In this document: positions 1-64,000 of the stretch, one piece after another
Layout: each line of letters starts with the position of its first letter
How positions within the stretch are numbered: the first letter of the stretch is position 1
NCBI RefSeq assembly: GCF_002161555.1
Contig: NZ_NFHZ01000003.1
Coordinates: forward strand, 124,001 to 188,000
From: Barnesiella sp. An55
Lineage (GTDB): Bacteria; Bacteroidota; Bacteroidia; Bacteroidales; Barnesiellaceae
Direction of reading: 5' to 3'
Length of the DNA: 64,000 bases
The notes under the pieces: model-generated
The model's database searches: none
Told to the model about the DNA's origin: nothing
The model's input: only the letters and a program-made list of their open reading frames with translations
Made by a program: the position numbers and the translations under genes

Positions 1-549
1 CTCGAAGGCTTCAAGGCTCTCGAGAAGAAGGCTACCACCAGCGAGAACAAGCAGGCGGCCTGGCTGGGTATGTTGCGCATTGCCCGCAACAAGCAGCAGT
101 ATGACCTGGTACTGACCTCGGCCGAAGGTCTGTTGGACGAGAGCAAGTTGTCGCCCGACTTGCGGCAAGAGGTACTCTTTGCCCGGGCCGATGCCTATGT
201 CCACACCCAGCAGGGCGAGAAGGCTGCCGCCGATTGGACGGAGCTCTCGCAAGACACCCGTTCGCTGTACGGCGCACAAAGTGCCTATCTGTTGGCTCAG
301 TATCAGTTTGACAACAAGGCCCTCAACAACGCCGAGAAGACCTTGAACGCCTTTATCGACAAGGGCACTCCCCACAGCTATTGGCTGGCCCGCGGCTTCC
401 TGCTCATGGCCGATATCTATGAGAAGCGGGGCGAGACCTTCCAGGCCCGGCAATATCTGCAAAGCTTGCGCAACAACTATCCGGCGAGCGACGACGATAT
501 CATGACCCGCATCGACGAGCGTCTGGCCCGGTTGGGTAAAACAGAGTAA
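1..549 (+). CDS. TPR-repeat protein, C-terminal part (5' end outside window)
   Basis: The reading frame is open from the first base to a TAA at 547-549, giving about 182 residues of the C-terminal end. The visible part is helical and built of repeats with the A/Y/L spacing of tetratricopeptide repeats (for example around residues 70-110 and 115-150), so it is probably a protein-protein interaction protein. It ends 22 bases before the next gene, an outer-membrane beta-barrel, in the same direction. The pair probably forms one operon and may act together at the cell envelope. Neither the N-terminus nor any signal peptide can be seen, so function is not assigned beyond the fold. Confidence 0.8.
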
Positions 550-571
550 AACGATTCAATACAACGAACTT

Positions 572-2239
572 ATGAAACGCTTTTCTTTTTTGACGATATT
601 GATAATCCCGTTTATGCTGTCGGCTCAGCAGGCCGACTCCCTGCGTCGGGAGGTAACCATAGAGAAAGACTTTACGCCCATTGTGCGTGATGCGTCGAAA
701 ATCAATACCCTGCCCGAGGTCGAGGCTCCCGTCGTTACCCGCCAGTCGATACAATACAGCGACTGGACGGTGCCCGCTTCGCTCGAGGCTCGGGCTGTGC
801 AACTGCAACCGGGTGGATTTGGCGACCCGGCACGGGAAAATGGCTCGCGCGGCTATTTCGACTTCGGCTTGGGAAACTACTGGAATATGGTAGGCAATGC
901 CGGTTACCGCATCTTGCAGAACGAGAAAGATCGCCTGGAAGTGTGGTGGCAACATCGCTCGACCTGCGGCTCGGTCGATTACAACCAAAAGCTGCCCGGC
1001 TATGAAACCTCGCGCACGATGAGGCAACTCGAAGAGCGGTTGGTGGCCGACTATCGGCACACGTTCGAAAAACTCGACCTGGGTGTCCGGGGTGGTTATC
1101 GCTACGATTCGTTCAACTATTACGGGTTGCGCTATCCCGGTGTGCAGGGCATCGCTTCGCCCGGACAGGAGATAAACCGCTTCTTCCTCAAGAGCGATAT
1201 TGCCTCCAACAATCCCGAGGCACAAATGCGCTACAAGGCTTCGCTGGCCTATTATCGCTATGGTTACCAGCGGGGCTATCTGTCGGGCGACAAGGGGGCG
1301 GCCGAGAATGTGGTAGAGGCCGACTTCTCCCTCATGGCCCCCATCGACAAACATAGCGATATTGCCATCGATGGTGTGTTCGACTATGTGGGCTACAGCC
1401 ATCTGCCGTCGGTGTCGGGCTATGCCATGCTGTCGCTCAATCCCAGTTACAACTGGCACAACGACCGGGTGTCGCTCTCGGCCGGTGTCAAGGCCGATGT
1501 CTCGTTTAACAACGGCACCATATTCCGCTTTGCTCCCGACATACGGTTCGACTGGACCATCGTGCCCAACCTGCAATTCTACACCTGGCTCACCGGTGGT
1601 AAACAGCTGAATACCTGGAATCGGGTATCGGCCTATACGCTCTACTTCAACCCCTCGGCCATGATCGATAACAGCTACATCCCGCTCGATGCCCAATTGG
1701 GGTTGCGGGTCAACGCCTTGCGAGGCTTCTCGTTGGGCCTTTCGGGCGGATACGAGATAGGCAAGCGAGTACTCTTCCTCTTGCCCGAGCAGACCTTGAA
1801 CGGCGAGTTTACGGGTGTTTCCCGCTTCTGGGGAATGGATGCCTATGCCTTCAAAGCCGGGCTGGACATGTCGTATCGCTACGGCACTCTGTGGGAAGCT
1901 TCGGCCCGGGTCGATTACTACCGCTGGACCACCAGCCGTGGCAAGCAGGTTGTGTCGTATGACCGCCCGCAATGGCAGGGCGAAATCGATGTGCGCTACA
2001 AACCGTTGTCGAGTCTCTATCTCGAGGCCGGATACGAGTTTGCCGCCGTGCGCAAATATGGGGTGTTGGGCTCTATCCCCGACATGCACCTCGTACACGT
2101 GAAAGCCTCCTATGCCTTCACCCCGTGGTTCTCGCTTTATGGCCTCACCGACAATGTGTTAAATCGCAAGTACGATATCGCCTACGGCATGCCGGGGCAG
2201 GGTATCAACTTCATGTTCGGGGTCGATTTCAAATTCTGA
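572..2239 (+). CDS. Outer-membrane beta-barrel protein (TonB-receptor-like, no plug)
   Basis: A 555-residue protein beginning with a signal peptide (MKRFSFLTILIIPFMLSAQ, cleavage near residue 19). The rest is dominated by alternating aromatic and polar residues typical of beta-barrel strands (YRILQNEKDRLEVWWQH, LYLEAGYEFAAV) and ends in a C-terminal phenylalanine (DFKF), the usual outer-membrane insertion signal. At 555 residues it is much shorter than a SusC protein, and I see no carboxypeptidase-like or plug domain. It is therefore a porin or a barrel of the TonB-receptor superfamily rather than a full transporter. It directly follows the TPR gene and is followed by a fresh promoter for topA. 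Substrate unknown. Confidence 0.75.
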   Translation: MKRFSFLTILIIPFMLSAQQADSLRREVTIEKDFTPIVRDASKINTLPEVEAPVVTRQSIQYSDWTVPASLEARAVQLQPGGFGDPARENGSRGYFDFGLGNYWNMVGNAGYRILQNEKDRLEVWWQHRSTCGSVDYNQKLPGYETSRTMRQLEERLVADYRHTFEKLDLGVRGGYRYDSFNYYGLRYPGVQGIASPGQEINRFFLKSDIASNNPEAQMRYKASLAYYRYGYQRGYLSGDKGAAENVVEADFSLMAPIDKHSDIAIDGVFDYVGYSHLPSVSGYAMLSLNPSYNWHNDRVSLSAGVKADVSFNNGTIFRFAPDIRFDWTIVPNLQFYTWLTGGKQLNTWNRVSAYTLYFNPSAMIDNSYIPLDAQLGLRVNALRGFSLGLSGGYEIGKRVLFLLPEQTLNGEFTGVSRFWGMDAYAFKAGLDMSYRYGTLWEASARVDYYRWTTSRGKQVVSYDRPQWQGEIDVRYKPLSSLYLEAGYEFAAVRKYGVLGSIPDMHLVHVKASYAFTPWFSLYGLTDNVLNRKYDIAYGMPGQGINFMFGVDFKF

Positions 2240-2333
2240 AATCGGGCTGTCTCAAGCGCTTTATAAGACCACTTGCAGTTATACATTATTTAATAAAAAA
2301 GTAAAAAACGCTCTGTTTTACAATTCGATTTCC

Positions 2334-2341
2334 TATTTTTG
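2334..2341 (+). promoter_or_regulatory. Promoter -7 element for topA
   Basis: TATTTTTG matches the Bacteroidetes -7 consensus TAnnTTTG exactly and lies 27 bases before the topA ATG. The -33 region is weak (TCTG around 2312-2315). Transcription should start near 2348. Confidence 0.5.
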
Positions 2342-2368
2342 CGCAAAATTTGAACGAAAGTTGCGCGT

Positions 2369-4699
2369 ATGGTAAAAAATTTGGTGATCGTAGAGTCTCC
2401 GGCAAAGGCTAAAACGATAGAGAAATTCTTGGGTAAGGACTATGAAGTCCTCTCAAGCTACGGGCATATCAGGGACCTGAAAAAGAAAGACTTCAGCATC
2501 GATATAGCCCATCATTATAAACCCATTTATGAAATCCCTGCCGACAAGAAAAAGCTGGTAGAGACCCTCAAGACCGAGGCGGCCAAAGCCGATATGGTGT
2601 GGCTGGCTTCCGATGAGGACCGCGAGGGAGAGGCTATTGCCTGGCACCTGTTCGAGGTGTTGAAGCTAAAGCCCGAGAAGACAAAACGTATTGTATTTCA
2701 TGAAATTACAAAAGACGCCATACTCCATGCCATAGCCAATCCACGGGATATCGACATGAATCGGGTCGATGCTCAGCAGGCACGTCGGGTGCTCGACCGC
2801 ATTGTAGGTTTCGAACTCTCGCCGGTGCTTTGGAAAAAGGTGAAGCCGGCGCTTTCGGCAGGTCGTGTGCAGTCGGTGGCCGTGCGTCTGATTGTGGAGC
2901 GTGAGCGCGAGATAGCCTCGTTTCATCCCGAGGCCGCCTATCGTGTGGTGGGCGAGTTCCTCTTGCCCGGCGGCGAAGTGTTGAAGGCCGAGTTGAACCA
3001 ACGGCTCAAAACCGAAGCCGAAGCGATGGCCTTGCTCGAGGCCTGCAAGAGCGCCACATTCACCATTGGCGACGTGACGGTGAAGCCGGCCAAGAAATCA
3101 CCGGCAGCTCCCTTTACCACCTCGACTCTGCAACAGGAGGCGGCCCGCAAACTGGGATTCTCGGTGGCACAGACCATGATGGTAGCCCAGCGACTCTACG
3201 AGGCCGGACACATCACCTACATGCGTACCGACTCGGTAAACCTCTCGTCGCTCGCCATCAACACCACCAGGGACGAAATCGTCAAGACCCTGGGCGAAAG
3301 ATACCTGCATACCCGCAACTACCACACCCATACCAAAGGGGCGCAAGAGGCTCACGAAGCCATCCGTCCCACCTACATCAGTCACCACGAGATTAACTCG
3401 TCGGCCCAGGAAAAGCGGTTGTATGAGTTGATCTGGAAGCGCACCATCGCCTCGCAGATGAGCGATGCCGAACTGGAGAAGACCACCGCCACCATCACCA
3501 TATCGGGGCGGAAGGAATATTTCGTAGCCGTGGGTGAGGTACTGAAATTCGACGGTTTCCTGAAAGTATATATGGAATCGACCGACGACGAGGGCGATGC
3601 CGATGGCGACGACAAGATGCTGCCCCCCTTGACAAGGGGCGAGGCCCTCACCCTCTCAACCGCTACGGCCACCGAGCGTTTCTCGCAGGCTCCCGCACGC
3701 TATACCGAGGCCAGCCTCGTGCGTAAACTCGAGGAGCTGGGTATAGGCCGTCCTTCGACCTATGCCCCCACCATCTCGACCATCCAGCAACGCGAGTATG
3801 TCGAGAAGGGTGACCGCAAAGGTACCGAGCGCAAATACCACCTGCTCACCCTCAGCGACGGGAATATACGCGCAGTCGAGAAGACCGAGATTACCGGTGC
3901 CGACAAAGGCAAACTGTTGCCTACCGACATAGGCGTTGTGGTCAACGACTTCCTCACCCAGTACTTCCCCGAGATTCTCAACTACAACTTCACGGCCAAC
4001 GTCGAGCAGCAGTTCGACGATATCGCCGAAGGCAAGACCGAGTGGAGCGACGAGATCGATCACTTCTACAAACTCTTCCACCCCGTTGTAGAGAATGCGA
4101 TGGCTCTGCGTCTGGAGCACAAGGTAGGCGAGCGTGTGCTGGGAACCGACCCTAAGAGCGGGCGTCCCGTATCGGTGAAGATAGGTCGTTTCGGGCCGCT
4201 CGTGCAGATAGGTACCCCCGACGACGAAGAGAAACCCCTGTTTGCCTCGCTGCTCAAGGGCCAGTCGATGAGTACCATAACCCTTGACGAAGCCTTGAAA
4301 CTCTTCGACCTGCCCCGTACGCTGGGCGATTTCGAGGGCAAGACGGTAGTCGTAGGCATCGGTCGTTTCGGGCCCTACATCCGCCACGACGGCAAGTATG
4401 TGTCGCTGCCCAAGGAATACACCCCACAAGGCGTGACCCTCGACGAAGCGATAGCCCTTATCGAGCACAAGCGCGAGGAAGAGAAGCAACGCTTCATCAA
4501 GAAGTTTGACGAAGACCCCGATCTCGAGGTGCTCAACGGCCGTTTCGGGCCCTACATCGCCTACAAGAAAAAGAATTACAAACTGCCCAAAGGCACCGAG
4601 CCTGCCTCACTCTCTTTTGCCGACTGCATGAAGATTATCGAAGAGGCCGACAAGGCTCCCGCCAAGAAAAAACCGATTCGCAAGAAAACCACCAAGTAA
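2369..4699 (+). CDS. topA: DNA topoisomerase I (type IA)
   Basis: A 776-residue enzyme that relaxes negative supercoils by passing a strand through a transient single-strand break. The TOPRIM domain opens the protein (VIVESPAKAKTIEKFLG, then the acidic metal-binding DEDREGEAIAWHL near residue 95). The active-site tyrosine is Y284 in the YMRTDS motif. The C-terminal 200 residues hold three GRFGP-type topoisomerase repeats instead of the Cys4 zinc ribbons of E. coli TopA, which is usual for Bacteroidetes. The tail is lysine-rich. The gene has its own promoter and converges on the phosphohexomutase gene across a shared terminator. Confidence 0.97.
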   Translation: MVKNLVIVESPAKAKTIEKFLGKDYEVLSSYGHIRDLKKKDFSIDIAHHYKPIYEIPADKKKLVETLKTEAAKADMVWLASDEDREGEAIAWHLFEVLKLKPEKTKRIVFHEITKDAILHAIANPRDIDMNRVDAQQARRVLDRIVGFELSPVLWKKVKPALSAGRVQSVAVRLIVEREREIASFHPEAAYRVVGEFLLPGGEVLKAELNQRLKTEAEAMALLEACKSATFTIGDVTVKPAKKSPAAPFTTSTLQQEAARKLGFSVAQTMMVAQRLYEAGHITYMRTDSVNLSSLAINTTRDEIVKTLGERYLHTRNYHTHTKGAQEAHEAIRPTYISHHEINSSAQEKRLYELIWKRTIASQMSDAELEKTTATITISGRKEYFVAVGEVLKFDGFLKVYMESTDDEGDADGDDKMLPPLTRGEALTLSTATATERFSQAPARYTEASLVRKLEELGIGRPSTYAPTISTIQQREYVEKGDRKGTERKYHLLTLSDGNIRAVEKTEITGADKGKLLPTDIGVVVNDFLTQYFPEILNYNFTANVEQQFDDIAEGKTEWSDEIDHFYKLFHPVVENAMALRLEHKVGERVLGTDPKSGRPVSVKIGRFGPLVQIGTPDDEEKPLFASLLKGQSMSTITLDEALKLFDLPRTLGDFEGKTVVVGIGRFGPYIRHDGKYVSLPKEYTPQGVTLDEAIALIEHKREEEKQRFIKKFDEDPDLEVLNGRFGPYIAYKKKNYKLPKGTEPASLSFADCMKIIEEADKAPAKKKPIRKKTTK

Positions 4700-4723
4700 A
4701 GAGCGGTGGAGATAGGAGATAAA

Positions 4724-4760
4724 AAAGAGGCAGCCCCTGCATTTAGGGAGCTGCCTCTTT
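4724..4760. terminator. Bidirectional terminator between topA and the phosphohexomutase gene
   Basis: The arms AAAGAGGCAGC (4724-4734) and GCTGCCTCTTT (4750-4760) are perfectly complementary, with A-rich and T-rich flanks, so the hairpin can work on both strands for the convergent genes. Confidence 0.8.
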
Positions 4761-4817
4761 CGTGGGGTTTACCCGGGTCTGGTCATTGTGTCTAAAGAAT
4801 ATGAGCAGACTTGGGTT

Positions 4818-6224
4818 TTAGATGCCGAGTATTTCCCGGCCACATGAAAGCAATCTTTTTACCTCATCATCTGATTGACCTTCGGCATAAAAACGGACGA
4901 TGTTTTCGGTTTCGGAGCTACGCATGAGAAGCCATCGACAAGGCCCCAGCAGGAATTTGAGCCCGTTGACGATACCGCGGCTGCTGAGGAATCGCTGCAC
5001 ATCGACGATAGGCCATTCACCTATCGATCCGGGGGTATGTTGCGACAGATGGGGCAACAGGTCGTTTTTGTCGGGACGGTCATACTTCAGGTCTATGCGA
5101 TCGTAGTGCACGAGGCCCAGGTCGCTCTGACGCATCTTGAAGTACTCCGACAATTTGGAGTATCCCGAGACCGCCAGCATCTCCAGCAGGAGTAACGACG
5201 AAAATACACCGTCTCGCTCAGGTATGTGCATGCCGTAGCCGAACCCTCCGCTCTCTTCACCTCCGAAGGCGATTTCGTGCTGAATCATGATATCGCAGAT
5301 ATATTTGAATCCTACTTGAACTTCATAAACGGGAGTCGCATCGTTGGCAAACAGCAGTCGTATCTTATCCGATACGGACGAAGTCTTTACGATACCACCC
5401 GGTGTCTGTTTTACTCGTTTCAGATAATCGACCAGCAGCAAGATGGTGTGCTGCGCCGAGAGCCATTCACCCGTGTCGAGGCATACACCCACCCGGTCGG
5501 CATCACCGTCGGTAGCCACGCCAAACGCGTAATTGCCGGCTTTTAATGCCTGAGTAAGGGGGGGCAGGTTTTTCTCAATGGGTTCGGGCGAACGTCCATA
5601 AAAATCGGTGGCTGGTTCGGCAAAAATGGTAGTAGCCGGGATGTTGTGTCGGGCGAGTATCTGCTCGGTGAGCCGTTGACCCGCGCCGCCCATGCTGTCG
5701 ATGAGCAGGTGTAGGTGCGTCGCCTTTATCTTGTCGAAGTCGATGAGCTGCTCGATATGACGAATATAGGCTTCGGTGAAATCCTGTTTGTCGATGAGGT
5801 CGGGCGATGCCACTACCGGCGAGTGATACAAGAGAGCTTCCACTTTCTTGGTCTCTTCGGTCGAGAAGGGGCCTCCGTAGTTCGACTTGAACTTGATACC
5901 GTTGTACTCCTTGGGATTATGCGAGGCGGTAATCATCACACCGGCATCACAGTGCATGTTCAGTACCGTGAAAGACAAGACCGGCGTGGGTATAATGCGG
6001 TCTGATAGAAGAACCTTTATCCCGTTACCGGTGAGAACCCGTGCAAAGACTTTCGCAAACGTGTCGGAATTCTTTCGGCTGTCATAACCGATAGCCACAA
6101 CGGGATTCTCTTTTTTATGGTGCAGATAATCACCGAAAGCTTGGGCAATCGTGGCAACCGAACTCTCATTGATCTGTGAGCCTTCTAAAGCTCTCCAACC
6201 ATCGGTTCCAAAGAATATTTTCAT
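4818..6224 (-). CDS. Phosphohexomutase (phosphoglucomutase/phosphomannomutase family)
   Basis: A 468-residue member of the alpha-D-phosphohexomutase superfamily, which moves phosphate between C1 and C6 of hexoses or N-acetylhexosamines. The phosphoserine loop ITASHNP places the catalytic serine at S101. The metal-binding loop DGDADR and the sugar-binding loop GGEESGG follow in the normal order. The start lies 2 bases after the nanE stop, so it is the third gene of the transporter-nanE-mutase operon. In that setting an N-acetylhexosamine phosphate (GlcNAc-6-P to GlcNAc-1-P) is an attractive substrate, but this is inferred from context; the motifs do not separate glucose, mannose and GlcNAc enzymes. 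Confidence 0.9.
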   Translation of the reverse strand: MKIFFGTDGWRALEGSQINESSVATIAQAFGDYLHHKKENPVVAIGYDSRKNSDTFAKVFARVLTGNGIKVLLSDRIIPTPVLSFTVLNMHCDAGVMITASHNPKEYNGIKFKSNYGGPFSTEETKKVEALLYHSPVVASPDLIDKQDFTEAYIRHIEQLIDFDKIKATHLHLLIDSMGGAGQRLTEQILARHNIPATTIFAEPATDFYGRSPEPIEKNLPPLTQALKAGNYAFGVATDGDADRVGVCLDTGEWLSAQHTILLLVDYLKRVKQTPGGIVKTSSVSDKIRLLFANDATPVYEVQVGFKYICDIMIQHEIAFGGEESGGFGYGMHIPERDGVFSSLLLLEMLAVSGYSKLSEYFKMRQSDLGLVHYDRIDLKYDRPDKNDLLPHLSQHTPGSIGEWPIVDVQRFLSSRGIVNGLKFLLGPCRWLLMRSSETENIVRFYAEGQSDDEVKRLLSCGREILGI

Positions 6225-6226
6225 GA

Positions 6227-6937
6227 CTAATGAGTTTGTGCTACGGTTTGTTTAATGGCATCGACATACCATTGGGTAATTATTTGTGGACGGGTAATCG
6301 AGGTCCCTACGATAACGGCCCAAGCACCCTCCTCGATAGCTTGTGCGGCATATTCGGGCTTGTTGAACCGGCCTTCGGCCATAATGGGGAATCCATGAGG
6401 TAACAGCCGTATGCATTCTTGCAGTACTCCGAAAGAGGGTTGCTTGTGGTTGACCGAAATTGTGTCGGAGGTATAACCACACAAGGTTGTCGATACGCAA
6501 TCGGCACCCGCTTCGTAACAGGCCACAGCTTCTTGCGGAGTCGCGATATCGGCCATAACCAGGATATCGGGGTGCATCTGTTTGATTTTGTGAATAAAGT
6601 CGGGTCCTGTATATATCTTTTCCCGTAGCCGATTTGTGCCATCGACCGCAATAAATGTGGCGTTTATGTTCAGCAATGCCTCTACTTCGGCGAACGATCC
6701 TGTTATGCGCACGAATCCATCGTCGAAGGTTGATTTGGTAAGGCAGATAACTGGTAACGATGTGTTTTGCATGATATAGAGGCTTTTTTCGACGCCGCAA
6801 CTCCTAATGCCGACGGCACCGCCCAGTTCGGCGCATCGAGCGAAGTCTCCTACACCTTTGGGCGTGTTGAACGGGGAGCCCTCTTCGGCTTGGCAAGAGA
6901 CAATGAGACCATTTCTGATTTTTTCTAACACAGTCAT
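6227..6937 (-). CDS. nanE: N-acetylmannosamine-6-phosphate 2-epimerase
   Basis: A 236-residue TIM-barrel enzyme of the NanE family, converting ManNAc-6-phosphate to GlcNAc-6-phosphate. Residues matching those described as catalytic or phosphate-binding in this family are present: R45 (VGIRSCG), K68 (ICLTK), D130 (MADI) and E188 (MAEGR), with the phosphate-binding end VIVGTSITRP. The ATG overlaps the stop of the transporter gene by 4 bases (6934-6937), so the two are translationally coupled. Many Bacteroides nan operons use an unrelated ManNAc epimerase that acts on the free sugar; this enzyme needs a phosphorylated substrate, which matters for reading the locus. No sialic-acid lyase or ManNAc kinase gene is nearby. 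Confidence 0.93.
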   Translation of the reverse strand: MTVLEKIRNGLIVSCQAEEGSPFNTPKGVGDFARCAELGGAVGIRSCGVEKSLYIMQNTSLPVICLTKSTFDDGFVRITGSFAEVEALLNINATFIAVDGTNRLREKIYTGPDFIHKIKQMHPDILVMADIATPQEAVACYEAGADCVSTTLCGYTSDTISVNHKQPSFGVLQECIRLLPHGFPIMAEGRFNKPEYAAQAIEEGAWAVIVGTSITRPQIITQWYVDAIKQTVAQTH

Positions 6938-8181
6938 ATTGAATAAGCTCTTTTATGATGTTTGTAATATATGAATATCAACAGGAGTAGCGAGGCCAGC
7001 GCCGACAGTATCCAGAACAGACGGATGAATGAGAAGTCGATAACCTCTACTCCATTGATAATTTGTTTGCGGCTCTCGATAAAAAATCCGCTCATGATAT
7101 CCTGGATTCCGGCTGCCATATAGCTGGCAACGCCTATTACACCTACGGCAGCACCCGCAGCAGTTTTGGGGGCCAGGTCTATGGCCATGAGTCCACCCAG
7201 GTAGCAAATGAGTATGCCAATGGATATTCCGAAGAGTACCATGGCCGTAATATCTATGATTTTACCGCCATTGGGGATGAATAGAAAAAGACATAGGGCA
7301 ATGAGGTTTAGGGCGCTGGCTATGCAGGCTGGGGCATATCGTTGTCCCTTGAACAGCTTGTCGGAGAGTAGCCCCGACGATACGGTGCCGATAATTCCGC
7401 ATACCGAACTGATGGAGATGAGCGTACTGGCCTCGAGTATGGAGTAGTGTTTCTCGACTTCGAAGTAGTAAACGCCCCAACTGTTTACCGCATAACGACT
7501 GATGTACATAAAGGCACTGGCCAGGGCCAGTAACCAAATGGAGCTGTTCCTGAGTACGCCTAATTGGTTTTTACCAATCTCTTTTTGGCTGGTAGGTCTG
7601 ATATCATTTGACGCATTTTGTGGGAAAGGTTTTAGAAAAATAAAGATGAGTACTGCTCCCACGATACCGAGGATGCCGGCGTTGATGAATCCATATTGCC
7701 ACCCGGCCAGACTTACTATCGAGGCAATAAATATAAAAGTAAAAGCTTCGCCTATGTTGTGGCTGGCACTCCAGAACCCATAGACCGTACCGCGTTGCTT
7801 GTCGCCAAACCAACGGTTCAGGGCAATGGCACTGCAGGGGCCGCCGAGTGACTGTACCCACCCGTTGATACCCCAGAGTATGACAAACACACCAAACAGT
7901 ACATGGAACCCCAGTGTGATGTTGAGGATCGCTGCCATCAGCAGTCCTCCTGCCATTAAAAAACGGATGTTCAAACGGTCGGCCAAGAACCCGTTTACAA
8001 ATTTCCCTATCGCGTACGAAAAGAAAAGTGCTCCACCGATGATACCCAACTGGGTCTCGGTCAAGTAGCCCGAATCGACAATGGGTTTCTTGACTACATT
8101 TATACTTAAACGGCACACATAGAACAGACTATACCCCAGTGTGGTAATAAGAAATATAATCCATTTGTAATTCTTTTTCAC
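6934..8181 (-). CDS. MFS transporter of the organophosphate:phosphate antiporter (GlpT/UhpT) type
   Basis: A 415-residue, 12-helix inner-membrane protein. It aligns by eye with E. coli GlpT along its whole length, including the DRxNxR loop (DRLNIR) between helices 2 and 3 and the APKTAAGAAVG segment before helix 11. The three GlpT residues known to hold phosphate are kept: R24 (YVCRLS, GlpT R45), H141 (ASHNIG, GlpT H165) and R229 (ISRYAV, GlpT R269). This suggests import of a phosphorylated compound in exchange for phosphate rather than a free sugar. It is the first gene of a three-gene operon with nanE and a phosphohexomutase, transcribed from a promoter at 8215-8245. Likely cargo: a hexosamine phosphate (inference). 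Confidence 0.88.
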   Translation of the reverse strand: MKKNYKWIIFLITTLGYSLFYVCRLSINVVKKPIVDSGYLTETQLGIIGGALFFSYAIGKFVNGFLADRLNIRFLMAGGLLMAAILNITLGFHVLFGVFVILWGINGWVQSLGGPCSAIALNRWFGDKQRGTVYGFWSASHNIGEAFTFIFIASIVSLAGWQYGFINAGILGIVGAVLIFIFLKPFPQNASNDIRPTSQKEIGKNQLGVLRNSSIWLLALASAFMYISRYAVNSWGVYYFEVEKHYSILEASTLISISSVCGIIGTVSSGLLSDKLFKGQRYAPACIASALNLIALCLFLFIPNGGKIIDITAMVLFGISIGILICYLGGLMAIDLAPKTAAGAAVGVIGVASYMAAGIQDIMSGFFIESRKQIINGVEVIDFSFIRLFWILSALASLLLLIFIYYKHHKRAYSI

Positions 8182-8214
8182 GGTTGTCTCGATTTAGTTC
8201 CTCTGTTTTTTTTG

Positions 8215-8245
8215 CAAATAAAGCAATTATTTTTATAATAAGCAA
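8215..8245 (-). promoter_or_regulatory. Promoter for the transporter-nanE-mutase operon
   Basis: On the minus strand TTG (8243-8245), a 20-base spacer and TTTATTTG (8215-8222) give a near-consensus Bacteroidetes promoter (consensus -7 TAnnTTTG). It lies 34 bases before the transporter ATG. Confidence 0.5.
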
Positions 8246-8283
8246 TATATTATGAAAAATATTTTCAAATATATAAAAAGGTG

Positions 8284-8307
8284 CTTCCCCACTCTTTGTG
8301 GGGTGAA
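8284..8307. repeat. GC-rich inverted repeat in the divergent control region
   Basis: CCCCAC (8287-8292) and GTGGGG (8298-8303) are perfectly complementary around a 5-base loop, followed on the plus strand by a short T-run. It stands out as the only GC-rich patch in this intergenic region. It could be an insulating terminator between the divergent promoters or an operator; the sequence alone does not decide. Confidence 0.5.
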
Positions 8308-8330
8308 ATTTTTGTGTAATGCAATTTGAT

Positions 8331-8347
8331 ATGTATTATAAATACAT
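8331..8347. promoter_or_regulatory. Candidate operator: perfect 17-bp dyad
   Basis: ATGTATT and AATACAT are perfect inverted repeats separated by ATA. The site lies between the two divergent promoters, where a dimeric repressor could control both operons. The ROK-family regulator encoded at 17565 is the obvious candidate, but no binding site for it is known. Confidence 0.4.
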
Positions 8348-8476
8348 TGGTTTATAGTGTGTTAATATGTGCCTGTGTTAAGAAGTATTGATTGTAAAAG
8401 TCTTAAAATAGGTTTGAAACATATTTGAAATATATTTGGAATCGAACATATATTAGAAAAATATTTATATAAATAC

Positions 8477-8507
8477 TTTGTAGTTTTAAATTTTATTGCT
8501 TTATTTG
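8477..8507 (+). promoter_or_regulatory. Promoter for the SusC/SusD operon
   Basis: TTTG (8477-8480), a 19-base spacer and TTTATTTG (8500-8507) match the Bacteroidetes promoter with one mismatch in the -7 box. Transcription would start near 8514, leaving a leader of about 57 bases before the ATG at 8571. Confidence 0.5.
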
Positions 8508-8570
8508 CAGACGAGAATACAAGAAAGAGAGTCAAATCCCAATAAAAACAAATCATTAACACAATCAATT

Positions 8571-10751
8571 ATGAAAAAGAACATTTTACTATCATTACTA
8601 TTTATTGAAGCAATTTTTATTGCGAATGCTCAGATAAAACCGGGCGGTGTATCGGGTTCGGTGCTTTGGCTGCGAGCCGACAAAGGTGTAACAGTAGATG
8701 CCGAGAATAAGTTGGTGAGTCCGTATTGGGAGGACTTTTCTGATGAGAAACAGGGAATCGAGCTTTTCCAGAAAGAAGATGGAGGCTTGGAATCGTTGGT
8801 GTTGAAAGAGAATGGAGTCAATGGTAACCCGACAGTTTATTTCAACGGAAAAGTGGCGCTGAAGGGTCTGGAAGATAAAAACTACCAATCGGTATTTGCC
8901 GTCTATTCGGCCAACTTGACTACCGAGAACAATTCGGAGTCAACGGTTCTGTCTATTCAGGAGAAAGGGGTTACCGATTATGGTAACCGGGAAGATCTGG
9001 CTTTTTTCCAGACCTATAAAATAGGATCGAATTCGACACCTACTTGGTTGGTTTCCGATGGTGTTAATTCTTATTGGGGCACACGTTCGACGACGGTTGT
9101 TGACAAAGCAACAGGTTTTCATTCTTGCTTTGCTGCTTTTGGGAATGTCGAGGGCGATATGGTGACGCTGGATGGAGGTCTGTTCAGTGTGTTGACTCGT
9201 TTTGTCTCCACCCCTTCCAAGGAGGGAATCTTCTATGTGGGAGTGAGTGTTGCCGGGACAACCAAGATAGGAAAATGGCTCGAAGGAGATATCGCTGAGG
9301 TAATAGCCTTCGATCGTTTGGTAACCGATGAGGAGAGATATAAGATAGAGTCGTATCTGGCAGCCAAATATGGTATTACACTGATCAAGTCGAGTTCGTC
9401 GAATCCTGTAAAGGTATCGGGAACTCCCAGCTATAACTATACATACATGAGCAGTACGGGTGAGACCTGGTGGGCCGGCGAATCGACCGATTATGCACCG
9501 TATAGCAATTACATCGCCGGTATCGTGCGCGACGATGCTTCGGGGTTGATGCAATCCAAATCGACCGGGCGCATAGGTTACTCTTTGGATAAGGAAGGGG
9601 GTATATTGACTATCTCGAACGGTAGTTCTTTTGCCGAGCCCGAAGCCATTGCCGAAGATGGTCAGTTTGCATTTGTGGGAGCTACCTCCGATGCTTTGGA
9701 CGAGACGGAATCTGTTCGGGTAATCAACGACGAAGGTAAGGAAATCGCTTGCAAGGTTCTGACGCGGACCTGGAAGATTAACATGTCGGGTATTCACACC
9801 GTCAGTCTGCAATTTGCCTTCTCATCCGAGATGGTCAATCTGTTGGCCGAGACTCCCAAAGTAGGTCTGCTTAAGAATGGAAGCGAATTTATTCCGCTTG
9901 AATATGATGAGGAGAATATGACCATGACCGCTGATGGAATAGAGTTGACCACAGGCGATACCTTTACCGTAGTAGTCGATTATATTGACAAACCGCAAAT
10001 CAATAGTACCTCACAGAAGGTATGTTTGGAATCGACCATTTCGCTGTCGGCAGTTCCCGAAGGTGGAGTTTGGTCGGGCAACGGTGTCGAAGGCAATACG
10101 TTCAATGCCCTCACTGCAGGTTTGGGTGAGCACACGGTAGTCTATACCTTGAACAGCATGAGCGATAGCATTGTATTTACGGTCGAAGAGAGTATCACAC
10201 CCGAAGTCGTGTTGGTATCGAATACTACCGAATCGGAAGAGTGGGACGCCATTGTCATCGAGGCACAAACGGTAACCGGTGGCGAGAGCCCGTTGTTTCA
10301 GTTTGCACTCGACGATCCCGAGTTTGTCTATCCGCTCGACATCTATTCATCGAACAATGTATTGCGTCTGGCCGGCTATCAGCTTACCGAAGGGGTGCAC
10401 ACGGTATATGTGCGCATGAAGAGCTCTTTGCCTTGTGTCACCCAAGAGTTGGCTACCGCTCAAATCGAGATTAGCAAGACGGCTACGGGTATTGTGGTGG
10501 CTCAGCAGGCCTCTGTGGCATGTTTCCCCAATCCGTTCGACAGCGAAATCAATATCAACGGCCTCGACAGTGACAAAGATTATATCATGAACTTCTTCTC
10601 GAGCAATGGGGAACTGGTAGGTTCGGTGGTTTGTGCTGCCGGTCAAAGCCGCATCGAGGCGCCGCAATTGAGTGTTGGGGTATATATTGTACAAATCATC
10701 GAACAGGATTCGCGAGAGAAAGTTGCCGTGATACAACTGCTGAAACAATAG
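8571..10751 (+). CDS. Secreted lectin-like surface protein with T9SS type A sorting domain
   Basis: 726 residues. The ATG at 8571 is chosen because it begins a good signal peptide (MKKNILLSLLFIEAIFIANA); the frame extends upstream only to a TTG inside the promoter. Residues about 25-270 look like a concanavalin/LamG-type jelly-roll (VLWLRADKGV, GNPTVYFNG, GDIAEVIAFDR). A middle domain (IAGIVRDDASGLMQSKS, then TRTWKIN) resembles those of gliding-type adhesins. An Ig/PKD-like segment follows (VCLESTISLSAVPEGGVWSG). The last 80 or so residues (CFPNPFDSEININGL ... GVYIVQI ... VAVIQLLKQ) match a type A C-terminal sorting domain of the type IX secretion system. It probably binds glycan at the cell surface. 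First gene of the SusC/SusD operon; no catalytic motif seen. Confidence 0.8.
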   Translation: MKKNILLSLLFIEAIFIANAQIKPGGVSGSVLWLRADKGVTVDAENKLVSPYWEDFSDEKQGIELFQKEDGGLESLVLKENGVNGNPTVYFNGKVALKGLEDKNYQSVFAVYSANLTTENNSESTVLSIQEKGVTDYGNREDLAFFQTYKIGSNSTPTWLVSDGVNSYWGTRSTTVVDKATGFHSCFAAFGNVEGDMVTLDGGLFSVLTRFVSTPSKEGIFYVGVSVAGTTKIGKWLEGDIAEVIAFDRLVTDEERYKIESYLAAKYGITLIKSSSSNPVKVSGTPSYNYTYMSSTGETWWAGESTDYAPYSNYIAGIVRDDASGLMQSKSTGRIGYSLDKEGGILTISNGSSFAEPEAIAEDGQFAFVGATSDALDETESVRVINDEGKEIACKVLTRTWKINMSGIHTVSLQFAFSSEMVNLLAETPKVGLLKNGSEFIPLEYDEENMTMTADGIELTTGDTFTVVVDYIDKPQINSTSQKVCLESTISLSAVPEGGVWSGNGVEGNTFNALTAGLGEHTVVYTLNSMSDSIVFTVEESITPEVVLVSNTTESEEWDAIVIEAQTVTGGESPLFQFALDDPEFVYPLDIYSSNNVLRLAGYQLTEGVHTVYVRMKSSLPCVTQELATAQIEISKTATGIVVAQQASVACFPNPFDSEININGLDSDKDYIMNFFSSNGELVGSVVCAAGQSRIEAPQLSVGVYIVQIIEQDSREKVAVIQLLKQ

Positions 10752-10784
10752 TAATTGATTATCCCCCAAATCTGATAAAGTATC

Positions 10785-13700
10785 ATGAAAATATATCGAA
10801 TTATATTTCTCTTTCTTTTTGGGTTGTTTGCCGCCGGGAGTCTCCCGGCGCAAACTCCGGGAAGAATGATTACCGGAACCGTGACCGATCCCAAGGGCGA
10901 GACCCTTATCGGGGTATCGGTTGTCGTGAAGAACAAGTCGGTTCAGACGATTACCGATGTCAACGGAAAGTACAGGATTAAGGCTGCTCCGCAAGATACG
11001 CTGGTCTTTTCGTATATAGGTATGGAGACCAAGGAATACTATGTAAAGAACAGAAAGGAGATAAACGCCATTCTGGAAGAGAAGGAACAGTCGATGAAGG
11101 AGGTGGTCGTTATTGGTTATTCGACCCAGCAGCGCAAGGATGTGACCGGTGCCATCTCGTCGCTGAAGATAAAAGACGACTTGTCGGCTTCGTATTCCTC
11201 ATTCGACCAGATGTTGCAAGGGCAGTTGAGCGGTGTGCAGGTGCAGTCGGTCTCGGGAACTCCCGGAGCCGGAGGTGCCGTGCGCATCAGAGGTGTGGGG
11301 TCGATTAACGGAGGTAATGACCCGTTGTATGTAATCGACGGCATCCCCATGGATACCGAGGATGGTTCGGAGTTGACTGACCTTTTTGGTGCCTCCTACC
11401 AGTCGCCTTTGTCGCTGATAGACCCTTCGGATATCGAGTCGATCGATGTACTCAAAGATGCTGCAGCCGCTTCGATATATGGATCGCGGGCTACCAATGG
11501 TGTCATTCTTATTACCACCAAGAAAGGACGCACGGGTCGTACCAGTTTCTCGGTGAATATGTCGAGTGGCATCAGCCAGGTACACAATTTGCCCGAGATG
11601 GCCGATACCGATTTGTATCTCACGGTTATGAACGAGGCATACAGCAATTACAATCGTGACAACAATTATCAGCCGGGCGATCCCGGGTACCAGCCTTTGC
11701 TGGAAGACCCTCGGGGACCCGACTATCCCGGCGACTACGATTGGGTACGGCTTCCGTTTAGAGACGATACGCCAGTTACCCAGCGTTATTCGATATCGAT
11801 GCGAGGGGGGTCGCGCGACACGAAATTCTATACGGCTCTGTCGTATTACGATCAGGAGGGTATCATCAAGACCAATCGGTTGAGACGTATCAACTTCAGG
11901 TCAAATATCGACCACATTATCTCGTCCAAAGTGAATTTTGGGGTAACTATCGGTTTGGCTCACTCGATTAACAATCGGGTACCCAGTGAAAACGGGAATT
12001 ATGGTTATATTTTGCGGTCGTTCCCTCAACGGCCTTTCGATCGCCCCTACAAGGAGGATGGCTCATATGCGATAGGTGGTGTTGATTTGCGCTATCACAA
12101 TGTGCAGGCAATGGTCAATGAATCGACCTCAGACTATAAGATATATCAGGCCAATGCCTCTACCTATTTGAATTGGAAGTTGACGAAAGATTTGATATAC
12201 AAGCCGCAATTGAGCTTGATTTTCAACACGAACAACGACTTTTACAACCGCACGACCGATTTCCCCAATATGGATTCATACAACGGTTACACTCGGGAGT
12301 CACGCTCGACAGCCATCCGGTATGTGTTGCAGCATACGTTGACCTACAAGACCCTCATTAAGGAACGCCTGGGGTTGACCGCCATGGCCGGGCAGTCTTA
12401 TGAACATTATAATCGTTCCTATGTGGTGGCCAGTGGATGGGACTTCCCCACGAAAGAGTTTACCTACATTCGGTCGGCCGCTTCGTTTGGGGCTAACGGT
12501 TATGCCTATGCCAGCACGTTGATTTCCCATTTCGGACGATTGGATTTGAGTTGGGACGACAAGTATCTGCTATCGGCTACGGTGCGAGCCGACGGTTCGT
12601 CCAAGTTTCCCAAAGGGGGAATGTGGGGTGTATTCCCCTCGGCCTCGGTTTCGTGGCGCATCAGCAAAGAGAATTTTATGAAGGGATTCGATGCCATCAA
12701 CGATTGGAAATTCCGATTGAGTTGGGGTATGACTGGCGAGCAATCGGGGGTAGGCTATTACACGGCCCAGCGTTATATGGGTGCCGAGGCCCCCTATTAC
12801 GGTTCGGCCGGTATTACGCTCGAGAGTCCGGGTAACGATCAGTTGAGTTGGGAGAAAGCCGAGCAGATAAACATCGGTACCGATGCCGTCTTGTTTAATG
12901 ATCGGTTGAATGTATCGCTCGATTATTATATAAAAAACACTCATGGTCTGCTCTTCAACAAGCCCATGCCGGCCACCTATGGCTACAAGACCAAACTGGT
13001 GAATATCGGTCGTATGCAGAACTCGGGGTTTGAATTGACCCTGAAGACCGTGAATGTGAAGTCGCGCAACTTTGAGTGGACCTCCAACCTGTCGTTTACT
13101 ACCCTTAAAAACGAGGTGAAACAGTTGATGGAGGGAAATAAACCGGTTTATGTGGGTAATTACCACATCCTGGAGATTGGCAAGCCCGTAGGTTCGTTCT
13201 ATCTGTACAAGCAGGAGGGTATCTATCAGTATGACGAGGAGGTCCCCGAAAATCTCTATAAGAGCGGGGTCAGAGCCGGAGATATGAAGTATGCCTTGGA
13301 TGAGAACGGGAATCCCGTGCGCATGATTGTGGGCAAAGCTATGCCCGACTGGTATGGAGGTTTTACCAATACGTTTAAGTTTTATGGGTTTGACCTGAAT
13401 GTTTCGCTTTCGTTCCAATATGGCAATGATATTTTGAATATCTTCCGCAGTGGTTATTCCGACCGCTTGGGGCAGATGGATGCCAATATGTTGAAAGAGA
13501 GTGCCGAGAATCGGTGGACCGGCCCAGGTACGAGCAACACCTATCCCCGGGCCCTGTTCAACTCGGAGTATAACAACATGGCATCGGATCGTTACCTCGA
13601 AGACGGGTCGTTCTTGAAATTGAGAGAGATTACGTTGGGATATACTCTGCCTGTCGATTGGGTGAAGCATTTGAAGCTGAAATATTTGCGCATATATGCT

Positions 13701-13847
13701 ACGGCGCAGAACCTGCTGACATGGACCAAGTATTCGGGAATGGATCCCGAGGTGAGCTACACGCTTTCGCCTAGAGAGATGGGTCAGGATTTCTTCGGTA
13801 CGCCCAATCCTAGAATGTATTTGGTAGGTCTTTCACTAAACTTCTAA
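10785..13847 (+). CDS. SusC-like TonB-dependent outer-membrane glycan transporter
   Basis: 1020 residues, the normal SusC length. Order: signal peptide (cleavage after SLPAQ), a carboxypeptidase-like beta-sandwich (ITGTVTDPKGETLIGVSVVVK), the TonB-box region (KEVVVIGYSTQQRKDVTGAIS), a plug with the SusC signature (VRIRGVGSINGGNDPLYVIDGIP), then a 22-strand-type barrel ending in LNF. It imports oligosaccharide across the outer membrane using TonB energy, with the SusD-like protein 5 bases downstream acting as its lid. It starts 33 bases after the lectin-like gene. No N-terminal STN signalling domain is present, so control is more likely through the ROK regulator than through an anti-sigma relay. 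Confidence 0.96.
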   Translation: MKIYRIIFLFLFGLFAAGSLPAQTPGRMITGTVTDPKGETLIGVSVVVKNKSVQTITDVNGKYRIKAAPQDTLVFSYIGMETKEYYVKNRKEINAILEEKEQSMKEVVVIGYSTQQRKDVTGAISSLKIKDDLSASYSSFDQMLQGQLSGVQVQSVSGTPGAGGAVRIRGVGSINGGNDPLYVIDGIPMDTEDGSELTDLFGASYQSPLSLIDPSDIESIDVLKDAAAASIYGSRATNGVILITTKKGRTGRTSFSVNMSSGISQVHNLPEMADTDLYLTVMNEAYSNYNRDNNYQPGDPGYQPLLEDPRGPDYPGDYDWVRLPFRDDTPVTQRYSISMRGGSRDTKFYTALSYYDQEGIIKTNRLRRINFRSNIDHIISSKVNFGVTIGLAHSINNRVPSENGNYGYILRSFPQRPFDRPYKEDGSYAIGGVDLRYHNVQAMVNESTSDYKIYQANASTYLNWKLTKDLIYKPQLSLIFNTNNDFYNRTTDFPNMDSYNGYTRESRSTAIRYVLQHTLTYKTLIKERLGLTAMAGQSYEHYNRSYVVASGWDFPTKEFTYIRSAASFGANGYAYASTLISHFGRLDLSWDDKYLLSATVRADGSSKFPKGGMWGVFPSASVSWRISKENFMKGFDAINDWKFRLSWGMTGEQSGVGYYTAQRYMGAEAPYYGSAGITLESPGNDQLSWEKAEQINIGTDAVLFNDRLNVSLDYYIKNTHGLLFNKPMPATYGYKTKLVNIGRMQNSGFELTLKTVNVKSRNFEWTSNLSFTTLKNEVKQLMEGNKPVYVGNYHILEIGKPVGSFYLYKQEGIYQYDEEVPENLYKSGVRAGDMKYALDENGNPVRMIVGKAMPDWYGGFTNTFKFYGFDLNVSLSFQYGNDILNIFRSGYSDRLGQMDANMLKESAENRWTGPGTSNTYPRALFNSEYNNMASDRYLEDGSFLKLREITLGYTLPVDWVKHLKLKYLRIYATAQNLLTWTKYSGMDPEVSYTLSPREMGQDFFGTPNPRMYLVGLSLNF

Positions 13848-13852
13848 CCAGT

Positions 13853-15196
13853 ATGAGTATGAAAAAATTGAAATTTATAATCGCACTTCCTGTTTTTCTG
13901 CTTGTCTCGTCGTGCAATTTCCTGCTGGATGAGACCCCTGTTGATACGCTTCAGGAAGATGAGCTCACGGCAGAACATATCCAGAGCCTTGTTCGGGGTG
14001 TCTATCACACGTTGGCCGATTGTACACCGGCAGGCCTTATCCTGAATGATTGCTTGGGTGAGACTATCGAGAATAATGCCAACAACGGTAGTTTGGTCAA
14101 TGCCAATATCGCACATAATAACTTCATGGCCGACAATAGTTTTGTAGAGAACTATTACTACTACTTGTACAGTGTGATACATCAGGCCAATTATGTAATT
14201 AATTTCTTGAACACCAAGGCCGACCTTACCGACGAGCGTAACGTGCAGATGATAGGTTCGCTCCACTATCTGCGGGCCTACTGCTACCTGAAACTGGTGA
14301 CCCAGTTTGGCGATGTGCCTATTGTGACTCAGGTGACCGAAGATGTAGTGCCGCGTTCGCCAGCTGCCGATGTGTGGCAGCGTATTAAGGACGATTTGGC
14401 CATAGCTGCCGACCAGTGCCGTGCCTGGGATCAGGCTCCGCCCGAAGATCCTACGGCAGCGCGTTATTATTACTACGCTTCGACCGAGGCGGCTTCGGCC
14501 CTGCTGGCTCGGGTCTATCTTTATAACCGAGAGTATAACAAAGCCAAAGCGATTGCCCGCACATTCCTGGAAGACCAGCGGTTTCAGATGGTATCGGCTA
14601 ACAGCTTAGGGGCTGCAGCCGTAGGTGTGGGAGCCAAAGAGCTCATCATGTGTATCTCGAACAATACAGGAGCCTATTTTTACCGAAACATTTTCAACAC
14701 TTATGCCATGACTCCGTCGGGTTCCTATCAGTTCAAGCCCACCCAGTCGTTTATCGACTCGGTTGACCCTGATGATGCTCGTTATACGGTATGTATAGGG
14801 TTGAGCCCCGATGGATATACGACTGTCAACAAGTTTAACTACAATGCAGTGAGCACATGTCCCTTTACGATATCGCGGTTTACCGAGATGTATCTGATTT
14901 TTGCCGAGTGTGCTCCCGATGAGTCGGGACTGGCCAAACTGAATGAGTTGCGTGCCGCGAGAAACTTGCCCCCTCTGGATAAGAAAATTCTCGATAATCC
15001 CAGTCAGTATGTCGATGCTATACTCGATGAGAGGAAAATCGAATTTTACGGAGAGAATCAGTATTTTTACGATTTGGTTCGGTTGGGCAAGGCTTTGGAA
15101 CGACTGGTTTATACCAAGAGCGAATATCAGTTCCTGTTGCCTATTCCGCAGAGTCAGGTCAATCTGGGGTTGAAGCAGAACCCGGGATATCTTTAA
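13853..15196 (+). CDS. SusD-like glycan-binding lipoprotein
   Basis: 447 residues, at the short end for SusD proteins (usually 480-600). The lipobox LVSSC puts the lipidated cysteine at C21; an ATG two codons in (13859) is an equally good start. The family's features are there: TETSG-like N-terminal helices with TPR character (LHYLRAYCYLKLVTQFGDVPIV), and the conserved C-terminal block (ILDERKIEFYGENQYFYDLVRLGKALE). It binds the glycan at the surface and closes over the adjacent SusC barrel. The pairing is unambiguous; the ligand is unknown. Confidence 0.95.
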   Translation: MSMKKLKFIIALPVFLLVSSCNFLLDETPVDTLQEDELTAEHIQSLVRGVYHTLADCTPAGLILNDCLGETIENNANNGSLVNANIAHNNFMADNSFVENYYYYLYSVIHQANYVINFLNTKADLTDERNVQMIGSLHYLRAYCYLKLVTQFGDVPIVTQVTEDVVPRSPAADVWQRIKDDLAIAADQCRAWDQAPPEDPTAARYYYYASTEAASALLARVYLYNREYNKAKAIARTFLEDQRFQMVSANSLGAAAVGVGAKELIMCISNNTGAYFYRNIFNTYAMTPSGSYQFKPTQSFIDSVDPDDARYTVCIGLSPDGYTTVNKFNYNAVSTCPFTISRFTEMYLIFAECAPDESGLAKLNELRAARNLPPLDKKILDNPSQYVDAILDERKIEFYGENQYFYDLVRLGKALERLVYTKSEYQFLLPIPQSQVNLGLKQNPGYL

Positions 15197-15217
15197 TACC
15201 TTAAAAACACATTGAAT

Positions 15218-16348
15218 ATGAATTATAAGATAGTTGCATTTTTTCTTGGATTTGCCTGTTTGAGTCTTGCGGCCAACGCCCAGCAGGAGATTAAATGGTG
15301 GAATCCGCAAGGCTCGGCCATCAATGCCATCGAAGGGCAGGGCTGGCAGGGCGAGTATGAGAGTTTTTACGATCGGTTGCCCTTGCGAGCTAAGTCGGTT
15401 GTGCGTCCTGCCGTGTGGGCGCGGTCTAAGTTTTCGTCGGGTCTGACGATTCGTTTCAAGACCAATTCGCCTCATATCCAGGTACGTTATAAAGTTGCAG
15501 GGCGTCTCACGTTGCCCACCATGCCGGCGGTTGCTGCCAGTGGGGTCGATTTGTATGCCGTGGTGGGCGACAAGTATTATTGGTGCCGGCCGGCTACGAC
15601 ATTTCGCGATACAATAGTCTATAAATATACGGGGTTGAAACCCACACCCGGCTATTACGATGAAGGGGTGGAATATAAACTTTTCTTACCCCCATACAAT
15701 AGTATTCTCTCTTTGGAGATAGGGGTGTATAAAGACAAGATGTTTATGCCCCTTGTCCCCCGTGATGAACTACCTATCGTGGTTTACGGCACCTCGATTA
15801 CACAGGGCGGGTGTGCCAGCCGTCCCGGTATGACATGGACTTCGATATTACAACGGCATCTAAATCGGCCAGTAATCAATTTGGGATTTTCAGGAAACGG
15901 TCGGCTGGAGCCCGAGGTTATCAATCTCGTTTGTGAGTTGGATGCTGCCGTATATGTGTTGGATTGTTTGGCCAACTTGACCTCCGCGAAGTTGTATGAC
16001 AACGAAAAACTCGGAGCTCTTATCATGGATGCTGTAAAGGATATCCGGGCCAAGCACCCCGATACTCCCATTGTGCTCACCGACCACGACGGTTATACCA
16101 GTGGTTTCGAGGGAGCGGTCTCGCAGCGGCGGTATTACAATTATTACAGTAGGGTAAACAAGGTGATGGACAAGGCTTTTGCCAAACTGAAGAAACAGGG
16201 AGTCAAGCAGATCTATCATCTCACCCACGACGATATAGACCAGTCGCCCGATGGGAAAGTCGATGGCACTCACCCCAACGACTTGGGTATGATGCGCATT
16301 GCAACAGCTTATGAAAAGATAATACGAGAAATATTAAACGAAAAGTGA
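15218..16348 (+). CDS. Secreted SGNH/GDSL esterase with GxDLY N-terminal domain
   Basis: 376 residues from the ATG at 15218 (a TTG two codons earlier is ignored). Signal peptide MNYKIVAFFLGFACLSLAANAQ. An N-terminal beta-sandwich carrying the GVDLY signature is followed by an SGNH hydrolase domain: block I GTSITQGG with catalytic S193, block III GFSGNG with the oxyanion asparagine, and block V DGTHPND with D349 and H352. This two-domain type removes acyl groups (usually acetyl) from carbohydrates. Sitting directly after SusC/SusD, it probably deacetylates the imported glycan in the periplasm or at the surface. An O-acetylesterase of sialic acid (NanS-like) is an alternative role. All active-site residues are present. 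Confidence 0.88.
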   Translation: MNYKIVAFFLGFACLSLAANAQQEIKWWNPQGSAINAIEGQGWQGEYESFYDRLPLRAKSVVRPAVWARSKFSSGLTIRFKTNSPHIQVRYKVAGRLTLPTMPAVAASGVDLYAVVGDKYYWCRPATTFRDTIVYKYTGLKPTPGYYDEGVEYKLFLPPYNSILSLEIGVYKDKMFMPLVPRDELPIVVYGTSITQGGCASRPGMTWTSILQRHLNRPVINLGFSGNGRLEPEVINLVCELDAAVYVLDCLANLTSAKLYDNEKLGALIMDAVKDIRAKHPDTPIVLTDHDGYTSGFEGAVSQRRYYNYYSRVNKVMDKAFAKLKKQGVKQIYHLTHDDIDQSPDGKVDGTHPNDLGMMRIATAYEKIIREILNEK

Positions 16349-16350
16349 TT

Positions 16351-17184
16351 ATGAAAAGAGCAAGTTTGTTGATTGTTGTTTTGCTGCTGGCTCTGTTGCC
16401 GTTGATGGCACAGCAACAGCAGGGTAACTTCAAGATTTTGTGCTATAATGTATTGCACGGTTTTGAGAGCGATCCTGCGGTCATGGATAAGTATGTCAAT
16501 TGGGTCAAGACAGTGGATCCCGATATTGTAGCTTTCCAAGAGATGAACAAGTTTACCGAACAGTCATTGAAAGAACTGGCTGCCCGGTATGGCCACTATT
16601 ATTCGGCCATTTCGAAGGAAAACGGATACCCGGTTGCCATTACATCGAAGTATCCCATACGTGATCTTATCAAGGTCGATGACCACATGGAGCACGGGTA
16701 TATGTATGCTAAAATTGACGATATCAACTTGTTTGTCGTGCATCTCTCGTCGTGGAGCGTTTTTCTGAGGCAGAAGGAGATAAAGCGCATTTTGGCACAT
16801 GCGGCCTTGATTCCTGAAACCGAGAAGATTGTCATTGCCGGTGATTTCAATTCGTTGTGCGAGACCGACTCGTTGACGCACCAGGATGGCTATGTCGATC
16901 GGCTGAAACGTCGGGAGCAGAAAGACCCCCGTTATAAAGCTCTCAACAACGGGAAGCTCGACTATTCGGTTATCAACACGGTGAAAGAGGCCGGATATGT
17001 CGATGCATTTTTGATGTTTCACGATGCCTTTACCCGGGCATTTCCCAAACATTTGCGCAGGGTCGATTATGTGTGGCTGAATCCGCAATTGGCCAAATAT
17101 GCCGTTTCGGCAGAATTTATTTATGACGATAAGAATAATGAGATATCAGACCATTTTCCACTATTAGTAAACTTCAAAATGTGA
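16351..17184 (+). CDS. Exported endonuclease/exonuclease/phosphatase-fold hydrolase
   Basis: 277 residues from the ATG at 16351, which follows the esterase stop by 2 bases; an in-frame GTG at 16345 is less likely. Signal peptide RASLLIVVLLLALLPLMAQ. The metal-dependent EEP fold is complete: N33 (LCYNVLHG), E64 (FQEMN), GDFNS, RVDYVW, and SDHFP with H268 near the C-terminus. Family members cleave phosphodiesters or phosphomonoesters in nucleic acids, lipids and sugars. As the last gene of a SusC/SusD operon whose divergent partner encodes a phosphate-ester importer, a glycan phosphodiesterase or sugar phosphatase fits best (inference). A nuclease cannot be excluded. Confidence 0.85.
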   Translation: MKRASLLIVVLLLALLPLMAQQQQGNFKILCYNVLHGFESDPAVMDKYVNWVKTVDPDIVAFQEMNKFTEQSLKELAARYGHYYSAISKENGYPVAITSKYPIRDLIKVDDHMEHGYMYAKIDDINLFVVHLSSWSVFLRQKEIKRILAHAALIPETEKIVIAGDFNSLCETDSLTHQDGYVDRLKRREQKDPRYKALNNGKLDYSVINTVKEAGYVDAFLMFHDAFTRAFPKHLRRVDYVWLNPQLAKYAVSAEFIYDDKNNEISDHFPLLVNFKM

Positions 17185-17197
17185 AACGTTAGAGACT

Positions 17198-17245
17198 GGG
17201 GTGCTTTTCGATGGCGTGAGAGGCATCCCCGTATCTATTTTTTTT
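17198..17245 (+). terminator. Terminator of the SusC/SusD operon
   Basis: GGGGTGC (17198-17204) pairs with GCATCCCC (17223-17230) with one bulged base, followed by a run of T residues at 17237-17245. Confidence 0.6.
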
Positions 17246-17522
17246 CGAGGATTTTGGAAGATAAGCTTCTCTTTTGTTGTGTACGTTAAATAAAAATTTT
17301 AACATTGCATTGTGCCCAATCAAGATATGAAGGTAGGGAAGTCGAGTGATAGAGGATTGTCTGTGATGAGGCTATTCCAATAACTTGTTTAATACCTGAT
17401 ATAACGAACCTTTTTGTGATATTACAGATAAAACGTATGCACAAAACGGCATAAAATATAATTTATATGAAATTTATTAATTTATAATTCTTGAAAACAG
17501 GAATATTCATAAACTTAGTGAG

Positions 17523-17530
17523 TATATTTG
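17523..17530 (+). promoter_or_regulatory. Promoter -7 element for the ROK regulator gene
   Basis: TATATTTG matches TAnnTTTG exactly. No TTTG is found at the right -33 distance. With transcription starting near 17537, the ATG at 17544 would be almost leaderless, which supports 17565 as the start. Confidence 0.4.
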
Positions 17531-17564
17531 CCTTTTATATAAAATGGTTAAAGGAGTAAAACGC

Positions 17565-18785
17565 ATGGATAATAGTTCGATATACGGGGTAGATACCAAA
17601 AAACTCCTTATAAAAAAGAGTATTATCAACTTTTATATTTATAACAAAGATGCGACTATCGCCGATCTTTCTAAGGAATTTAATCTGAGCGGTCCAACTG
17701 TGGCAAAGATTATTTCGGAGATGATTGACGAAGGCTTTATTATAGATTATGGTAAGTTGAAGACTTGCAGTGGTGGTCGTCGCCCCAATCTATATGGCTT
17801 GAATCCAGAATCGGGTTATTTCGTGGGGGTAGATATTAAAAAGTTTGGGGTGAATATAGGAATTGTCAACTTCAAAGGCGATATAATTGATCTCCAGACT
17901 AATATTCCTTTCAAGAACGATAACACGATAGACTCGTTCGATACGTTGTGCGAAATCATACAGACCTTTATCAACAAGCACAAGTCTATTCGCAATAAAA
18001 TATTGAATATCAATGTCAATCTCTCGGGCCGGGTCAATGCTGAGTCGGGGTACAGCTACAGTAAATTCTACTTTGGCGAACGTCCGCTTACCGATCTCTT
18101 TTATGAGAAGCTGGGCTATCGGGTTTTTATCGACAATAATACCCGGGCCATGCTTTACGGCGAGTATATGAGCAATAATACCAACAATGCCAAGAACATT
18201 ATATTCGTTAACATTAGTTGGGGCTTGGGTATAAGCATCATGATGAACGGACAGTTATATTACGGTGAATCGGGATTCGCTGGTGAGTTTGGACACATGA
18301 GTGTGTTTGACAATGAAGAGTTGTGTCATTGTGGAAAGAAAGGTTGTTTGGAGACCGAGACTTCGGGGTCGGCAATACACCGTATCTTTGTGAAGCGTGT
18401 ACTCAATGGTGAAAACTCTATTCTCTCGGCGGCAATCAAGGAGGGACAGGATGTCACGTTGAGCGACATTATCGATGCTGTTAATAAGGAGGATATCCTG
18501 GCGATTGATATCATCGAGGAGGCTGGCAATAAGTTGGGTAAATATATTGCAGGGCTGATTAATATTTTCAACCCGGGGCTGGTTATCATTGGGGGAGAGT
18601 TGTCCCAGACGGGCGATTATATAAGCTTGCCCATTATCAGTGCCATTAATAAATACTCACTCAATCTGGCAAATAAGGATTCGGTGATTACCCTCTCGAA
18701 ACTGAAAGATAAGGCCGGTGTGATTGGTGCCTGCATGTTGGCGCGCAACAACTATCTCAAGTTGTCACAAATCGGGTATAAATAA
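17565..18785 (+). CDS. ROK-family transcriptional regulator (NagC/XylR type)
   Basis: 406 residues from the ATG at 17565, which has AAAGGAG 7 bases upstream; an in-frame ATG at 17544 lacks a leader. An N-terminal winged helix-turn-helix (ATIADLSKEFNLSGPTVAKIISEMIDEGFI) is joined to a ROK sugar-kinase-like domain: ATP-type loop VDIKKFG, sugar-binding EFGHMSV, zinc site CHCGKKGC and IIGGELS. ROK repressors such as E. coli NagC sense N-acetylhexosamine phosphates. The gene lies just after an operon set that should produce ManNAc-6-P and GlcNAc-6-P, so it is probably the local regulator. It has its own promoter. An effector is not shown by the sequence. Confidence 0.9.
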   Translation: MDNSSIYGVDTKKLLIKKSIINFYIYNKDATIADLSKEFNLSGPTVAKIISEMIDEGFIIDYGKLKTCSGGRRPNLYGLNPESGYFVGVDIKKFGVNIGIVNFKGDIIDLQTNIPFKNDNTIDSFDTLCEIIQTFINKHKSIRNKILNINVNLSGRVNAESGYSYSKFYFGERPLTDLFYEKLGYRVFIDNNTRAMLYGEYMSNNTNNAKNIIFVNISWGLGISIMMNGQLYYGESGFAGEFGHMSVFDNEELCHCGKKGCLETETSGSAIHRIFVKRVLNGENSILSAAIKEGQDVTLSDIIDAVNKEDILAIDIIEEAGNKLGKYIAGLINIFNPGLVIIGGELSQTGDYISLPIISAINKYSLNLANKDSVITLSKLKDKAGVIGACMLARNNYLKLSQIGYK

Positions 18786-18883
18786 CCGAAATATTGGGCT
18801 TTCTCCGTAACTTTGGGCTATTGTATGACAGGGTTGTACGGTAGCTTGGAGTTTTCGTGTTTTTAAATAAATGAGCATTTGGT

Positions 18884-19789
18884 ATGGCAAAGGAACTTTT
18901 CAACCGCTATGTGTGGCTTATCGACATGTTGCAGCGATACGGTCGGCTCACCCGGCGCGAAATCGACGAGCTGTGGATGCGCAGCGAGTATTCCGGGGGG
19001 CGGCCCATGGCGCGGCGCACCTTTATGAATTACCGGCAGGCGATACAGGTGATGTTCGATGTGAATATCGAGTGCGATTCTTCGACCTATGAATATTACA
19101 TCGAGGATCCCGAGGCTCTCGAAGGGAGTGGGGCCCGAGTGTGGGCTCTCAACACGCTGGCAGTGAACAGTCTGCTCGACGAGAGTCAGGAGTTGCGCGA
19201 GCGCATCGTGCTGGAGAATATCCCTTCGGGGCAGAAGTTCCTGCGCATCGTCTTCGAAGCGATGAGAGAGAATCGATTGATGTCACTGTCGTACCGTTCG
19301 TTTCGGCGAGTCACGGCATCGCACTCGCTGGTAGCTCCCTACTTTGTAAGGCTGTTCAGGCAGCGGTGGTATGTGGTGGGGTTGAGTGTGGAGGAGCATA
19401 AAATCAAGACCTATGCCCTGGATCGGGTGACTTCGCTTGAGCTGAGCGACCGCACGTTTGTCTATCCCGAGGGGTTTGAGCCGACCGACTATTTCAAGGA
19501 TTGTTTCGGCATTACCTATGGCGAGCGTCCGGTCGAGGTGGTGGTGTTGCGGGTTTCGGCGTTGCAGGCCAACTACCTGCGCACGCTGCCGCTGCACGAG
19601 AGTCAGGTCGAGAGTGAGCGGGGCGACCGTTATTCGATTTTCCGATACCGGTTGAAGATTACGCCCGATCTCGAGCAGGAACTCTACGCGCTGGGATTCT
19701 GGCAGGCCGAGGTGTTGGCTCCACAGTCATTGCGTGAGGCGATAGCGACTCGGCTGGCCGAGAGCCTGTCGTGCTATAATGATAAATGA
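18884..19789 (+). CDS. WYL-domain transcriptional regulator
   Basis: 301 residues. The N-terminal 100 or so residues form a winged-helix DNA-binding region (LIDMLQRYGRLTRREIDELW, ARRTFMNYRQAI). The WYL domain follows (LMSLSYRSF, LVAPYFVRLFRQRWYVVGLS, IKTYALDRVTSLEL), and a WCX-type C-terminal extension ends the protein. WYL proteins bind nucleic-acid or nucleotide ligands and act as activators or repressors. A TAACTTTG -7-like element lies at 18808-18815. It converges on the DUF3108 gene with 20 bases between stops. Its target is not evident from the neighbours; it is not clearly part of the preceding ROK/SusCD locus. Confidence 0.88.
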   Translation: MAKELFNRYVWLIDMLQRYGRLTRREIDELWMRSEYSGGRPMARRTFMNYRQAIQVMFDVNIECDSSTYEYYIEDPEALEGSGARVWALNTLAVNSLLDESQELRERIVLENIPSGQKFLRIVFEAMRENRLMSLSYRSFRRVTASHSLVAPYFVRLFRQRWYVVGLSVEEHKIKTYALDRVTSLELSDRTFVYPEGFEPTDYFKDCFGITYGERPVEVVVLRVSALQANYLRTLPLHESQVESERGDRYSIFRYRLKITPDLEQELYALGFWQAEVLAPQSLREAIATRLAESLSCYNDK

Positions 19790-19809
19790 TTGTAAATCAT
19801 ATCCCCCTG

Positions 19810-20613
19810 CTATTTGCCGGTATAGACGGCTTTCATCGAGCCCAAGGCCAGTTTGCCTTCGACCTTCAGGGGGATGCGGCGCGAGTCGGTGCTGATCCAG
19901 GCCGATATGTTGTCGCTGGTCTTTTTCCCCGTGGTGTCGTAGAATCGGAACCGCACTTTGAAGGTATTATACTCCTTTTTGTTCTGTTTGAGAATCTCTT
20001 GCCCCAGGTATTCGATATTGAGGTATTCGAGACTTTTTCCCGAGAAGATTTTGGTTTTGTAGAGTTGGTTCATCTTCATCTGCCTGAAATCGAACCCGCG
20101 GATGACGTAGAAGATGCTGAGCATGTCATAGACGATACCGGGCTCGGTGAGCACATAGTTTTCGATGGCGTTTCGTTTGGGTCGATAGAGTCGTATTTTG
20201 CCCGTAGTCGCTGTGCCGTTGTAGGTGTAGTGTACCTCGTCTTTGCGATAGGTGCCGTCCTCGTCGGCGAGTTTGGCATAGTAGATGGGGGCGAGAGCCT
20301 GGTTGCGGTGCATGTCGGCCACGAGAGTGTCGCGCACCTTGAATATGTTGTCGGCAAAGGGAAGGGTGCGCGCCGTGAGTACCGAGTGGTAGCTGTTGGG
20401 GCGGATGGAGAGTTGCAGGGTGGCGGTGGCAGCTCGTTTCCAAAGGAATCCCAATTGATAGATGATGTCGTAGGAGAGCGATTCCGACTGGATGCCCGGC
20501 GGGTTTTGGGCGTGAACGACCGAGGCCGGAGCAAAGCTCCCGGTGAGCAGAACGAGCGAGAGTACACAGATGCGCACTTTTGTTCCGAGATGGATGTGAA
20601 TCGGGCAATGCAT
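19810..20613 (-). CDS. DUF3108 secreted/periplasmic protein
   Basis: 267 residues from the ATG at 20613; the frame runs up to a TTG at 20637 that would overlap the preceding gene. A signal peptide is present (VRICVLSLVLLTGSFAPASVVHAQ), then a beta-rich domain with DUF3108 features (ESLSYDIIYQLGFLWKRAATATLQL, RIPLKVEGKLALGSMKAVYTGK). Proteins of this family in Bacteroidetes are conserved and exported but lack a known activity. It lies 20 bases after the Ig-like lipoprotein gene in the same direction, so the two are likely co-transcribed and may both be envelope proteins. Confidence 0.8.
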   Translation of the reverse strand: MHCPIHIHLGTKVRICVLSLVLLTGSFAPASVVHAQNPPGIQSESLSYDIIYQLGFLWKRAATATLQLSIRPNSYHSVLTARTLPFADNIFKVRDTLVADMHRNQALAPIYYAKLADEDGTYRKDEVHYTYNGTATTGKIRLYRPKRNAIENYVLTEPGIVYDMLSIFYVIRGFDFRQMKMNQLYKTKIFSGKSLEYLNIEYLGQEILKQNKKEYNTFKVRFRFYDTTGKKTSDNISAWISTDSRRIPLKVEGKLALGSMKAVYTGK

Positions 20614-20633
20614 AGGCCGTGGGTTTAAGAGGG

Positions 20634-22511
20634 TCAATAATTGCGTTTTTTCTCCTGTGGCTTGTTCTTCTTGATCTTGTCGGGTTTTTGCTTATCGACG
20701 GGGGTAGCATAGATATCCCACTCCTGCTCGACATCCCAGTTGGCCTTCAGCTCCAGCTCGCGGGGATAATACGAAACCTCCTCGGGCTGTCGCTTTTCGG
20801 CATAGTTGCCGGTGTCGTACTTGCCGTTGCCGTTGCTGTCGATATAGAGTCGGGCGTAATAGGTACCCGGGTTGAGATACATGAACTCGGCTCCGCCGTC
20901 AATGACGGGAGCCGCTCGTACCGGCTTGTCGCCCGAGTCGAGAATTTCGACGATGGCCGAGTCGGTGACCCCGGTGATGGCAAAATAGAGATTGGAGTAC
21001 TCTTCGAGCGCCCTGACCTTGAATTCCTGTGTATAGGTGTTGGTATATAGCCCGTAGATGTTGGTAAAGGCAATAGAGTCCATCACCACACGATACGACT
21101 CGCCCGGTGTCCATTTGTAGGAGAGGGTGTAGTCGCGCAGGAACATCGAGTCTTGCTCGAAGGTAAAGAGCGAGTCGGCTATGGGAATCCACAAGGTATC
21201 GCGCTTCTGCTCGAGGTGAATCTTGCTTCGGTCGAAACTTTGCAGCGGTTCGGCAAAGGAGTATCGCAGAGGCTTATATAGGTCGAGGCTGCCGCTCGTC
21301 TTGGCGTTCATTTGCAGGAACTGGATTTCGGGGACCTCGATCGAGTCGCCCTCTTCTTTCTTTTTCTTCTCCTCTTTTTTCTTGGAGCCCTTGTATTGTT
21401 TCATGATGAACTTGAGGGTATCGTTGTAGAGCGACAGTTGCCTGAGCGAGTCGGTGCGCAGATATTCGGCAGCAAAGAGCAGGGTGTCCATGTTGTAGAT
21501 GGTCGAGTCTTTGATCCAGTATTGCAGCGAGTCGTTGTGGGGCGACCGCTCGAGAATGGCCCAGTCGTCGCGCTCGAAGTTGAGGGGCTTGAGGCGGGGC
21601 AGCGAGTCGGCCGGAGCCTTGAAGTAGATGCTTATCTTGCGGCGGTCGGTACGCTCGCTCTTGTCGAGATATTGCGACTGGAATCCCTCGTTGAACGAGG
21701 TGAGCAGGATGTCGTTGGGGTAGAAGTGAGTGTGGTTGTACTCGATAATGGTATCGATGGTGACGCTGTCTTTCCACAGCGTATCGACGTGCAGTTGGAC
21801 ATCGGCCGTGGGCACGACGATGGAGTCGAAGAAGGCAATCTCTTCCGAGGGGTTGTCGAACTTGTAGTCGCGATTGAGGTCCTTGAGGGCAAAGAGCCGG
21901 TACTTGCCGGGGGTGACGTTGCGGATGGTGAAGTGACCCAGTTCGTCGGAACTGGCGATACGCTCCATCGGCAATTTCTGGAATGCCGAGTCGTCGAGGT
22001 TGCTGTGCAGCCCCACCAGCATGCCGGTTACCGGTTCCAGGTCGCTGGCGTTGAGCAGGATGCCCGATACTTGCAGCGAGTCGATTTTGGAGCCGGTCGA
22101 GAAGGAGTAGGCAAAACTGTATAGCGGGTTCTTCTCGTTGTTATCGACGATGGAGTTGGAGAAGTCGATGGTATAGGTCGTGTTGGGCAGCAGCGAGTCT
22201 TTGAGCTGTACGGTCACCTTGCGGCCCGAGGCGCGAATCTCGGGCATGTCTTTCTGAGGGGGCGACACGATTACCTTCTCGCCGGGGCTTTCGACCTGGA
22301 TAATTTCGTCGAATTCGATTTCGATTCGTTGCTCCGATACATTCAGGGCTCCCGGTGCCGGCTTGCTCTTGACAAACAGCGGCGGAGTCTCGTCGCGCGG
22401 GCCACCACCCGGGCGCGACATGTTGGCACAAGAGTATATCGACAGCGCCAGTACCCCGGCCGCCATAAGCCGGTAGGCGGTTGTAGCAGAAAGTGGACGT
22501 CTCACATTCAT
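20634..22511 (-). CDS. Large Ig-like-domain lipoprotein (Bacteroidetes conserved)
   Basis: 625 residues from the ATG at 22511 (an upstream TTG is ignored). The lipobox SIYSC places the lipidated cysteine at C28. The sequence just after it (SRPGGGPRDETPP, then PAPGALNV, IEIEFDEII) is the start of a bacterial Ig-like (SbsA/Big_5) domain. The rest is beta-rich with a lysine/glutamate tract (SKKKEEKKKKEEG) and carboxypeptidase-regulatory-like segments (LGHFTIRNVTPGKYRLFALKD). The C-terminus is basic. This architecture is typical of an envelope structural or adhesion lipoprotein. Three promoter-like elements precede it. Function unknown. Confidence 0.8.
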   Translation of the reverse strand: MNVRRPLSATTAYRLMAAGVLALSIYSCANMSRPGGGPRDETPPLFVKSKPAPGALNVSEQRIEIEFDEIIQVESPGEKVIVSPPQKDMPEIRASGRKVTVQLKDSLLPNTTYTIDFSNSIVDNNEKNPLYSFAYSFSTGSKIDSLQVSGILLNASDLEPVTGMLVGLHSNLDDSAFQKLPMERIASSDELGHFTIRNVTPGKYRLFALKDLNRDYKFDNPSEEIAFFDSIVVPTADVQLHVDTLWKDSVTIDTIIEYNHTHFYPNDILLTSFNEGFQSQYLDKSERTDRRKISIYFKAPADSLPRLKPLNFERDDWAILERSPHNDSLQYWIKDSTIYNMDTLLFAAEYLRTDSLRQLSLYNDTLKFIMKQYKGSKKKEEKKKKEEGDSIEVPEIQFLQMNAKTSGSLDLYKPLRYSFAEPLQSFDRSKIHLEQKRDTLWIPIADSLFTFEQDSMFLRDYTLSYKWTPGESYRVVMDSIAFTNIYGLYTNTYTQEFKVRALEEYSNLYFAITGVTDSAIVEILDSGDKPVRAAPVIDGGAEFMYLNPGTYYARLYIDSNGNGKYDTGNYAEKRQPEEVSYYPRELELKANWDVEQEWDIYATPVDKQKPDKIKKNKPQEKKRNY

Positions 22512-22530
22512 GGTCAACGGTTTTGAATAT

Positions 22531-22561
22531 CAAAGATAATACAAAAAGCGATAGAAGCCAA
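22531..22561 (-). promoter_or_regulatory. Promoter 1 for the Ig-like lipoprotein gene
   Basis: TTG (22559-22561), 20 bases, TATCTTTG (22531-22538) on the minus strand; the transcript would start only about 13 bases before the ATG. Confidence 0.45.
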
Positions 22562-22608
22562 CACCAGTAGGCTGTTCAATCGGCAACGAGCCCGCTCGAT
22601 ACGGGATG

Positions 22609-22639
22609 CAAAGATAGGGTAAGCGCCACGAAGTTGCAA
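22609..22639 (-). promoter_or_regulatory. Promoter 2 for the Ig-like lipoprotein gene
   Basis: TTG (22637-22639), 20 bases, TATCTTTG (22609-22616) on the minus strand. The -7 element is a perfect match and the spacing is right. Confidence 0.5.
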
Positions 22640-22772
22640 GGTCGCATGCTCCCCACCTCGGCAAAGCCGCCCGTCGATGCGTCGATATGCAAAGATATAA
22701 CAAAAAACACGTTCGATAAGTCTTTTGCCTCCTACATCTAAAATGCCGCTAATCATAAATAAATCGAATAAT

Positions 22773-22805
22773 TTTGGGCATCTGTGAAAAAATAATATAT
22801 CTTTG
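22773..22805 (+). promoter_or_regulatory. Promoter for secDF
   Basis: TTTG (22773-22776), 21 bases, TATCTTTG (22798-22805). Both boxes are perfect; the start codon is 57 bases downstream of the -7 box. Confidence 0.65.
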
Positions 22806-22861
22806 CACCTTGATAAAAATACGAAATTCAATTAAAACAAAAAAAATAAAGTACTAATCAC

Positions 22862-25800
22862 ATGCAAAACAAAGGATTTATTAGAGTCATTGCGGTTTTG
22901 CTCACACTTATCTGCTTGTTTTACATTTCGTTCTCGGTTGTAACAGCCATTTACAACAACAAGGCGAAAGAGTATGCAGCCGGCGATGAGGCGAAGTATA
23001 AACATTATATCGACTCTATCTCTACGGAAAAGGTGTATTGGTGGTACTACACGTATCAGCAATGCCGTGAAATGGAAATAGGTTTGGGCCTCGACCTGAA
23101 GGGCGGTATGAACGTAACGCTGCAAATCTCGGTGGCCGACGTGCTTAAATCGCTGTCGAATAATAATCCCGACCCCAATTTCAATGCGGCTATCGCTGCC
23201 GCCCAGGCTTCACAAGCCGGTAACAACGACTTTATTGTTTCGTTCTACAACGAGTACAAGAAGATCGACCCCAATGTGCGCCTCTCGGCAATCTTCAGTA
23301 CCTTCCAGTTAAAAGATAAAATCACGCCCAAATCGAACAATGACGAGGTAATCGCTGTGTTGCGTGAAGAGTTGAACAGTGCCGTGGACAACTCGTATAA
23401 TGTATTGCGCACGCGTATCGACCGCTTCGGTGTGGTTGCTCCCAATATCCAAAAGTTGGAGAAAGACGGTCTTATCTCGATAGAATTGCCGGGTATCAAA
23501 GAGCCCGAACGTGTAAGAAAACTGTTGCAAGGTAGCGCCAACCTCGAGTTCTGGGAAACCTACAAGCTCGAGCAACTGGCTCCGAAACTCGATGCCGTAA
23601 ACAACGCCCTTGCCGTGGCTAATGCCGCTCAAGGTAGCGAAACGACCGACTCGGTAGCTGTTACTCCTGCAACCGAGCCCGCTCCTGCTGCCGACACTGC
23701 GGCTGCCGACACTGCGGCTGCCGTTGCCGGCGATAGCACGGCCCAGTCGCTGAAAGACAAACTGCAACAAGAGGGTTCGGCTTCGGATGCCGAGATGATG
23801 GAGCGTTTCCGCAAACAGAATCCGTTGCTTGCGTTGACGAACTATAATCAATGTCGTGTCGGCTCGCCCGTAATCGGTATTGTGCATAAAAACGATACGG
23901 CTGCCGTAAACCGCATGATGTCGAGCAAAATCGCACGCGATATTATGCCCAGTGATCTTATCCTGCGCTGGACGGTAAAACCCATCGACGAGGAACAAAC
24001 CATGTATGAACTCGTTGCCCTTAAAGCCGGTAAAGGAGGAAAAGCTCCTCTGGGCGGCGACGTGATTACCGATGCTCGCGACGATTTCGACAAGATTAAA
24101 GGCTCGGTAGTGAGCATGACCATGAATGCCGAGGGCGCCAAGACGTGGGAAAAACTGACCCGCGACAACATTGGCAACGCCATCGCTATCGTGCTCGACA
24201 ATCAAGTATATTCGTTCCCCAATGTACATGGTGCCATCACGGGTGGTAGCTCGGAGATTACGGGCGGATTCTCGCCCGAAGAGGCCAAAGACTTGGCCAA
24301 TGTGCTCAAATCGGGTAAGATGGCAGCTTCTGTAACGATTGTACAAGAAGACATCATCGGTCCTTCGCTGGGCCAGGAGGCTATTCAAAACGGATTGATT
24401 TCGTTCTTGGTCGCTTTGGTGCTGCTGATGGCCTATTTGATTATCATGTACGGCTGGACGCCGGGCCTTATTGCCAGCTTCGGTGTGATATGCAACCTTT
24501 TCTTCACTGTGGGTATTCTTGCCTCGCTGCAAGCCGTGCTCACCCTTTCGGGTATTGCCGGTATCGTGTTGTCTTTGGCTATGGCGGTCGATGCCAACGT
24601 GCTGATTTTCGAGCGTACCAAAGAAGAATTGCGTGCGGGTAAGAATATGAAATCGGCGGTTGCCGATGGTTACAAGAATGCATTCTCGGCAATCTTCGAC
24701 TCGAACTTGACCTCTATCATCACGGGTGTGATTCTGCTGATTTATGGAACGGGCCCCATCTTGGGCTTTGCCACAACCTTGATTATCGGTATCGCTACTT
24801 CGTTCTTTACGGCTATCTTTATCACCCGTCTCATTTTCGAGGCTGGTCTGAACCGCGGGAAATTCAATAATATGACTTTCACTACGGCTATTTCGCGTAA
24901 TTTCCTCACCGATACCCACATCAATTTCGTAGGGTTGCGCAAGATAGGTTATATCTGCATTCTGGCCGTAATAGCCGTGTTTGTCGTTTCGTTCTTCACT
25001 CGTGGAATGAATCAAGGTATCGATTTCTCGGGAGGCCGTAACTACGTGGTTCGATTTGAACAACCGGTAAGCCCGCTCGAAATCGAAAATATGCTTGAAC
25101 CTTCGTTCGAAGGGCATTCGTTGTCGGTAATCACCATCACGAGCAGCAATCAAGTGCGTATCTCGACCAATTACCGTATTGCCGATAACGGCGAGGAGGT
25201 TGACCGTGAAATCGAAACAAAACTCTACGAGGGAATGAAGAGCCTGCTGGGCGATACTACCTACGAAGAGTTTTCCGAGAATATGATTCAGAGCCGCCAG
25301 AAGGTAGGCCCGACTATTGCCGACGATATTAAGGTGGGAGCCTATTGGGCAGTCTTTTTCTCGTTGATTGCGATGGCTCTGTATATCTTGCTCCGATTCC
25401 GCAACATCGCGTTCAGTGCGGGTACGCTGGTTTCGGTAGCCTTTACCACTTTCTCGGTAGTGGGCTTGTACTCGCTGCTTTATGGAGTTTTGCCCTTCTC
25501 GATGGAAATCGATCAGAACTTTGTCGCTGCGGTATTGACGGTTATCGGTTACTCGGTGAACGATACGGTGGTAATCTTCGACCGTATTCGCGAGGAAAAA
25601 ACGCTCTATCCCAAGCGCGATTTGGTAACGTCGATTAATAGCGCCTTGAACAGTACGTTGCCTCGTACAATCAATACGGGACAAAGTACGATTATCGTGC
25701 TGCTGTGTATCCTCTTGTTGGGTGCTGAGTCGGTTCGTAGCTTTGCATTTGCCATGCTGTTCGGTGTAATCATCGGTACGTTCTCGACCTTGTTCGTGGC

Positions 25801-25870
25801 TACGCCCATCGCTTATGAAATACAGCGTCGTGGTTTGGCCAAGAAAGCCGCCAAGGAGGCTGCCAAGTAA
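22862..25870 (+). CDS. secDF: Protein translocase subunit SecDF (SecD-SecF fusion)
   Basis: 1002 residues. SecD and SecF are joined in one polypeptide, as is normal in Bacteroidetes. It uses the proton gradient to pull exported proteins through SecYEG on the outside of the inner membrane. Visible: N-terminal helix 1, the periplasmic P1 domain (LGLDLKGGMNVTLQISV), the SecD helix bundle (AMAVDANVLIFERTKEEL), a second N-terminal motif of SecF (GIDFSGGRNYVVRFEQP) and the SecF bundle (YSVNDTVVIFDRIREE). The aspartates in both bundle motifs are present. A low-complexity Ala/Pro/Thr/Asp linker inside P1 (about residues 265-290) comes partly from a 15-base tandem repeat. The gene is alone between its own promoter and a strong terminator. 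Confidence 0.96.
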   Translation: MQNKGFIRVIAVLLTLICLFYISFSVVTAIYNNKAKEYAAGDEAKYKHYIDSISTEKVYWWYYTYQQCREMEIGLGLDLKGGMNVTLQISVADVLKSLSNNNPDPNFNAAIAAAQASQAGNNDFIVSFYNEYKKIDPNVRLSAIFSTFQLKDKITPKSNNDEVIAVLREELNSAVDNSYNVLRTRIDRFGVVAPNIQKLEKDGLISIELPGIKEPERVRKLLQGSANLEFWETYKLEQLAPKLDAVNNALAVANAAQGSETTDSVAVTPATEPAPAADTAAADTAAAVAGDSTAQSLKDKLQQEGSASDAEMMERFRKQNPLLALTNYNQCRVGSPVIGIVHKNDTAAVNRMMSSKIARDIMPSDLILRWTVKPIDEEQTMYELVALKAGKGGKAPLGGDVITDARDDFDKIKGSVVSMTMNAEGAKTWEKLTRDNIGNAIAIVLDNQVYSFPNVHGAITGGSSEITGGFSPEEAKDLANVLKSGKMAASVTIVQEDIIGPSLGQEAIQNGLISFLVALVLLMAYLIIMYGWTPGLIASFGVICNLFFTVGILASLQAVLTLSGIAGIVLSLAMAVDANVLIFERTKEELRAGKNMKSAVADGYKNAFSAIFDSNLTSIITGVILLIYGTGPILGFATTLIIGIATSFFTAIFITRLIFEAGLNRGKFNNMTFTTAISRNFLTDTHINFVGLRKIGYICILAVIAVFVVSFFTRGMNQGIDFSGGRNYVVRFEQPVSPLEIENMLEPSFEGHSLSVITITSSNQVRISTNYRIADNGEEVDREIETKLYEGMKSLLGDTTYEEFSENMIQSRQKVGPTIADDIKVGAYWAVFFSLIAMALYILLRFRNIAFSAGTLVSVAFTTFSVVGLYSLLYGVLPFSMEIDQNFVAAVLTVIGYSVNDTVVIFDRIREEKTLYPKRDLVTSINSALNSTLPRTINTGQSTIIVLLCILLLGAESVRSFAFAMLFGVIIGTFSTLFVATPIAYEIQRRGLAKKAAKEAAK
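23687..23723 (+). repeat. 15-bp tandem repeat inside secDF
   Basis: The unit GCTGCCGACACTGCG occurs twice without change (23687-23701, 23702-23716), followed by a partial third copy. It encodes ADTAA-type repeats in the periplasmic P1 linker and is in frame, so copy changes would lengthen or shorten the linker without breaking the gene. Confidence 0.75.
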
Positions 25871-25890
25871 AAGGCTGTCAGATAAAAGTA

Positions 25891-25935
25891 AAAGAGAGAG
25901 GGTGACCTGACTTTTGGGTCACCCTCTCTCTTTTT
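25891..25935 (+). terminator. Terminator after secDF
   Basis: A 17-base stem (AAAGAGAGAGGGTGACC, 25891-25907, with its exact complement at 25917-25933) and a T-run. Very strong; A-rich on the left flank so it could also work in reverse. Confidence 0.85.
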
Positions 25936-26011
25936 GTATATGGATTACGCCAGATGGTCACAGTGAGAGAATGAATGCGTGTGAGTGAGAGTGTGTGGGA
26001 GAGAGAAAAAT

Positions 26012-26053
26012 AAAGAGACCGCCCAAAATCTCTTTTGGGTCGGCCTCTTTTTT
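26012..26053 (-). terminator. Terminator after tRNA-Arg
   Basis: On the minus strand a GAGGCC-led arm pairs with a TTTTGGG-led arm through a 7-bp perfect inner stem and an outer stem with one bulge and one wobble pair, followed by TTTATTTTT. It begins 2 bases after the tRNA. Confidence 0.65.
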
Positions 26054-26054
26054 G

Positions 26055-26126
26055 TACCCCCGCCGAGAATCGAACTCGGATTTAAAGTTTAGGAAACTTC
26101 CGTTCTATCCATTGAACTACAAGGGC
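26055..26126 (-). tRNA. tRNA-Arg (CCT anticodon)
   Basis: 72 bases folding into a full cloverleaf on the minus strand. The acceptor GCCCTTG pairs with CGGGGGT (one G-U at the end and two more G-U pairs), the T arm is CCGAG-TTCGATT-CTCGG, and the anticodon arm is GAAGT-TTCCTAA-ACTTT, giving anticodon CCT that reads AGG. CCA is not encoded. The gene has its own promoter immediately upstream and a terminator directly behind it. Confidence 0.9.
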
Positions 26127-26136
26127 ATTCAGCCGA

Positions 26137-26167
26137 CAAAAGTAGTATAAAAAATTGTATTCGTCAA
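26137..26167 (-). promoter_or_regulatory. Promoter for tRNA-Arg
   Basis: TTG (26165-26167), 20 bases, TACTTTTG (26137-26144) on the minus strand, with the tRNA 5' end 11 bases past the -7 box. The -33 element lies just beyond the recO stop. Confidence 0.65.
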
Positions 26168-26181
26168 CCCTTTGCAGGAGA

Positions 26182-26907
26182 TTAGTCGAAGAGGGCCTTC
26201 AATATTTCGGGCGAGCGTAACTCGTCGATACCGGGCTGGTGCAGGCGGTAGTAGGTGAGTATGCGCTCGAGCACGACATTGCGTTCGCCCCGGTTGAAGC
26301 GGAAGTAGCGCAGGTTGTTGAAGTCCATGCGGGTGAGCTGGGCAAAAATCTCGGCCTCACGGGGGGCGAGCACATAGGCATGTAGGGGACGCGACGAGGT
26401 GAATATGCCGTTGAGCATGTCGAAAAAGTAGCCCGCGTGGTAACTCTCCATGTTGGGACTGAAGCCGAGGAAGCCGCACAGCTGCAGCAGGAAACAGAGG
26501 TGAAAATTGGCCTTCCCCTCGTCGATGAGGTTGAGCACCTGGATAGCCTGTGCGATGAAGGCAAAGAGCTGCGGGTTGGGCTCGGGCTCCTTGACGGTCT
26601 GCCCCAGCATCTCGGCCAGGAACAGCGTCTCGGCATTTTTCACGGGATCAGTATAAATGTTTTGCAGGGGGAGTGCGGTGCGGGCCTCGACAATCTTTTG
26701 AATATCGCGGGTGTTGCGGTAGTCGATATCGAGTTCCAGTATCGAGAAGGGCATGAACAGGGGGCGGTACATGCGAGCCTTCCGCCCGTTTCCCTGAGGC
26801 GAGAGAAAGGCCATGCGCCCGTGTTCACGGGTGTAGAGATGGGCCACCGCTACCTTGTCGTTATAGGGAATAATGTGCAGAACGATACCTAAAGTCTTCT
26901 CGAGCAT
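26182..26907 (-). CDS. recO: DNA repair protein RecO
   Basis: 241 residues from the ATG at 26907 (MLEKTLGIVLHIIPYNDK), which is where RecO proteins normally start; the longer frame upstream is not supported. The N-terminal OB fold (VAVAHLYTREHGRMAFLSPQG) and the helical C-terminal part (FLAEMLGQTVKEPEPNPQLFAFIAQAI, LCFLLQLCGFLGFSPNM) follow the family pattern. RecO loads RecA onto SSB-coated single-stranded DNA together with RecR. The four-cysteine zinc site found in some RecO proteins is not visible. It stands alone, divergent from the AraC gene and upstream of tRNA-Arg. Confidence 0.92.
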   Translation of the reverse strand: MLEKTLGIVLHIIPYNDKVAVAHLYTREHGRMAFLSPQGNGRKARMYRPLFMPFSILELDIDYRNTRDIQKIVEARTALPLQNIYTDPVKNAETLFLAEMLGQTVKEPEPNPQLFAFIAQAIQVLNLIDEGKANFHLCFLLQLCGFLGFSPNMESYHAGYFFDMLNGIFTSSRPLHAYVLAPREAEIFAQLTRMDFNNLRYFRFNRGERNVVLERILTYYRLHQPGIDELRSPEILKALFD

Positions 26908-26945
26908 AAGTGCATTTTGGTTTATTGCAAAAGTAGCTTTTTTTG

Positions 26946-26974
26946 AGCAAAATAGACGACCCGAATAGCAGGTT
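26946..26974 (+). promoter_or_regulatory. Candidate AraC operator upstream of the araC-type gene
   Basis: AGCAAAAT (26946-26953) and AGCAGGTT (26967-26974) are direct half-sites 21 bases apart, two helical turns. The first lies inside a 16-base sequence (26941-26956) repeated exactly at 27898-27913 before the SDR gene. A further AGCAAAGG lies at 27016-27023. Confidence 0.45.
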
Positions 26975-27042
26975 TTGACAACAGTTTTACAAGTGAAACG
27001 ATAAAAGAGCCTCACAGCAAAGGGGTCTCTGGAATAAGAGTT

Positions 27043-27050
27043 TATATTTG
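27043..27050 (+). promoter_or_regulatory. Promoter -7 element for the AraC regulator gene
   Basis: TATATTTG matches TAnnTTTG exactly, 24 bases before the ATG. No good -33 box is seen, as expected for a promoter that needs an activator. Confidence 0.4.
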
Positions 27051-27073
27051 TAATTGTAATGTAAAGGTAAGGT

Positions 27074-27895
27074 ATGGAACGGTTGGAAGTTTTTGATTGC
27101 TCGAATGTGCTTATTGCGAGTTATTTTACCGATAACCGGGGTTGTGCCCATGAAAACCGGGATCACACGCTCATCTATTTGTGCTCGGGTGAGCTGGAGA
27201 TCGAGGAGCGGGGCCGGCGTACCGTGCTGCATGCCGGTGATTGTGCTTTTATGCGGCGCGACAACCGCATGTGTTTGCAAAAGCGCATTGTAGGTGACGA
27301 GCCTTATCACTCGATCACCCTGAAATTTTCGAAGGCATTTCTCAGGGAGTTTTACCAGCAACGGCTCGACCCGAGGGAGATTCCCGATGAGAGTCGCCGA
27401 GAAAAAGTGGGCTTGTGGGTATTACCGCGCGACCGGGCCGACGTGCGCTCGTTGTTCGAGTCGGTAATTCCCTATTTCGAATCGGGGGAGAAACCCTCCG
27501 AGGAGATCCTGAAATTGAAAATGATCGAGGGCGTGTATGTGTTGCTACATACCGATAGCAGTCTTTATGCTACGTTGTTCGATTTTGTAGAGCCGTGGAA
27601 AATCGATATCCTCGATTATCTGAACGAAAACTATATGTTTGACCTTTCGCTGGGCGAGATTGCCAGCTATACAGGGCGCAGTTTGGCCACGTTCAAGCGC
27701 GATTTTGCCAAGGTGAGCGACCTTACTCCCCAGAAGTGGATTATCAGGCGGCGACTCGAGGCCGCCCATGAGATGATCAAGCGTGGCGGACATCTTCGTA
27801 TTACCGACGTCTGCTATGAAGTGGGCTTCAAAAATCTGGCCCATTTCTCCCGGGCCTACAAAGAGGTGTATGGTGTTCCTCCATCGTCGAAATGA
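27074..27895 (+). CDS. AraC-family transcriptional regulator with cupin N-terminus
   Basis: 273 residues. The N-terminal 110 or so residues form a cupin-like ligand domain (HTLIYLCSGELEIEERGRRTVLHAGDCAFMRRD). The C-terminal 100 carry the two helix-turn-helix motifs of AraC (FDLSLGEIASYTGRSLATFKRDFAKV and ITDVCYEVGFKNLAHFSRAYKEVYG). The same 16-base sequence lies upstream of this gene and of the SDR gene that follows it, and pairs of half-sites are spaced as AraC dimers require. It therefore probably activates itself and the dehydrogenase gene. Inducer unknown; a small aldehyde, ketone or sugar is plausible given the targets. Confidence 0.92.
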   Translation: MERLEVFDCSNVLIASYFTDNRGCAHENRDHTLIYLCSGELEIEERGRRTVLHAGDCAFMRRDNRMCLQKRIVGDEPYHSITLKFSKAFLREFYQQRLDPREIPDESRREKVGLWVLPRDRADVRSLFESVIPYFESGEKPSEEILKLKMIEGVYVLLHTDSSLYATLFDFVEPWKIDILDYLNENYMFDLSLGEIASYTGRSLATFKRDFAKVSDLTPQKWIIRRRLEAAHEMIKRGGHLRITDVCYEVGFKNLAHFSRAYKEVYGVPPSSK

Positions 27896-27902
27896 GCTTT
27901 TG

Positions 27903-27932
27903 AGCAAAATAGATTGAGTCCTGCAGCAAATT
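27903..27932 (+). promoter_or_regulatory. Candidate AraC operator upstream of the SDR gene
   Basis: AGCAAAAT (27903-27910) and AGCAAATT (27925-27932) are direct half-sites 22 bases apart. The second overlaps the -33 TTG of the SDR promoter, the usual position for a class II activator site. Confidence 0.5.
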
Positions 27933-27959
27933 GGTTACAGGGCTCGATTTTTATCTTTG
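27931..27959 (+). promoter_or_regulatory. Promoter for the SDR gene
   Basis: TTG (27931-27933), 18 bases, TATCTTTG (27952-27959); the ATG is 24 bases further on. Confidence 0.55.
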
Positions 27960-27982
27960 CATAAAACCAAATCAAGTTTGTT

Positions 27983-28735
27983 ATGGAAACAATGCAAGGA
28001 AAAGTAGCACTGGTTACCGGGGCGGCTGCCGGTATAGGGTTGGCTTGTGCCGAGGCTTTCGCTCAAGCAGGAGCAACAGTGGTTATGGCCGATATTCATG
28101 AGCCTGTGGCACAAGCAGCCAAACTGGTACAGGAGGGATATGCTGCAGTGCCCTACTGTTGCGATGTCTCTGATACGAAGGCGGTAGAGACGATGATCGA
28201 TTGGATTGTAGCGACCTTTGGGAGATTGGACGCCGCACATAATAATGCGGGCATACAGACCCCGCAACGTCCTATGGCCGAAATTACCGACGAGGAGTTT
28301 GATCGCACGGTTGCAGTCGATTTGAAGGGCGTGTGGAACTGCATGCGTTATGAAATACGCCAGATGCTCAAGCAAGGAGGTGGTGCCATTGTCAACACTT
28401 CGTCGCAGGGCGGGGTGACGGGCTTCCCGGGCCAGGCTGCTTATATTGCCTGCAAGCACGCGGTGATAGGCCTCACCCGTACGGCTGCTATTGACTATGC
28501 CGCCCAGGGGATACGCATCAATACCGTGTGCCCGGGGGTAATCAGAACCCCCATGGCCGACGAGTTGTTGCGGCGGAATCCGGCGTTGGAGCAAGAACTG
28601 GTGCGTGATATCCCGGCCGGTCGCATGGGTCGCCCCGACGAGATTGCCCACGCTGTGCTGTGGCTTTGCTCGGCCGATGCCAGTTTTGTCGATGGTCACG
28701 CTTTGTTGGTCGATGGTGCATTTTCGATTCATTAA
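27983..28735 (+). CDS. Short-chain dehydrogenase/reductase (classical SDR)
   Basis: 250 residues, the standard length for a classical SDR. NAD(P) is bound by TGAAAGIG (residues about 13-20); an acidic residue after the second strand (MADIHE) favours NAD. The structural NNAG motif and the catalytic Ser-Tyr-Lys (NTSSQ ... YIACK) are complete, and the PG motif (VCPGVIRTPM) and C-terminal DGHALLVDG are normal. It oxidises or reduces a secondary alcohol or ketone of unknown identity. The gene follows the AraC regulator and precedes an aldo/keto reductase remnant, with which it is probably co-transcribed. Confidence 0.92.
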   Translation: METMQGKVALVTGAAAGIGLACAEAFAQAGATVVMADIHEPVAQAAKLVQEGYAAVPYCCDVSDTKAVETMIDWIVATFGRLDAAHNNAGIQTPQRPMAEITDEEFDRTVAVDLKGVWNCMRYEIRQMLKQGGGAIVNTSSQGGVTGFPGQAAYIACKHAVIGLTRTAAIDYAAQGIRINTVCPGVIRTPMADELLRRNPALEQELVRDIPAGRMGRPDEIAHAVLWLCSADASFVDGHALLVDGAFSIH

Positions 28736-28752
28736 ATGAGAGAGGCAGTTGT

Positions 28753-29349
28753 ATGAAAAGCGAGAATCGAAAAGAGAATATGGGGCGCCGCCATTTTTTT
28801 AAACAAATGGCGGCGGTTGGTGCGGCGCTGGCATTGCCATCGGGGGTAGTACATGCCTTTCCTGGAGAGTCGTCGGGAGATAATTCGTTGACCAATAGTT
28901 CTTCCGAATGCAGCCACACCTCTGTTTTGGCTCGTCGCGAGCTGGGCATTGGGTTTGTGCCATACAGCCCTCTGAACCGAGGTTTCTTGGGCGGTTGTAT
29001 CAATGAATATACCCGGTTTGATGCAAGTAATGACAACCGACCTACGTTACCCCGTTTTCAGCCTGGTGCCATCAGGTCCAATACGCGCATAGTGAATGTA
29101 TTGCAAGAGTTTGGCCGCACTTGGGGAATGACCTCGGCCCAAGTGGCACTGGGATGGCTGCTGCAAAAAGCTCCGTGGATAGTTCCTATTCCTGGTACGA
29201 CAAAGATGTCGCATCTGGAAGAGAACTTGCGGACCCTGGCATTTGAGGTGTCGGCTGCCGATTGGCAAGCCCTCGAGACAGCCGTAGCGGCCATACCCGT
29301 TGTGGGCGCTCGTTACAATGCCGAGCAACAGCGACAGGTAGGATTTTAA
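28753..29349 (+). pseudogene. Aldo/keto reductase remnant with intact Tat leader (internal deletion)
   Basis: 198 residues from the ATG at 28753. The N-terminus is a twin-arginine leader (MGRRHFFKQMAAVGAALALPSG). After only about 25 residues the sequence jumps into the C-terminal part of an aldo/keto reductase (ARRELGIGFVPYSPLNRGFLGG ... AQVALGWLLQKAPWIVPIPGTTKMSHLEEN). The first half of the barrel, with the catalytic Asp, Tyr, Lys and His, is missing. Full-length relatives are about 330-380 residues. The frame is still open, so this is an in-frame internal deletion of roughly 150-190 codons; the product cannot be a working reductase. It starts 17 bases after the SDR stop. Confidence 0.75.
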
Positions 29350-29490
29350 TGTCGGGAAACGGGTGCTTGCGAGTGAGCGGGGACTCGTTTTTGATAAAAA
29401 CGACTTCGGCTTCCTTGTGATTGAGGTGAGCAGTCTGGAGGGTTAAGAGGGGCTCAAACCGAGGTAAATAAAAGATTTTTAGGGAAAAAT

Positions 29491-29521
29491 TTTGCCAATT
29501 CAAAAAACCGCTCTATATTTG
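29491..29521 (+). promoter_or_regulatory. Promoter for tRNA-Glu/rpsT
   Basis: TTTG (29491-29494), 19 bases, TATATTTG (29514-29521). Both boxes and the spacing fit the consensus exactly; the best promoter in the window. Confidence 0.75.
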
Positions 29522-29539
29522 CACTCGCATTTGGAAAGG

Positions 29540-29572
29540 GCGCCTTACTTTTTATATCTAAGGCGCATTTTT
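29540..29572 (+). terminator. Terminator-like hairpin in the leader of tRNA-Glu
   Basis: GCGCCTTA (29540-29547) and TAAGGCGC (29559-29566) form a perfect 8-bp stem followed by ATTTTTAT, between the promoter and the first tRNA. It could be an attenuator, an RNase processing site or a leftover terminator. Confidence 0.5.
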
Positions 29573-29578
29573 ATCAAG

Positions 29579-29650
29579 GGCCCATTCGTCTATCGGCTAG
29601 GACGCAAGATTTTCATTCTTGAAAGAGGAGTTCGATTCTCCTATGGGCTA
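29579..29650 (+). tRNA. tRNA-Glu (TTC anticodon), copy 1
   Basis: 72 bases with a full cloverleaf: acceptor GGCCCAT pairs with ATGGGCT (one G-U), the anticodon arm is CAAGA-TTTTCAT-TCTTG with anticodon TTC, and the T arm is AGGAG-TTCGATT-CTCCT. CCA is not encoded. It lies 36 bases upstream of rpsT and is identical to the copy behind rpsT. Confidence 0.95.
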
Positions 29651-29686
29651 CGAATATAAAAATAAAATAATTAGGAGACTATTGAG

Positions 29687-29938
29687 ATGGCAAATCATAA
29701 ATCGTCGGAAAAAAGAATTAGACAAACACAAGTGAGAAATTTGCGTAACCGTTACTACGCAAAAACTGCTCGTAACGCCGTTCGTAAATTGCGCGCTACT
29801 ACTGTAAAAGAAGAGGCCGCCGCTTTGTATGTAAAAGTGAGCTCGATGTTGGACAAGCTGGCTAAGAAGAATGTAATTCACAAAAACAAAGCCGCTAACC
29901 TGAAATCGAAACTGGCTCTCCACGTCAACAAATTGTAA
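29687..29938 (+). CDS. rpsT: 30S ribosomal protein S20
   Basis: 83 residues, highly basic, with the S20 hallmark start [15 protein letters not shown] and helix [16 protein letters not shown]. It binds 16S rRNA in the body of the small subunit and is needed early in assembly. AGGAGAC lies 8-14 bases before the ATG, a better Shine-Dalgarno than most genes here. The gene is sandwiched between two identical tRNA-Glu genes with a single promoter before and a single terminator after, so all three are probably one transcript. Confidence 0.97.
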
Positions 29939-29997
29939 TTTTGTAGAGATTGAAGTATCGGCAGGGAGGGAGAAACCTTTCCGCCGGTCATAGGTAT

Positions 29998-30069
29998 GGC
30001 CCATTCGTCTATCGGCTAGGACGCAAGATTTTCATTCTTGAAAGAGGAGTTCGATTCTCCTATGGGCTA
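29998..30069 (+). tRNA. tRNA-Glu (TTC anticodon), copy 2
   Basis: Identical base for base to the copy at 29579-29650. It follows rpsT by 59 bases and is followed directly by a rho-independent terminator. No separate promoter is visible in the rpsT-tRNA gap, so it is probably cut from the tRNA-rpsT-tRNA transcript. Confidence 0.95.
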
Positions 30070-30073
30070 CTCG

Positions 30074-30110
30074 AGAGTGCGACAGAAGTATCTGCCGCAC
30101 TCTTTTTTTT
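30074..30110 (+). terminator. Terminator after tRNA-Glu copy 2
   Basis: AGAGTGCG (30074-30081) pairs exactly with CGCACTCT (30096-30103), followed by eight T residues. Confidence 0.8.
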
Positions 30111-30211
30111 GTGTGTATGGGGATAGGCTTCGTTAAATTTTGAGGCACAGGGCTTTATAGCTGGAGAGATACGTTGTTTTATTTTTTTTACTTATAGCGG
30201 GGCATTTTTTC

Positions 30212-30241
30212 TTTGTTTTAATAAAAAATTATCTATTTTTG
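30212..30241 (+). promoter_or_regulatory. Promoter for the DUF4234 gene
   Basis: TTTG (30212-30215), 18 bases, TATTTTTG (30234-30241). Confidence 0.5.
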
Positions 30242-30427
30242 CACAGTGTAATAGTGCTTGTTGCTGTTGCCATTGTATAAATAAAAATCTGTTATAGTAG
30301 GGACTGATTGAATTCTTAGCATTATAATTAATCACAAAACATGCAGAGCCATAACTGTCTAAAAGGGGACAAGACACTCGCGAAGTCGAAAGAGCGGGAT
30401 TTAAATTCTTTTTTTTATTAATCTAAT

Positions 30428-30832
30428 ATGGAAAGATTAACAACAAATCGTGGATTTTGGTTGACATTATTATTGTCGATCGTTACGTTGGGATTTTATC
30501 AATGGTATTTAATTTATGCCTTTGCACGCGAGACCAACATCGTATGTAAAGAGGACGGGAAGAAAACCTCGGGCTTGATCGTTTATCTGTTACTGACAAT
30601 TATTACGTTCGGTATTTATGGAATCGTGTGGTGGTGTATGTGGATAAACCGTTGTAACGGTTATTTGGCCAGACACGGTAAACCCGAAGGGCTGCAAATG
30701 TCAACCTATTTGCTTACGATATTCCTGTTGGGATGGATCACTTTTGGTATTATGCATTTGGTAGTATTTTGCAAACAATTGTATTTGCAGAATGCCGTGA
30801 ACCAAACTTACAATGAGTTGAATAACTTGTAA
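30428..30832 (+). CDS. DUF4234 membrane protein
   Basis: 134 residues with three or four predicted transmembrane helices (GFWLTLLLSIVTLGFYQWYLIYAF, LIVYLLLTIITFGIYGIVWWCMWI, LLTIFLLGWITFGIMHLVVFCKQL). The TLGFYQWYLIY and TFGIYGIVWW segments are the repeated signature of DUF4234, a family of small bacterial membrane proteins without known function. The gene stands alone with its own promoter, a long leader and a 24-bp perfect terminator stem. Confidence 0.82.
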   Translation: MERLTTNRGFWLTLLLSIVTLGFYQWYLIYAFARETNIVCKEDGKKTSGLIVYLLLTIITFGIYGIVWWCMWINRCNGYLARHGKPEGLQMSTYLLTIFLLGWITFGIMHLVVFCKQLYLQNAVNQTYNELNNL

Positions 30833-30843
30833 TATTGAAACGA

Positions 30844-30895
30844 AAAAAGTAAGAGAGCCAAAGAAACCCATGTTTCTTTGGCTCTCTTACTTTTT
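30844..30895. terminator. Terminator after the DUF4234 gene
   Basis: A perfect 24-bp stem (30844-30867 with 30872-30895) around a 4-base loop, A-run on the left and T-run on the right. It is strong enough to stop transcription from either side. Confidence 0.88.
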
Positions 30896-31040
30896 ATGAA
30901 AGACTGTTGGGAGCCTTTATCTGTTGGGCATGTTTGGAGAAAAATGAGGGGAGAGTAGAGAATGTAGCTTTTGAGACGAAAGCAAGCCGTTATGGGTGTG
31001 ATTTCTTGACCCGATATTTCGCTGTTCCAACTTTTTTGCG

Positions 31041-31048
31041 TATTTTTG
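31041..31048 (+). promoter_or_regulatory. Promoter -7 element for gyrB
   Basis: TATTTTTG matches TAnnTTTG; the -33 region is weak. Leader about 110 bases. Confidence 0.4.
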
Positions 31049-31087
31049 TTTGTTCATGGAGAAACGGCTTTTGAGGCCGGTCTCTGA

Positions 31088-33121
<2,034 letters not shown>

Positions 33122-33142
33122 TCGAAGAAATCACGATACAAG

Positions 33143-33167
33143 TCAGCCCGGTATTCTATCGGGCTGA
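33143..33167 (+). terminator. Weak terminator after gyrB
   Basis: TCAGCCCG (33143-33150) pairs with CGGGCTGA (33160-33167); the T-run behind it is short and interrupted. Confidence 0.45.
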
Positions 33168-33261
33168 TTCTGTTTATATAGATAGAAAATTGAAGGTCCG
33201 GGAAGCAGGAGCGGTGCCGTGACAATCGCACCTGCCGGGACCACAAGCAAAGAGAATCGTT

Positions 33262-33531
33262 ATGGAACGGAAAGCATTGAACAGTCTCGGCTACATGGAA
33301 CTGATAGCCTTCTTCATCTTCGTGCTGTTTTTGGTTGGAGTCTATTTCCACCAGGAGTGGTTGCAAATACTCACGGCCGTATGTTTTATACTTCCCGTAG
33401 CCGGCATATTGCGCTATCCCGGTCGCTGCAAGGCTTCGGGCGAGTCGTTTGTCAAGGCCCGTTTTGCCTGGTCGCTCATCACCTTGTTCCTCTATCTGGG
33501 TATGGGTTGCGGGCTGCTGGTACTCTTCTGA
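33262..33531 (+). CDS. Small hydrophobic membrane protein
   Basis: 89 residues. Three hydrophobic stretches (LIAFFIFVLFLVGVYFH, WLQILTAVCFILPVAGIL, FAWSLITLFLYLGMGCGLLVLF) suggest a three-helix inner-membrane protein. An AAAGAGAA stretch lies about 9 bases before the ATG. The composition and third-base usage match its neighbours, and no other frame competes, so it is probably real. I do not recognise a family. It sits between gyrB and rnr. Confidence 0.6.
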   Translation: MERKALNSLGYMELIAFFIFVLFLVGVYFHQEWLQILTAVCFILPVAGILRYPGRCKASGESFVKARFAWSLITLFLYLGMGCGLLVLF

Positions 33532-33657
33532 TTGTTGTCGGGTCAACCCGATTTGCTGCATTCTTGCTTCGCGCCAAACCGGCGGTGGAGGGTTGTGAGA
33601 CCGTGTCGATAAATTCTCTTATAACGGCCGGGAGGCCCGAAAGAGCGCGCTTTTTTA

Positions 33658-33688
33658 TTTGTTTATGCCGAACTTTTCTTTATCTTTG
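33658..33688 (+). promoter_or_regulatory. Promoter for rnr
   Basis: TTTG (33658-33661), 19 bases, TATCTTTG (33681-33688). Both boxes perfect; leader about 90 bases. Confidence 0.65.
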
Positions 33689-33787
33689 TAGTAGAAGACA
33701 GGATGCGGATCGGCATGGTCAAAGTGGGAAGTTTCGTTTCCTTTTTCCTTTGCACTCGCCTTTCTGTATCTACTAAACCCCTGGATC

Positions 33788-35929
33788 ATGAAACAAACGA
33801 AGAAAAAAGATTCCAAGCGAATCAAGAAAGAAGACATGTTGGCCTTGATGGTCGATTTCTTCAATCAAGACAGGAAGCGAGCCTTTAACTACAAACAGGT
33901 CGCTCATGGGGTTGGGGCCAAGACCACGCCCCAGAAACAGATGGTGTTCCAGTTGCTTGAAGGCATGGCGGAGCAGAATTTCCTTATCGAAGTCTCGCCC
34001 GGCAAATACAAAGCCAACAGCCGGGGTACCGAAGTGGTAGGACGGTTTGAACGTCGCTCGAATGGCAAGAACCATGTGATTACCGACGACGAAGAATCCA
34101 TTTTCATTGCCGAGCGCAACTCGATGCATGCCATGGATGGCGACCGGGTGCGTGTGCTGGTCTATGCCAAGCGCAAGGGCCACGATGCCGAGGGCGAGGT
34201 GGTCGAGATTATCGAGAAGAATCCCCAGACTTTTGTGGGTACGCTCGAGGTGCAGAAACATTTTGCCTTCCTGCTCACCGACAACAAGATACTGGCCAAC
34301 GATATATTCATCCCCAAAAATGCGCTCAAGGGGGGGAAGACCGGCGACAAGGCGGTGGTGCGTATTACCGAGTGGCCCGACCGCGCCCGCAATCCCTATG
34401 GCGAGGTTATCGACATTCTGGGTCCGGCCGGTGAGAACAACACCGAGATTCATGCCATCCTGGCCGAGTTCGGGTTGCCCTATCACTACCCCGAGGCTGT
34501 CGAGAAAGCGGCCAACAAGATACCCGATACCATTTCGCCTCAGGAGATTGCCGCCCGCGAGGATTTCAGAGATGTAACCACCTTTACCATCGACCCCAAG
34601 GATGCCAAGGACTTCGACGATGCCCTGTCGATACGACGTCTCAAGAACGGCAACTGGGAGGTGGGCGTGCACATTGCCGATGTGAGCTACTATGTGAAAC
34701 CCGGCAGTATCATCGACAAAGAGGCCGAGCATCGCGGTACGTCGGTCTATCTGGTCGATCGGGTTGTGCCCATGCTGCCCGAGCGGTTGTGCAACGACGT
34801 CTGCTCGCTGCGCCCCGATGAAGAGAAACTTACCTTCTCGTGCATCTTTGAACTGAACGACGAGGCCGAGGTGCAGAAGTCGCACATTGCCCGCACCGTG
34901 ATACGGTCGAACCGTCGCTATGCCTATGAAGAGGCTCAAGCGATTATCGAGACCGGCGAGGGCGATTTCAAGGACGAGATACTCACACTCAACGACCTGG
35001 CTCAGAAGTTGCGCAAGCGGCGCTTTGAGCATGGCTCCATCAACTTCGACCGGCACGAAGTCAAGTTCGATATCGACGAGAACGGCAAGCCCATAGGGGT
35101 CTATTTCAAAGTATCGAAAGAGGCCAACAAGCTCATCGAAGAGTTCATGTTGCTGGCCAACCGCACGGTAGCCGAGTTTATAGGCAAGCCCAAGGATGGG
35201 CGCAAACCCAAAGCCTTTGTTTATCGGGTACACGACTTGCCCGACCCCGACAAGATGTCGTCGTTTGCCGCCTTCATCACCCGGTTTGGTTACAAAATCA
35301 AGACCGAGGGAAGCAAGAGCGACCTGTCGAAAGGCATCAACAGCCTCTTGGCCAAGGTACAGGGCCGCCCCGAAGAGAATCTGGTCGAGACCATTGCCAT
35401 ACGAGCCATGGCCAAAGCCATCTACACGACGGTAAACATTGGCCACTACGGACTGGCCTTTGACTATTATACACACTTTACCTCACCCATACGGCGCTAT
35501 CCCGACCTGATGGTACATCGTCTGCTCGAGCGTTATATGGCCGGCGGCCGCAGCGTGAACGCACAGGCTCTGGAGGAGGAGTGCGAACACGCCTCCGATA
35601 TGGAGCAACTGGCAGCCAATGCCGAGCGTGCCTCGATCAAGTACAAGCAGGTCGAGTATATGAGCGAGCGGTTGGGACAGGAGTACGATGGCGTCATCTC
35701 GGGCATCACCGAGTGGGGCTTGTATGTCGAAATCAACGAGAACAAGTGCGAGGGCCTCGTGCCCATACGCGATCTCGAGGACGACTACTACGAGTTCGAC
35801 GAGAAAAACTATTGCCTCATGGGCCGCCGTACCCACCGTATCTATCGGTTGGGCGATCCCATCCGCATCAAGGTGGCCCGGGCCAATCTCGAGCGCAAGC
35901 AGCTCGACTTTGCATTGGCCGAGGCATAG
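33788..35929 (+). CDS. rnr: Ribonuclease R (RNB-family 3'-5' exoribonuclease)
   Basis: 713 residues. After a basic N-terminus come a winged-helix region, cold-shock-type RNA-binding domains ([19 protein letters not shown]) and the RNB catalytic domain ([17 protein letters not shown] with its clustered aspartates, [28 protein letters not shown]). A C-terminal S1 domain ends the protein ([19 protein letters not shown]). It degrades structured RNA from the 3' end and takes part in rRNA quality control. All catalytic aspartates are visible. Own promoter and terminator. Confidence 0.95.
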
Positions 35930-35956
35930 CCCCGATTGTATTGCGAAAGAAATTCG

Positions 35957-36000
35957 ACGGAGTCGGGCAGGGTGCAGAACCCCTGTCGGGCTCCGTTTTA
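35957..36000 (+). terminator. Terminator after rnr
   Basis: ACGGAG (35957-35962) pairs with CTCCGT (35991-35996), with further pairing inside (GGCAGGG with CCCTGTC), followed by TTTTA. Confidence 0.65.
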
Positions 36001-36056
36001 TTTCTTAAAAAGGTCGTAAAAAGGAAGTTATTCTTTTTTTACTCTTTTTTTAGCGT

Positions 36057-36064
36057 TATCTTTG
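36057..36064 (+). promoter_or_regulatory. Promoter -7 element for the topoisomerase IV B gene
   Basis: TATCTTTG matches TAnnTTTG exactly, 38 bases before the ATG. No TTTG at the -33 distance. Confidence 0.4.
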
Positions 36065-36102
36065 TAAAGGAAGCCGATATAGATTCGGCCGAAGAGAATC
36101 TT

Positions 36103-37968
36103 ATGGAAGAAAATATAACTGGAAATAGTGATTTTGAATATGGCTCCGATGCCATTAAAACCCTCGATTGGAAAGAGCACATCCGTCGGCGTCCCGGTAT
36201 GTATATCGGGAAGTTGGGCGACGGTTCGCATGCCGACGACGGTATCTATGTGTTGCTGAAAGAGGTCCTCGACAACGCCCTCGATGAACACATGATGGGT
36301 TTCGGCAAACAGATTGTCGTGGAGATTTCGAGCGAGGCGGTATCGGTGCGGGACTACGGGCGGGGTATTCCGCTCGACAAGGTGCGTGACGTTTCGTCCA
36401 AGATGAATACCGGCGGTAAGTACGACTCCAAGGCCTTCAAGAAGTCGGTGGGGTTGAACGGCGTGGGTATCAAGGCGGTGAATGCGTTGTCGTCGAGCTT
36501 CTTCATCGAGTCGTATCGCGACGGCATGAGCAACTCGGTGAGCTATGCCTGTGGCGAACTGGTGTCGGAGAGTGGGCTCACCCCCACCGACGAGCCCAAC
36601 GGTACCCTGGTACAGTTTGCCCCCGACGAGTCCATCTTCAGAGGGTATGCCTACCGCGAGGAACTGATCGAGCCGCTGCTCAAGAACTATGTGTTCCTGA
36701 ACACGGGACTTACCATCTTGTTGAACGGCCGCAAGTACCACTCTCGCAATGGTTTGGTCGATCTGCTCAACGAAAACATGACCACCGAGCCGCTCTATCC
36801 CATCATCCACCTGTCGGGTACCGATATCGAGGTGGTTATCACCCATGGTAACCAGTATGGCGAGGAGTATTATTCGTTTGTCAACGGGCAGCACACGACG
36901 CAAGGCGGTACTCATTTGACTGCTTTCAGAGAGGCAACCTCGCGTACCATCAAGGAGTTTTATGCCAAGAACTTCGAATATACCGATATTCGCAACGGTA
37001 TGGTAGCTGCCATCAGCATCAAGGTCGAGGAGCCGGTGTTTGAGTCGCAGACCAAGACGAAGCTGGGGTCGAAGGATATGGGCCCCGAAGGGCCTACGAT
37101 TGCCAAGTTTATCGGCGACTTCATGAAGAAGGAGTTGGACAACTACCTGCACAAGCATGGCGATGTGGCCGAGGTGATGCTGAAAAAGATATTGGCTTCG
37201 GAGAAAGAGCGCAAGGCTATTGCCGGGGTGACGAAACTGGCTCGGGAACGGGCCAAGAAGGCCAACCTGAATAACCGCAAACTGCGCGACTGCCGCATAC
37301 ACTATAACGACACGAAGGGCGACCGGCAGGAAGAGAGTTGCATCTTCATTACTGAGGGCGACTCGGCCAGCGGCTCCATTACCAAGATTCGCAACGTAGA
37401 GACACAGGCTGTCTTTTCGCTGCGGGGCAAGCCGTTGAATACCTACGGCCTCACTCAGAAGGTGGTCTATGAGAACGAAGAGTTCAACCTGTTGCAGGCC
37501 GCTCTCAACATCGAGGACGGAATCGAAGGATTGCGCTACAACAAAGTGATTATCGCTACCGATGCCGATGTCGATGGCATGCACATCCGTCTGCTGATGA
37601 TTACGTTCCTCCTGCAGTTCTTCCCCGACCTGATCAAGAAGGGCCACGTCTATATTCTGCAAACGCCGCTCTTCAGGGTGCGGAACAAGAAGGAGACTTA
37701 CTATTGCTACTCCGATGAGGAGCGCATCGCGGCCATCGAGAAGTGTGGTGCCAACCCCGAAGTGACGCGCTTCAAAGGTTTGGGTGAGATTTCGCCCGAC
37801 GAGTTCAGACAGTTTATCGGGCCCGACATGCGTCTCGACCGGGTGTCGTTGCGCAAGGAAGACCTGGTGAAAGATCTGCTCGAGTTCTACATGGGCAAGA
37901 ACACCATGGAAAGACAGAATTTTATCATACAAAATCTGGTTATAGAAGATGACACCAATCTCGTCTAA
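36103..37968 (+). CDS. parE: DNA topoisomerase IV subunit B (GyrB/ParE family)
   Basis: 621 residues from the ATG at 36103; the longer frame runs back through the end of rnr and is not used. It carries a GHKL ATPase ([34 protein letters not shown]) and a TOPRIM domain ([35 protein letters not shown]). It differs clearly from the gyrB product 5 kb upstream and matches the ParE-like subunit that decatenates daughter chromosomes with ParC, which is not encoded here. Its last 20 bases overlap the start of coaD. Confidence 0.92.
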
Positions 37969-38422
37969 ACGAATCGCCGTTTTCCCCGGCACCTTCGACC
38001 CGTTTACCATCGGCCATATGTCGATTGTGAACCGAGGTCTCGAGTTGCTCGACGAAGTGGTAATCGCCATCGGTATCAACGACTCGAAACGTACCTATTT
38101 CACCGTAGAACAGCGACTCGATATGTTGCGCGATCTCTTTCGCGACAATCCCCGTGTGCGGGTTGTCTCCTACGACAGCCTCACCATCGACCTGGCCAAG
38201 CAGTGGAATGCGCGGTTTATTCTGCGGGGCATCCGGTCGGTCAACGACTTTGAGTACGAAAAGACCATTGCCGACGTGAACCGCAAGCTGTCGGGGGTAG
38301 AGACTATTATTTTATTTACCGAACCCGAGTTGACACACATCAGCTCGACCATCGTGCGGGAGCTTCTGCGGTTTGGTCACAGTGTGGATGAATTTGTCCC
38401 CAAGGGTTTGAAACTGGTATAA
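37949..38422 (+). CDS. coaD: Phosphopantetheine adenylyltransferase
   Basis: 157 residues, typical for CoaD. It makes dephospho-CoA from 4'-phosphopantetheine and ATP, the fourth step of CoA synthesis. The nucleotidyltransferase TxGH motif is in [10 protein letters not shown]; the substrate-binding [15 protein letters not shown] and the ATP-binding [11 protein letters not shown] are present. The ATG lies 20 bases inside the 3' end of the topoisomerase gene, so translation is coupled. The S41 protease gene follows after 16 bases. Confidence 0.96.
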
Positions 38423-38438
38423 TTTTTTTGACAAAACG

Positions 38439-40031
38439 ATGAAACGGATATTTTTTACGATGCTCCTGCTGGCTGCGGCTGTGGGAGCTGTGCGGGCTCA
38501 GGGCCAAAGCGAAGGCATGCGAAAACTGAGCCTGGCCGACTTTGCCATTACCAATCTCTATGTCGATGAGGTCGATGAGAATAAACTGGTCGAGGATGCC
38601 ATACGGGGTATGCTCGAGAATCTCGACCCGCACTCGACCTATACGACTGCCGAGGAGACCAAGGAGATGAATGAACCGTTGCAAGGGAACTTCAGCGGCA
38701 TCGGCATCCAGTTCAACATGAACCGCGATACGTTGTATGTGATACAGACCATCGCTGGAGGTCCCTCCGAGAAGGTGGGCATCCTGGCTGGCGACCGCAT
38801 GATTACGGTAAACGATACGGTGATTGCCGGTGTGAAGATGAAAAATACCGATATCATGAAACGCTTGCGTGGCGAGGCCGGTACGGTGGTGCGGGTGAGT
38901 GTGCTGCGCAAGGGGGTGAAAGAGCCTATCGACTTTAGAATCGTGCGCGACAAGATACCCATTTACAGCATCGATGCCTCGTACATGGTCGATAAGGAGA
39001 CAGGCTATATACGGGTGAGCCGATTTGCCGCGACTACCGACAAGGAGTTTGCCGACGCGCTTAAATCCCTGAAGAAAAAGGGTATGAAAAACCTGATTGT
39101 CGATCTTCAGGGCAACGGGGGCGGATACTTGGTGAGCGCCATTGCCATGGCCGACGAATTTCTGGGCGATGGCCAGTCGATTGTCTATACCGAAGGGCGC
39201 CGTTCGCCTCGTGACGATGCCTATGCGACCAAGCAGGGCCTTTTTCAGAAAGGGAAACTCGTGTTGCTGGTCGATGAAAGTTCGGCCTCGGCCAGCGAGA
39301 TTCTCTCGGGAGCCGTGCAGGACTGGGACCGTGGTGTAATCGTAGGTCGCCGCACCTTTGGCAAAGGTTTGGTACAGCGCCCCATACCCTTCCCCGATGG
39401 ATCGATGATACGCCTGACCGTGGCCCGCTACTATACACCTGCCGGCCGCAGCATACAGAAACCCTATGACAAGGGGCACGAAGCCTATGAACGGGAATTG
39501 CTCGACCGTTTCAACCACGGCGAGCTCATCTATACCGACAGCATCCACTTCCCCGACTCGTTGCAGTATCAGACTTTGACAAGCAAGCGCATCGTATATG
39601 GCGGTGGAGGTATCATGCCCGATGTATTCGTGCCGCTCGACACCACAATCTATACCGATTTCCACCGCGACTTGCTGTCCAAAGGGGTGTTGAATCAGTA
39701 TCCTATCAACTACCTCGACGAACATCGCAAGGAGCTGACCTCGCAGTATAAGACCATCGAGCAGTTTGCCGCTGCCTTTACCGTGACCGACGAGATGCTT
39801 GCCGACCTGCTGAAGATGGGCGAAGCCGAAAAGGTGAAGTATGACGAAGAGCAATACCAGAAATCGCGAAACCTCATTGCTTTGCAGGTCAAGGCGCTTA
39901 TTGCCCGCGATATGTTTGACACGGCAGCCTACTTCAGGATCATGAATCCCGAGAACAAGTCGTTTACGAAAGCATTGTCGATTATTGCCAACGATGAGGA
40001 GTATAACCGGTTGCTGCAACCCCGGGAATAG
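38439..40031 (+). CDS. S41-family C-terminal processing peptidase (secreted)
   Basis: 530 residues with a signal peptide (MKRIFFTMLLLAAAVGAVRAQ). An N-terminal helical part (LVEDAIRGMLENLDPHSTY) is followed by a PDZ domain (VIQTIAGGPSEKVGILAGDRMITVN) and the S41 catalytic domain with the Ser in DESSASASEILSGA and the Lys in GRRTFGKGLVQ. CtpA-type proteases trim or degrade exported proteins from their C-termini. Last gene of the parE-coaD-S41 run, 16 bases after coaD, ending at a terminator. Confidence 0.93.
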   Translation: MKRIFFTMLLLAAAVGAVRAQGQSEGMRKLSLADFAITNLYVDEVDENKLVEDAIRGMLENLDPHSTYTTAEETKEMNEPLQGNFSGIGIQFNMNRDTLYVIQTIAGGPSEKVGILAGDRMITVNDTVIAGVKMKNTDIMKRLRGEAGTVVRVSVLRKGVKEPIDFRIVRDKIPIYSIDASYMVDKETGYIRVSRFAATTDKEFADALKSLKKKGMKNLIVDLQGNGGGYLVSAIAMADEFLGDGQSIVYTEGRRSPRDDAYATKQGLFQKGKLVLLVDESSASASEILSGAVQDWDRGVIVGRRTFGKGLVQRPIPFPDGSMIRLTVARYYTPAGRSIQKPYDKGHEAYERELLDRFNHGELIYTDSIHFPDSLQYQTLTSKRIVYGGGGIMPDVFVPLDTTIYTDFHRDLLSKGVLNQYPINYLDEHRKELTSQYKTIEQFAAAFTVTDEMLADLLKMGEAEKVKYDEEQYQKSRNLIALQVKALIARDMFDTAAYFRIMNPENKSFTKALSIIANDEEYNRLLQPRE

Positions 40032-40056
40032 AATCGGTTGGTAGTGACATATAACG

Positions 40057-40098
40057 AAGCCGGAGTATAGGGTCATCGACCCTTCTGCTCCGGCTTTT
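40057..40098 (+). terminator. Terminator after the S41 peptidase gene
   Basis: AAGCCGGAG (40057-40065) pairs with CTCCGGCTT (40088-40096), with an inner GGGT/ACCC pair, then TTTTG. Confidence 0.75.
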
Positions 40099-40160
40099 GT
40101 CGTCTCTTGTATGGCGGGGTTGATTTTTTTTTGTGGACAGTACAAATGAGGTATATATGA

Positions 40161-40193
40161 CGAGGGCTGCCCCAATTTATTGGGCAGCCCTCG
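40161..40193 (-). terminator. Terminator of the M3 peptidase gene
   Basis: A perfect 12-bp stem (CGAGGGCTGCCC, 40161-40172, with its complement at 40182-40193) around a 9-base loop, lying behind the minus-strand peptidase gene. Confidence 0.65.
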
Positions 40194-40228
40194 CTGTATG
40201 AATGAGGGGGGAGAGAGTCTCCCCGGGA

Positions 40229-42319
40229 TTATTTCAAACCACGGTTGCGAAGCAGCGCGTCGGGGTTGGGGTCGGCACCACGGAACTGACGGTAGAGTTT
40301 CATAGGATCTTCACTGCCGCCCTTCTCGAGGATATTCTCGCGGAAGGCCTTGGCCGTAGCCGGGTCGAAGATACCGTGTTCGATGAAGGCATCGAAAGCG
40401 TCGGCATCGAGCACTTCGGCCCAAGTGTAGCTGTAATATCCGGCGCAGTAGTCGTTGGTGAAGATGTGCGAGAAGTAGGTGCTGCGGTAGCGGTAGGTAA
40501 TCTCGTCGATGAGTCCGATCGATTGAGCTACCTGTTTTTCAAACTCGCGTACATCGTAATCTTTGGCTTCGGTAATCTCGTGCCAGCGCATGTCGAGAAT
40601 CGAAGCGGCAATCAGCTCGGTGGTGATGAAGCCCTGGTTGAATTTCGAAGCGGCTTGCATCTTTTCGATGAGAGAGTCGGGAATTACCTCGCCCGTTTGG
40701 TAATGCTTGGCATAGAGCTTGAGTACCTCGGGGTGAGTGGCCCAGTGTTCGTTGATTTGCGAGGGGAGCTCGACAAAATCGCGGGCTACGTTGGTACCGC
40801 TTACCGAGGGATAGTGGCAGCGGGTGAGCATGCCGTGCAGGGCATGACCGAACTCGTGGAAGAGAGTCTGTACCTCGTCGATGGTGAGCAGGGCGGGCGT
40901 GTCGCCGGTGGGCTTGGTAAAGTTGGCTACGTTATAGACGATGGGACGCACCTCGTTGCCATCCTGTACATAGGCCTCGCGGAAGTTGTACATCCAGGCA
41001 CCGGCCCGTTTGCTGGGGCGGGGGAAGTAGTCGGTGTAGAACACGGCCAGATGTTTGCCGTCGGCATCCTTTACTTCGAAGGCACGCACGTCGGGGTGAT
41101 ATACGGGCACATCTTTCAATTCGGTGATGGTGATGCCATAGAGTTTGTTGGCCACCATGAAGGCCCCCTCGCGCACGTTGTCGAGGCTGAAGTAGGGTTT
41201 CAGTTCATCTTCGTTGAGGTCATATTTGGCCTTGCGCACCTTCTCGGCATAGTACCACCAGTCCCACGGGGCAAGCTTGAAGTTGCCGCCTTCGGCGTCG
41301 ATAATCTTTTGCATGTCGGCTACCTCTTCTTTGGCCCGGGGGATGGCATATTCCCACACGCGGTTGAGCAGGTTGTTCACGTTCTCGTCGGTCTTGGCCA
41401 TGCGGTCGTCGAGGGCAAAGTCGGCATAAGATTTGAATCCCAGCAGATTGGCTTTCTTGAGGCGGAGGTTGACGATTTTCGACACGATGGCTTTGTTGTC
41501 GTGCTCGTTGTCGTTGTCGCCTTTGTTGATATAGGCTTTATAGACTTTCTCGCGCAGGGCACGGTTGTCGGCATACTGGAGGAAGGGTATGCGACTGGGG
41601 GCATCGAGTGTGAATACCCATTTGCCAGCCATATTGCGGGCGCTGGCTTCGTCGGCAGCGGCAGCAACCACGGCGTCGGGCAGACCGGCCAGGTCGGCCT
41701 TGTTGTCAATGACGAGTTGGAAGGCATTCGACTCGGCCAAAGCGTTATCGCCATATTGGATAGAGAGCATGGCCAGCTCTTTGTTGATTTCGCGCAGGGT
41801 GTCTTTGTCGGCTTCGGAGAGCAGCGCACCGGCCCGAACGAAATCTTTATAGTGATTCTCGAGTACCTTCATCTGCTCGGCATCGAGCCCTTCGTTGGCT
41901 CGGTTGTCATAGACGGTCTTGATGCGTTGGAACAGTTTGTCGTTGAGCGAGATGTTGTCGTAGTGCTCGGTGAGGCGAGGTGAAATCTCTTTGGCAATGG
42001 CCTGGAGTTGGTCGTTGGTGTTGGCCTCGGTGAGGCTGCTGAAGATGAGGTTCACCCGGGTGAGCAGCAAGCCGCTGAACTCAAGAGGCTCGATGGTGTT
42101 TTTGAAGGTAGGAGCCTCGGGGTTGTTGACAATGGCCTCGATTTCGGCATCGTGTTGTTTGATGGCCTCTTCGAAGGCAGGCATGTAGTGCTCGGGCTTG
42201 ATTTGCTCGAAAGGCGGTACGCCAAACGGTGTGTTAAACTCGCCCAGAAGCGGGTTCTCTTTTTGACTGCATGAAATCATCATAAGAGCGGTTAACGATG
42301 TGACTAAAAGTTTTTTCAT
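40229..42319 (-). CDS. dcp: M3-family peptidyl-dipeptidase (Dcp type), lipoprotein
   Basis: 696 residues from the ATG at 42319; upstream in-frame sequence belongs to the next gene. Unlike cytoplasmic E. coli Dcp it begins with a lipoprotein signal (MKKLLVTSLTALMMISC, lipidated C17). The zinc motif HEFGH has ligands H488 and H492 and catalytic E489, inside the M3 fold (LDDRMAKT, DYFPRPSKRAGAWM). It releases dipeptides from the C-termini of peptides, here in the periplasm or at the outer membrane. Start lies 19 bases after the preceding gene's stop. Confidence 0.92.
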   Translation of the reverse strand: MKKLLVTSLTALMMISCSQKENPLLGEFNTPFGVPPFEQIKPEHYMPAFEEAIKQHDAEIEAIVNNPEAPTFKNTIEPLEFSGLLLTRVNLIFSSLTEANTNDQLQAIAKEISPRLTEHYDNISLNDKLFQRIKTVYDNRANEGLDAEQMKVLENHYKDFVRAGALLSEADKDTLREINKELAMLSIQYGDNALAESNAFQLVIDNKADLAGLPDAVVAAAADEASARNMAGKWVFTLDAPSRIPFLQYADNRALREKVYKAYINKGDNDNEHDNKAIVSKIVNLRLKKANLLGFKSYADFALDDRMAKTDENVNNLLNRVWEYAIPRAKEEVADMQKIIDAEGGNFKLAPWDWWYYAEKVRKAKYDLNEDELKPYFSLDNVREGAFMVANKLYGITITELKDVPVYHPDVRAFEVKDADGKHLAVFYTDYFPRPSKRAGAWMYNFREAYVQDGNEVRPIVYNVANFTKPTGDTPALLTIDEVQTLFHEFGHALHGMLTRCHYPSVSGTNVARDFVELPSQINEHWATHPEVLKLYAKHYQTGEVIPDSLIEKMQAASKFNQGFITTELIAASILDMRWHEITEAKDYDVREFEKQVAQSIGLIDEITYRYRSTYFSHIFTNDYCAGYYSYTWAEVLDADAFDAFIEHGIFDPATAKAFRENILEKGGSEDPMKLYRQFRGADPNPDALLRNRGLK

Positions 42320-42338
42320 GTGTATAAATATTACTGTG

Positions 42339-43418
42339 TTAATGTTTCTCGGCTGGGGGCTCCCACACAAACCGGGTGAGGAGCGGGTAGTGGTCGGAAC
42401 TCTTGTAACGCAGCCGCTCGAGCCAGCGGGCCTCCAGGTCTCCCTTGTAGAGGATGTGGTCGATGCGGAACCAGAATCGGTTGGCGTGATAGGTGATGCC
42501 GGGACCCAACCCCAGTTCGTTGTAGGCGTTGCGGAAACCCATGCGGCGGAACCGGCGCACGGCATAGGAGAGGGGTGAGTCGTTGAAGTCGCCGCACACG
42601 ATCACGTTGCCGGCAATACTGTCTATTCTCTCGGCCGTGAGGTCGGCCTGTTGGTTTCGGGCCCGGGCTGCATTGATGAGTTTGGAGAGCAGATGCTTCT
42701 TTACCTCGTCGATATAGTCGGTATTGGGGTGTGCGGTTATTTCGTGATAGAGCTCTTTGTCGGTTTGTGTGAGACCTATCGACTCCATGTGCTGGTTGAC
42801 GATGGTAACCTCGCGGTTGTCTATCTGTACCTGGTAGGCCGCTACGGCACTCGATTCGGAATAGACGGTATCGAAGAGCAGGCGGGCCGGATACTTCGAG
42901 AGGAAATTCATGCCGTGGCTCGTGGGTATGCGATAGGGATACCGGGTGTGGATACTGTCTATTTGTTCGGGGGTAATCTTCAGTCCGGGGTTGGGGTCGT
43001 TCAACTCGGGGCTCTCTTGCAGGCACACCACGTCGGCATTCTGGGTCAGGATGAACGAGAGGGTGCGGTTTTGTGGTGTTTCGCTCCCTTGATAGTCGAG
43101 CATGAAATAGGTGTTGTAGGTCATGAGGGTGAAACCTGGTTCGCTGTTGTCGGGCTTGTGAGGCTTGTGTATGGGGCAGTAGCGGGCTATGCCTCCCCAA
43201 GCCAGGACGAGAGCTGCTGCCGGGACCCATATGAAGCGGGGTTTGTAGGCGAGCCATACAAAAAGAAAGGCGACGCATACAAAGAGGTTGAGGGGGAAGA
43301 GCAACTCGAGCAGTATGCCAATACGGGTGGGGCAGTAGGCCGAGTAGGCCCCCATGATGAGGAACAATCCCCACAACGCATTGAAAAACAGTAATATGAT
43401 TTTGACTACATGTTTCAT
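42339..43418 (-). CDS. Membrane-anchored endonuclease/exonuclease/phosphatase-fold protein
   Basis: 359 residues. Three N-terminal transmembrane helices (residues about 5-25, 33-58 and 64-80) hold an EEP domain on the outer face of the inner membrane. Catalytic features: LMTYNTYF, the Glu in CLQES, GDFND, RIDHILY and the final SDHYPL. This membrane-anchored type is common in Bacteroidetes, next to rhomboid genes as here, but its substrate is not known. It starts 7 bases after the rhomboid stop, so the two are co-transcribed. Not closely similar to the exported EEP protein at 16351. Confidence 0.85.
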   Translation of the reverse strand: MKHVVKIILLFFNALWGLFLIMGAYSAYCPTRIGILLELLFPLNLFVCVAFLFVWLAYKPRFIWVPAAALVLAWGGIARYCPIHKPHKPDNSEPGFTLMTYNTYFMLDYQGSETPQNRTLSFILTQNADVVCLQESPELNDPNPGLKITPEQIDSIHTRYPYRIPTSHGMNFLSKYPARLLFDTVYSESSAVAAYQVQIDNREVTIVNQHMESIGLTQTDKELYHEITAHPNTDYIDEVKKHLLSKLINAARARNQQADLTAERIDSIAGNVIVCGDFNDSPLSYAVRRFRRMGFRNAYNELGLGPGITYHANRFWFRIDHILYKGDLEARWLERLRYKSSDHYPLLTRFVWEPPAEKH

Positions 43419-43425
43419 GTTCCGG

Positions 43426-44331
43426 TCATTTTTTCCCGGCTTCGAAGAGCCGTTTTTTCTCTTCGGCAGTCAAGGAGGAGTATCCCGATTGTTTTATCTT
43501 GTCGAGAATTGCATCTATTTCGTCGCTCTCCCGTTTTTTGCGGGCGCGGTATTCCATATCGGTCTCGGGACGTGTCGAGGCTCGGTAGTTTGTACGTTTC
43601 GAGGGCCGTTTCACCCGTATGCGGGGACGGGGTTTGCAGGCGGTGACCAGTCGATCGATAAGCCGGTTGAGCGGAGCGGTGAGGTCTTTCCCCTTCTCCC
43701 AGCGCACGATGAACCAGTAGCCCAGCAGAGCACCGCCCAAGTGAGCAATGTGTCCGCCACCATTGGCCGAAGTGACACTGAGCAGATCGATGAGGATGGT
43801 GACGATGGCAATGTATTTCAACGAGATGGCTCCCAGGAAGAGCAGGTTTATTTTATAGTTGGGCATGCGGAATGCTGTGGCTACGACAATAGCGATTATC
43901 GAGGCCGAGGCGCCACACATGAGTCCGGCCTTCCCTTCGAAGTAGGGAAAGACGTTGTAGGAGAGCAGGTAGAGCAATCCGCCGGCAACGCCGCCCCACA
44001 GGTATAGGCCCATCATCTGTTTCTCGCCGAAGGCCAGGAGGAATATCTGGCCAAACCAGTAGAGCCACAACATGTTGAACAGGATGTGCCACACGTCGTA
44101 GTGCACAAACATGTAGGTGAGCAGGGTCCACGGGTGGGTGATAAACTCGTGTGGATTGGAGGGCATCTCGATGTAGGGGAGTATGACCGATAGGTCGATG
44201 TTGAACAGCATGAGCACCACGTCGGTGATGCGCAGCAGGAGGAACACCCCTACGTTGACGTAGATGAGTTTCAGCAATATTGAGCCTTGCCCAAACTGCC
44301 GTTTGAGGTTGTCAATTATAGAAGCCGCCAC
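43426..44331 (-). CDS. Rhomboid intramembrane serine protease with basic cytoplasmic tail
   Basis: 301 residues from a GTG at 44331; no ATG fits. Rhomboid fold with the catalytic serine in CGASASI and the histidine in HIAHLGG, and the WHILFNMLWLYWFG helix. It cleaves membrane proteins within their transmembrane helices. After residue 210 comes a basic tail (RPRIRVKRPSKR) and a helix (EIDAILDKIKQSGYSSLTAEEKKRLFEAGKK) that is a separate small domain seen in many Bacteroidetes rhomboids. The start overlaps the stop of a second rhomboid gene by 20 bases. Confidence 0.88.
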   Translation of the reverse strand: MAASIIDNLKRQFGQGSILLKLIYVNVGVFLLLRITDVVLMLFNIDLSVILPYIEMPSNPHEFITHPWTLLTYMFVHYDVWHILFNMLWLYWFGQIFLLAFGEKQMMGLYLWGGVAGGLLYLLSYNVFPYFEGKAGLMCGASASIIAIVVATAFRMPNYKINLLFLGAISLKYIAIVTILIDLLSVTSANGGGHIAHLGGALLGYWFIVRWEKGKDLTAPLNRLIDRLVTACKPRPRIRVKRPSKRTNYRASTRPETDMEYRARKKRESDEIDAILDKIKQSGYSSLTAEEKKRLFEAGKK

Positions 44332-45013
44332 CGCCTATTCCTTTCTTTTTCCAATACCAAATGAGGAAGAATCCGAACAGCATGCCTCCCAGGTGAGCGA
44401 AGTGGGCTACACCGTCCCTCGGATAGTTGCTGATGCCGAAGAAAAGCTCGAGGAGGCCATAGAAGATGACAAAATATTTAGCCTTGATAGGTATGGGGAT
44501 AAATATAATGAAGAGCGGTGCGTTGGGGAAGAGCATGCCAAAGGCGAGCAGGATACCGAAGGCGGCTCCTGAGGCTCCTACCGTGATGAACTGGTTGAGC
44601 CCTATCGAGACCTGTTCCCAGCCTATTTGGGGTACATAGGAGTTGATAACCGATTGTAGCTCGAAGTACCAGGCTACCTCCTGTATGAGTCCGGCTCCTA
44701 TACCAGTAGTGAGGTAGTAGAAGAGGAACCGTTTGCCTCCCCACACCATTTCGAGAGTGCGGCCGAACATGAATACCGAGAACATGTTGAAGAAGATGTG
44801 GTCGATACTGCGCGTGTCGTGGAGGAACATGTAGGTGACCAGCTGGATAACGTTGAAATCGCTGGCCTCGAAGTAGTGCAGTCCCAGCAGATAGTTCAGG
44901 TCGATGCCGGCGATTTTGGGTAGAGTCAATGCCGCCAGCCACACAATGAAATTGATGATAATGATATTGAGCGTAACGGGCGGTATCGATCCAAAAAAAG
45001 ATCTGTTTTGCAT
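44312..45013 (-). CDS. Rhomboid intramembrane serine protease (second, short form)
   Basis: 233 residues from the ATG at 45013. Six hydrophobic helices with the conserved HIFFNMFSVFMFG, the catalytic serine motif VGASGAAFG and the histidine motif HFAHLGG. It lacks the C-terminal tail of the protein encoded next to it. The C-terminus ends in KKKGIGGGGFYN. First of the rhomboid-rhomboid-EEP-M3 series on the minus strand, overlapping the next gene by 20 bases. Confidence 0.88.
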   Translation of the reverse strand: MQNRSFFGSIPPVTLNIIIINFIVWLAALTLPKIAGIDLNYLLGLHYFEASDFNVIQLVTYMFLHDTRSIDHIFFNMFSVFMFGRTLEMVWGGKRFLFYYLTTGIGAGLIQEVAWYFELQSVINSYVPQIGWEQVSIGLNQFITVGASGAAFGILLAFGMLFPNAPLFIIFIPIPIKAKYFVIFYGLLELFFGISNYPRDGVAHFAHLGGMLFGFFLIWYWKKKGIGGGGFYN

Positions 45014-45182
45014 AGATAAATTTCTTTTTCCTTGGTGAGGATAATTGCCTTGTATGCCAAGACATAGCATAAATTATCCCCCGATTTTGCAAGCAAAAGT
45101 AATGATTTTCTAAGGATTTAGTCAAATGTGGGGTAAGGATATTATAAAATAGCGACTTTTATTATATTTTTTTACTTTATTG

Positions 45183-45214
45183 TTTGCACTATATCATTTT
45201 AATCTTTACATTTG
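45183..45214 (+). promoter_or_regulatory. Promoter for the HU gene
   Basis: TTTG (45183-45186), 20 bases, TACATTTG (45207-45214); leader about 45 bases. Confidence 0.6.
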
Positions 45215-45265
45215 CCGTGCTGCTCTTCAAGGAGATTATTTACTTAACTTTAAATTATACACGTT

Positions 45266-45538
45266 ATGAACAAGACTGAACTTATCAATGCTATGGCCGA
45301 AAAAGCCGGTTTGAGCAAAGTTGACGCTAAGAAGGCATTGGACGCTTTTGTAGATGCAGTTTCGGAATCACTCGTAAAAGGGGACAAAGTGGCTCTTATT
45401 GGTTTTGGAACTTTTGGCGTTGCAGAGAAAGCTGCTCGCACCGGTATCAACCCCGCAACTAAGCAAAAAATCACTATCGCTGCCAAGAAAGTGGTTAAAT
45501 TCAAAGCTGGTGCTGAGTTGGCCGACAAAGTAAAATAA
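45266..45538 (+). CDS. hup: HU-family DNA-binding protein
   Basis: 90 residues, the classic HU length. The helical dimer part (MNKTELINAMAEKAGLSKVDAKKALDAFVDAV) is followed by the DNA-binding arms (GFGTFGVAEKAARTGINPATKQKITIAAKKVVKFKAG). The arm carries the INPAT motif with the proline that inserts between base pairs. It packages and bends DNA as a nucleoid protein. Single-gene unit with its own promoter and a strong terminator. Confidence 0.95.
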   Translation: MNKTELINAMAEKAGLSKVDAKKALDAFVDAVSESLVKGDKVALIGFGTFGVAEKAARTGINPATKQKITIAAKKVVKFKAGAELADKVK

Positions 45539-45560
45539 AGAAATTATTTTATGGTAGCAT

Positions 45561-45597
45561 AAAAAGAGAGACTCCCACGGGAGTCTCTCTTTTTTTG
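45561..45597. terminator. Terminator after the HU gene
   Basis: AAAAAGAGAGACTCCC (45561-45576) pairs exactly with 45579-45594 and runs into T residues. The A-run on the left lets it also serve the antiporter gene on the minus strand. Confidence 0.85.
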
Positions 45598-45732
45598 TAC
45601 TACAATGAGTCGCCGGGATTGGGACGATGTGGCATCGGCAGGGGTAGGAATACGGGGCCGGCAGTCTATCTTGGCACTCGGTGTTCTATCCACTGGATAT
45701 TCACAGGAGTGGAGCACTGTTATTCTCCGAAA

Positions 45733-47886
45733 TTACAGGTCGATTTTCTTTTTGCGGTTGCGGTGAGTCCACCGTTTTTTGTAGGCGATGAGTTGTCTGA
45801 AGATTTTCTCGATACCCAGAATCTCGGAGTGGCTGAGCATATCGTGCGACATGGGCTCCATAAACGAGGCAGGAGCCGGCTCGGCGGTGCCGAACTGTTC
45901 GGGGTAGAGCACGATGAGATTGTTGTTGGCAAAGTACTTCGAGAGGAACGAGGGGATGTTGTCGGCATCGGAGTTGAACGACACCGAGGTGGGGCGTGCG
46001 CTCACCACGATAAAGAGGTCGTCGTCGAGCACGACGTTGGCCAGGAGCATGAAATCGTCCCAACTCTCGAGCACTTCAAACTCGTTGCGAATGTTGTATC
46101 GTCCGGCTTTCAACCGGGCTTTCAAGTAAGGGATGGTTTCGGGGTAGGCATAGAAGATGGCCCGGCAGCCTATCTGCTTGGCCATGTTGGCCACGCGGTC
46201 GATCCATCGGGCAAAACCCGTTTCGTATTCGGCCTTGCGGGGCACGGCAATGACGATGCGTGTGACGGTATTGATGGGGTTGACACACTTCGAGATGAGA
46301 ATCATCTTGTTGGTGTTCTTGAGCAGCGACTCGATTTTGGCCCCGAAGAAGGTATCGACAATGTTGGCCTTGTGGTGCAGACCCAGCACAACCTCGGTGA
46401 TGTTCCGCTCCTTCATGGTGTGGATGATGCCGCTGGTGATGTTCATGTCGTACCGGGCGATGGGAATCAGCTTGGTGTCGGCCGACGAGGCTACCTTGCC
46501 GGCAAACTCGAGAATCGACTGCGAGCGGTAGTTGCTCGTCTTGCTGTCGTCGGTGACGTGCAGGGCGTAGAGGGGCGACCGTTTTTGGGGCGACTTGAGC
46601 AGCAGCGCCAGATTGATGAGGTTCTCGATGGTGCTGGGATTGGCAATGGGGATGAGAATCTGTTCGCTCTGTATCGTCGATTTGGGGGTAGTGGGTTCGT
46701 TGTCCTGCATGGCAACGACCATTTGGCGGGCCGCCTTCTCGGTAACCAGAGTACTGATGATGCAGGTGACCAGAATCATGACGATGGTTCCGTTGAGAAT
46801 CTCGTCGTTGAAAAGCCCTATGTTGTGTCCGATGATAACCGCAGCCAGCGTGGCGGCAGCCTGGGCGTTGCTCAGTCCGAAGATGAGGTTGCGGTCTATC
46901 TTGGTCATGTGGCAAGTCTTTTGGGTGAGCCAGGCCGCAAGCCATTTGCAGAAGGTGGCTACAATCGACATGTTGGCCGCCACGATAATCGTTTCGGTAT
47001 CTTTCACAATCACCCGCAAGTCGATGAGCATACCCACCCCGATGAGAAAGTAGGGGATGAACAGGGCATTACCTACAAACTCGAGCCGGTTCATCAAAGG
47101 CGATACGTTGGGAATGAATCGGTTGAGCACGATGCCGGCGAAGAAGGCTCCTAAGATGGCCTCCAGCCCGATGACCTGTGCCATGTAGGAGGCCAGGAAC
47201 ACGAGTGCCAGGATAAAGATGAACTGGGTGACGTTGTCGTTGTAGTTCTTGAAGAACCAGCGGGTGAGTCGTGGGTAGATGTAAAGGATGGCCAGGCTGT
47301 AGATGAGAATGTTAATCGTTAGTCTGAGCCAGAAGAACTCGGTGAGATCGCCCCGTACCATACCCGAGATGACCGCCAGAATGATGAGGGCACCCAACAC
47401 GGTGAAGATGGTACCGGCAATGGTTACCGGCACGGCTCGTGTGCGTGAGATGCCATACCGGCTGATGATGGGGTAGGCTATGAGCGTGTGCGAGGCATAC
47501 ATACTGGCCAGCAGTATCGAGGTCATGAGGTTGAGGTGCAGGGTGTAGTAGCTGATGGCTGTACCCAGTATCATGGGTATGAGGAACGTATAGAGCCCGA
47601 AGATGATGCCGTCTTTTTTGCTCTTCTTGAAATCGTTCATGTCGATCTCGAGACCGGCCAGAAACATGAGGTAGAGGATGCCCACGTTGCCGAATATCTC
47701 GAAACTGCTGTCGCGGGCGAGCAGGTTGAGCCCGTTGGGACCGATGACGACACCGGCGATGATGAGCCCGATGATGTGAGGCACCCGTATGCGGTTGAGG
47801 AGTATGGGCGCAAGCAGTATGATAACCAGTACAATGAAAAAGATCAGTACCGGATTTTCAATCGGTAGTGAAGTGATACTGCCCAT
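45733..47886 (-). CDS. Cation:proton antiporter (CPA2 type) with UspA-like domains
   Basis: 717 residues from the ATG at 47886. The first 400 residues are a 12-13 helix antiporter (VPHIIGLIIAGVVIGPNGL, MFLAGLEIDMNDF, IAGVVIGP and the paired acidic region of helix 5). The remaining 300 are soluble and resemble universal-stress-protein folds (ILIPIANPSTIENLINLALLLK, ITEVVLGLHHKANIVDTFFG). It exchanges Na+ or K+ for protons, with the cytoplasmic domain probably sensing a nucleotide or redox state. Alone on its transcript between HU and asd. Confidence 0.88.
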   Translation of the reverse strand: MGSITSLPIENPVLIFFIVLVIILLAPILLNRIRVPHIIGLIIAGVVIGPNGLNLLARDSSFEIFGNVGILYLMFLAGLEIDMNDFKKSKKDGIIFGLYTFLIPMILGTAISYYTLHLNLMTSILLASMYASHTLIAYPIISRYGISRTRAVPVTIAGTIFTVLGALIILAVISGMVRGDLTEFFWLRLTINILIYSLAILYIYPRLTRWFFKNYNDNVTQFIFILALVFLASYMAQVIGLEAILGAFFAGIVLNRFIPNVSPLMNRLEFVGNALFIPYFLIGVGMLIDLRVIVKDTETIIVAANMSIVATFCKWLAAWLTQKTCHMTKIDRNLIFGLSNAQAAATLAAVIIGHNIGLFNDEILNGTIVMILVTCIISTLVTEKAARQMVVAMQDNEPTTPKSTIQSEQILIPIANPSTIENLINLALLLKSPQKRSPLYALHVTDDSKTSNYRSQSILEFAGKVASSADTKLIPIARYDMNITSGIIHTMKERNITEVVLGLHHKANIVDTFFGAKIESLLKNTNKMILISKCVNPINTVTRIVIAVPRKAEYETGFARWIDRVANMAKQIGCRAIFYAYPETIPYLKARLKAGRYNIRNEFEVLESWDDFMLLANVVLDDDLFIVVSARPTSVSFNSDADNIPSFLSKYFANNNLIVLYPEQFGTAEPAPASFMEPMSHDMLSHSEILGIEKIFRQLIAYKKRWTHRNRKKKIDL

Positions 47887-48062
47887 GACCCTGCTATTTT
47901 TTTTTAAGATGCTGAAACTGTAAATATGCAACAAAAATACAAATAAAAGTTCGCTCTTGCAAGCAATACGGCCCCTTCTGTGTGAAATGTGTCGCAAATG
48001 ACTAAATTGTAGTGGAAAGAATATAAATATTTCTTTTTGTTATGTTTTTGCTTAAATAGTTG

Positions 48063-48070
48063 TATATTTG
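48063..48070 (+). promoter_or_regulatory. Promoter -7 element for asd
   Basis: TATATTTG matches TAnnTTTG exactly, 63 bases before the ATG. No TTTG at the standard -33 distance. Confidence 0.45.
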
Positions 48071-48133
48071 CACCTCTTTTTCAGCGAAAAAGAATAAACG
48101 AGAATTCGGAATATAAATTACAAAAGAAAGAAG

Positions 48134-49138
48134 ATGAAAGTCGCTATTGTGGGCGCCAGTGGCGCTGTCGGACAAGAGTTCCTAAGAGTTTTGGATGAGC
48201 GGAATTTCCCGATCGACGAATTGCTGTTGTTCGGTTCCTCTCGCAGTGCAGGACGTACTTATACCTTTAAGGGTAAGCCGATTGTAGTCAAGGAACTGAA
48301 GCACAATGACGACTTCAAGGGTGTTGACATTGCCTTTACGTCGGCCGGTGCCGGCACCTCGAAAGAGTTTGCCGAGACGATTACCCGCTATGGAGCCATC
48401 ATGATCGACAACTCGAGTGCTTTCCGCATGGACGACGATGTGCCTTTGGTTGTCCCCGAGGTGAATGGCGACGATGCCTTCGTGCGTCCCCGCGGCATTA
48501 TTGCCAACCCCAACTGCACCACCATCCAGATGGTGGTGGCCCTGAATGCTATCGAGGCTGTCTCGCACATCAAGCGGGTGCATGTGGCTACCTATCAGGC
48601 GGCCAGCGGTGCCGGTGCATCGGCCATGGCCGAGCTGAAGAAACAGTATGAGCAACTTATTGCCGGCGAAAAACCCACGGTCGAGAAGTTCTTCTTCCAG
48701 CTGGCCTACAATCTCATTCCCCAGGTCGATGTCTTTACCGATAACCTCTATACCAAAGAGGAGATGAAGATGTACAACGAGACGCGCAAGATCATGCACT
48801 CCGATATTGCCGTGAGCGCCACTTGTGTGCGGGTACCGGTGATGCGGGCTCACTCCGAGGCCATCTGGATCGAGACCGAACGTCCCGTATCGGTAGCCGA
48901 GGCTCGCGAAGCGTTTGCCCATGCCAAGGGTGTTGTGCTCGAGGACGATCCCGAGAACCGCGTATATCCCATGCCGCTCTTCAAGGCTGGGTGCGACCCG
49001 GTGTATGTAGGTCGTATCCGCAGCGATATCTCCAACCCCAACGGGCTGACCTTCTGGACCGTAAGCGACCAGATTAAGAAGGGTGCAGCCCTGAACGCCG
49101 TGCAGATTGCCGAGTATCTGCTGGCTCATCAGAAATAG
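48134..49138 (+). CDS. asd: Aspartate-semialdehyde dehydrogenase
   Basis: 334 residues. It reduces aspartyl phosphate to the semialdehyde for lysine, diaminopimelate, threonine and methionine synthesis. NADP is bound by [11 protein letters not shown]; the active-site cysteine is C128 in NPNCTT; the substrate-binding [11 protein letters not shown] and the catalytic histidine within it are present. Single-gene unit between its own promoter and a shared terminator. Length and motifs are normal. Confidence 0.96.
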
Positions 49139-49200
49139 GCCCCGTAGTTTTCAAGAAAGGGCTTTGCCCGTATTGAAATTTGTATTGTTTATAAAAGACC

Positions 49201-49237
49201 GACAGCCGCTTGGACTATTCCAGGCGGCTGTCTTTTT
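49201..49237. terminator. Bidirectional terminator between asd and the GH20 gene
   Basis: GACAGCCGC (49201-49209) pairs exactly with GCGGCTGTC (49224-49232), followed by TTTT; the left flank is A-rich, so it also serves the minus-strand gene. Confidence 0.75.
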
Positions 49238-49254
49238 AGGGGACTCGGCGAGGG

Positions 49255-51759
49255 TCAGTCGTTGCGATATTCGGTGGTGAGGCTCTCCTTACCCAGATAG
49301 AAGAGACGGGCTTTGACCACTTGAGTCTGGCAATCGATGGTCGCTGTCCACAGAGCCGATTGGGCCGTAGGTTCGCTGCCGTCGGTGGTATAGCGTATCT
49401 CGGCTTGGGCAATGGGCGAGTTGGCATAGAGCTTGCCCTCGACGATGCGGATGCCGGGCTGAGGCAGGCGGAAGTTGACCCCTTCGCGAGCCAGACGAGG
49501 CATCTCGATGGCTGTGATTTTGGTGTTGTAAATTGTGCGGGCCTTTTCGTAGAGGGCCTGTTTGTCGTCGGCCGGTGTGGGCGACCACTCGGGGAAAGCA
49601 TTCCAGCCGCGCTCAACAAGACCGAAGATCTTGGGGAAGGTATAGTACTCCACCATGTCGAAACTGCCGAGCGTCTCGGAGAAGAGTTGCGCCTGTATGC
49701 CCTTGATGCGCGGGCGTCCCTGCTCGGTGAGTTGCGTCTTGCCCTGTGAGGCTTTCTTGAGGTCGTTCGGGCGGCCGTCCAGGGTTGTTGGGCTCGAAAC
49801 ATAGATGTTGTAGGGGAGCATGTTGAACGAGGCAAATTGATCGACGTAGCCACCCCACGTGAGGCCCGGTTCGTCTTTGTGGGGATTGTAGGCCAGGTCG
49901 AGGTAGAAGTTGTTTACGTTACAGAGGACTACGCCATACCCTGCATTGGCTGCCGTGTAGGGCACCTCGTTGTCGTGGCCTATGGTGTGCCAGCAATAGA
50001 CGCCGTCGAAGCGGGGAGCCAGGCGGGCATTCAACTCGGGCGAGTGGTTGAGAGCCACCTCTTGCCAGCCCGATACCTTGACCCCCTTTTGGGCCAGCAT
50101 GGCCGATACCTTGTCGAGGAAATATTCGGCCAGTTGGTGCGGGTGGGTCATGCCCTGTTCTTTCATGAACTGTTGGCAGCTGGGCGACCCTTCCCACGAT
50201 CCGTGGGGCACTTCGTCGCCACCGATGTGAATGGCCTCCAGCGGCACATCGGCCTCGCGGTACATGGCAATGATTTCGTCGCTCACCTTCTCCATGAAGC
50301 GATAGACCGAGGGGAGCGAGACGTTCATGATATTGTCGGTATAGGCTTGGGCCGAAACATATTTCGAAGTATCGTTTGTCTCGGAGAGCAGGTATTCGCA
50401 GGCCTTCTCCATATCGCTGTCTTTCAATTTGTTGTACCGAGCCTTCATGGCTACGAGAGCAGCCCGGGCATGGCCCGGCGATTCAATCTCGGGGATGACG
50501 GTGATATGACGCTGGGCGGCATATTGCAAAAGCTCGATAAAGTCTTGTCGGGTGTAGTATCCGTTGGCCGTGGCGGTGGTGTCGTTGGGATTCCAGCCTC
50601 CGTAGTAGTTGGGGTAGAGGCATTGGCTCTCGTCGCGGGTGAATCCCCGGCGCGAACCTACCGAGGTGAGCTCTTCGAGACCGGGAATCTCGAGACGCCA
50701 GGCTTCGTCGTCGCTGAAGTGGAAGTGGAAAACGTTGATTTTGTACGAGGCCAGCAGGTCAATCAGTTTGAAGAGGTCGGCCTTGCGGGTGAAGTTGCGG
50801 GCTACATCAAGCATCATGCCGCGGTAGGGCAGGTCGGGGTAGTCGTCGATGGCCACATTGTCGAGTCGGGCCGGAATCTGCTGGCGTTTCAGCAGCGAAA
50901 GCAGCGTTTGAGTGCCGTTGAAGATAGCGTGTGAAGTCGCTCCGCTGATGGTGATGTAGTTGTCGCGGATATCCAGCCGGTAGTGCTCGTCGTTCTGGAC
51001 GGGCGAGTTCTTGGTGAAACTGCAAAGGGCGATGACGGTCTGCCCGTTGTCGGTGACGTGGTAACCTATCTTTTCCAGTTCCTGTATCAGCAGATGGGCT
51101 TCACTGGCAAATCCCTCCTCGACACTGAGCGAAATATTCTCGGAGATGACCGATACTCCCGGTCGGGGTGTCGCCTTTTTGAGCGAGGGCAGCATGTCGT
51201 AGGACTGTGGAGTGTAGTCGGTTTGAAGTGCTTCGTTCTGGGTGTAACAATACTCGCCGTCGGGGTAGGGAGGAGTTATTAGTCCGGCTACGGTCCACTG
51301 CTCTTCGCGGGTGAAGGGGGCGATGGCGAAGGGAATATCGACCGGCTTGTTGTCGTTTTGCACGAAGAAGGGCGACTTGGGGGTGAATTGGGTCTGGGTG
51401 AGGATACCCCGGTTCAGATAGGGTATGGCGATGGAGTCGCCGGGGGCCAGCGGTTGCCACGATTCGGAGGGGGTCATGCGGTAGTATCCGGGATTGACCA
51501 TCTCGATAGTCACCGGTGAGTTTGCGTAGTTCTTTACCTGGCGGGGTGCGAGTTGGGTATAGTAGATTTCCCACCCGGTCTCGAGAGGTTTGTCCGAGGT
51601 GTTGACCAGGGTAAACGTGCTTCCGTAGAAGCCGGCCTCGACTTGATTCTTGCCCATCTCCCATCGCAAGGACACGGGGCTTGGGGTTGTCGTCTGGCAG
51701 GCCGCCAGTGTGACGAGGACCGGGGCCAAGAGCAAGAGTTGCGATTTCTTCATATTCAT
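49255..51759 (-). CDS. Beta-N-acetylhexosaminidase, GH20 (chitobiase type), lipoprotein
   Basis: 834 residues; ATGs at 51759 and 51753 are both possible starts. Lipobox near C21 (VLVTLAAC). Order: CHB_HEX-type N-terminal carbohydrate-binding domain, a GH20b domain, and the TIM barrel with the catalytic pair D515-E516 in HIGGDEVPHGSW (Asp orients the acetamido group, Glu is the acid). A C-terminal CHB_HEX_C beta domain ends it (IRYTTDGSEPT). It removes terminal GlcNAc or GalNAc from glycans in the periplasm or at the surface. It lies 30 kb from the SusC/SusD locus, so a link to it is speculative. Confidence 0.94.
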   Translation of the reverse strand: MNMKKSQLLLLAPVLVTLAACQTTTPSPVSLRWEMGKNQVEAGFYGSTFTLVNTSDKPLETGWEIYYTQLAPRQVKNYANSPVTIEMVNPGYYRMTPSESWQPLAPGDSIAIPYLNRGILTQTQFTPKSPFFVQNDNKPVDIPFAIAPFTREEQWTVAGLITPPYPDGEYCYTQNEALQTDYTPQSYDMLPSLKKATPRPGVSVISENISLSVEEGFASEAHLLIQELEKIGYHVTDNGQTVIALCSFTKNSPVQNDEHYRLDIRDNYITISGATSHAIFNGTQTLLSLLKRQQIPARLDNVAIDDYPDLPYRGMMLDVARNFTRKADLFKLIDLLASYKINVFHFHFSDDEAWRLEIPGLEELTSVGSRRGFTRDESQCLYPNYYGGWNPNDTTATANGYYTRQDFIELLQYAAQRHITVIPEIESPGHARAALVAMKARYNKLKDSDMEKACEYLLSETNDTSKYVSAQAYTDNIMNVSLPSVYRFMEKVSDEIIAMYREADVPLEAIHIGGDEVPHGSWEGSPSCQQFMKEQGMTHPHQLAEYFLDKVSAMLAQKGVKVSGWQEVALNHSPELNARLAPRFDGVYCWHTIGHDNEVPYTAANAGYGVVLCNVNNFYLDLAYNPHKDEPGLTWGGYVDQFASFNMLPYNIYVSSPTTLDGRPNDLKKASQGKTQLTEQGRPRIKGIQAQLFSETLGSFDMVEYYTFPKIFGLVERGWNAFPEWSPTPADDKQALYEKARTIYNTKITAIEMPRLAREGVNFRLPQPGIRIVEGKLYANSPIAQAEIRYTTDGSEPTAQSALWTATIDCQTQVVKARLFYLGKESLTTEYRND

Positions 51760-51816
51760 GGTATCTGTTTGTGTGAGTGATGTTTGTCGAAAGGAGTGTG
51801 CGATGACGGCAGAACA

Positions 51817-53052
51817 TTACCAGCCCGACGAGGCGCCTCCGCCTCCGGTGGCACCTCCGCCAAACCCGCCACTGAATCCACCTCCGCCGAATCCACCTCC
51901 ACGGCCCGACCCTCCTATGAGGGTGGCAGCCACGATAACGGGAATCGTGTATGTTTTGTGGTCTATCTTGTGGCAGTGGGCACAGCTGTAGCGCTTTTCG
52001 CCCAATCCGGTGCTCATGGTGGTGGCCCTGCGCAAGATGTAATCGCCGTCGAAGCTATAGGCCCGGCTGTGGCAGTAGGGGCATCGCTGATATTGGGTGA
52101 ACTGGTTTTCGTAGGGGTATATGAGGGTGTTGCCGCAGTGGTCGCAGAGCCACACGTCGTAATCGACAGAGTTGAGACTCTCCTCGGTATTTTCTTGCGG
52201 AGTGAGGTAGAGGTTGTCTTCCTCTTCGTTCAGTTTGCGCATGGGGCTGCCACACGATTCGCACTTGCGGGGTTTGTTGCGCAGTCGTTTGAGCCGGCGG
52301 CTCAGCCCGCCGTAGAGCAGCCACACGAAAAAGGGAAAGATAAAGCTGCCGACAAGCAGGAAGGGGCGGAAGGCCGTCAGCCGCTTGTATTGTTCATAGG
52401 GACCTTTGCGGGCATAGCGGGCCACTGTCCACAGCATGGCGAAGAGCAGGATGTGCGAGACGACGAGCGAGATGGTAAGGTAGCCGTTGAATATCTTGCC
52501 CCAGTCGATTTCCAGTCCCTTGACCGGTGGAGCGGTGAGCTCCTCGATTGCTTCGGGGGTAGTGATTATGCGGGTAATCGTGGCTATGCCGTCGAGCATA
52601 CCCTGGTCGTAATTTCCCTCTTTGAAGCGGGGCAGGATGTATTGCGTCTGTATGCGTTTGCAGATGGCATCGGGCAGGAGTCCCTCTATGCCGTAACCGG
52701 TGCGGAAGGTGATGCGGCGCTGGTCGAGCACGAGCAGCACGAGCAGGCCGTTGTCGTTTTGTTTGCCTATGCCCCACCGGGTGAAGAGGTCGGTGGCAAA
52801 GAGGTCTATATCGTTGTTGCCGATCGATTGCAGGGCCACGACGGCGACCTCCGAGGTGTTGGCCTCTTGCAGGCCGAGGAGCATTGAGTCTATGCGGCTC
52901 ACGGTTTCGGGCGAGAGTATCCCGTCGGGGTTGCTCACAAAGCGTCGGCCGTCGGTCTGGTGTACGTTGGGCACTTGATCGACCGTGTATTCGGCAGCCC
53001 ACAGCAGGGGGATGCAGAGCAGAATCAGGAGCAGGGTGCAGGTTTTTTTCAT
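51817..53052 (-). CDS. TPM-domain membrane protein with zinc-ribbon region and glycine-rich tail
   Basis: 411 residues with a signal peptide (MKKTCTLLLILLCIPLLWA). A periplasmic TPM domain (SNPDGILSPETVSRIDSMLLGLQ, WGIGKQNDNGLLVLLVLDQRRI) is followed by two transmembrane helices (residues about 190-215 and 233-255). A cytoplasmic part then has four CxxC/H knuckles (CESCG, CDHCG, CPYCH, CAHCH), probably two zinc ribbons. The tail is almost pure Gly/Ser/Phe (GGGFGGGGFSGGFGGGATGG). TPM proteins assist photosystem repair in plants and have unknown roles in bacteria. It lies 14 bases from the dGTPase gene. Confidence 0.85.
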   Translation of the reverse strand: MKKTCTLLLILLCIPLLWAAEYTVDQVPNVHQTDGRRFVSNPDGILSPETVSRIDSMLLGLQEANTSEVAVVALQSIGNNDIDLFATDLFTRWGIGKQNDNGLLVLLVLDQRRITFRTGYGIEGLLPDAICKRIQTQYILPRFKEGNYDQGMLDGIATITRIITTPEAIEELTAPPVKGLEIDWGKIFNGYLTISLVVSHILLFAMLWTVARYARKGPYEQYKRLTAFRPFLLVGSFIFPFFVWLLYGGLSRRLKRLRNKPRKCESCGSPMRKLNEEEDNLYLTPQENTEESLNSVDYDVWLCDHCGNTLIYPYENQFTQYQRCPYCHSRAYSFDGDYILRRATTMSTGLGEKRYSCAHCHKIDHKTYTIPVIVAATLIGGSGRGGGFGGGGFSGGFGGGATGGGGASSGW

Positions 53053-53066
53053 GAGGATATTCGTGT

Positions 53067-54431
53067 TTAGAGCGAAGGAAGGCTCATGCCGTTGATTTTG
53101 CGATAGAGGTCGAGGGCATAGACGTCGGTCATGCCCGATATGTAGTCGATGACAGCCTGTACTTTCCCGTAGAGCGTGGGAGCATGCATCTCGTATTGCT
53201 CGGGAACCTTGTTGAGCAGCAGCCGCGAGTAGGCTTTGTCGGGGAAACGCACGGCGTTGAGAAACTTGTCGAGGAGTACCGAGATGATGCGGTTACCGGC
53301 CAACTCGATGTCGAGTACGTCGGACGACTTGTAGATCTTCTCCAGGGCGGTGGCGGCGCAGTTGCGATAGGCCTGGCAGGGGCGGTCGGAGATGTGATCG
53401 ACCAGAGCCCCGGTAAAGCGCCCTTCGAGCAAGGCCTGCTCTTCGCGGCAGAAGAGGGCCGAGCACTCGTCGATGAGGGTACCGATGACGCAGGAGCGCA
53501 GGTAAACGATTTGCTCGTTGAGGTCGGTAACCACCTTGAGTACGTCGAGAATATGCTGTTGGCGCTTCTCGTCGAAGAAGTCGAGGAAGAGACCTTTGAC
53601 CGTTTCGGTGGTGAGAATCTTTAGTTTGTGGGCATCCTCGATGTCCATGATCTGGTAGCAGATATCGTCGGCTGCTTCGACCAGATAGACCAGCGGGTGA
53701 CGGTGATACCGCTCGCCGCTGTCGCCTTCGGGGAGCATGCCCAGGTCGTTGGCGATGCGCAGGAAATCCTCCTTCTCGGAGGTGAAGAATCCCGATTTGC
53801 CCCGTTTGGTCGATTGGATGGACGAGTAGGGATACTTGACAATCGAGGCGAGAGTCGAGTAGGTGAGGGCAAAGCCGCCGGGACGTCGCCCGTGAAACTG
53901 GTGGGTGAGCAGGCGGAAGGCGTTGGCGTTTCCCTCGAAGTGGGTGAAGTCTTGCCAGTGGTGTTCGTTTTTCAGCTCCTGCTTCAGCACCTGTCCGTTC
54001 CCCTCGGAGAAGTAGGTGGCGATAGCACGCTCGCCCGAGTGACCGAAGGGCGGATTGCCCAGGTCGTGAGCCAGACAGGCCGCCGAGGTGATGGCCCCCA
54101 GGTGATAGAGCTTGTGGCACCAGGGTTCGTTGCGGTATTTCTCGGAGAGCGTGGACGACACGTTATTGCCCAGCGAACGACCTACACACGATACCTCGAG
54201 GCTGTGGGTGAGCCGGTTATGCACAAATATACTGCCCGGCAGCGGGAATACCTGCGTCTTGTTCTGCAGGCGGCGGAAAGGCGCCGAGAAGACCAGCCGG
54301 TCGTAGTCGCGCTGGAAATCGGTGCGGGTGTGGTGCCGGTCGTCGTGGTATTTCTCCATGCCGAAGCGCTTGGAGGTAATGAGTCGGTCCCAGTGCATCT
54401 GGGTGGGGATATCCTTGGCTTGCATGTTCAT
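53067..54431 (-). CDS. dgt: Deoxyguanosine triphosphate triphosphohydrolase (dGTPase family)
   Basis: 454 residues. An HD-domain metal enzyme that splits dGTP (or other dNTPs) into nucleoside and tripolyphosphate. Metal ligands are in HNRLTHSLEV and AHDLGNPPFGHSGE; the family motifs RRLQNKTQVFPL at the start and EAADDICYQIMDIEDAH in the middle are present. It keeps the dNTP pool balanced. It lies divergent from dut, which cleans the pool of dUTP, with about 195 bases between them. Confidence 0.92.
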   Translation of the reverse strand: MNMQAKDIPTQMHWDRLITSKRFGMEKYHDDRHHTRTDFQRDYDRLVFSAPFRRLQNKTQVFPLPGSIFVHNRLTHSLEVSCVGRSLGNNVSSTLSEKYRNEPWCHKLYHLGAITSAACLAHDLGNPPFGHSGERAIATYFSEGNGQVLKQELKNEHHWQDFTHFEGNANAFRLLTHQFHGRRPGGFALTYSTLASIVKYPYSSIQSTKRGKSGFFTSEKEDFLRIANDLGMLPEGDSGERYHRHPLVYLVEAADDICYQIMDIEDAHKLKILTTETVKGLFLDFFDEKRQQHILDVLKVVTDLNEQIVYLRSCVIGTLIDECSALFCREEQALLEGRFTGALVDHISDRPCQAYRNCAATALEKIYKSSDVLDIELAGNRIISVLLDKFLNAVRFPDKAYSRLLLNKVPEQYEMHAPTLYGKVQAVIDYISGMTDVYALDLYRKINGMSLPSL

Positions 54432-54625
54432 GATTTCTTGTCAACAATCTGTGCAAATGTAGTAAAAAAGAGAGATAAAATATTGCCAAGCCACAAAAAC
54501 CTCGGCACCGTTTGCCGGGGTATCGCATTAAAATATAAAAAATAGGGTGCTTTTTTGATAGGATTTCGTTATTTTCGCAGATTAAAAGAGTGAAAATAAG
54601 TAGTCTTTATAAAAACTATAACCCG

Positions 54626-55066
54626 ATGAAGGTTTCTGTCAAGATAGTCAACAAGTCGCATCACGCGCTACCCTCCTATAGTACGCTGTTTTCGGCCGGT
54701 ATGGATATCCGCGCCAATCTGTCGGAGCCGGTAACACTGGCTCCTCTCGAGCGCAAACTCATTCCCACCGGTCTCTATATTGCCCTGCCCGAGGGGTATG
54801 AGGCACAGATACGGCCGCGTAGCGGTTTGGCCCTGAAGCATGGCATCACCATACCCAACACGCCGGGAACCATCGATGCCGACTATCGGGGCGAGGTGGG
54901 CATTATCGTACTCAACGTTTCGGACAAGCCTTTTACCATTGAAGATGGTGAACGCATCTGCCAGATGGTGGTCAAGGAGTATTGTCGGGTCGAGTGGGAC
55001 GAGGTCGAGTCGCTCGACGAGACCGAGCGCGGTGCCGGCGGATTTGGTCATACGGGTGTAAAATGA
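54626..55066 (+). CDS. dut: dUTP diphosphatase
   Basis: 146 residues from the ATG at 54626 ([16 protein letters not shown]). All five dUTPase motifs are visible: [46 protein letters not shown], and the C-terminal arm [11 protein letters not shown]. It turns dUTP into dUMP, keeping uracil out of DNA and feeding thymidylate synthesis. Followed after 34 bases by a TPR lipoprotein gene in the same direction. Confidence 0.96.
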
Positions 55067-55100
55067 GAAGCCTCGTGAAACGAATATGATGGGGATAAGC

Positions 55101-56834
55101 ATGAAAAAATACCGATACATAGGGCTGTTGTGCCTGGCAGGGTGTGTCGCCTTGAGCGGATGTGCCGTGCACAGGAGTACAGTCGCCGACGAGCTCTCGG
55201 CCGGCGAGCGCCAGAAGTTTGAATATTTCTATTTGGAAGCCGAGCGGCAAAAGGCTCTTGGCCACAACGATGCCGCCTTCGACCTCATGAGTCGGGCTGC
55301 CGAAATAGATACGACCAGTGCTGCCGCCCGTTTCTTTCTGGCTCCCTATTACCTGCAACTGGGCCTCTATGATCAGGCGCGTAACGATTTGCGCTATGCG
55401 GCCGAGGAGTATCCCGACAACTATTGGTACAACGTGGTGTATGCCAACTTCTCGCAACGGAGCGGGCAGCACGACGAGGCGATAAGGATATGGTCGCGAC
55501 TGCTCAAGAAGAACCCCGACAAGGGCGAAATCAACTCGGCCCTAGCCGAAGCCTATACGGCCAAGGGCGACTTGAAGTCGGCCATTGCCTGCTACGACAG
55601 TCTGGAATCGTCGATGGGTATGATGGAGCCCATCACCATCGAGAAGTTGAGGCTCTACGGGTACATGGGCGACAAGGAGGCCATGGTTTCCGAAGCCGAG
55701 AAGTTGCAGCACACCTTCCCACAGAATACCGACTACATGCGGCTGCTGGGCGATATCTATTTGGAGGCCGGGCGCGACTCGGCGGCCTTGTCGATGTATG
55801 ACCGGGCCCTGTCGCTGGAGCCCGAAAACGGGTATGTCTATCTCTCGAAGGCCGGCTATTACGAGAAGAAGGGCGACTCCATCGCCTACAACAACGAAAT
55901 ACGCAACGCCCTGTTGAACCGTCATGTCGATGTAGATACGAAATTGAATATCTTCAGAACCTATATCGTGGATCTCATGAAGAAGAACAAGGAGCTGAAC
56001 CGGGTCGATTCGCTCTTTGTCGAGATGCTCGAACAGTATCCGCAGGAGGAGCCTGTACACAGCCTTTACGGCATGTATCTGTCGAGCCGCAAGGAGTTCT
56101 CACGGGCCGAGGAGCAGTATGCCATTGCCACCGACCTGGAACCCACCAATCCCGACAACTGGCTGCAACTGATAGGGCTCTATCTTTATCAGGAGAAGTA
56201 CCCCGATGTGATACGGGTGGGCAAGCGAGCCATACAGTATGTGCCCGACCAAAAGGATATCTACATGTATGTGGCGGTGGCCAGTGCGCAAACCAAGAGC
56301 TATGCCGAGGCCCTCGAGATGCTCGAGACGGGGCTTACTTATGTTGATGAGGGCGACAACGGCACGAAGTCGTTCTTCTATGGGCAGATGGGCGATGTCT
56401 ATCACTCGTCGGGCAACCGCGAGAAAGCCTATGAAATGTATGACCTGGCGCTGTCGTACAACGCCTCGAACATACCGGTACTCAACAATTACAGTTACTT
56501 CCTGGCGCTCGACGGGAGCGACCTCGACAAGGCCGAGCGCATGAGTGCCCAGACGGTGAAGGCCGAGCCCGACAACGCTACCTATCTCGATACCTATGCC
56601 TGGATTTTCTTCAAGAAGGGCGACTATTCGCTGGCGCGCCTCTACATGAAGAATGCCATCGACAAGAGTCCCGAGCCCAGTGCCGAACTGTTTGAGCACT
56701 ATGGCGACATACTCTATATGCTGGGTGAGGTCGATGAGGCGGTAGAGTACTGGCAAAAGGCACTCGATTTGGGGAGCGAGTCGGCCGATGTGTTGAAAGA
56801 GAAAATCAAGCAAAAGAAATATATTGAGCAATGA
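55101..56834 (+). CDS. TPR-repeat lipoprotein
   Basis: 577 residues from the ATG at 55101, which starts the lipoprotein signal MKKYRYIGLLCLAGCVALSGC; an ATG five codons earlier is possible. The lipidated cysteine is in LSGC. The rest is nearly all tetratricopeptide repeats with the W/L/G/Y/A/F/A/P pattern (for example YDRALSLEPENGYVYLSKAGYY and AEEQYAIATDLEPTNPDNWLQ), perhaps twelve of them. An outer-membrane or periplasmic scaffold, similar in layout to PilF/BamD-type proteins but much longer. The stop overlaps the next ATG by 4 bases. Confidence 0.85.
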   Translation: MKKYRYIGLLCLAGCVALSGCAVHRSTVADELSAGERQKFEYFYLEAERQKALGHNDAAFDLMSRAAEIDTTSAAARFFLAPYYLQLGLYDQARNDLRYAAEEYPDNYWYNVVYANFSQRSGQHDEAIRIWSRLLKKNPDKGEINSALAEAYTAKGDLKSAIACYDSLESSMGMMEPITIEKLRLYGYMGDKEAMVSEAEKLQHTFPQNTDYMRLLGDIYLEAGRDSAALSMYDRALSLEPENGYVYLSKAGYYEKKGDSIAYNNEIRNALLNRHVDVDTKLNIFRTYIVDLMKKNKELNRVDSLFVEMLEQYPQEEPVHSLYGMYLSSRKEFSRAEEQYAIATDLEPTNPDNWLQLIGLYLYQEKYPDVIRVGKRAIQYVPDQKDIYMYVAVASAQTKSYAEALEMLETGLTYVDEGDNGTKSFFYGQMGDVYHSSGNREKAYEMYDLALSYNASNIPVLNNYSYFLALDGSDLDKAERMSAQTVKAEPDNATYLDTYAWIFFKKGDYSLARLYMKNAIDKSPEPSAELFEHYGDILYMLGEVDEAVEYWQKALDLGSESADVLKEKIKQKKYIEQ

Positions 56835-57661
56835 AACAGATCTATATAGCACTCGGTATCGTGCTGTTGTCGATATTGGCCGGTTGTAAAGGGGGAAAGG
56901 AACTGGCTACCACGCAGCCGGTGTCGCAGGAGGTGCGGAATGATTTCGAAAATCTTGTGGCATCGTATCCCCAATGGACGACCTTCTCGTCGAAGGGGTC
57001 GGCCGATATAGCTTTGGGCAAGGGCGGTTCGATGAGTGCCAATACCCAGGTGCGCATGGTGCGCGGCGAGTCGTTGCAAATCTCGGTACGCATATTCCTG
57101 GGTATCGAGGTGGCCCGTCTCTACATGACGCGCGACAGCCTCTTCTTGATTGATAAGATGCAGCGCCGCTACATGGCCGAGTCGCTCTCGTCGATTGGCG
57201 AGCGGCTCTCCCAAACCATTGCACTGCCCACGGTGCAGGATGCCTTGCTGGGGCGTATCTTTCTCTTGAACAACCCGTCGGCCGAGTATGGCATAGCCGA
57301 TTTCGAAGTAGTCGAGTCGGGGTCGTCGCGCTGGTCGTTGTTGCCCCGGCGGCAGGATGCCCGGTTTGGTTACCGGTTCGACCTGAACGGCACGAAGTTG
57401 CTCTCGACCAAGGTGAGTTCGGCCGATGGCAGCAAGTCGGTCGTGTGCCACTATACCGACTTTGTGAAGCAGGGCACGAGCAACAATTTCCCCACGAGCA
57501 TGCAGTTGTCGCTCAAGGGGTTGAGTATGCCGCTTTCGCTCAATCTGCACTATGATGCCTCGTCGGTAGCCTGGAACGGGAACCTGAGTCTGGAGAAACC
57601 CGATTTGTCAAGATATACGCGCGTTACGGCAGCGCAATTGTTAAAGGAGTTGTCGATATGA
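56831..57661 (+). CDS. DUF4292 lipoprotein
   Basis: 276 residues. The lipobox ILAGC gives the lipidated cysteine at about C19. The rest is beta-rich (SFSSKGSADIALGKG-like start, LQISVRIFLGIEVARLYMTRDSLFLIDKMQRRYM, LSLNLHYDAS) and matches DUF4292, a Bacteroidetes family with a LolA/LolB-like look: the RLYMTRDSLFLID stretch is the usual lipid-carrier strand pattern. It sits between the TPR lipoprotein gene and the EnvC-like gene, overlapping both by 4 bases, so the three are strictly co-translated. Role in envelope assembly is inference. Confidence 0.82.
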   Translation: MKQIYIALGIVLLSILAGCKGGKELATTQPVSQEVRNDFENLVASYPQWTTFSSKGSADIALGKGGSMSANTQVRMVRGESLQISVRIFLGIEVARLYMTRDSLFLIDKMQRRYMAESLSSIGERLSQTIALPTVQDALLGRIFLLNNPSAEYGIADFEVVESGSSRWSLLPRRQDARFGYRFDLNGTKLLSTKVSSADGSKSVVCHYTDFVKQGTSNNFPTSMQLSLKGLSMPLSLNLHYDASSVAWNGNLSLEKPDLSRYTRVTAAQLLKELSI

Positions 57662-58902
57662 AAAGGTGGTTAGTCATATTGTGTATAATCGGTTTGGGAG
57701 CTTCGACGGCTCTCTTCTCCCAAACCCTCGAGATGGAGAAGCTGCGCCGCAATCGGGAGCAGACCTTGAAAGAGCTGAACGAAACCAACAAGAAGCTCGA
57801 CAAGACTTTGCGCAGTGCCAAGAGTTCGCTCAACGAGTTGAACAGTATCACGGCCGAGATAAAGCAGCAGCGGGCTCTTATTGCCAAAATCAATAAGGAG
57901 ATTGCCGCAATCAATCGCAAGCAGCGGGCGGTGAAAGATACCATCTATCTGTTGCAGAAGGACCTCACGGCCAAGAAGCTCAGCTATGCCAATGCCGTGA
58001 AGCGCATGGGGCACCGGCGGTCGGAGTATGACGAACTGATGTTTATCTTCTCGGCCTCGTCGTTGAGCCAGTCGTACCGGCGGGCCCGTTACCTGAAGGA
58101 GTATTCGGCCTGGCGCAAGCGTCAGGCTGCCGAGATAGCCGAGCGCAAACAGCAGCTCGAGGAGTTGCAGAAGGAACTGGAAAAGAGTATGGCCGAGAAG
58201 AATGCCGTGCTCAAGGAGCGAAGCGCCGAGGCCGATGTGCTGCAAAAGCAGGAGAGCAGCAAGCGCAACCTGATTGCCGGACTCAAGAAACAGGAGAAAC
58301 AACTCAAGCGCGAGATAGACCGCAAGCGCAAACAGGCCGAGGCCCTCGACCGCAAACTCGAGCAATTGATTGCCGAGGAGGAGCGCAAGTCGTCGGAACG
58401 GGCCAACAAGGCCGACGGGCAAAGCTCGACGGCCAAGCGTTCAAGCAAGGGTTACAAGATGACCAAAGAGGAGTTGGCCTTGTCGGGTAGCTTCGAGAAG
58501 AATAAGGGAAAACTGCCCTTCCCGCTCTCGGGCAGTTACAAGATTGTGGCCCACTTCGGCCGTCAGCAACACCCCGAATTGCGCTATGTGCAGACCGAGA
58601 ACAGCGGTATCGACATAGAGACCACACCGGGCACCAAGGCACGGTCGGTATTCAACGGGGTGGTTTCGCGCATCTTCGTGACGCCGGGCTACAACAGCAC
58701 CATCATCGTGCGTCACGGCAACTACCTCACCATCTATGCCAACTTGAGCGAGGTCTATGTGCGGGCGGGCGAGAAGGTGAAGACAGGTCAGAGTCTGGGT
58801 AAGATTTACTCCGATTCGCAAGACGGCAATCGCACCATCCTCACCTTCCAACTGTGGAAGGAGCGCACGAAACTGAATCCCGAGTTGTGGCTCAATCTCT
58901 AA
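57658..58902 (+). CDS. EnvC-like murein hydrolase activator (degenerate LytM/M23 domain)
   Basis: 414 residues with an N-terminal signal (KRWLVILCIIGLGASTALFSQ). A long coiled coil spans residues about 20-260, a basic linker follows, and a LytM domain fills the last 120 residues. In active LytM enzymes zinc is held by HxxxD and HxH. Here the first becomes NSGID (His to Asn), the HxH becomes ILT, and the catalytic YAHLS histidine is YANLS. The fold is kept but metal binding is not, as in E. coli EnvC and NlpD, which switch on cell-division amidases. ATG overlaps the DUF4292 stop by 4 bases. Confidence 0.9.
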   Translation: MKRWLVILCIIGLGASTALFSQTLEMEKLRRNREQTLKELNETNKKLDKTLRSAKSSLNELNSITAEIKQQRALIAKINKEIAAINRKQRAVKDTIYLLQKDLTAKKLSYANAVKRMGHRRSEYDELMFIFSASSLSQSYRRARYLKEYSAWRKRQAAEIAERKQQLEELQKELEKSMAEKNAVLKERSAEADVLQKQESSKRNLIAGLKKQEKQLKREIDRKRKQAEALDRKLEQLIAEEERKSSERANKADGQSSTAKRSSKGYKMTKEELALSGSFEKNKGKLPFPLSGSYKIVAHFGRQQHPELRYVQTENSGIDIETTPGTKARSVFNGVVSRIFVTPGYNSTIIVRHGNYLTIYANLSEVYVRAGEKVKTGQSLGKIYSDSQDGNRTILTFQLWKERTKLNPELWLNL

Positions 58903-58921
58903 GAAACAAAGGAGGAAGCGC

Positions 58922-59854
58922 ATGGAGATACATCGATACACGACGGCTTATCACCGCGACTGGAACGATTTCGTGAACGAGTCGTCAAACGGCACGTTCC
59001 TCTTCTTGCGGGAGTACATGGAGTATCATGCCGACCGCTTTAGCGACTATTCGCTTCTGGTTTACGAGGGCAACAAACTGCTGGCGTTGCTGCCGGCCAA
59101 CCGGCAGGGCGATGTGCTCTATTCGCACGCCGGCCTCACCTATGGGGGCCTTGTTGTGACTACCCGGAACACGACGGTGCAGGTGCTCGAAATCATGCAG
59201 CTCATTGCCGACTTCCTGCGCAAGGAGCGTTTTGTCAAGTGGGTCTATAAATGTGTGCCTCATATCTATCACCGCTACCCCTCGGAGGCCGATTGCTATG
59301 CCCTTTTCCGCCTCGATGCCCGGTGGGTGGGGTGCAACATTTCGTCGGCCGTTCAGCAAGAGGGTGCGCTGCGTTTCAGGGCCGACCGCCGCAGCCGCAT
59401 CAAGAAGGCCGAGCAGGCCGGCTTGCAGGTGGTCGAGACGACCGACTTTGCGCCATTCTGGGCCATACTCGAGGCCAATCTGCAGGAGCGGTTCCACGTG
59501 AAACCGGTCCATTCGCTGGCCGAAATCGAATTGTTGCACGGCCGTTTTCCCGACCGCATACGCCATTTTGTGACGATGCGCGGCGACGAGGTGCTGGCCG
59601 GTAGTGTCATCTACGACACGGGCGTCGTGGCCCATGCACAATATACCTCGGCTTCGCACGAGGGAAAGAGCTTGGGAGCCCTCGATCTGCTGTATGGCAA
59701 AATCATCGGCGAGGTGTTTGCCCATCGCAAGTGGTTCGATTTTGGACAATCGACCGAAGATATGGGTCACTATCTCAACGAGGGACTCATCACCCAGAAA
59801 GAGGGTTTCGGATGCCGGGCGGTCGCCTACAATATTTACGAGATAAACTTATGA
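58922..59854 (+). CDS. GNAT/FemAB-like acyltransferase
   Basis: 310 residues of the Acetyltransf_6 (FemAB/CelD-like) type, with two tandem GNAT folds. Visible: YSLLVYEGNKLLALLPANR, RFRADRRSRIKKAEQAGLQVV and the C-terminal LGALDLLYGKIIGEVFAHRKWFDFGQSTE, which are typical of the family used in capsule or peptidoglycan amino-acid or acyl transfer. A strong Shine-Dalgarno (GGAGG at 58911-58915) lies 6 bases before the ATG, uncommon in this genome. It lies 4 bases before the flippase gene and opens the surface-glycan cluster. Confidence 0.8.
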   Translation: MEIHRYTTAYHRDWNDFVNESSNGTFLFLREYMEYHADRFSDYSLLVYEGNKLLALLPANRQGDVLYSHAGLTYGGLVVTTRNTTVQVLEIMQLIADFLRKERFVKWVYKCVPHIYHRYPSEADCYALFRLDARWVGCNISSAVQQEGALRFRADRRSRIKKAEQAGLQVVETTDFAPFWAILEANLQERFHVKPVHSLAEIELLHGRFPDRIRHFVTMRGDEVLAGSVIYDTGVVAHAQYTSASHEGKSLGALDLLYGKIIGEVFAHRKWFDFGQSTEDMGHYLNEGLITQKEGFGCRAVAYNIYEINL

Positions 59855-59858
59855 GCAT

Positions 59859-61298
59859 ATGAACGGCGGGGAGGAGAAAAAAAATTACCGCACCATCGTG
59901 AAGGCTATCAGCCTTTTCGGGGGGACACAGGTATTCTCCATTCTCTGCTCGATTGTGAAAACCAAGCTGATAGCCATCTGGCTGGGAGCCGGGGGTGTGG
60001 GTATCATCGGGTTGTACAGCAACACGATCGACATGATATCGGCCTTGACGGGACTGGGGCTTGGGGGTAGTTCGGTGCGCAGCATTTCGCGCGAATACCA
60101 GTCGGGCGATGCCGATCGCTTTGCCCGGGTGGTGACCGTGGTGCGGCGGTGGGTGTGGTTCACGGGGCTGGCCGGAGCCGTGCTGATGCTCTCGTTTGCT
60201 CCGCTGTTGAGTCGCTACACCTTTGGCGATTCGCAGCACATCTGGGGCTTTGTATTTCTGTCGTGCACGCTGCTCTTCAATGCCTTGTCGGAGGGAGAGC
60301 GGGCTATCTTGCAGGGAACGGCCCGACTCAAATCGATGGCCCGCTGCTCGGTCATCGGGTCGGTGGTGGCCCTGCTGGTATCGATACCGCTGTTTTATTT
60401 TTTCCGAATCGAAGGTATTGTTCCCTCGCTGATGTTGCACTCGTCCTCGATCTGGCTTGTGTATGTGTTGTTTGGCGAGAAGATCAAGCGCAAGCAGGTG
60501 TCGATGAGTGCGGGTGAAATCTTTCAACAGGGCAAGGGAATTGCCGCGTTGGGTATCTTCATGACCACGAGCGGTTTTGTGACATCGCTCTTTTCCTATC
60601 TGTTTGTTGCCTGGCTGAACTATCGCAGCGGTACCGACGAGGTGGGTTATTACCAGTCGGGCTATACGCTGGTAATGAAGTATGTGGGGCTGGTTTTCAC
60701 GGCCATGATGATGGAGTATTATCCCCGACTGTCGGGCGTGTGCGAAGACCGGCGATTGCTCTCGGAGCATGTGTCGCAGCAAATCGAGACCTCGTTGCTG
60801 GTACTGGCGCCGTTGGTCTCGCTCTTTATCGTTTTGCAAACGGTGATTATACATGTATTATATACGGCCGACTTTCTGGTAATAGGCGAGTATATCTCGT
60901 GGGCTGCTTTGGGGATGCTGCTGCGCGCCTTCTCGTGGAGTGTGAGTTTCGTCCTGCTGGCCAAGGGTGTGGGCCGTCTTTACCTGATTACCGAAGTCCT
61001 GGCCGACTCGCTCACCTTTGTGCTGAATATCGTGGGATATCTGTTGTGGGGGCTGGCCGGCGTGGGCGTTGCCTATCTGCTGGGCTTCCTCTTCTCGTCG
61101 GTGGGGCTGTATCTGCTCTGTCGGGTCAAGTATGGGCTTGTCATACCGAGGCGGGTGTTTGTACTGTTGACCCTTGGTACGGTGGGGGGTGCAGTCGTGT
61201 TGCTGTTGTTTCACGGGGGCTATGTGGCAGGAGCCTGGGTAGCGACAGCCGTGGTGGTTGCTTTGGCCGGTCTGCAACTGAAGAGACGATTGGCATAG
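59859..61298 (+). CDS. Wzx-type polysaccharide flippase
   Basis: 479 residues with about 12-14 transmembrane helices of the MATE/MOP (polysaccharide biosynthesis) type. The start (ISLFGGTQVFSILCSIVKTKLIAIWLGAGGVGIIGLYSN) is the conserved first-helix pattern of O-antigen flippases, followed by LGLGGSSVRSIS. It moves undecaprenyl-linked oligosaccharide across the inner membrane. It starts 4 bases after the acyltransferase stop and precedes a GT4 gene by about 57 bases. Confidence 0.9.
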   Translation: MNGGEEKKNYRTIVKAISLFGGTQVFSILCSIVKTKLIAIWLGAGGVGIIGLYSNTIDMISALTGLGLGGSSVRSISREYQSGDADRFARVVTVVRRWVWFTGLAGAVLMLSFAPLLSRYTFGDSQHIWGFVFLSCTLLFNALSEGERAILQGTARLKSMARCSVIGSVVALLVSIPLFYFFRIEGIVPSLMLHSSSIWLVYVLFGEKIKRKQVSMSAGEIFQQGKGIAALGIFMTTSGFVTSLFSYLFVAWLNYRSGTDEVGYYQSGYTLVMKYVGLVFTAMMMEYYPRLSGVCEDRRLLSEHVSQQIETSLLVLAPLVSLFIVLQTVIIHVLYTADFLVIGEYISWAALGMLLRAFSWSVSFVLLAKGVGRLYLITEVLADSLTFVLNIVGYLLWGLAGVGVAYLLGFLFSSVGLYLLCRVKYGLVIPRRVFVLLTLGTVGGAVVLLLFHGGYVAGAWVATAVVVALAGLQLKRRLA

Positions 61299-61355
61299 GC
61301 GGTCTAAAGTAGGGGCGAAAATAGATGAGAAAGATAGATAAGGAGAGATAGATTC

Positions 61356-62465
61356 ATGAAGATATTGTTTGTAGGCGATTACAGCAACTACAACCGGGCC
61401 CTGTCGCTGGCGTTGCGGCGGTTGGGACACGAAGTGACGGTGGCCTCCGACGGCTCGCGCTGGATGAATACGGCCCGCGACCTCGATATGTCACGCCCTT
61501 TCAAGAACAAGGTGGGCGGACTGCTGTTGTGGGCCAAACTGAATACCCTGTTGCGCTCGCGGCTGGAGGGGTATGACATCGTACAGATCAATTCGCCCGT
61601 CTTTACCGCCTTGCAGCCCTGCCGGCTGCGTCCGCTCTTTGATCGACTGGTCAAGAAAAACGGCGCCGTCTATCTCACGGCCATGGGTACCGATACCTAC
61701 TATATCGACTTCTGCCTGTCGGGAGCATTGCGGTATAACGAGTGGAGAATAGGCGACCAGCCTTCGCCGCTTGCCCTTGCCCAGCCCGACGAGCTTCGGC
61801 GCTGGCAGGCTCCGGTGCTTACCGATTACACCCGCTATGTGTATGAGCATGTGAAGGGTGTGGTGAGTTGCCTGTATGAATATCACGAGTCGTGTCGTCG
61901 GGTGGTCGAGCCTTCGCGGTTGGCCTATGCCGGCATACCTATCGATACCGACTCCCTGTCGATGGCACACGGCGATGAGGTGCCGTCGCGGGTGAAACTC
62001 TTCCTGGGTGTGCATCGCGACCGCATGATCGAGAAGGGAACCGACCGTATGCTGGCGGCTGCCCGCCGGGTGGTCGAGCGACATCCCCGGGCGTGCGAAC
62101 TGGTCTATGTCGAGAATCGTCTGTATAGCGAGTATATTCAATTGATGAGGTCGTCGCACGTGGTGCTCGACCAACTTTACAGTTATACCCCTGCTACCAA
62201 TGCCCTGCTGGCGATGGCCCAGGGTTTGGTGGTGGTGAGCGGTGCCGAGCCGGAGTATTACGATTTCATCGGGGAGACTGAGAATCGGCCTATTGTCAAT
62301 GCCATTCCCGATGACGAGAAACTGGAGGCACAGCTCGAAGAGATTGTGCTCCACCCCGAGCGTCTGCCCGAGCAGGCGCGCCGCAGCCGCGAGTTTGTGG
62401 TGAAACACAACCGCGACGAGTTGGTGGCCCGACGTTTCCTCGACTTCTGGGCCCGTTGTCGATAA
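61356..62465 (+). CDS. GT4-type glycosyltransferase
   Basis: 369 residues with a GT-B fold. N-terminal Rossmann part MKILFVGDYSNYNRALSLALRRLGHEVTVAS; C-terminal half with the sugar-nucleotide site (LFLGVHRDRMIEKGTDRMLAAARR, VVLDQLYSYTPATNALLAMAQGLVVVSG, where the usual E-x7-E is only partly kept). It adds a sugar to the growing surface glycan; donor and acceptor cannot be told. The stop is 9 bases before the end of the converging GT2 gene. Confidence 0.82.
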   Translation: MKILFVGDYSNYNRALSLALRRLGHEVTVASDGSRWMNTARDLDMSRPFKNKVGGLLLWAKLNTLLRSRLEGYDIVQINSPVFTALQPCRLRPLFDRLVKKNGAVYLTAMGTDTYYIDFCLSGALRYNEWRIGDQPSPLALAQPDELRRWQAPVLTDYTRYVYEHVKGVVSCLYEYHESCRRVVEPSRLAYAGIPIDTDSLSMAHGDEVPSRVKLFLGVHRDRMIEKGTDRMLAAARRVVERHPRACELVYVENRLYSEYIQLMRSSHVVLDQLYSYTPATNALLAMAQGLVVVSGAEPEYYDFIGETENRPIVNAIPDDEKLEAQLEEIVLHPERLPEQARRSREFVVKHNRDELVARRFLDFWARCR

Positions 62466-62474
62466 GCGATTATA

Positions 62475-63497
62475 TCAGATATGTTTTTTTATCCACTCCT
62501 TTCCCCGGGAGAGGAGCAGCAGGGTGCCGTCGGTCAACGGTCTCTTTTTCCATCGCAGGGCAATCTTCATGAGCCTGAAGATGAGCGGCAGGCGGGTAGC
62601 TGTCACAACCATGTCATAGTCCTGCCGGTAAACCTCTTCGATAAATTCCCAGCGCTCTCGGGAGGGGAAGTGCCCCTCGGCCGAGTACAGGGCATAGATC
62701 GACTGGTAGATGAGGTGGGCCCGTTCTTCCAAAATGCAGCGCTCGTATTCCCGGTTGTCGATGCCAAATAACCCGATGAGCTCCTGTCGCAGGGCATAAG
62801 CCTCGCGAGCGTAGGCCGACAGCGCCTTGTAGGGGAGCAGTCGGTGGGTGAGCGAGTCGGTGTCGCGCTGGATATAGTAATAGTCGATGTGGTCGATTAG
62901 CGCTATCGAGCGGCACTGTTTCACATAGTTCAGCACGAACAGGTGGTCTTCACCGTAGGAGTAGCGGGGGTCGAAGTGCAAGAGGTTCTCCTGTATGATG
63001 TCTCGTCGGAAAAGTTTGTTGCAGGGGCCTTTGGTGGTGTTGTGCATTTCGGCTTCGGCAAAGAGATTTCCTTGCTCGGGTTTGCTCCGGGCCGAGCGCG
63101 TGCGGTCGAACCCATAGGACTCTTCCTTTCCCGAGTTGTCGTAAAGCAGCAATATGCCCGCGATGGCCAGGTCGCTCTCGAAGAGGAGGAAGTGGGAGAG
63201 GTAGGTCGGCGACACCCGGTCGTCGGCATCGATAAAGGTGATGTATTCACCCCGGGCCAACGCCAGACCCCGGTTACGGGCTTCCGAAACGCCGGCGTTC
63301 GGCTGGTGCACCACGGCGATGCGTGAATCTTTGGTCGCATATCGGTCGGCAATTTCCCCCGAGGCATCGGTCGATCCGTCGTCAATCAAGAGCAGTTCAA
63401 ACGACGGGAAGTCCTGGCACAGCACGCTGTCGAGACATTCGGGCAAGAACTTCTCGGCATTGTAGATGGGAATGATAATCGAGATGCGTGGTTCCAT
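62475..63497 (-). CDS. GT2-family glycosyltransferase
   Basis: 340 residues with a GT-A fold. N-terminal ISIIIPIYNAEKFLPECLDSVLCQ and LLLIDDGSTDASGEI, the metal-binding DADDR (in FIDADDRVSP), and a C-terminal helical part typical of capsule and LPS enzymes. It transfers a sugar from a nucleotide donor to the glycan repeat. It reads toward the GT4 gene and follows the fucosyltransferase gene by 9 bases in the same direction, so a second operon comes in from the right. Confidence 0.9.
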   Translation of the reverse strand: MEPRISIIIPIYNAEKFLPECLDSVLCQDFPSFELLLIDDGSTDASGEIADRYATKDSRIAVVHQPNAGVSEARNRGLALARGEYITFIDADDRVSPTYLSHFLLFESDLAIAGILLLYDNSGKEESYGFDRTRSARSKPEQGNLFAEAEMHNTTKGPCNKLFRRDIIQENLLHFDPRYSYGEDHLFVLNYVKQCRSIALIDHIDYYYIQRDTDSLTHRLLPYKALSAYAREAYALRQELIGLFGIDNREYERCILEERAHLIYQSIYALYSAEGHFPSRERWEFIEEVYRQDYDMVVTATRLPLIFRLMKIALRWKKRPLTDGTLLLLSRGKEWIKKHI

Positions 63498-63506
63498 GGA
63501 TGTGTG

Positions 63507-64000
63507 TTAGGGTTTACCGGGAGTATAGAGTTTGCGCAGAAGCCGGTTCCGGAACATGCGGGCTTTGCATTGAGCCATTCGGTTGTAGTCGAGTGTACGC
63601 CCGTAGTCTGGGCGGAATCGACGGGGAGCTGAAGCTATGCGGTAGAGGTATTCGTCGAGCCGGGGAATGAGGCGATCGTCGAGCCGGGGACTCTCGGCCA
63701 GGAAGCTGCGGTACAGGCGGTCGTCGCTATCGACACGTTTGATATAGTCGATGCAGCGGTCGAGGGTATCGAAGTCGTGCACGTTGATGAAGGTTGCCGG
63801 GTTTACCTCTTTGCCAATCAGTTGGTTTCCCCAGTAGATGGGCACGGTGCGGGCATAGAGAGCCTCCATGATTTTCTCGGTGGTATAGCCTTCGCCTTCG
63901 GAGTTTTCGAAAGCGATGTTGAATTTGTAGCGGGCAATGAAGTCGATTTTGTCTTCGACAGCCCCTCCCACGTTGTTGCGATATTGCCCTCCATAGGCGA
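63507..64000 (-). CDS. GT10 alpha-1,3-fucosyltransferase, C-terminal part (5' end outside window)
   Basis: About 164 residues are visible; the frame is open to the window edge. The GT10 signature is complete: YGGQYRNNVGG, DKIDFIARYKFNIAFENS and GYTTEKIMEALYARTVPIYWG, with the donor-binding lysine and glutamate. These enzymes move fucose from GDP-fucose to GlcNAc in Lewis-type or other glycans. A basic C-terminal stretch (RMAQCKARMFRNRLLRKLY) may bind the membrane, as in Helicobacter pylori FucT. The GT2 gene follows 9 bases downstream. Confidence 0.92.
   Translation of the reverse strand, partial: AYGGQYRNNVGGAVEDKIDFIARYKFNIAFENSEGEGYTTEKIMEALYARTVPIYWGNQLIGKEVNPATFINVHDFDTLDRCIDYIKRVDSDDRLYRSFLAESPRLDDRLIPRLDEYLYRIASAPRRFRPDYGRTLDYNRMAQCKARMFRNRLLRKLYTPGKP

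Follow-up and report, generated by a model that had tools for sequence, protein, structure and literature searches.

Why should a glycan-uptake operon begin with a gene whose product carries a sorting tail for type IX secretion (T9SS)? The binders and endo-acting enzymes of Sus systems are described as surface lipoproteins, and T9SS has usually been a separate field of study. If it is true that T9SS cargo regularly partners SusCD in these Bacteroidales, nutrient uptake by one and the same apparatus depends on both export routes. The locus lies in a stretch of 64,000 nucleotides from Barnesiella sp. An55, hereafter the window (G+C content 52%), and the searches described below covered the genome to which it belongs (3.03 Mb in 49 contigs). 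The head gene of the operon and the parts of its product are as follows:

8571 to 10751, plus strand: head gene, encoding a 726-residue T9SS type A cargo protein (ATG at 8571; the stop codon ends at 10751)
8571 to 8630, plus strand: predicted signal peptide, residues 1-20, read by eye (MKKNILLSLLFIEAIFIANA, followed by Q)
8640 to 9386, plus strand: N-terminal domain, residues 24-272, assigned by a 13-domain alignment to a concanavalin A-like/LamG-related Bacteroidota family
9387 to 9935, plus strand: middle region of no recognised family, residues 273-455, matched only by orthologues among the loci compared
9936 to 10220, plus strand: repeat judged Ig-like by eye, residues about 455-550, with matches in many genomes
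10515 to 10748, plus strand: T9SS type A C-terminal sorting domain, residues 649-726 (PF18962, TIGR04183, PDB 8glk_D)

An in-frame TTG at 8496 offers an alternative start; the ATG at 8571 is favoured because a normal signal peptide then stands at the beginning of the protein. This signal peptide reads as a plain Sec-type one with no lipobox, and the first 40 residues of the protein contain no cysteine. At the other extremity, the original prediction had recognized a type A sorting signal, and sequence comparison confirms that the tail is a real T9SS sorting domain. Indeed, PF18962 matches it with 30.3 bits (E 5.2e-7; cut-off 27), and FPNPF, GVYIVQI and a basic residue near the end are all in place. 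The other sorting profile, TIGR04183, gives 25.0 bits in a whole-genome search, which passes its cut-off of 23, and 21.7 bits, just below it, when the head protein is scanned alone with hmmscan. An HMM made from eight other tails of the same genome recovers this one among the ORFs scanned (E 4e-7), and phmmer against the PDB returns one plausible match, an Endonuclease I chain (8glk_D, 75 residues) that aligns with residues 649-719 (E 0.0018). The tail is also kept in an orthologue with 86% identity (L014, from an uncultured Bacteroidales bacterium, contig CASFYQ010000005.1). Pfam finds no PF16411 domain in the head protein and no DUF1735 either, and neither Pfam nor NCBIfam finds a catalytic family. 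On lipoprotein signal and gene order the protein is unlike the SusE/SusF family, since it has no lipobox and its gene precedes susC.

The genome encodes a T9SS. Profile searches find SprA (2883 bits), PorL (214 bits), PorM (547 bits), PorN (224 bits), PorV (520 bits), PorQ (406 bits), a PorP-family protein (246 bits), the PorZ propeller (126 bits) and two PorU sortases in tandem (1079 and 897 bits), both far over the PorU cut-off. The sorting domain itself has 70 matches in the genome at E<=0.001, 60 of them over the cut-off, and 17 of the 70 score below the head-protein tail in the same search. Since the T9SS genes are present and the sorting profile matches, neither of the two results named beforehand as contrary to the original prediction (a genome devoid of T9SS genes, a tail without a profile match) was obtained. 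The attachment complex consists of PorU, PorV, PorQ and PorZ, and because all four genes are present, attachment of the head protein to the cell surface via T9SS is possible. The tandem PorU genes, at L062:3877-7305 and 8799-12206 (C49 of the same genome), are followed by the gene for PorV.

The head gene is, as had been proposed, the first gene of a SusC/SusD operon, which faces a divergent operon. The surrounding features are these:

8409 to 8416, plus strand: possible Bacteroidota -7 element TAGGTTTG, of the TAnnTTTG pattern, in the divergent intergenic region
8431 to 8438, plus strand: second possible -7 element TATATTTG, of the TAnnTTTG pattern, in the same intergenic region
10785 to 13847, plus strand: SusC-type TonB-dependent transporter (TIGR04056, 878.5 bits)
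13853 to 15196, plus strand: SusD-type lipoprotein (PF07980, 69.7 bits; PF14322, 67.4 bits)
15212 to 16348, plus strand: SGNH/GDSL esterase with a GxDLY N-domain (PF14606, 205 bits; PF14607, 145 bits; PDB 4lhs)
16345 to 17184, plus strand: secreted protein of the endonuclease/exonuclease/phosphatase (EEP) fold, possibly a phosphodiesterase (PF03372, 67.8 bits)
17544 to 18785, plus strand: ROK-family regulator of the NagC/Mlc type (PF00480, 185.9 bits; N-terminal HTH)
6934 to 8181, minus strand: organophosphate antiporter-like MFS transporter, divergent (TIGR00881, 225 bits, below the cut-off of 407.75)
6227 to 6937, minus strand: N-acetylmannosamine-6-phosphate 2-epimerase, divergent (NF002231, 229.9 bits, over the cut-off of 189)
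4818 to 6224, minus strand: member of the phosphohexomutase family, divergent (TIGR03990, 278 bits, below the cut-off of 439; PDB 1tuo)

We take TAnnTTTG to be the -7 motif of Bacteroidota, and the two elements are candidates only. From the head gene through SusC, SusD and the SGNH esterase to the EEP-fold gene, the successive gaps are 33, 5, 15 and -4 bp, with the SusC and SusD genes adjacent to each other; the ROK regulator begins 359 bp past the EEP-fold gene. SusD is the sole lipoprotein among the five gene products by a simple lipobox pattern, Pfam detects no glycosidase in the five-gene operon, and the EEP-fold protein has no PDB relative at E<=1e-5. The block of two operons is kept in one congener of the eight compared (G004), at 78-95% identity per protein, and this is also the extent of the head protein's distribution among them (a full-length orthologue in 1 of 8).

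The divergent operon (4818-8181) suggests a phosphosugar or ManNAc-containing substrate. From the esterase, the EEP-fold protein, the antiporter-like transporter, the mutase and the epimerase taken together, we infer that the operon may serve an O-acylated, phosphate-containing amino-sugar glycan. The SGNH esterase would strip acyl groups from this glycan, the EEP-fold protein would cut its phosphodiesters, and the antiporter, mutase and epimerase would channel a sugar phosphate towards amino-sugar metabolism. We also considered a sialic acid locus, on the grounds that NanU is the best NCBIfam match of the SusD protein and that an epimerase gene adjoins (for NanOU of T. forsythia, see PMC3969230). 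It was set aside: the NanU match (54 against a cut-off of 425) reflects the SusD superfamily only, and inspection of the block by eye revealed no lyase gene.

What could the head protein do at the front of such an operon? Proteins from other families of the order supply 11 domains that can be aligned with residues 24-272, with 21-28% identity, and the alignment displays conserved W, D and G residues and a closing motif, GDIAEVI...IE.YLA.KYGI. Laminin_G_3 matches 6 of the 13 aligned domains at E<=0.1 (best E 2.8e-7), and in one protein of the family (L068) the LamG profile match exceeds the cut-off. Another (L067, 615 residues) shares the N-terminal domain and likewise bears a tail over the Pfam cut-off. 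The window's own N-domain is not matched by Laminin_G_3, and Pfam reports no LamG in the head protein up to a limit of E 5 (at which HMMER filters drop most matches above 0.1). The PDB contains nothing at E<=1 for the 13-domain profile, nor a credible relative of the head protein outside its tail. AlphaFold2, given a two-sequence input each time, returned a mean pLDDT of 31.9 for the full protein and 30.9 for residues 21-300. A weak match to ERp29_N/ERp29 was dismissed as due to chance, since it does not reach the Pfam cut-off and the family is unrelated in kind. The Ig-like repeat is widespread in Bacteroidales proteins. Thus, the earlier description of the head protein as lectin-like, drawn from remote homology within the family of its N-domain, is plausible but weak: the window's own copy of the domain has neither a Laminin_G_3 nor a PDB match, and AlphaFold2 was uninformative.

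T9SS cargo encoded directly before susC is a recurrent arrangement in the genus. The genome of the window has 16 SusC genes, one of them split into two frames, and 3 of the 16 are directly preceded, on the same strand, by a gene whose product has a tail scoring above the TIGR04183 cut-off; in a fourth case (C3, 438 residues) the tail is seen by a local HMM only (E 6e-3). Across nine genomes SusC has 157 matches at E<=1e-60, 140 of them outside the window's own genome. The upstream DNA of the best 100 of these 140, from eight congeners, formed the sample, which leaves aside the orthologous G004 locus (read separately as L060) and 39 lower-scoring or unlisted matches; 5 of the 100 stretches are shortened by contig ends. 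A tail was counted when the iterated local HMM gave E<0.01 in a gene on the same strand and within 450 nt of susC. By this measure, 20 of these 100 best congener SusC genes have a tailed gene directly upstream, and each of the eight congeners contributes at least one of the 20. Because the local HMM had been iterated on the same stretches and is therefore not independent, all 20 were rescanned with NCBIfam: 16 exceed the TIGR04183 cut-off, and the others are L128 (no match), L131 (15.0), L156 (20.5) and L183 (13.6). The other genes of the same stretches comprise 18 tailed ORFs out of 221, a difference with p 0.004 that overstates independence because orthologues recur among the rows. Binomial figures were set aside, as they depend on an assumed total of about 2,500 genes. 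Most of the SusC genes examined have no tailed head, and some operons of the window's genome begin with untailed enzymes (GH97, GH5).

The split SusC gene mentioned above lies at L059:7449-10450 (C46:11448-14449). Its break falls near model position 184 and is a frameshift, an assembly error or a switchable site.

The heads belong to six families that do not resemble one another over their full length (BLAST 1e-5): the window type, a SusE/F type, a LamG-GH18 type, proteins with the ELWxxDGT repeat (TIGR04534, 206-276 bits), proteins of 428-430 residues, and weakly tailed proteins of 438-446 residues. Five of the six have at least one member over a curated tail cut-off; in the 438-446-residue family none of the members scanned (L047, L128, L131) passes that of TIGR04183, and L127, which also belongs there, was left out of the count. 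The window type and the LamG-GH18 heads may share a LamG-type domain. The latter are represented in the window's genome by an 852-residue protein of C47 (tail 25.8 bits by TIGR04183 and 14.2 by Pfam, cut-off 27), preceded in turn by a 328-residue protein whose tail, at 21.2, is just under the cut-off. Two T9SS cargo genes thus stand in a row before SusC (L048:10871-14501), and the product of the inner gene combines two LamG stretches with a GH18 domain. This GH18-carrying head is probably an enzyme, so that the head position does not by itself prove binding.

The SusE/F heads deserve particular attention, since the original prediction had placed the head protein outside the usual SusE/F lipoprotein scheme, an idea that SusF_SusE proteins with T9SS tails illustrate most clearly. 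In C48, a SusCD operon is headed by a 454-residue SusF_SusE protein (L046:5252-6616; C48:106251-107615) with 72.4 bits for PF16411 and a tail of 25.2 bits by TIGR04183 and 18.9 by Pfam (cut-off 27). Its signal peptide, read by eye, has an early cysteine with no good lipobox context. A SusE/F-type lipoprotein and a T9SS-tailed GH31 enzyme are encoded in the same operon, which is of the starch type judging by the presence of GH31 and SusE/F. This head is kept in 6 of the 8 congeners at 67-86% identity, with all six tails over the cut-off, and so occurs in 7 of the 9 genomes of the genus; in the other two, none of the SusC stretches examined contained it. A second tailed SusE/F protein of the window's genome (441 residues; L220:9736-11061, C2:121735-123060) scores 55.4 bits for PF16411 and 31.4 bits for the tail and has a signal peptide with no cysteine; its gene directly follows that of an 867-residue tailed protein, and no SusC gene adjoins it within the stretch read. 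A third, from a locus that also encodes SusC and SusD, lies outside the genus (G018). It is the only tailed one among 30 PF16411 loci examined, 23 of which show a lipobox by a simple pattern (the frame picked is possibly wrong for about two); the search for PF16411 proteins gave matches in 42 of 198 genomes. For the operon in the window, an arrangement outside the lipoprotein scheme is supported in that none of its genes encodes a SusE/F-type lipoprotein by the simple lipobox pattern. A general replacement of SusE/F is not, because the same genome also has SusE/F-type lipoproteins, one of them beside the tailed SusE/F head. Overall, the original interpretation is partly supported.

T9SS cargo within polysaccharide loci is known, and what look new are the head position and the fusion of SusE/F domains to T9SS tails; on T9SS-tailed SusE/F proteins, or T9SS cargo fixed before susC, we found no report in the open-access literature. 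With type A cargo of the gingipain type, the head protein shares the signal peptide, the sorting domain and the translocon and attachment genes, and it differs in that its gene heads a SusCD operon. BT3986, a lipid-anchored binder with DUF1735 and LamG, belongs to a group of DUF1735 proteins that occupy the susE-F position, and BT3987 carries GH18 (PMC11216935). With SusE/SusF and BT3986 the head protein would share the role proposed here, in which a protein with a LamG-type domain serves a SusCD locus as accessory binder (PMC11216935); unlike them, it has no lipobox, DUF1735 or PF16411, bears a T9SS tail, and is encoded before susC and not after susD. The inner protein of C47 differs from the BT3986/BT3987 pair in combining LamG and GH18 in one T9SS-tailed protein. 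The C-terminal domains of BACON-domain proteins include T9SS tails as well (PMC11216935). The chitin locus of F. johnsoniae offers T9SS cargo within a SusCD locus, namely ChiA, which, unlike the binder proposed here, is an enzyme secreted by T9SS and released in soluble form (PMC5127042). The Pus clusters of F. johnsoniae likewise have SusCD-like genes beside phosphomono- and diesterases, and one of them, PUSIII, encodes two proteins with a T9SS domain; these clusters are induced by phosphate depletion and have FecR-like and sigma-factor regulators, as against the ROK regulator of the window (PMC8115612). Elsewhere, T9SS-tailed cellulases are described in one rumen member of the Bacteroidales, which is devoid of PULs (PMC5831590), a cellulase-alginate lyase carries a T9SS tail (PMC13235733), and in the gut family S24-7 the majority of genomes possess T9SS (PMC4936053).

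The reading that we favour, and consider probable, is that the head protein is a surface glycan binder delivered by T9SS to serve the SusCD pair encoded behind it. Judging from its sequence, it would be exported by Sec and lose its signal peptide. As these components are commonly understood to act, its C-terminal domain would guide it through SprA, PorU would cleave it, and PorU, PorV, PorQ and PorZ, the genes for all of which are present, would attach it to the cell surface. There, the concanavalin A-like N-domain, held out on Ig-like spacers, would capture the substrate, an activity suggested by remote homology, and would hand it to SusD and SusC, as the operon suggests.

Three other explanations have to be weighed against this one. 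The head protein might be a T9SS surface adhesin or matrix protein of the ordinary sort, sharing the promoter of SusCD and having no part in uptake. Relatives of its N-domain and Ig-like repeat do occur in further proteins of the order, which are often very large, and the presence of a full-length orthologue in a single congener speaks for this reading as well. However, both genomes that possess the gene have it immediately ahead of susC, and other susC genes are preceded in the same way by different T9SS cargo, in one case of the SusE/F family, so that we regard an adhesin as unlikely. An enzyme, released or held at the surface, which would trim the substrate before uptake by means of a concanavalin A-like scaffold with unrecognised hydrolase or esterase activity, appears quite unlikely. 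Concanavalin A-like folds include glycosidases, the five-gene operon has none that Pfam detects, and another head carries GH18. Against this, the head protein itself has no catalytic family by Pfam or NCBIfam. The soluble release of ChiA, a T9SS enzyme within a PUL, counts both in favour of an enzyme and against a binder retained at the surface (PMC5127042). Finally, the tail could be degenerate and the protein periplasmic, as the hmmscan score of 21.7 against 23 might hint. The Pfam score over its cut-off, the intact motifs, the conservation of the tail in the 86% identical orthologue and the lower scores of 17 of the 70 tails of the genome make this very improbable.

If the head protein is such a binder, the same division of labour may recur across the genus with other cargo families. 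A broader and more tentative proposal, which we hold to be doubtful, is that in the genus T9SS supplies the outermost, glycan-capturing layer of many Sus systems. Binder and enzyme modules, SusE/F included, would repeatedly have exchanged a lipid anchor for a T9SS tail and become fixed before susC, and the resulting Sus complexes would have an outer layer that is anchored by T9SS and not via the outer-membrane lipoprotein pathway. The window operon would be one such case, dedicated to an O-acylated phosphosugar polymer. The tailed SusE/F proteins open the partnership of T9SS cargo and SusCD to a direct test, since they share a genome with lipoproteins of the same family, which have been studied in detail.

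Across the order, relatives of the window SusC were sought in 149 genomes, with at most five candidates scored per genome, and gave 15 matches in 13 of them. Within flanks of 1.5 kb, a tailed gene lies directly upstream only in the window and in its orthologue; outside the genus, none of the 13 closest other SusC matches has one directly before it. At three of these SusC relatives, from three other genera (L214, L215, L216), a different tailed gene is found further upstream. The intervening gene, read by eye, encodes a regulator of the GntR/UTRA type, and in L216 two genes intervene.
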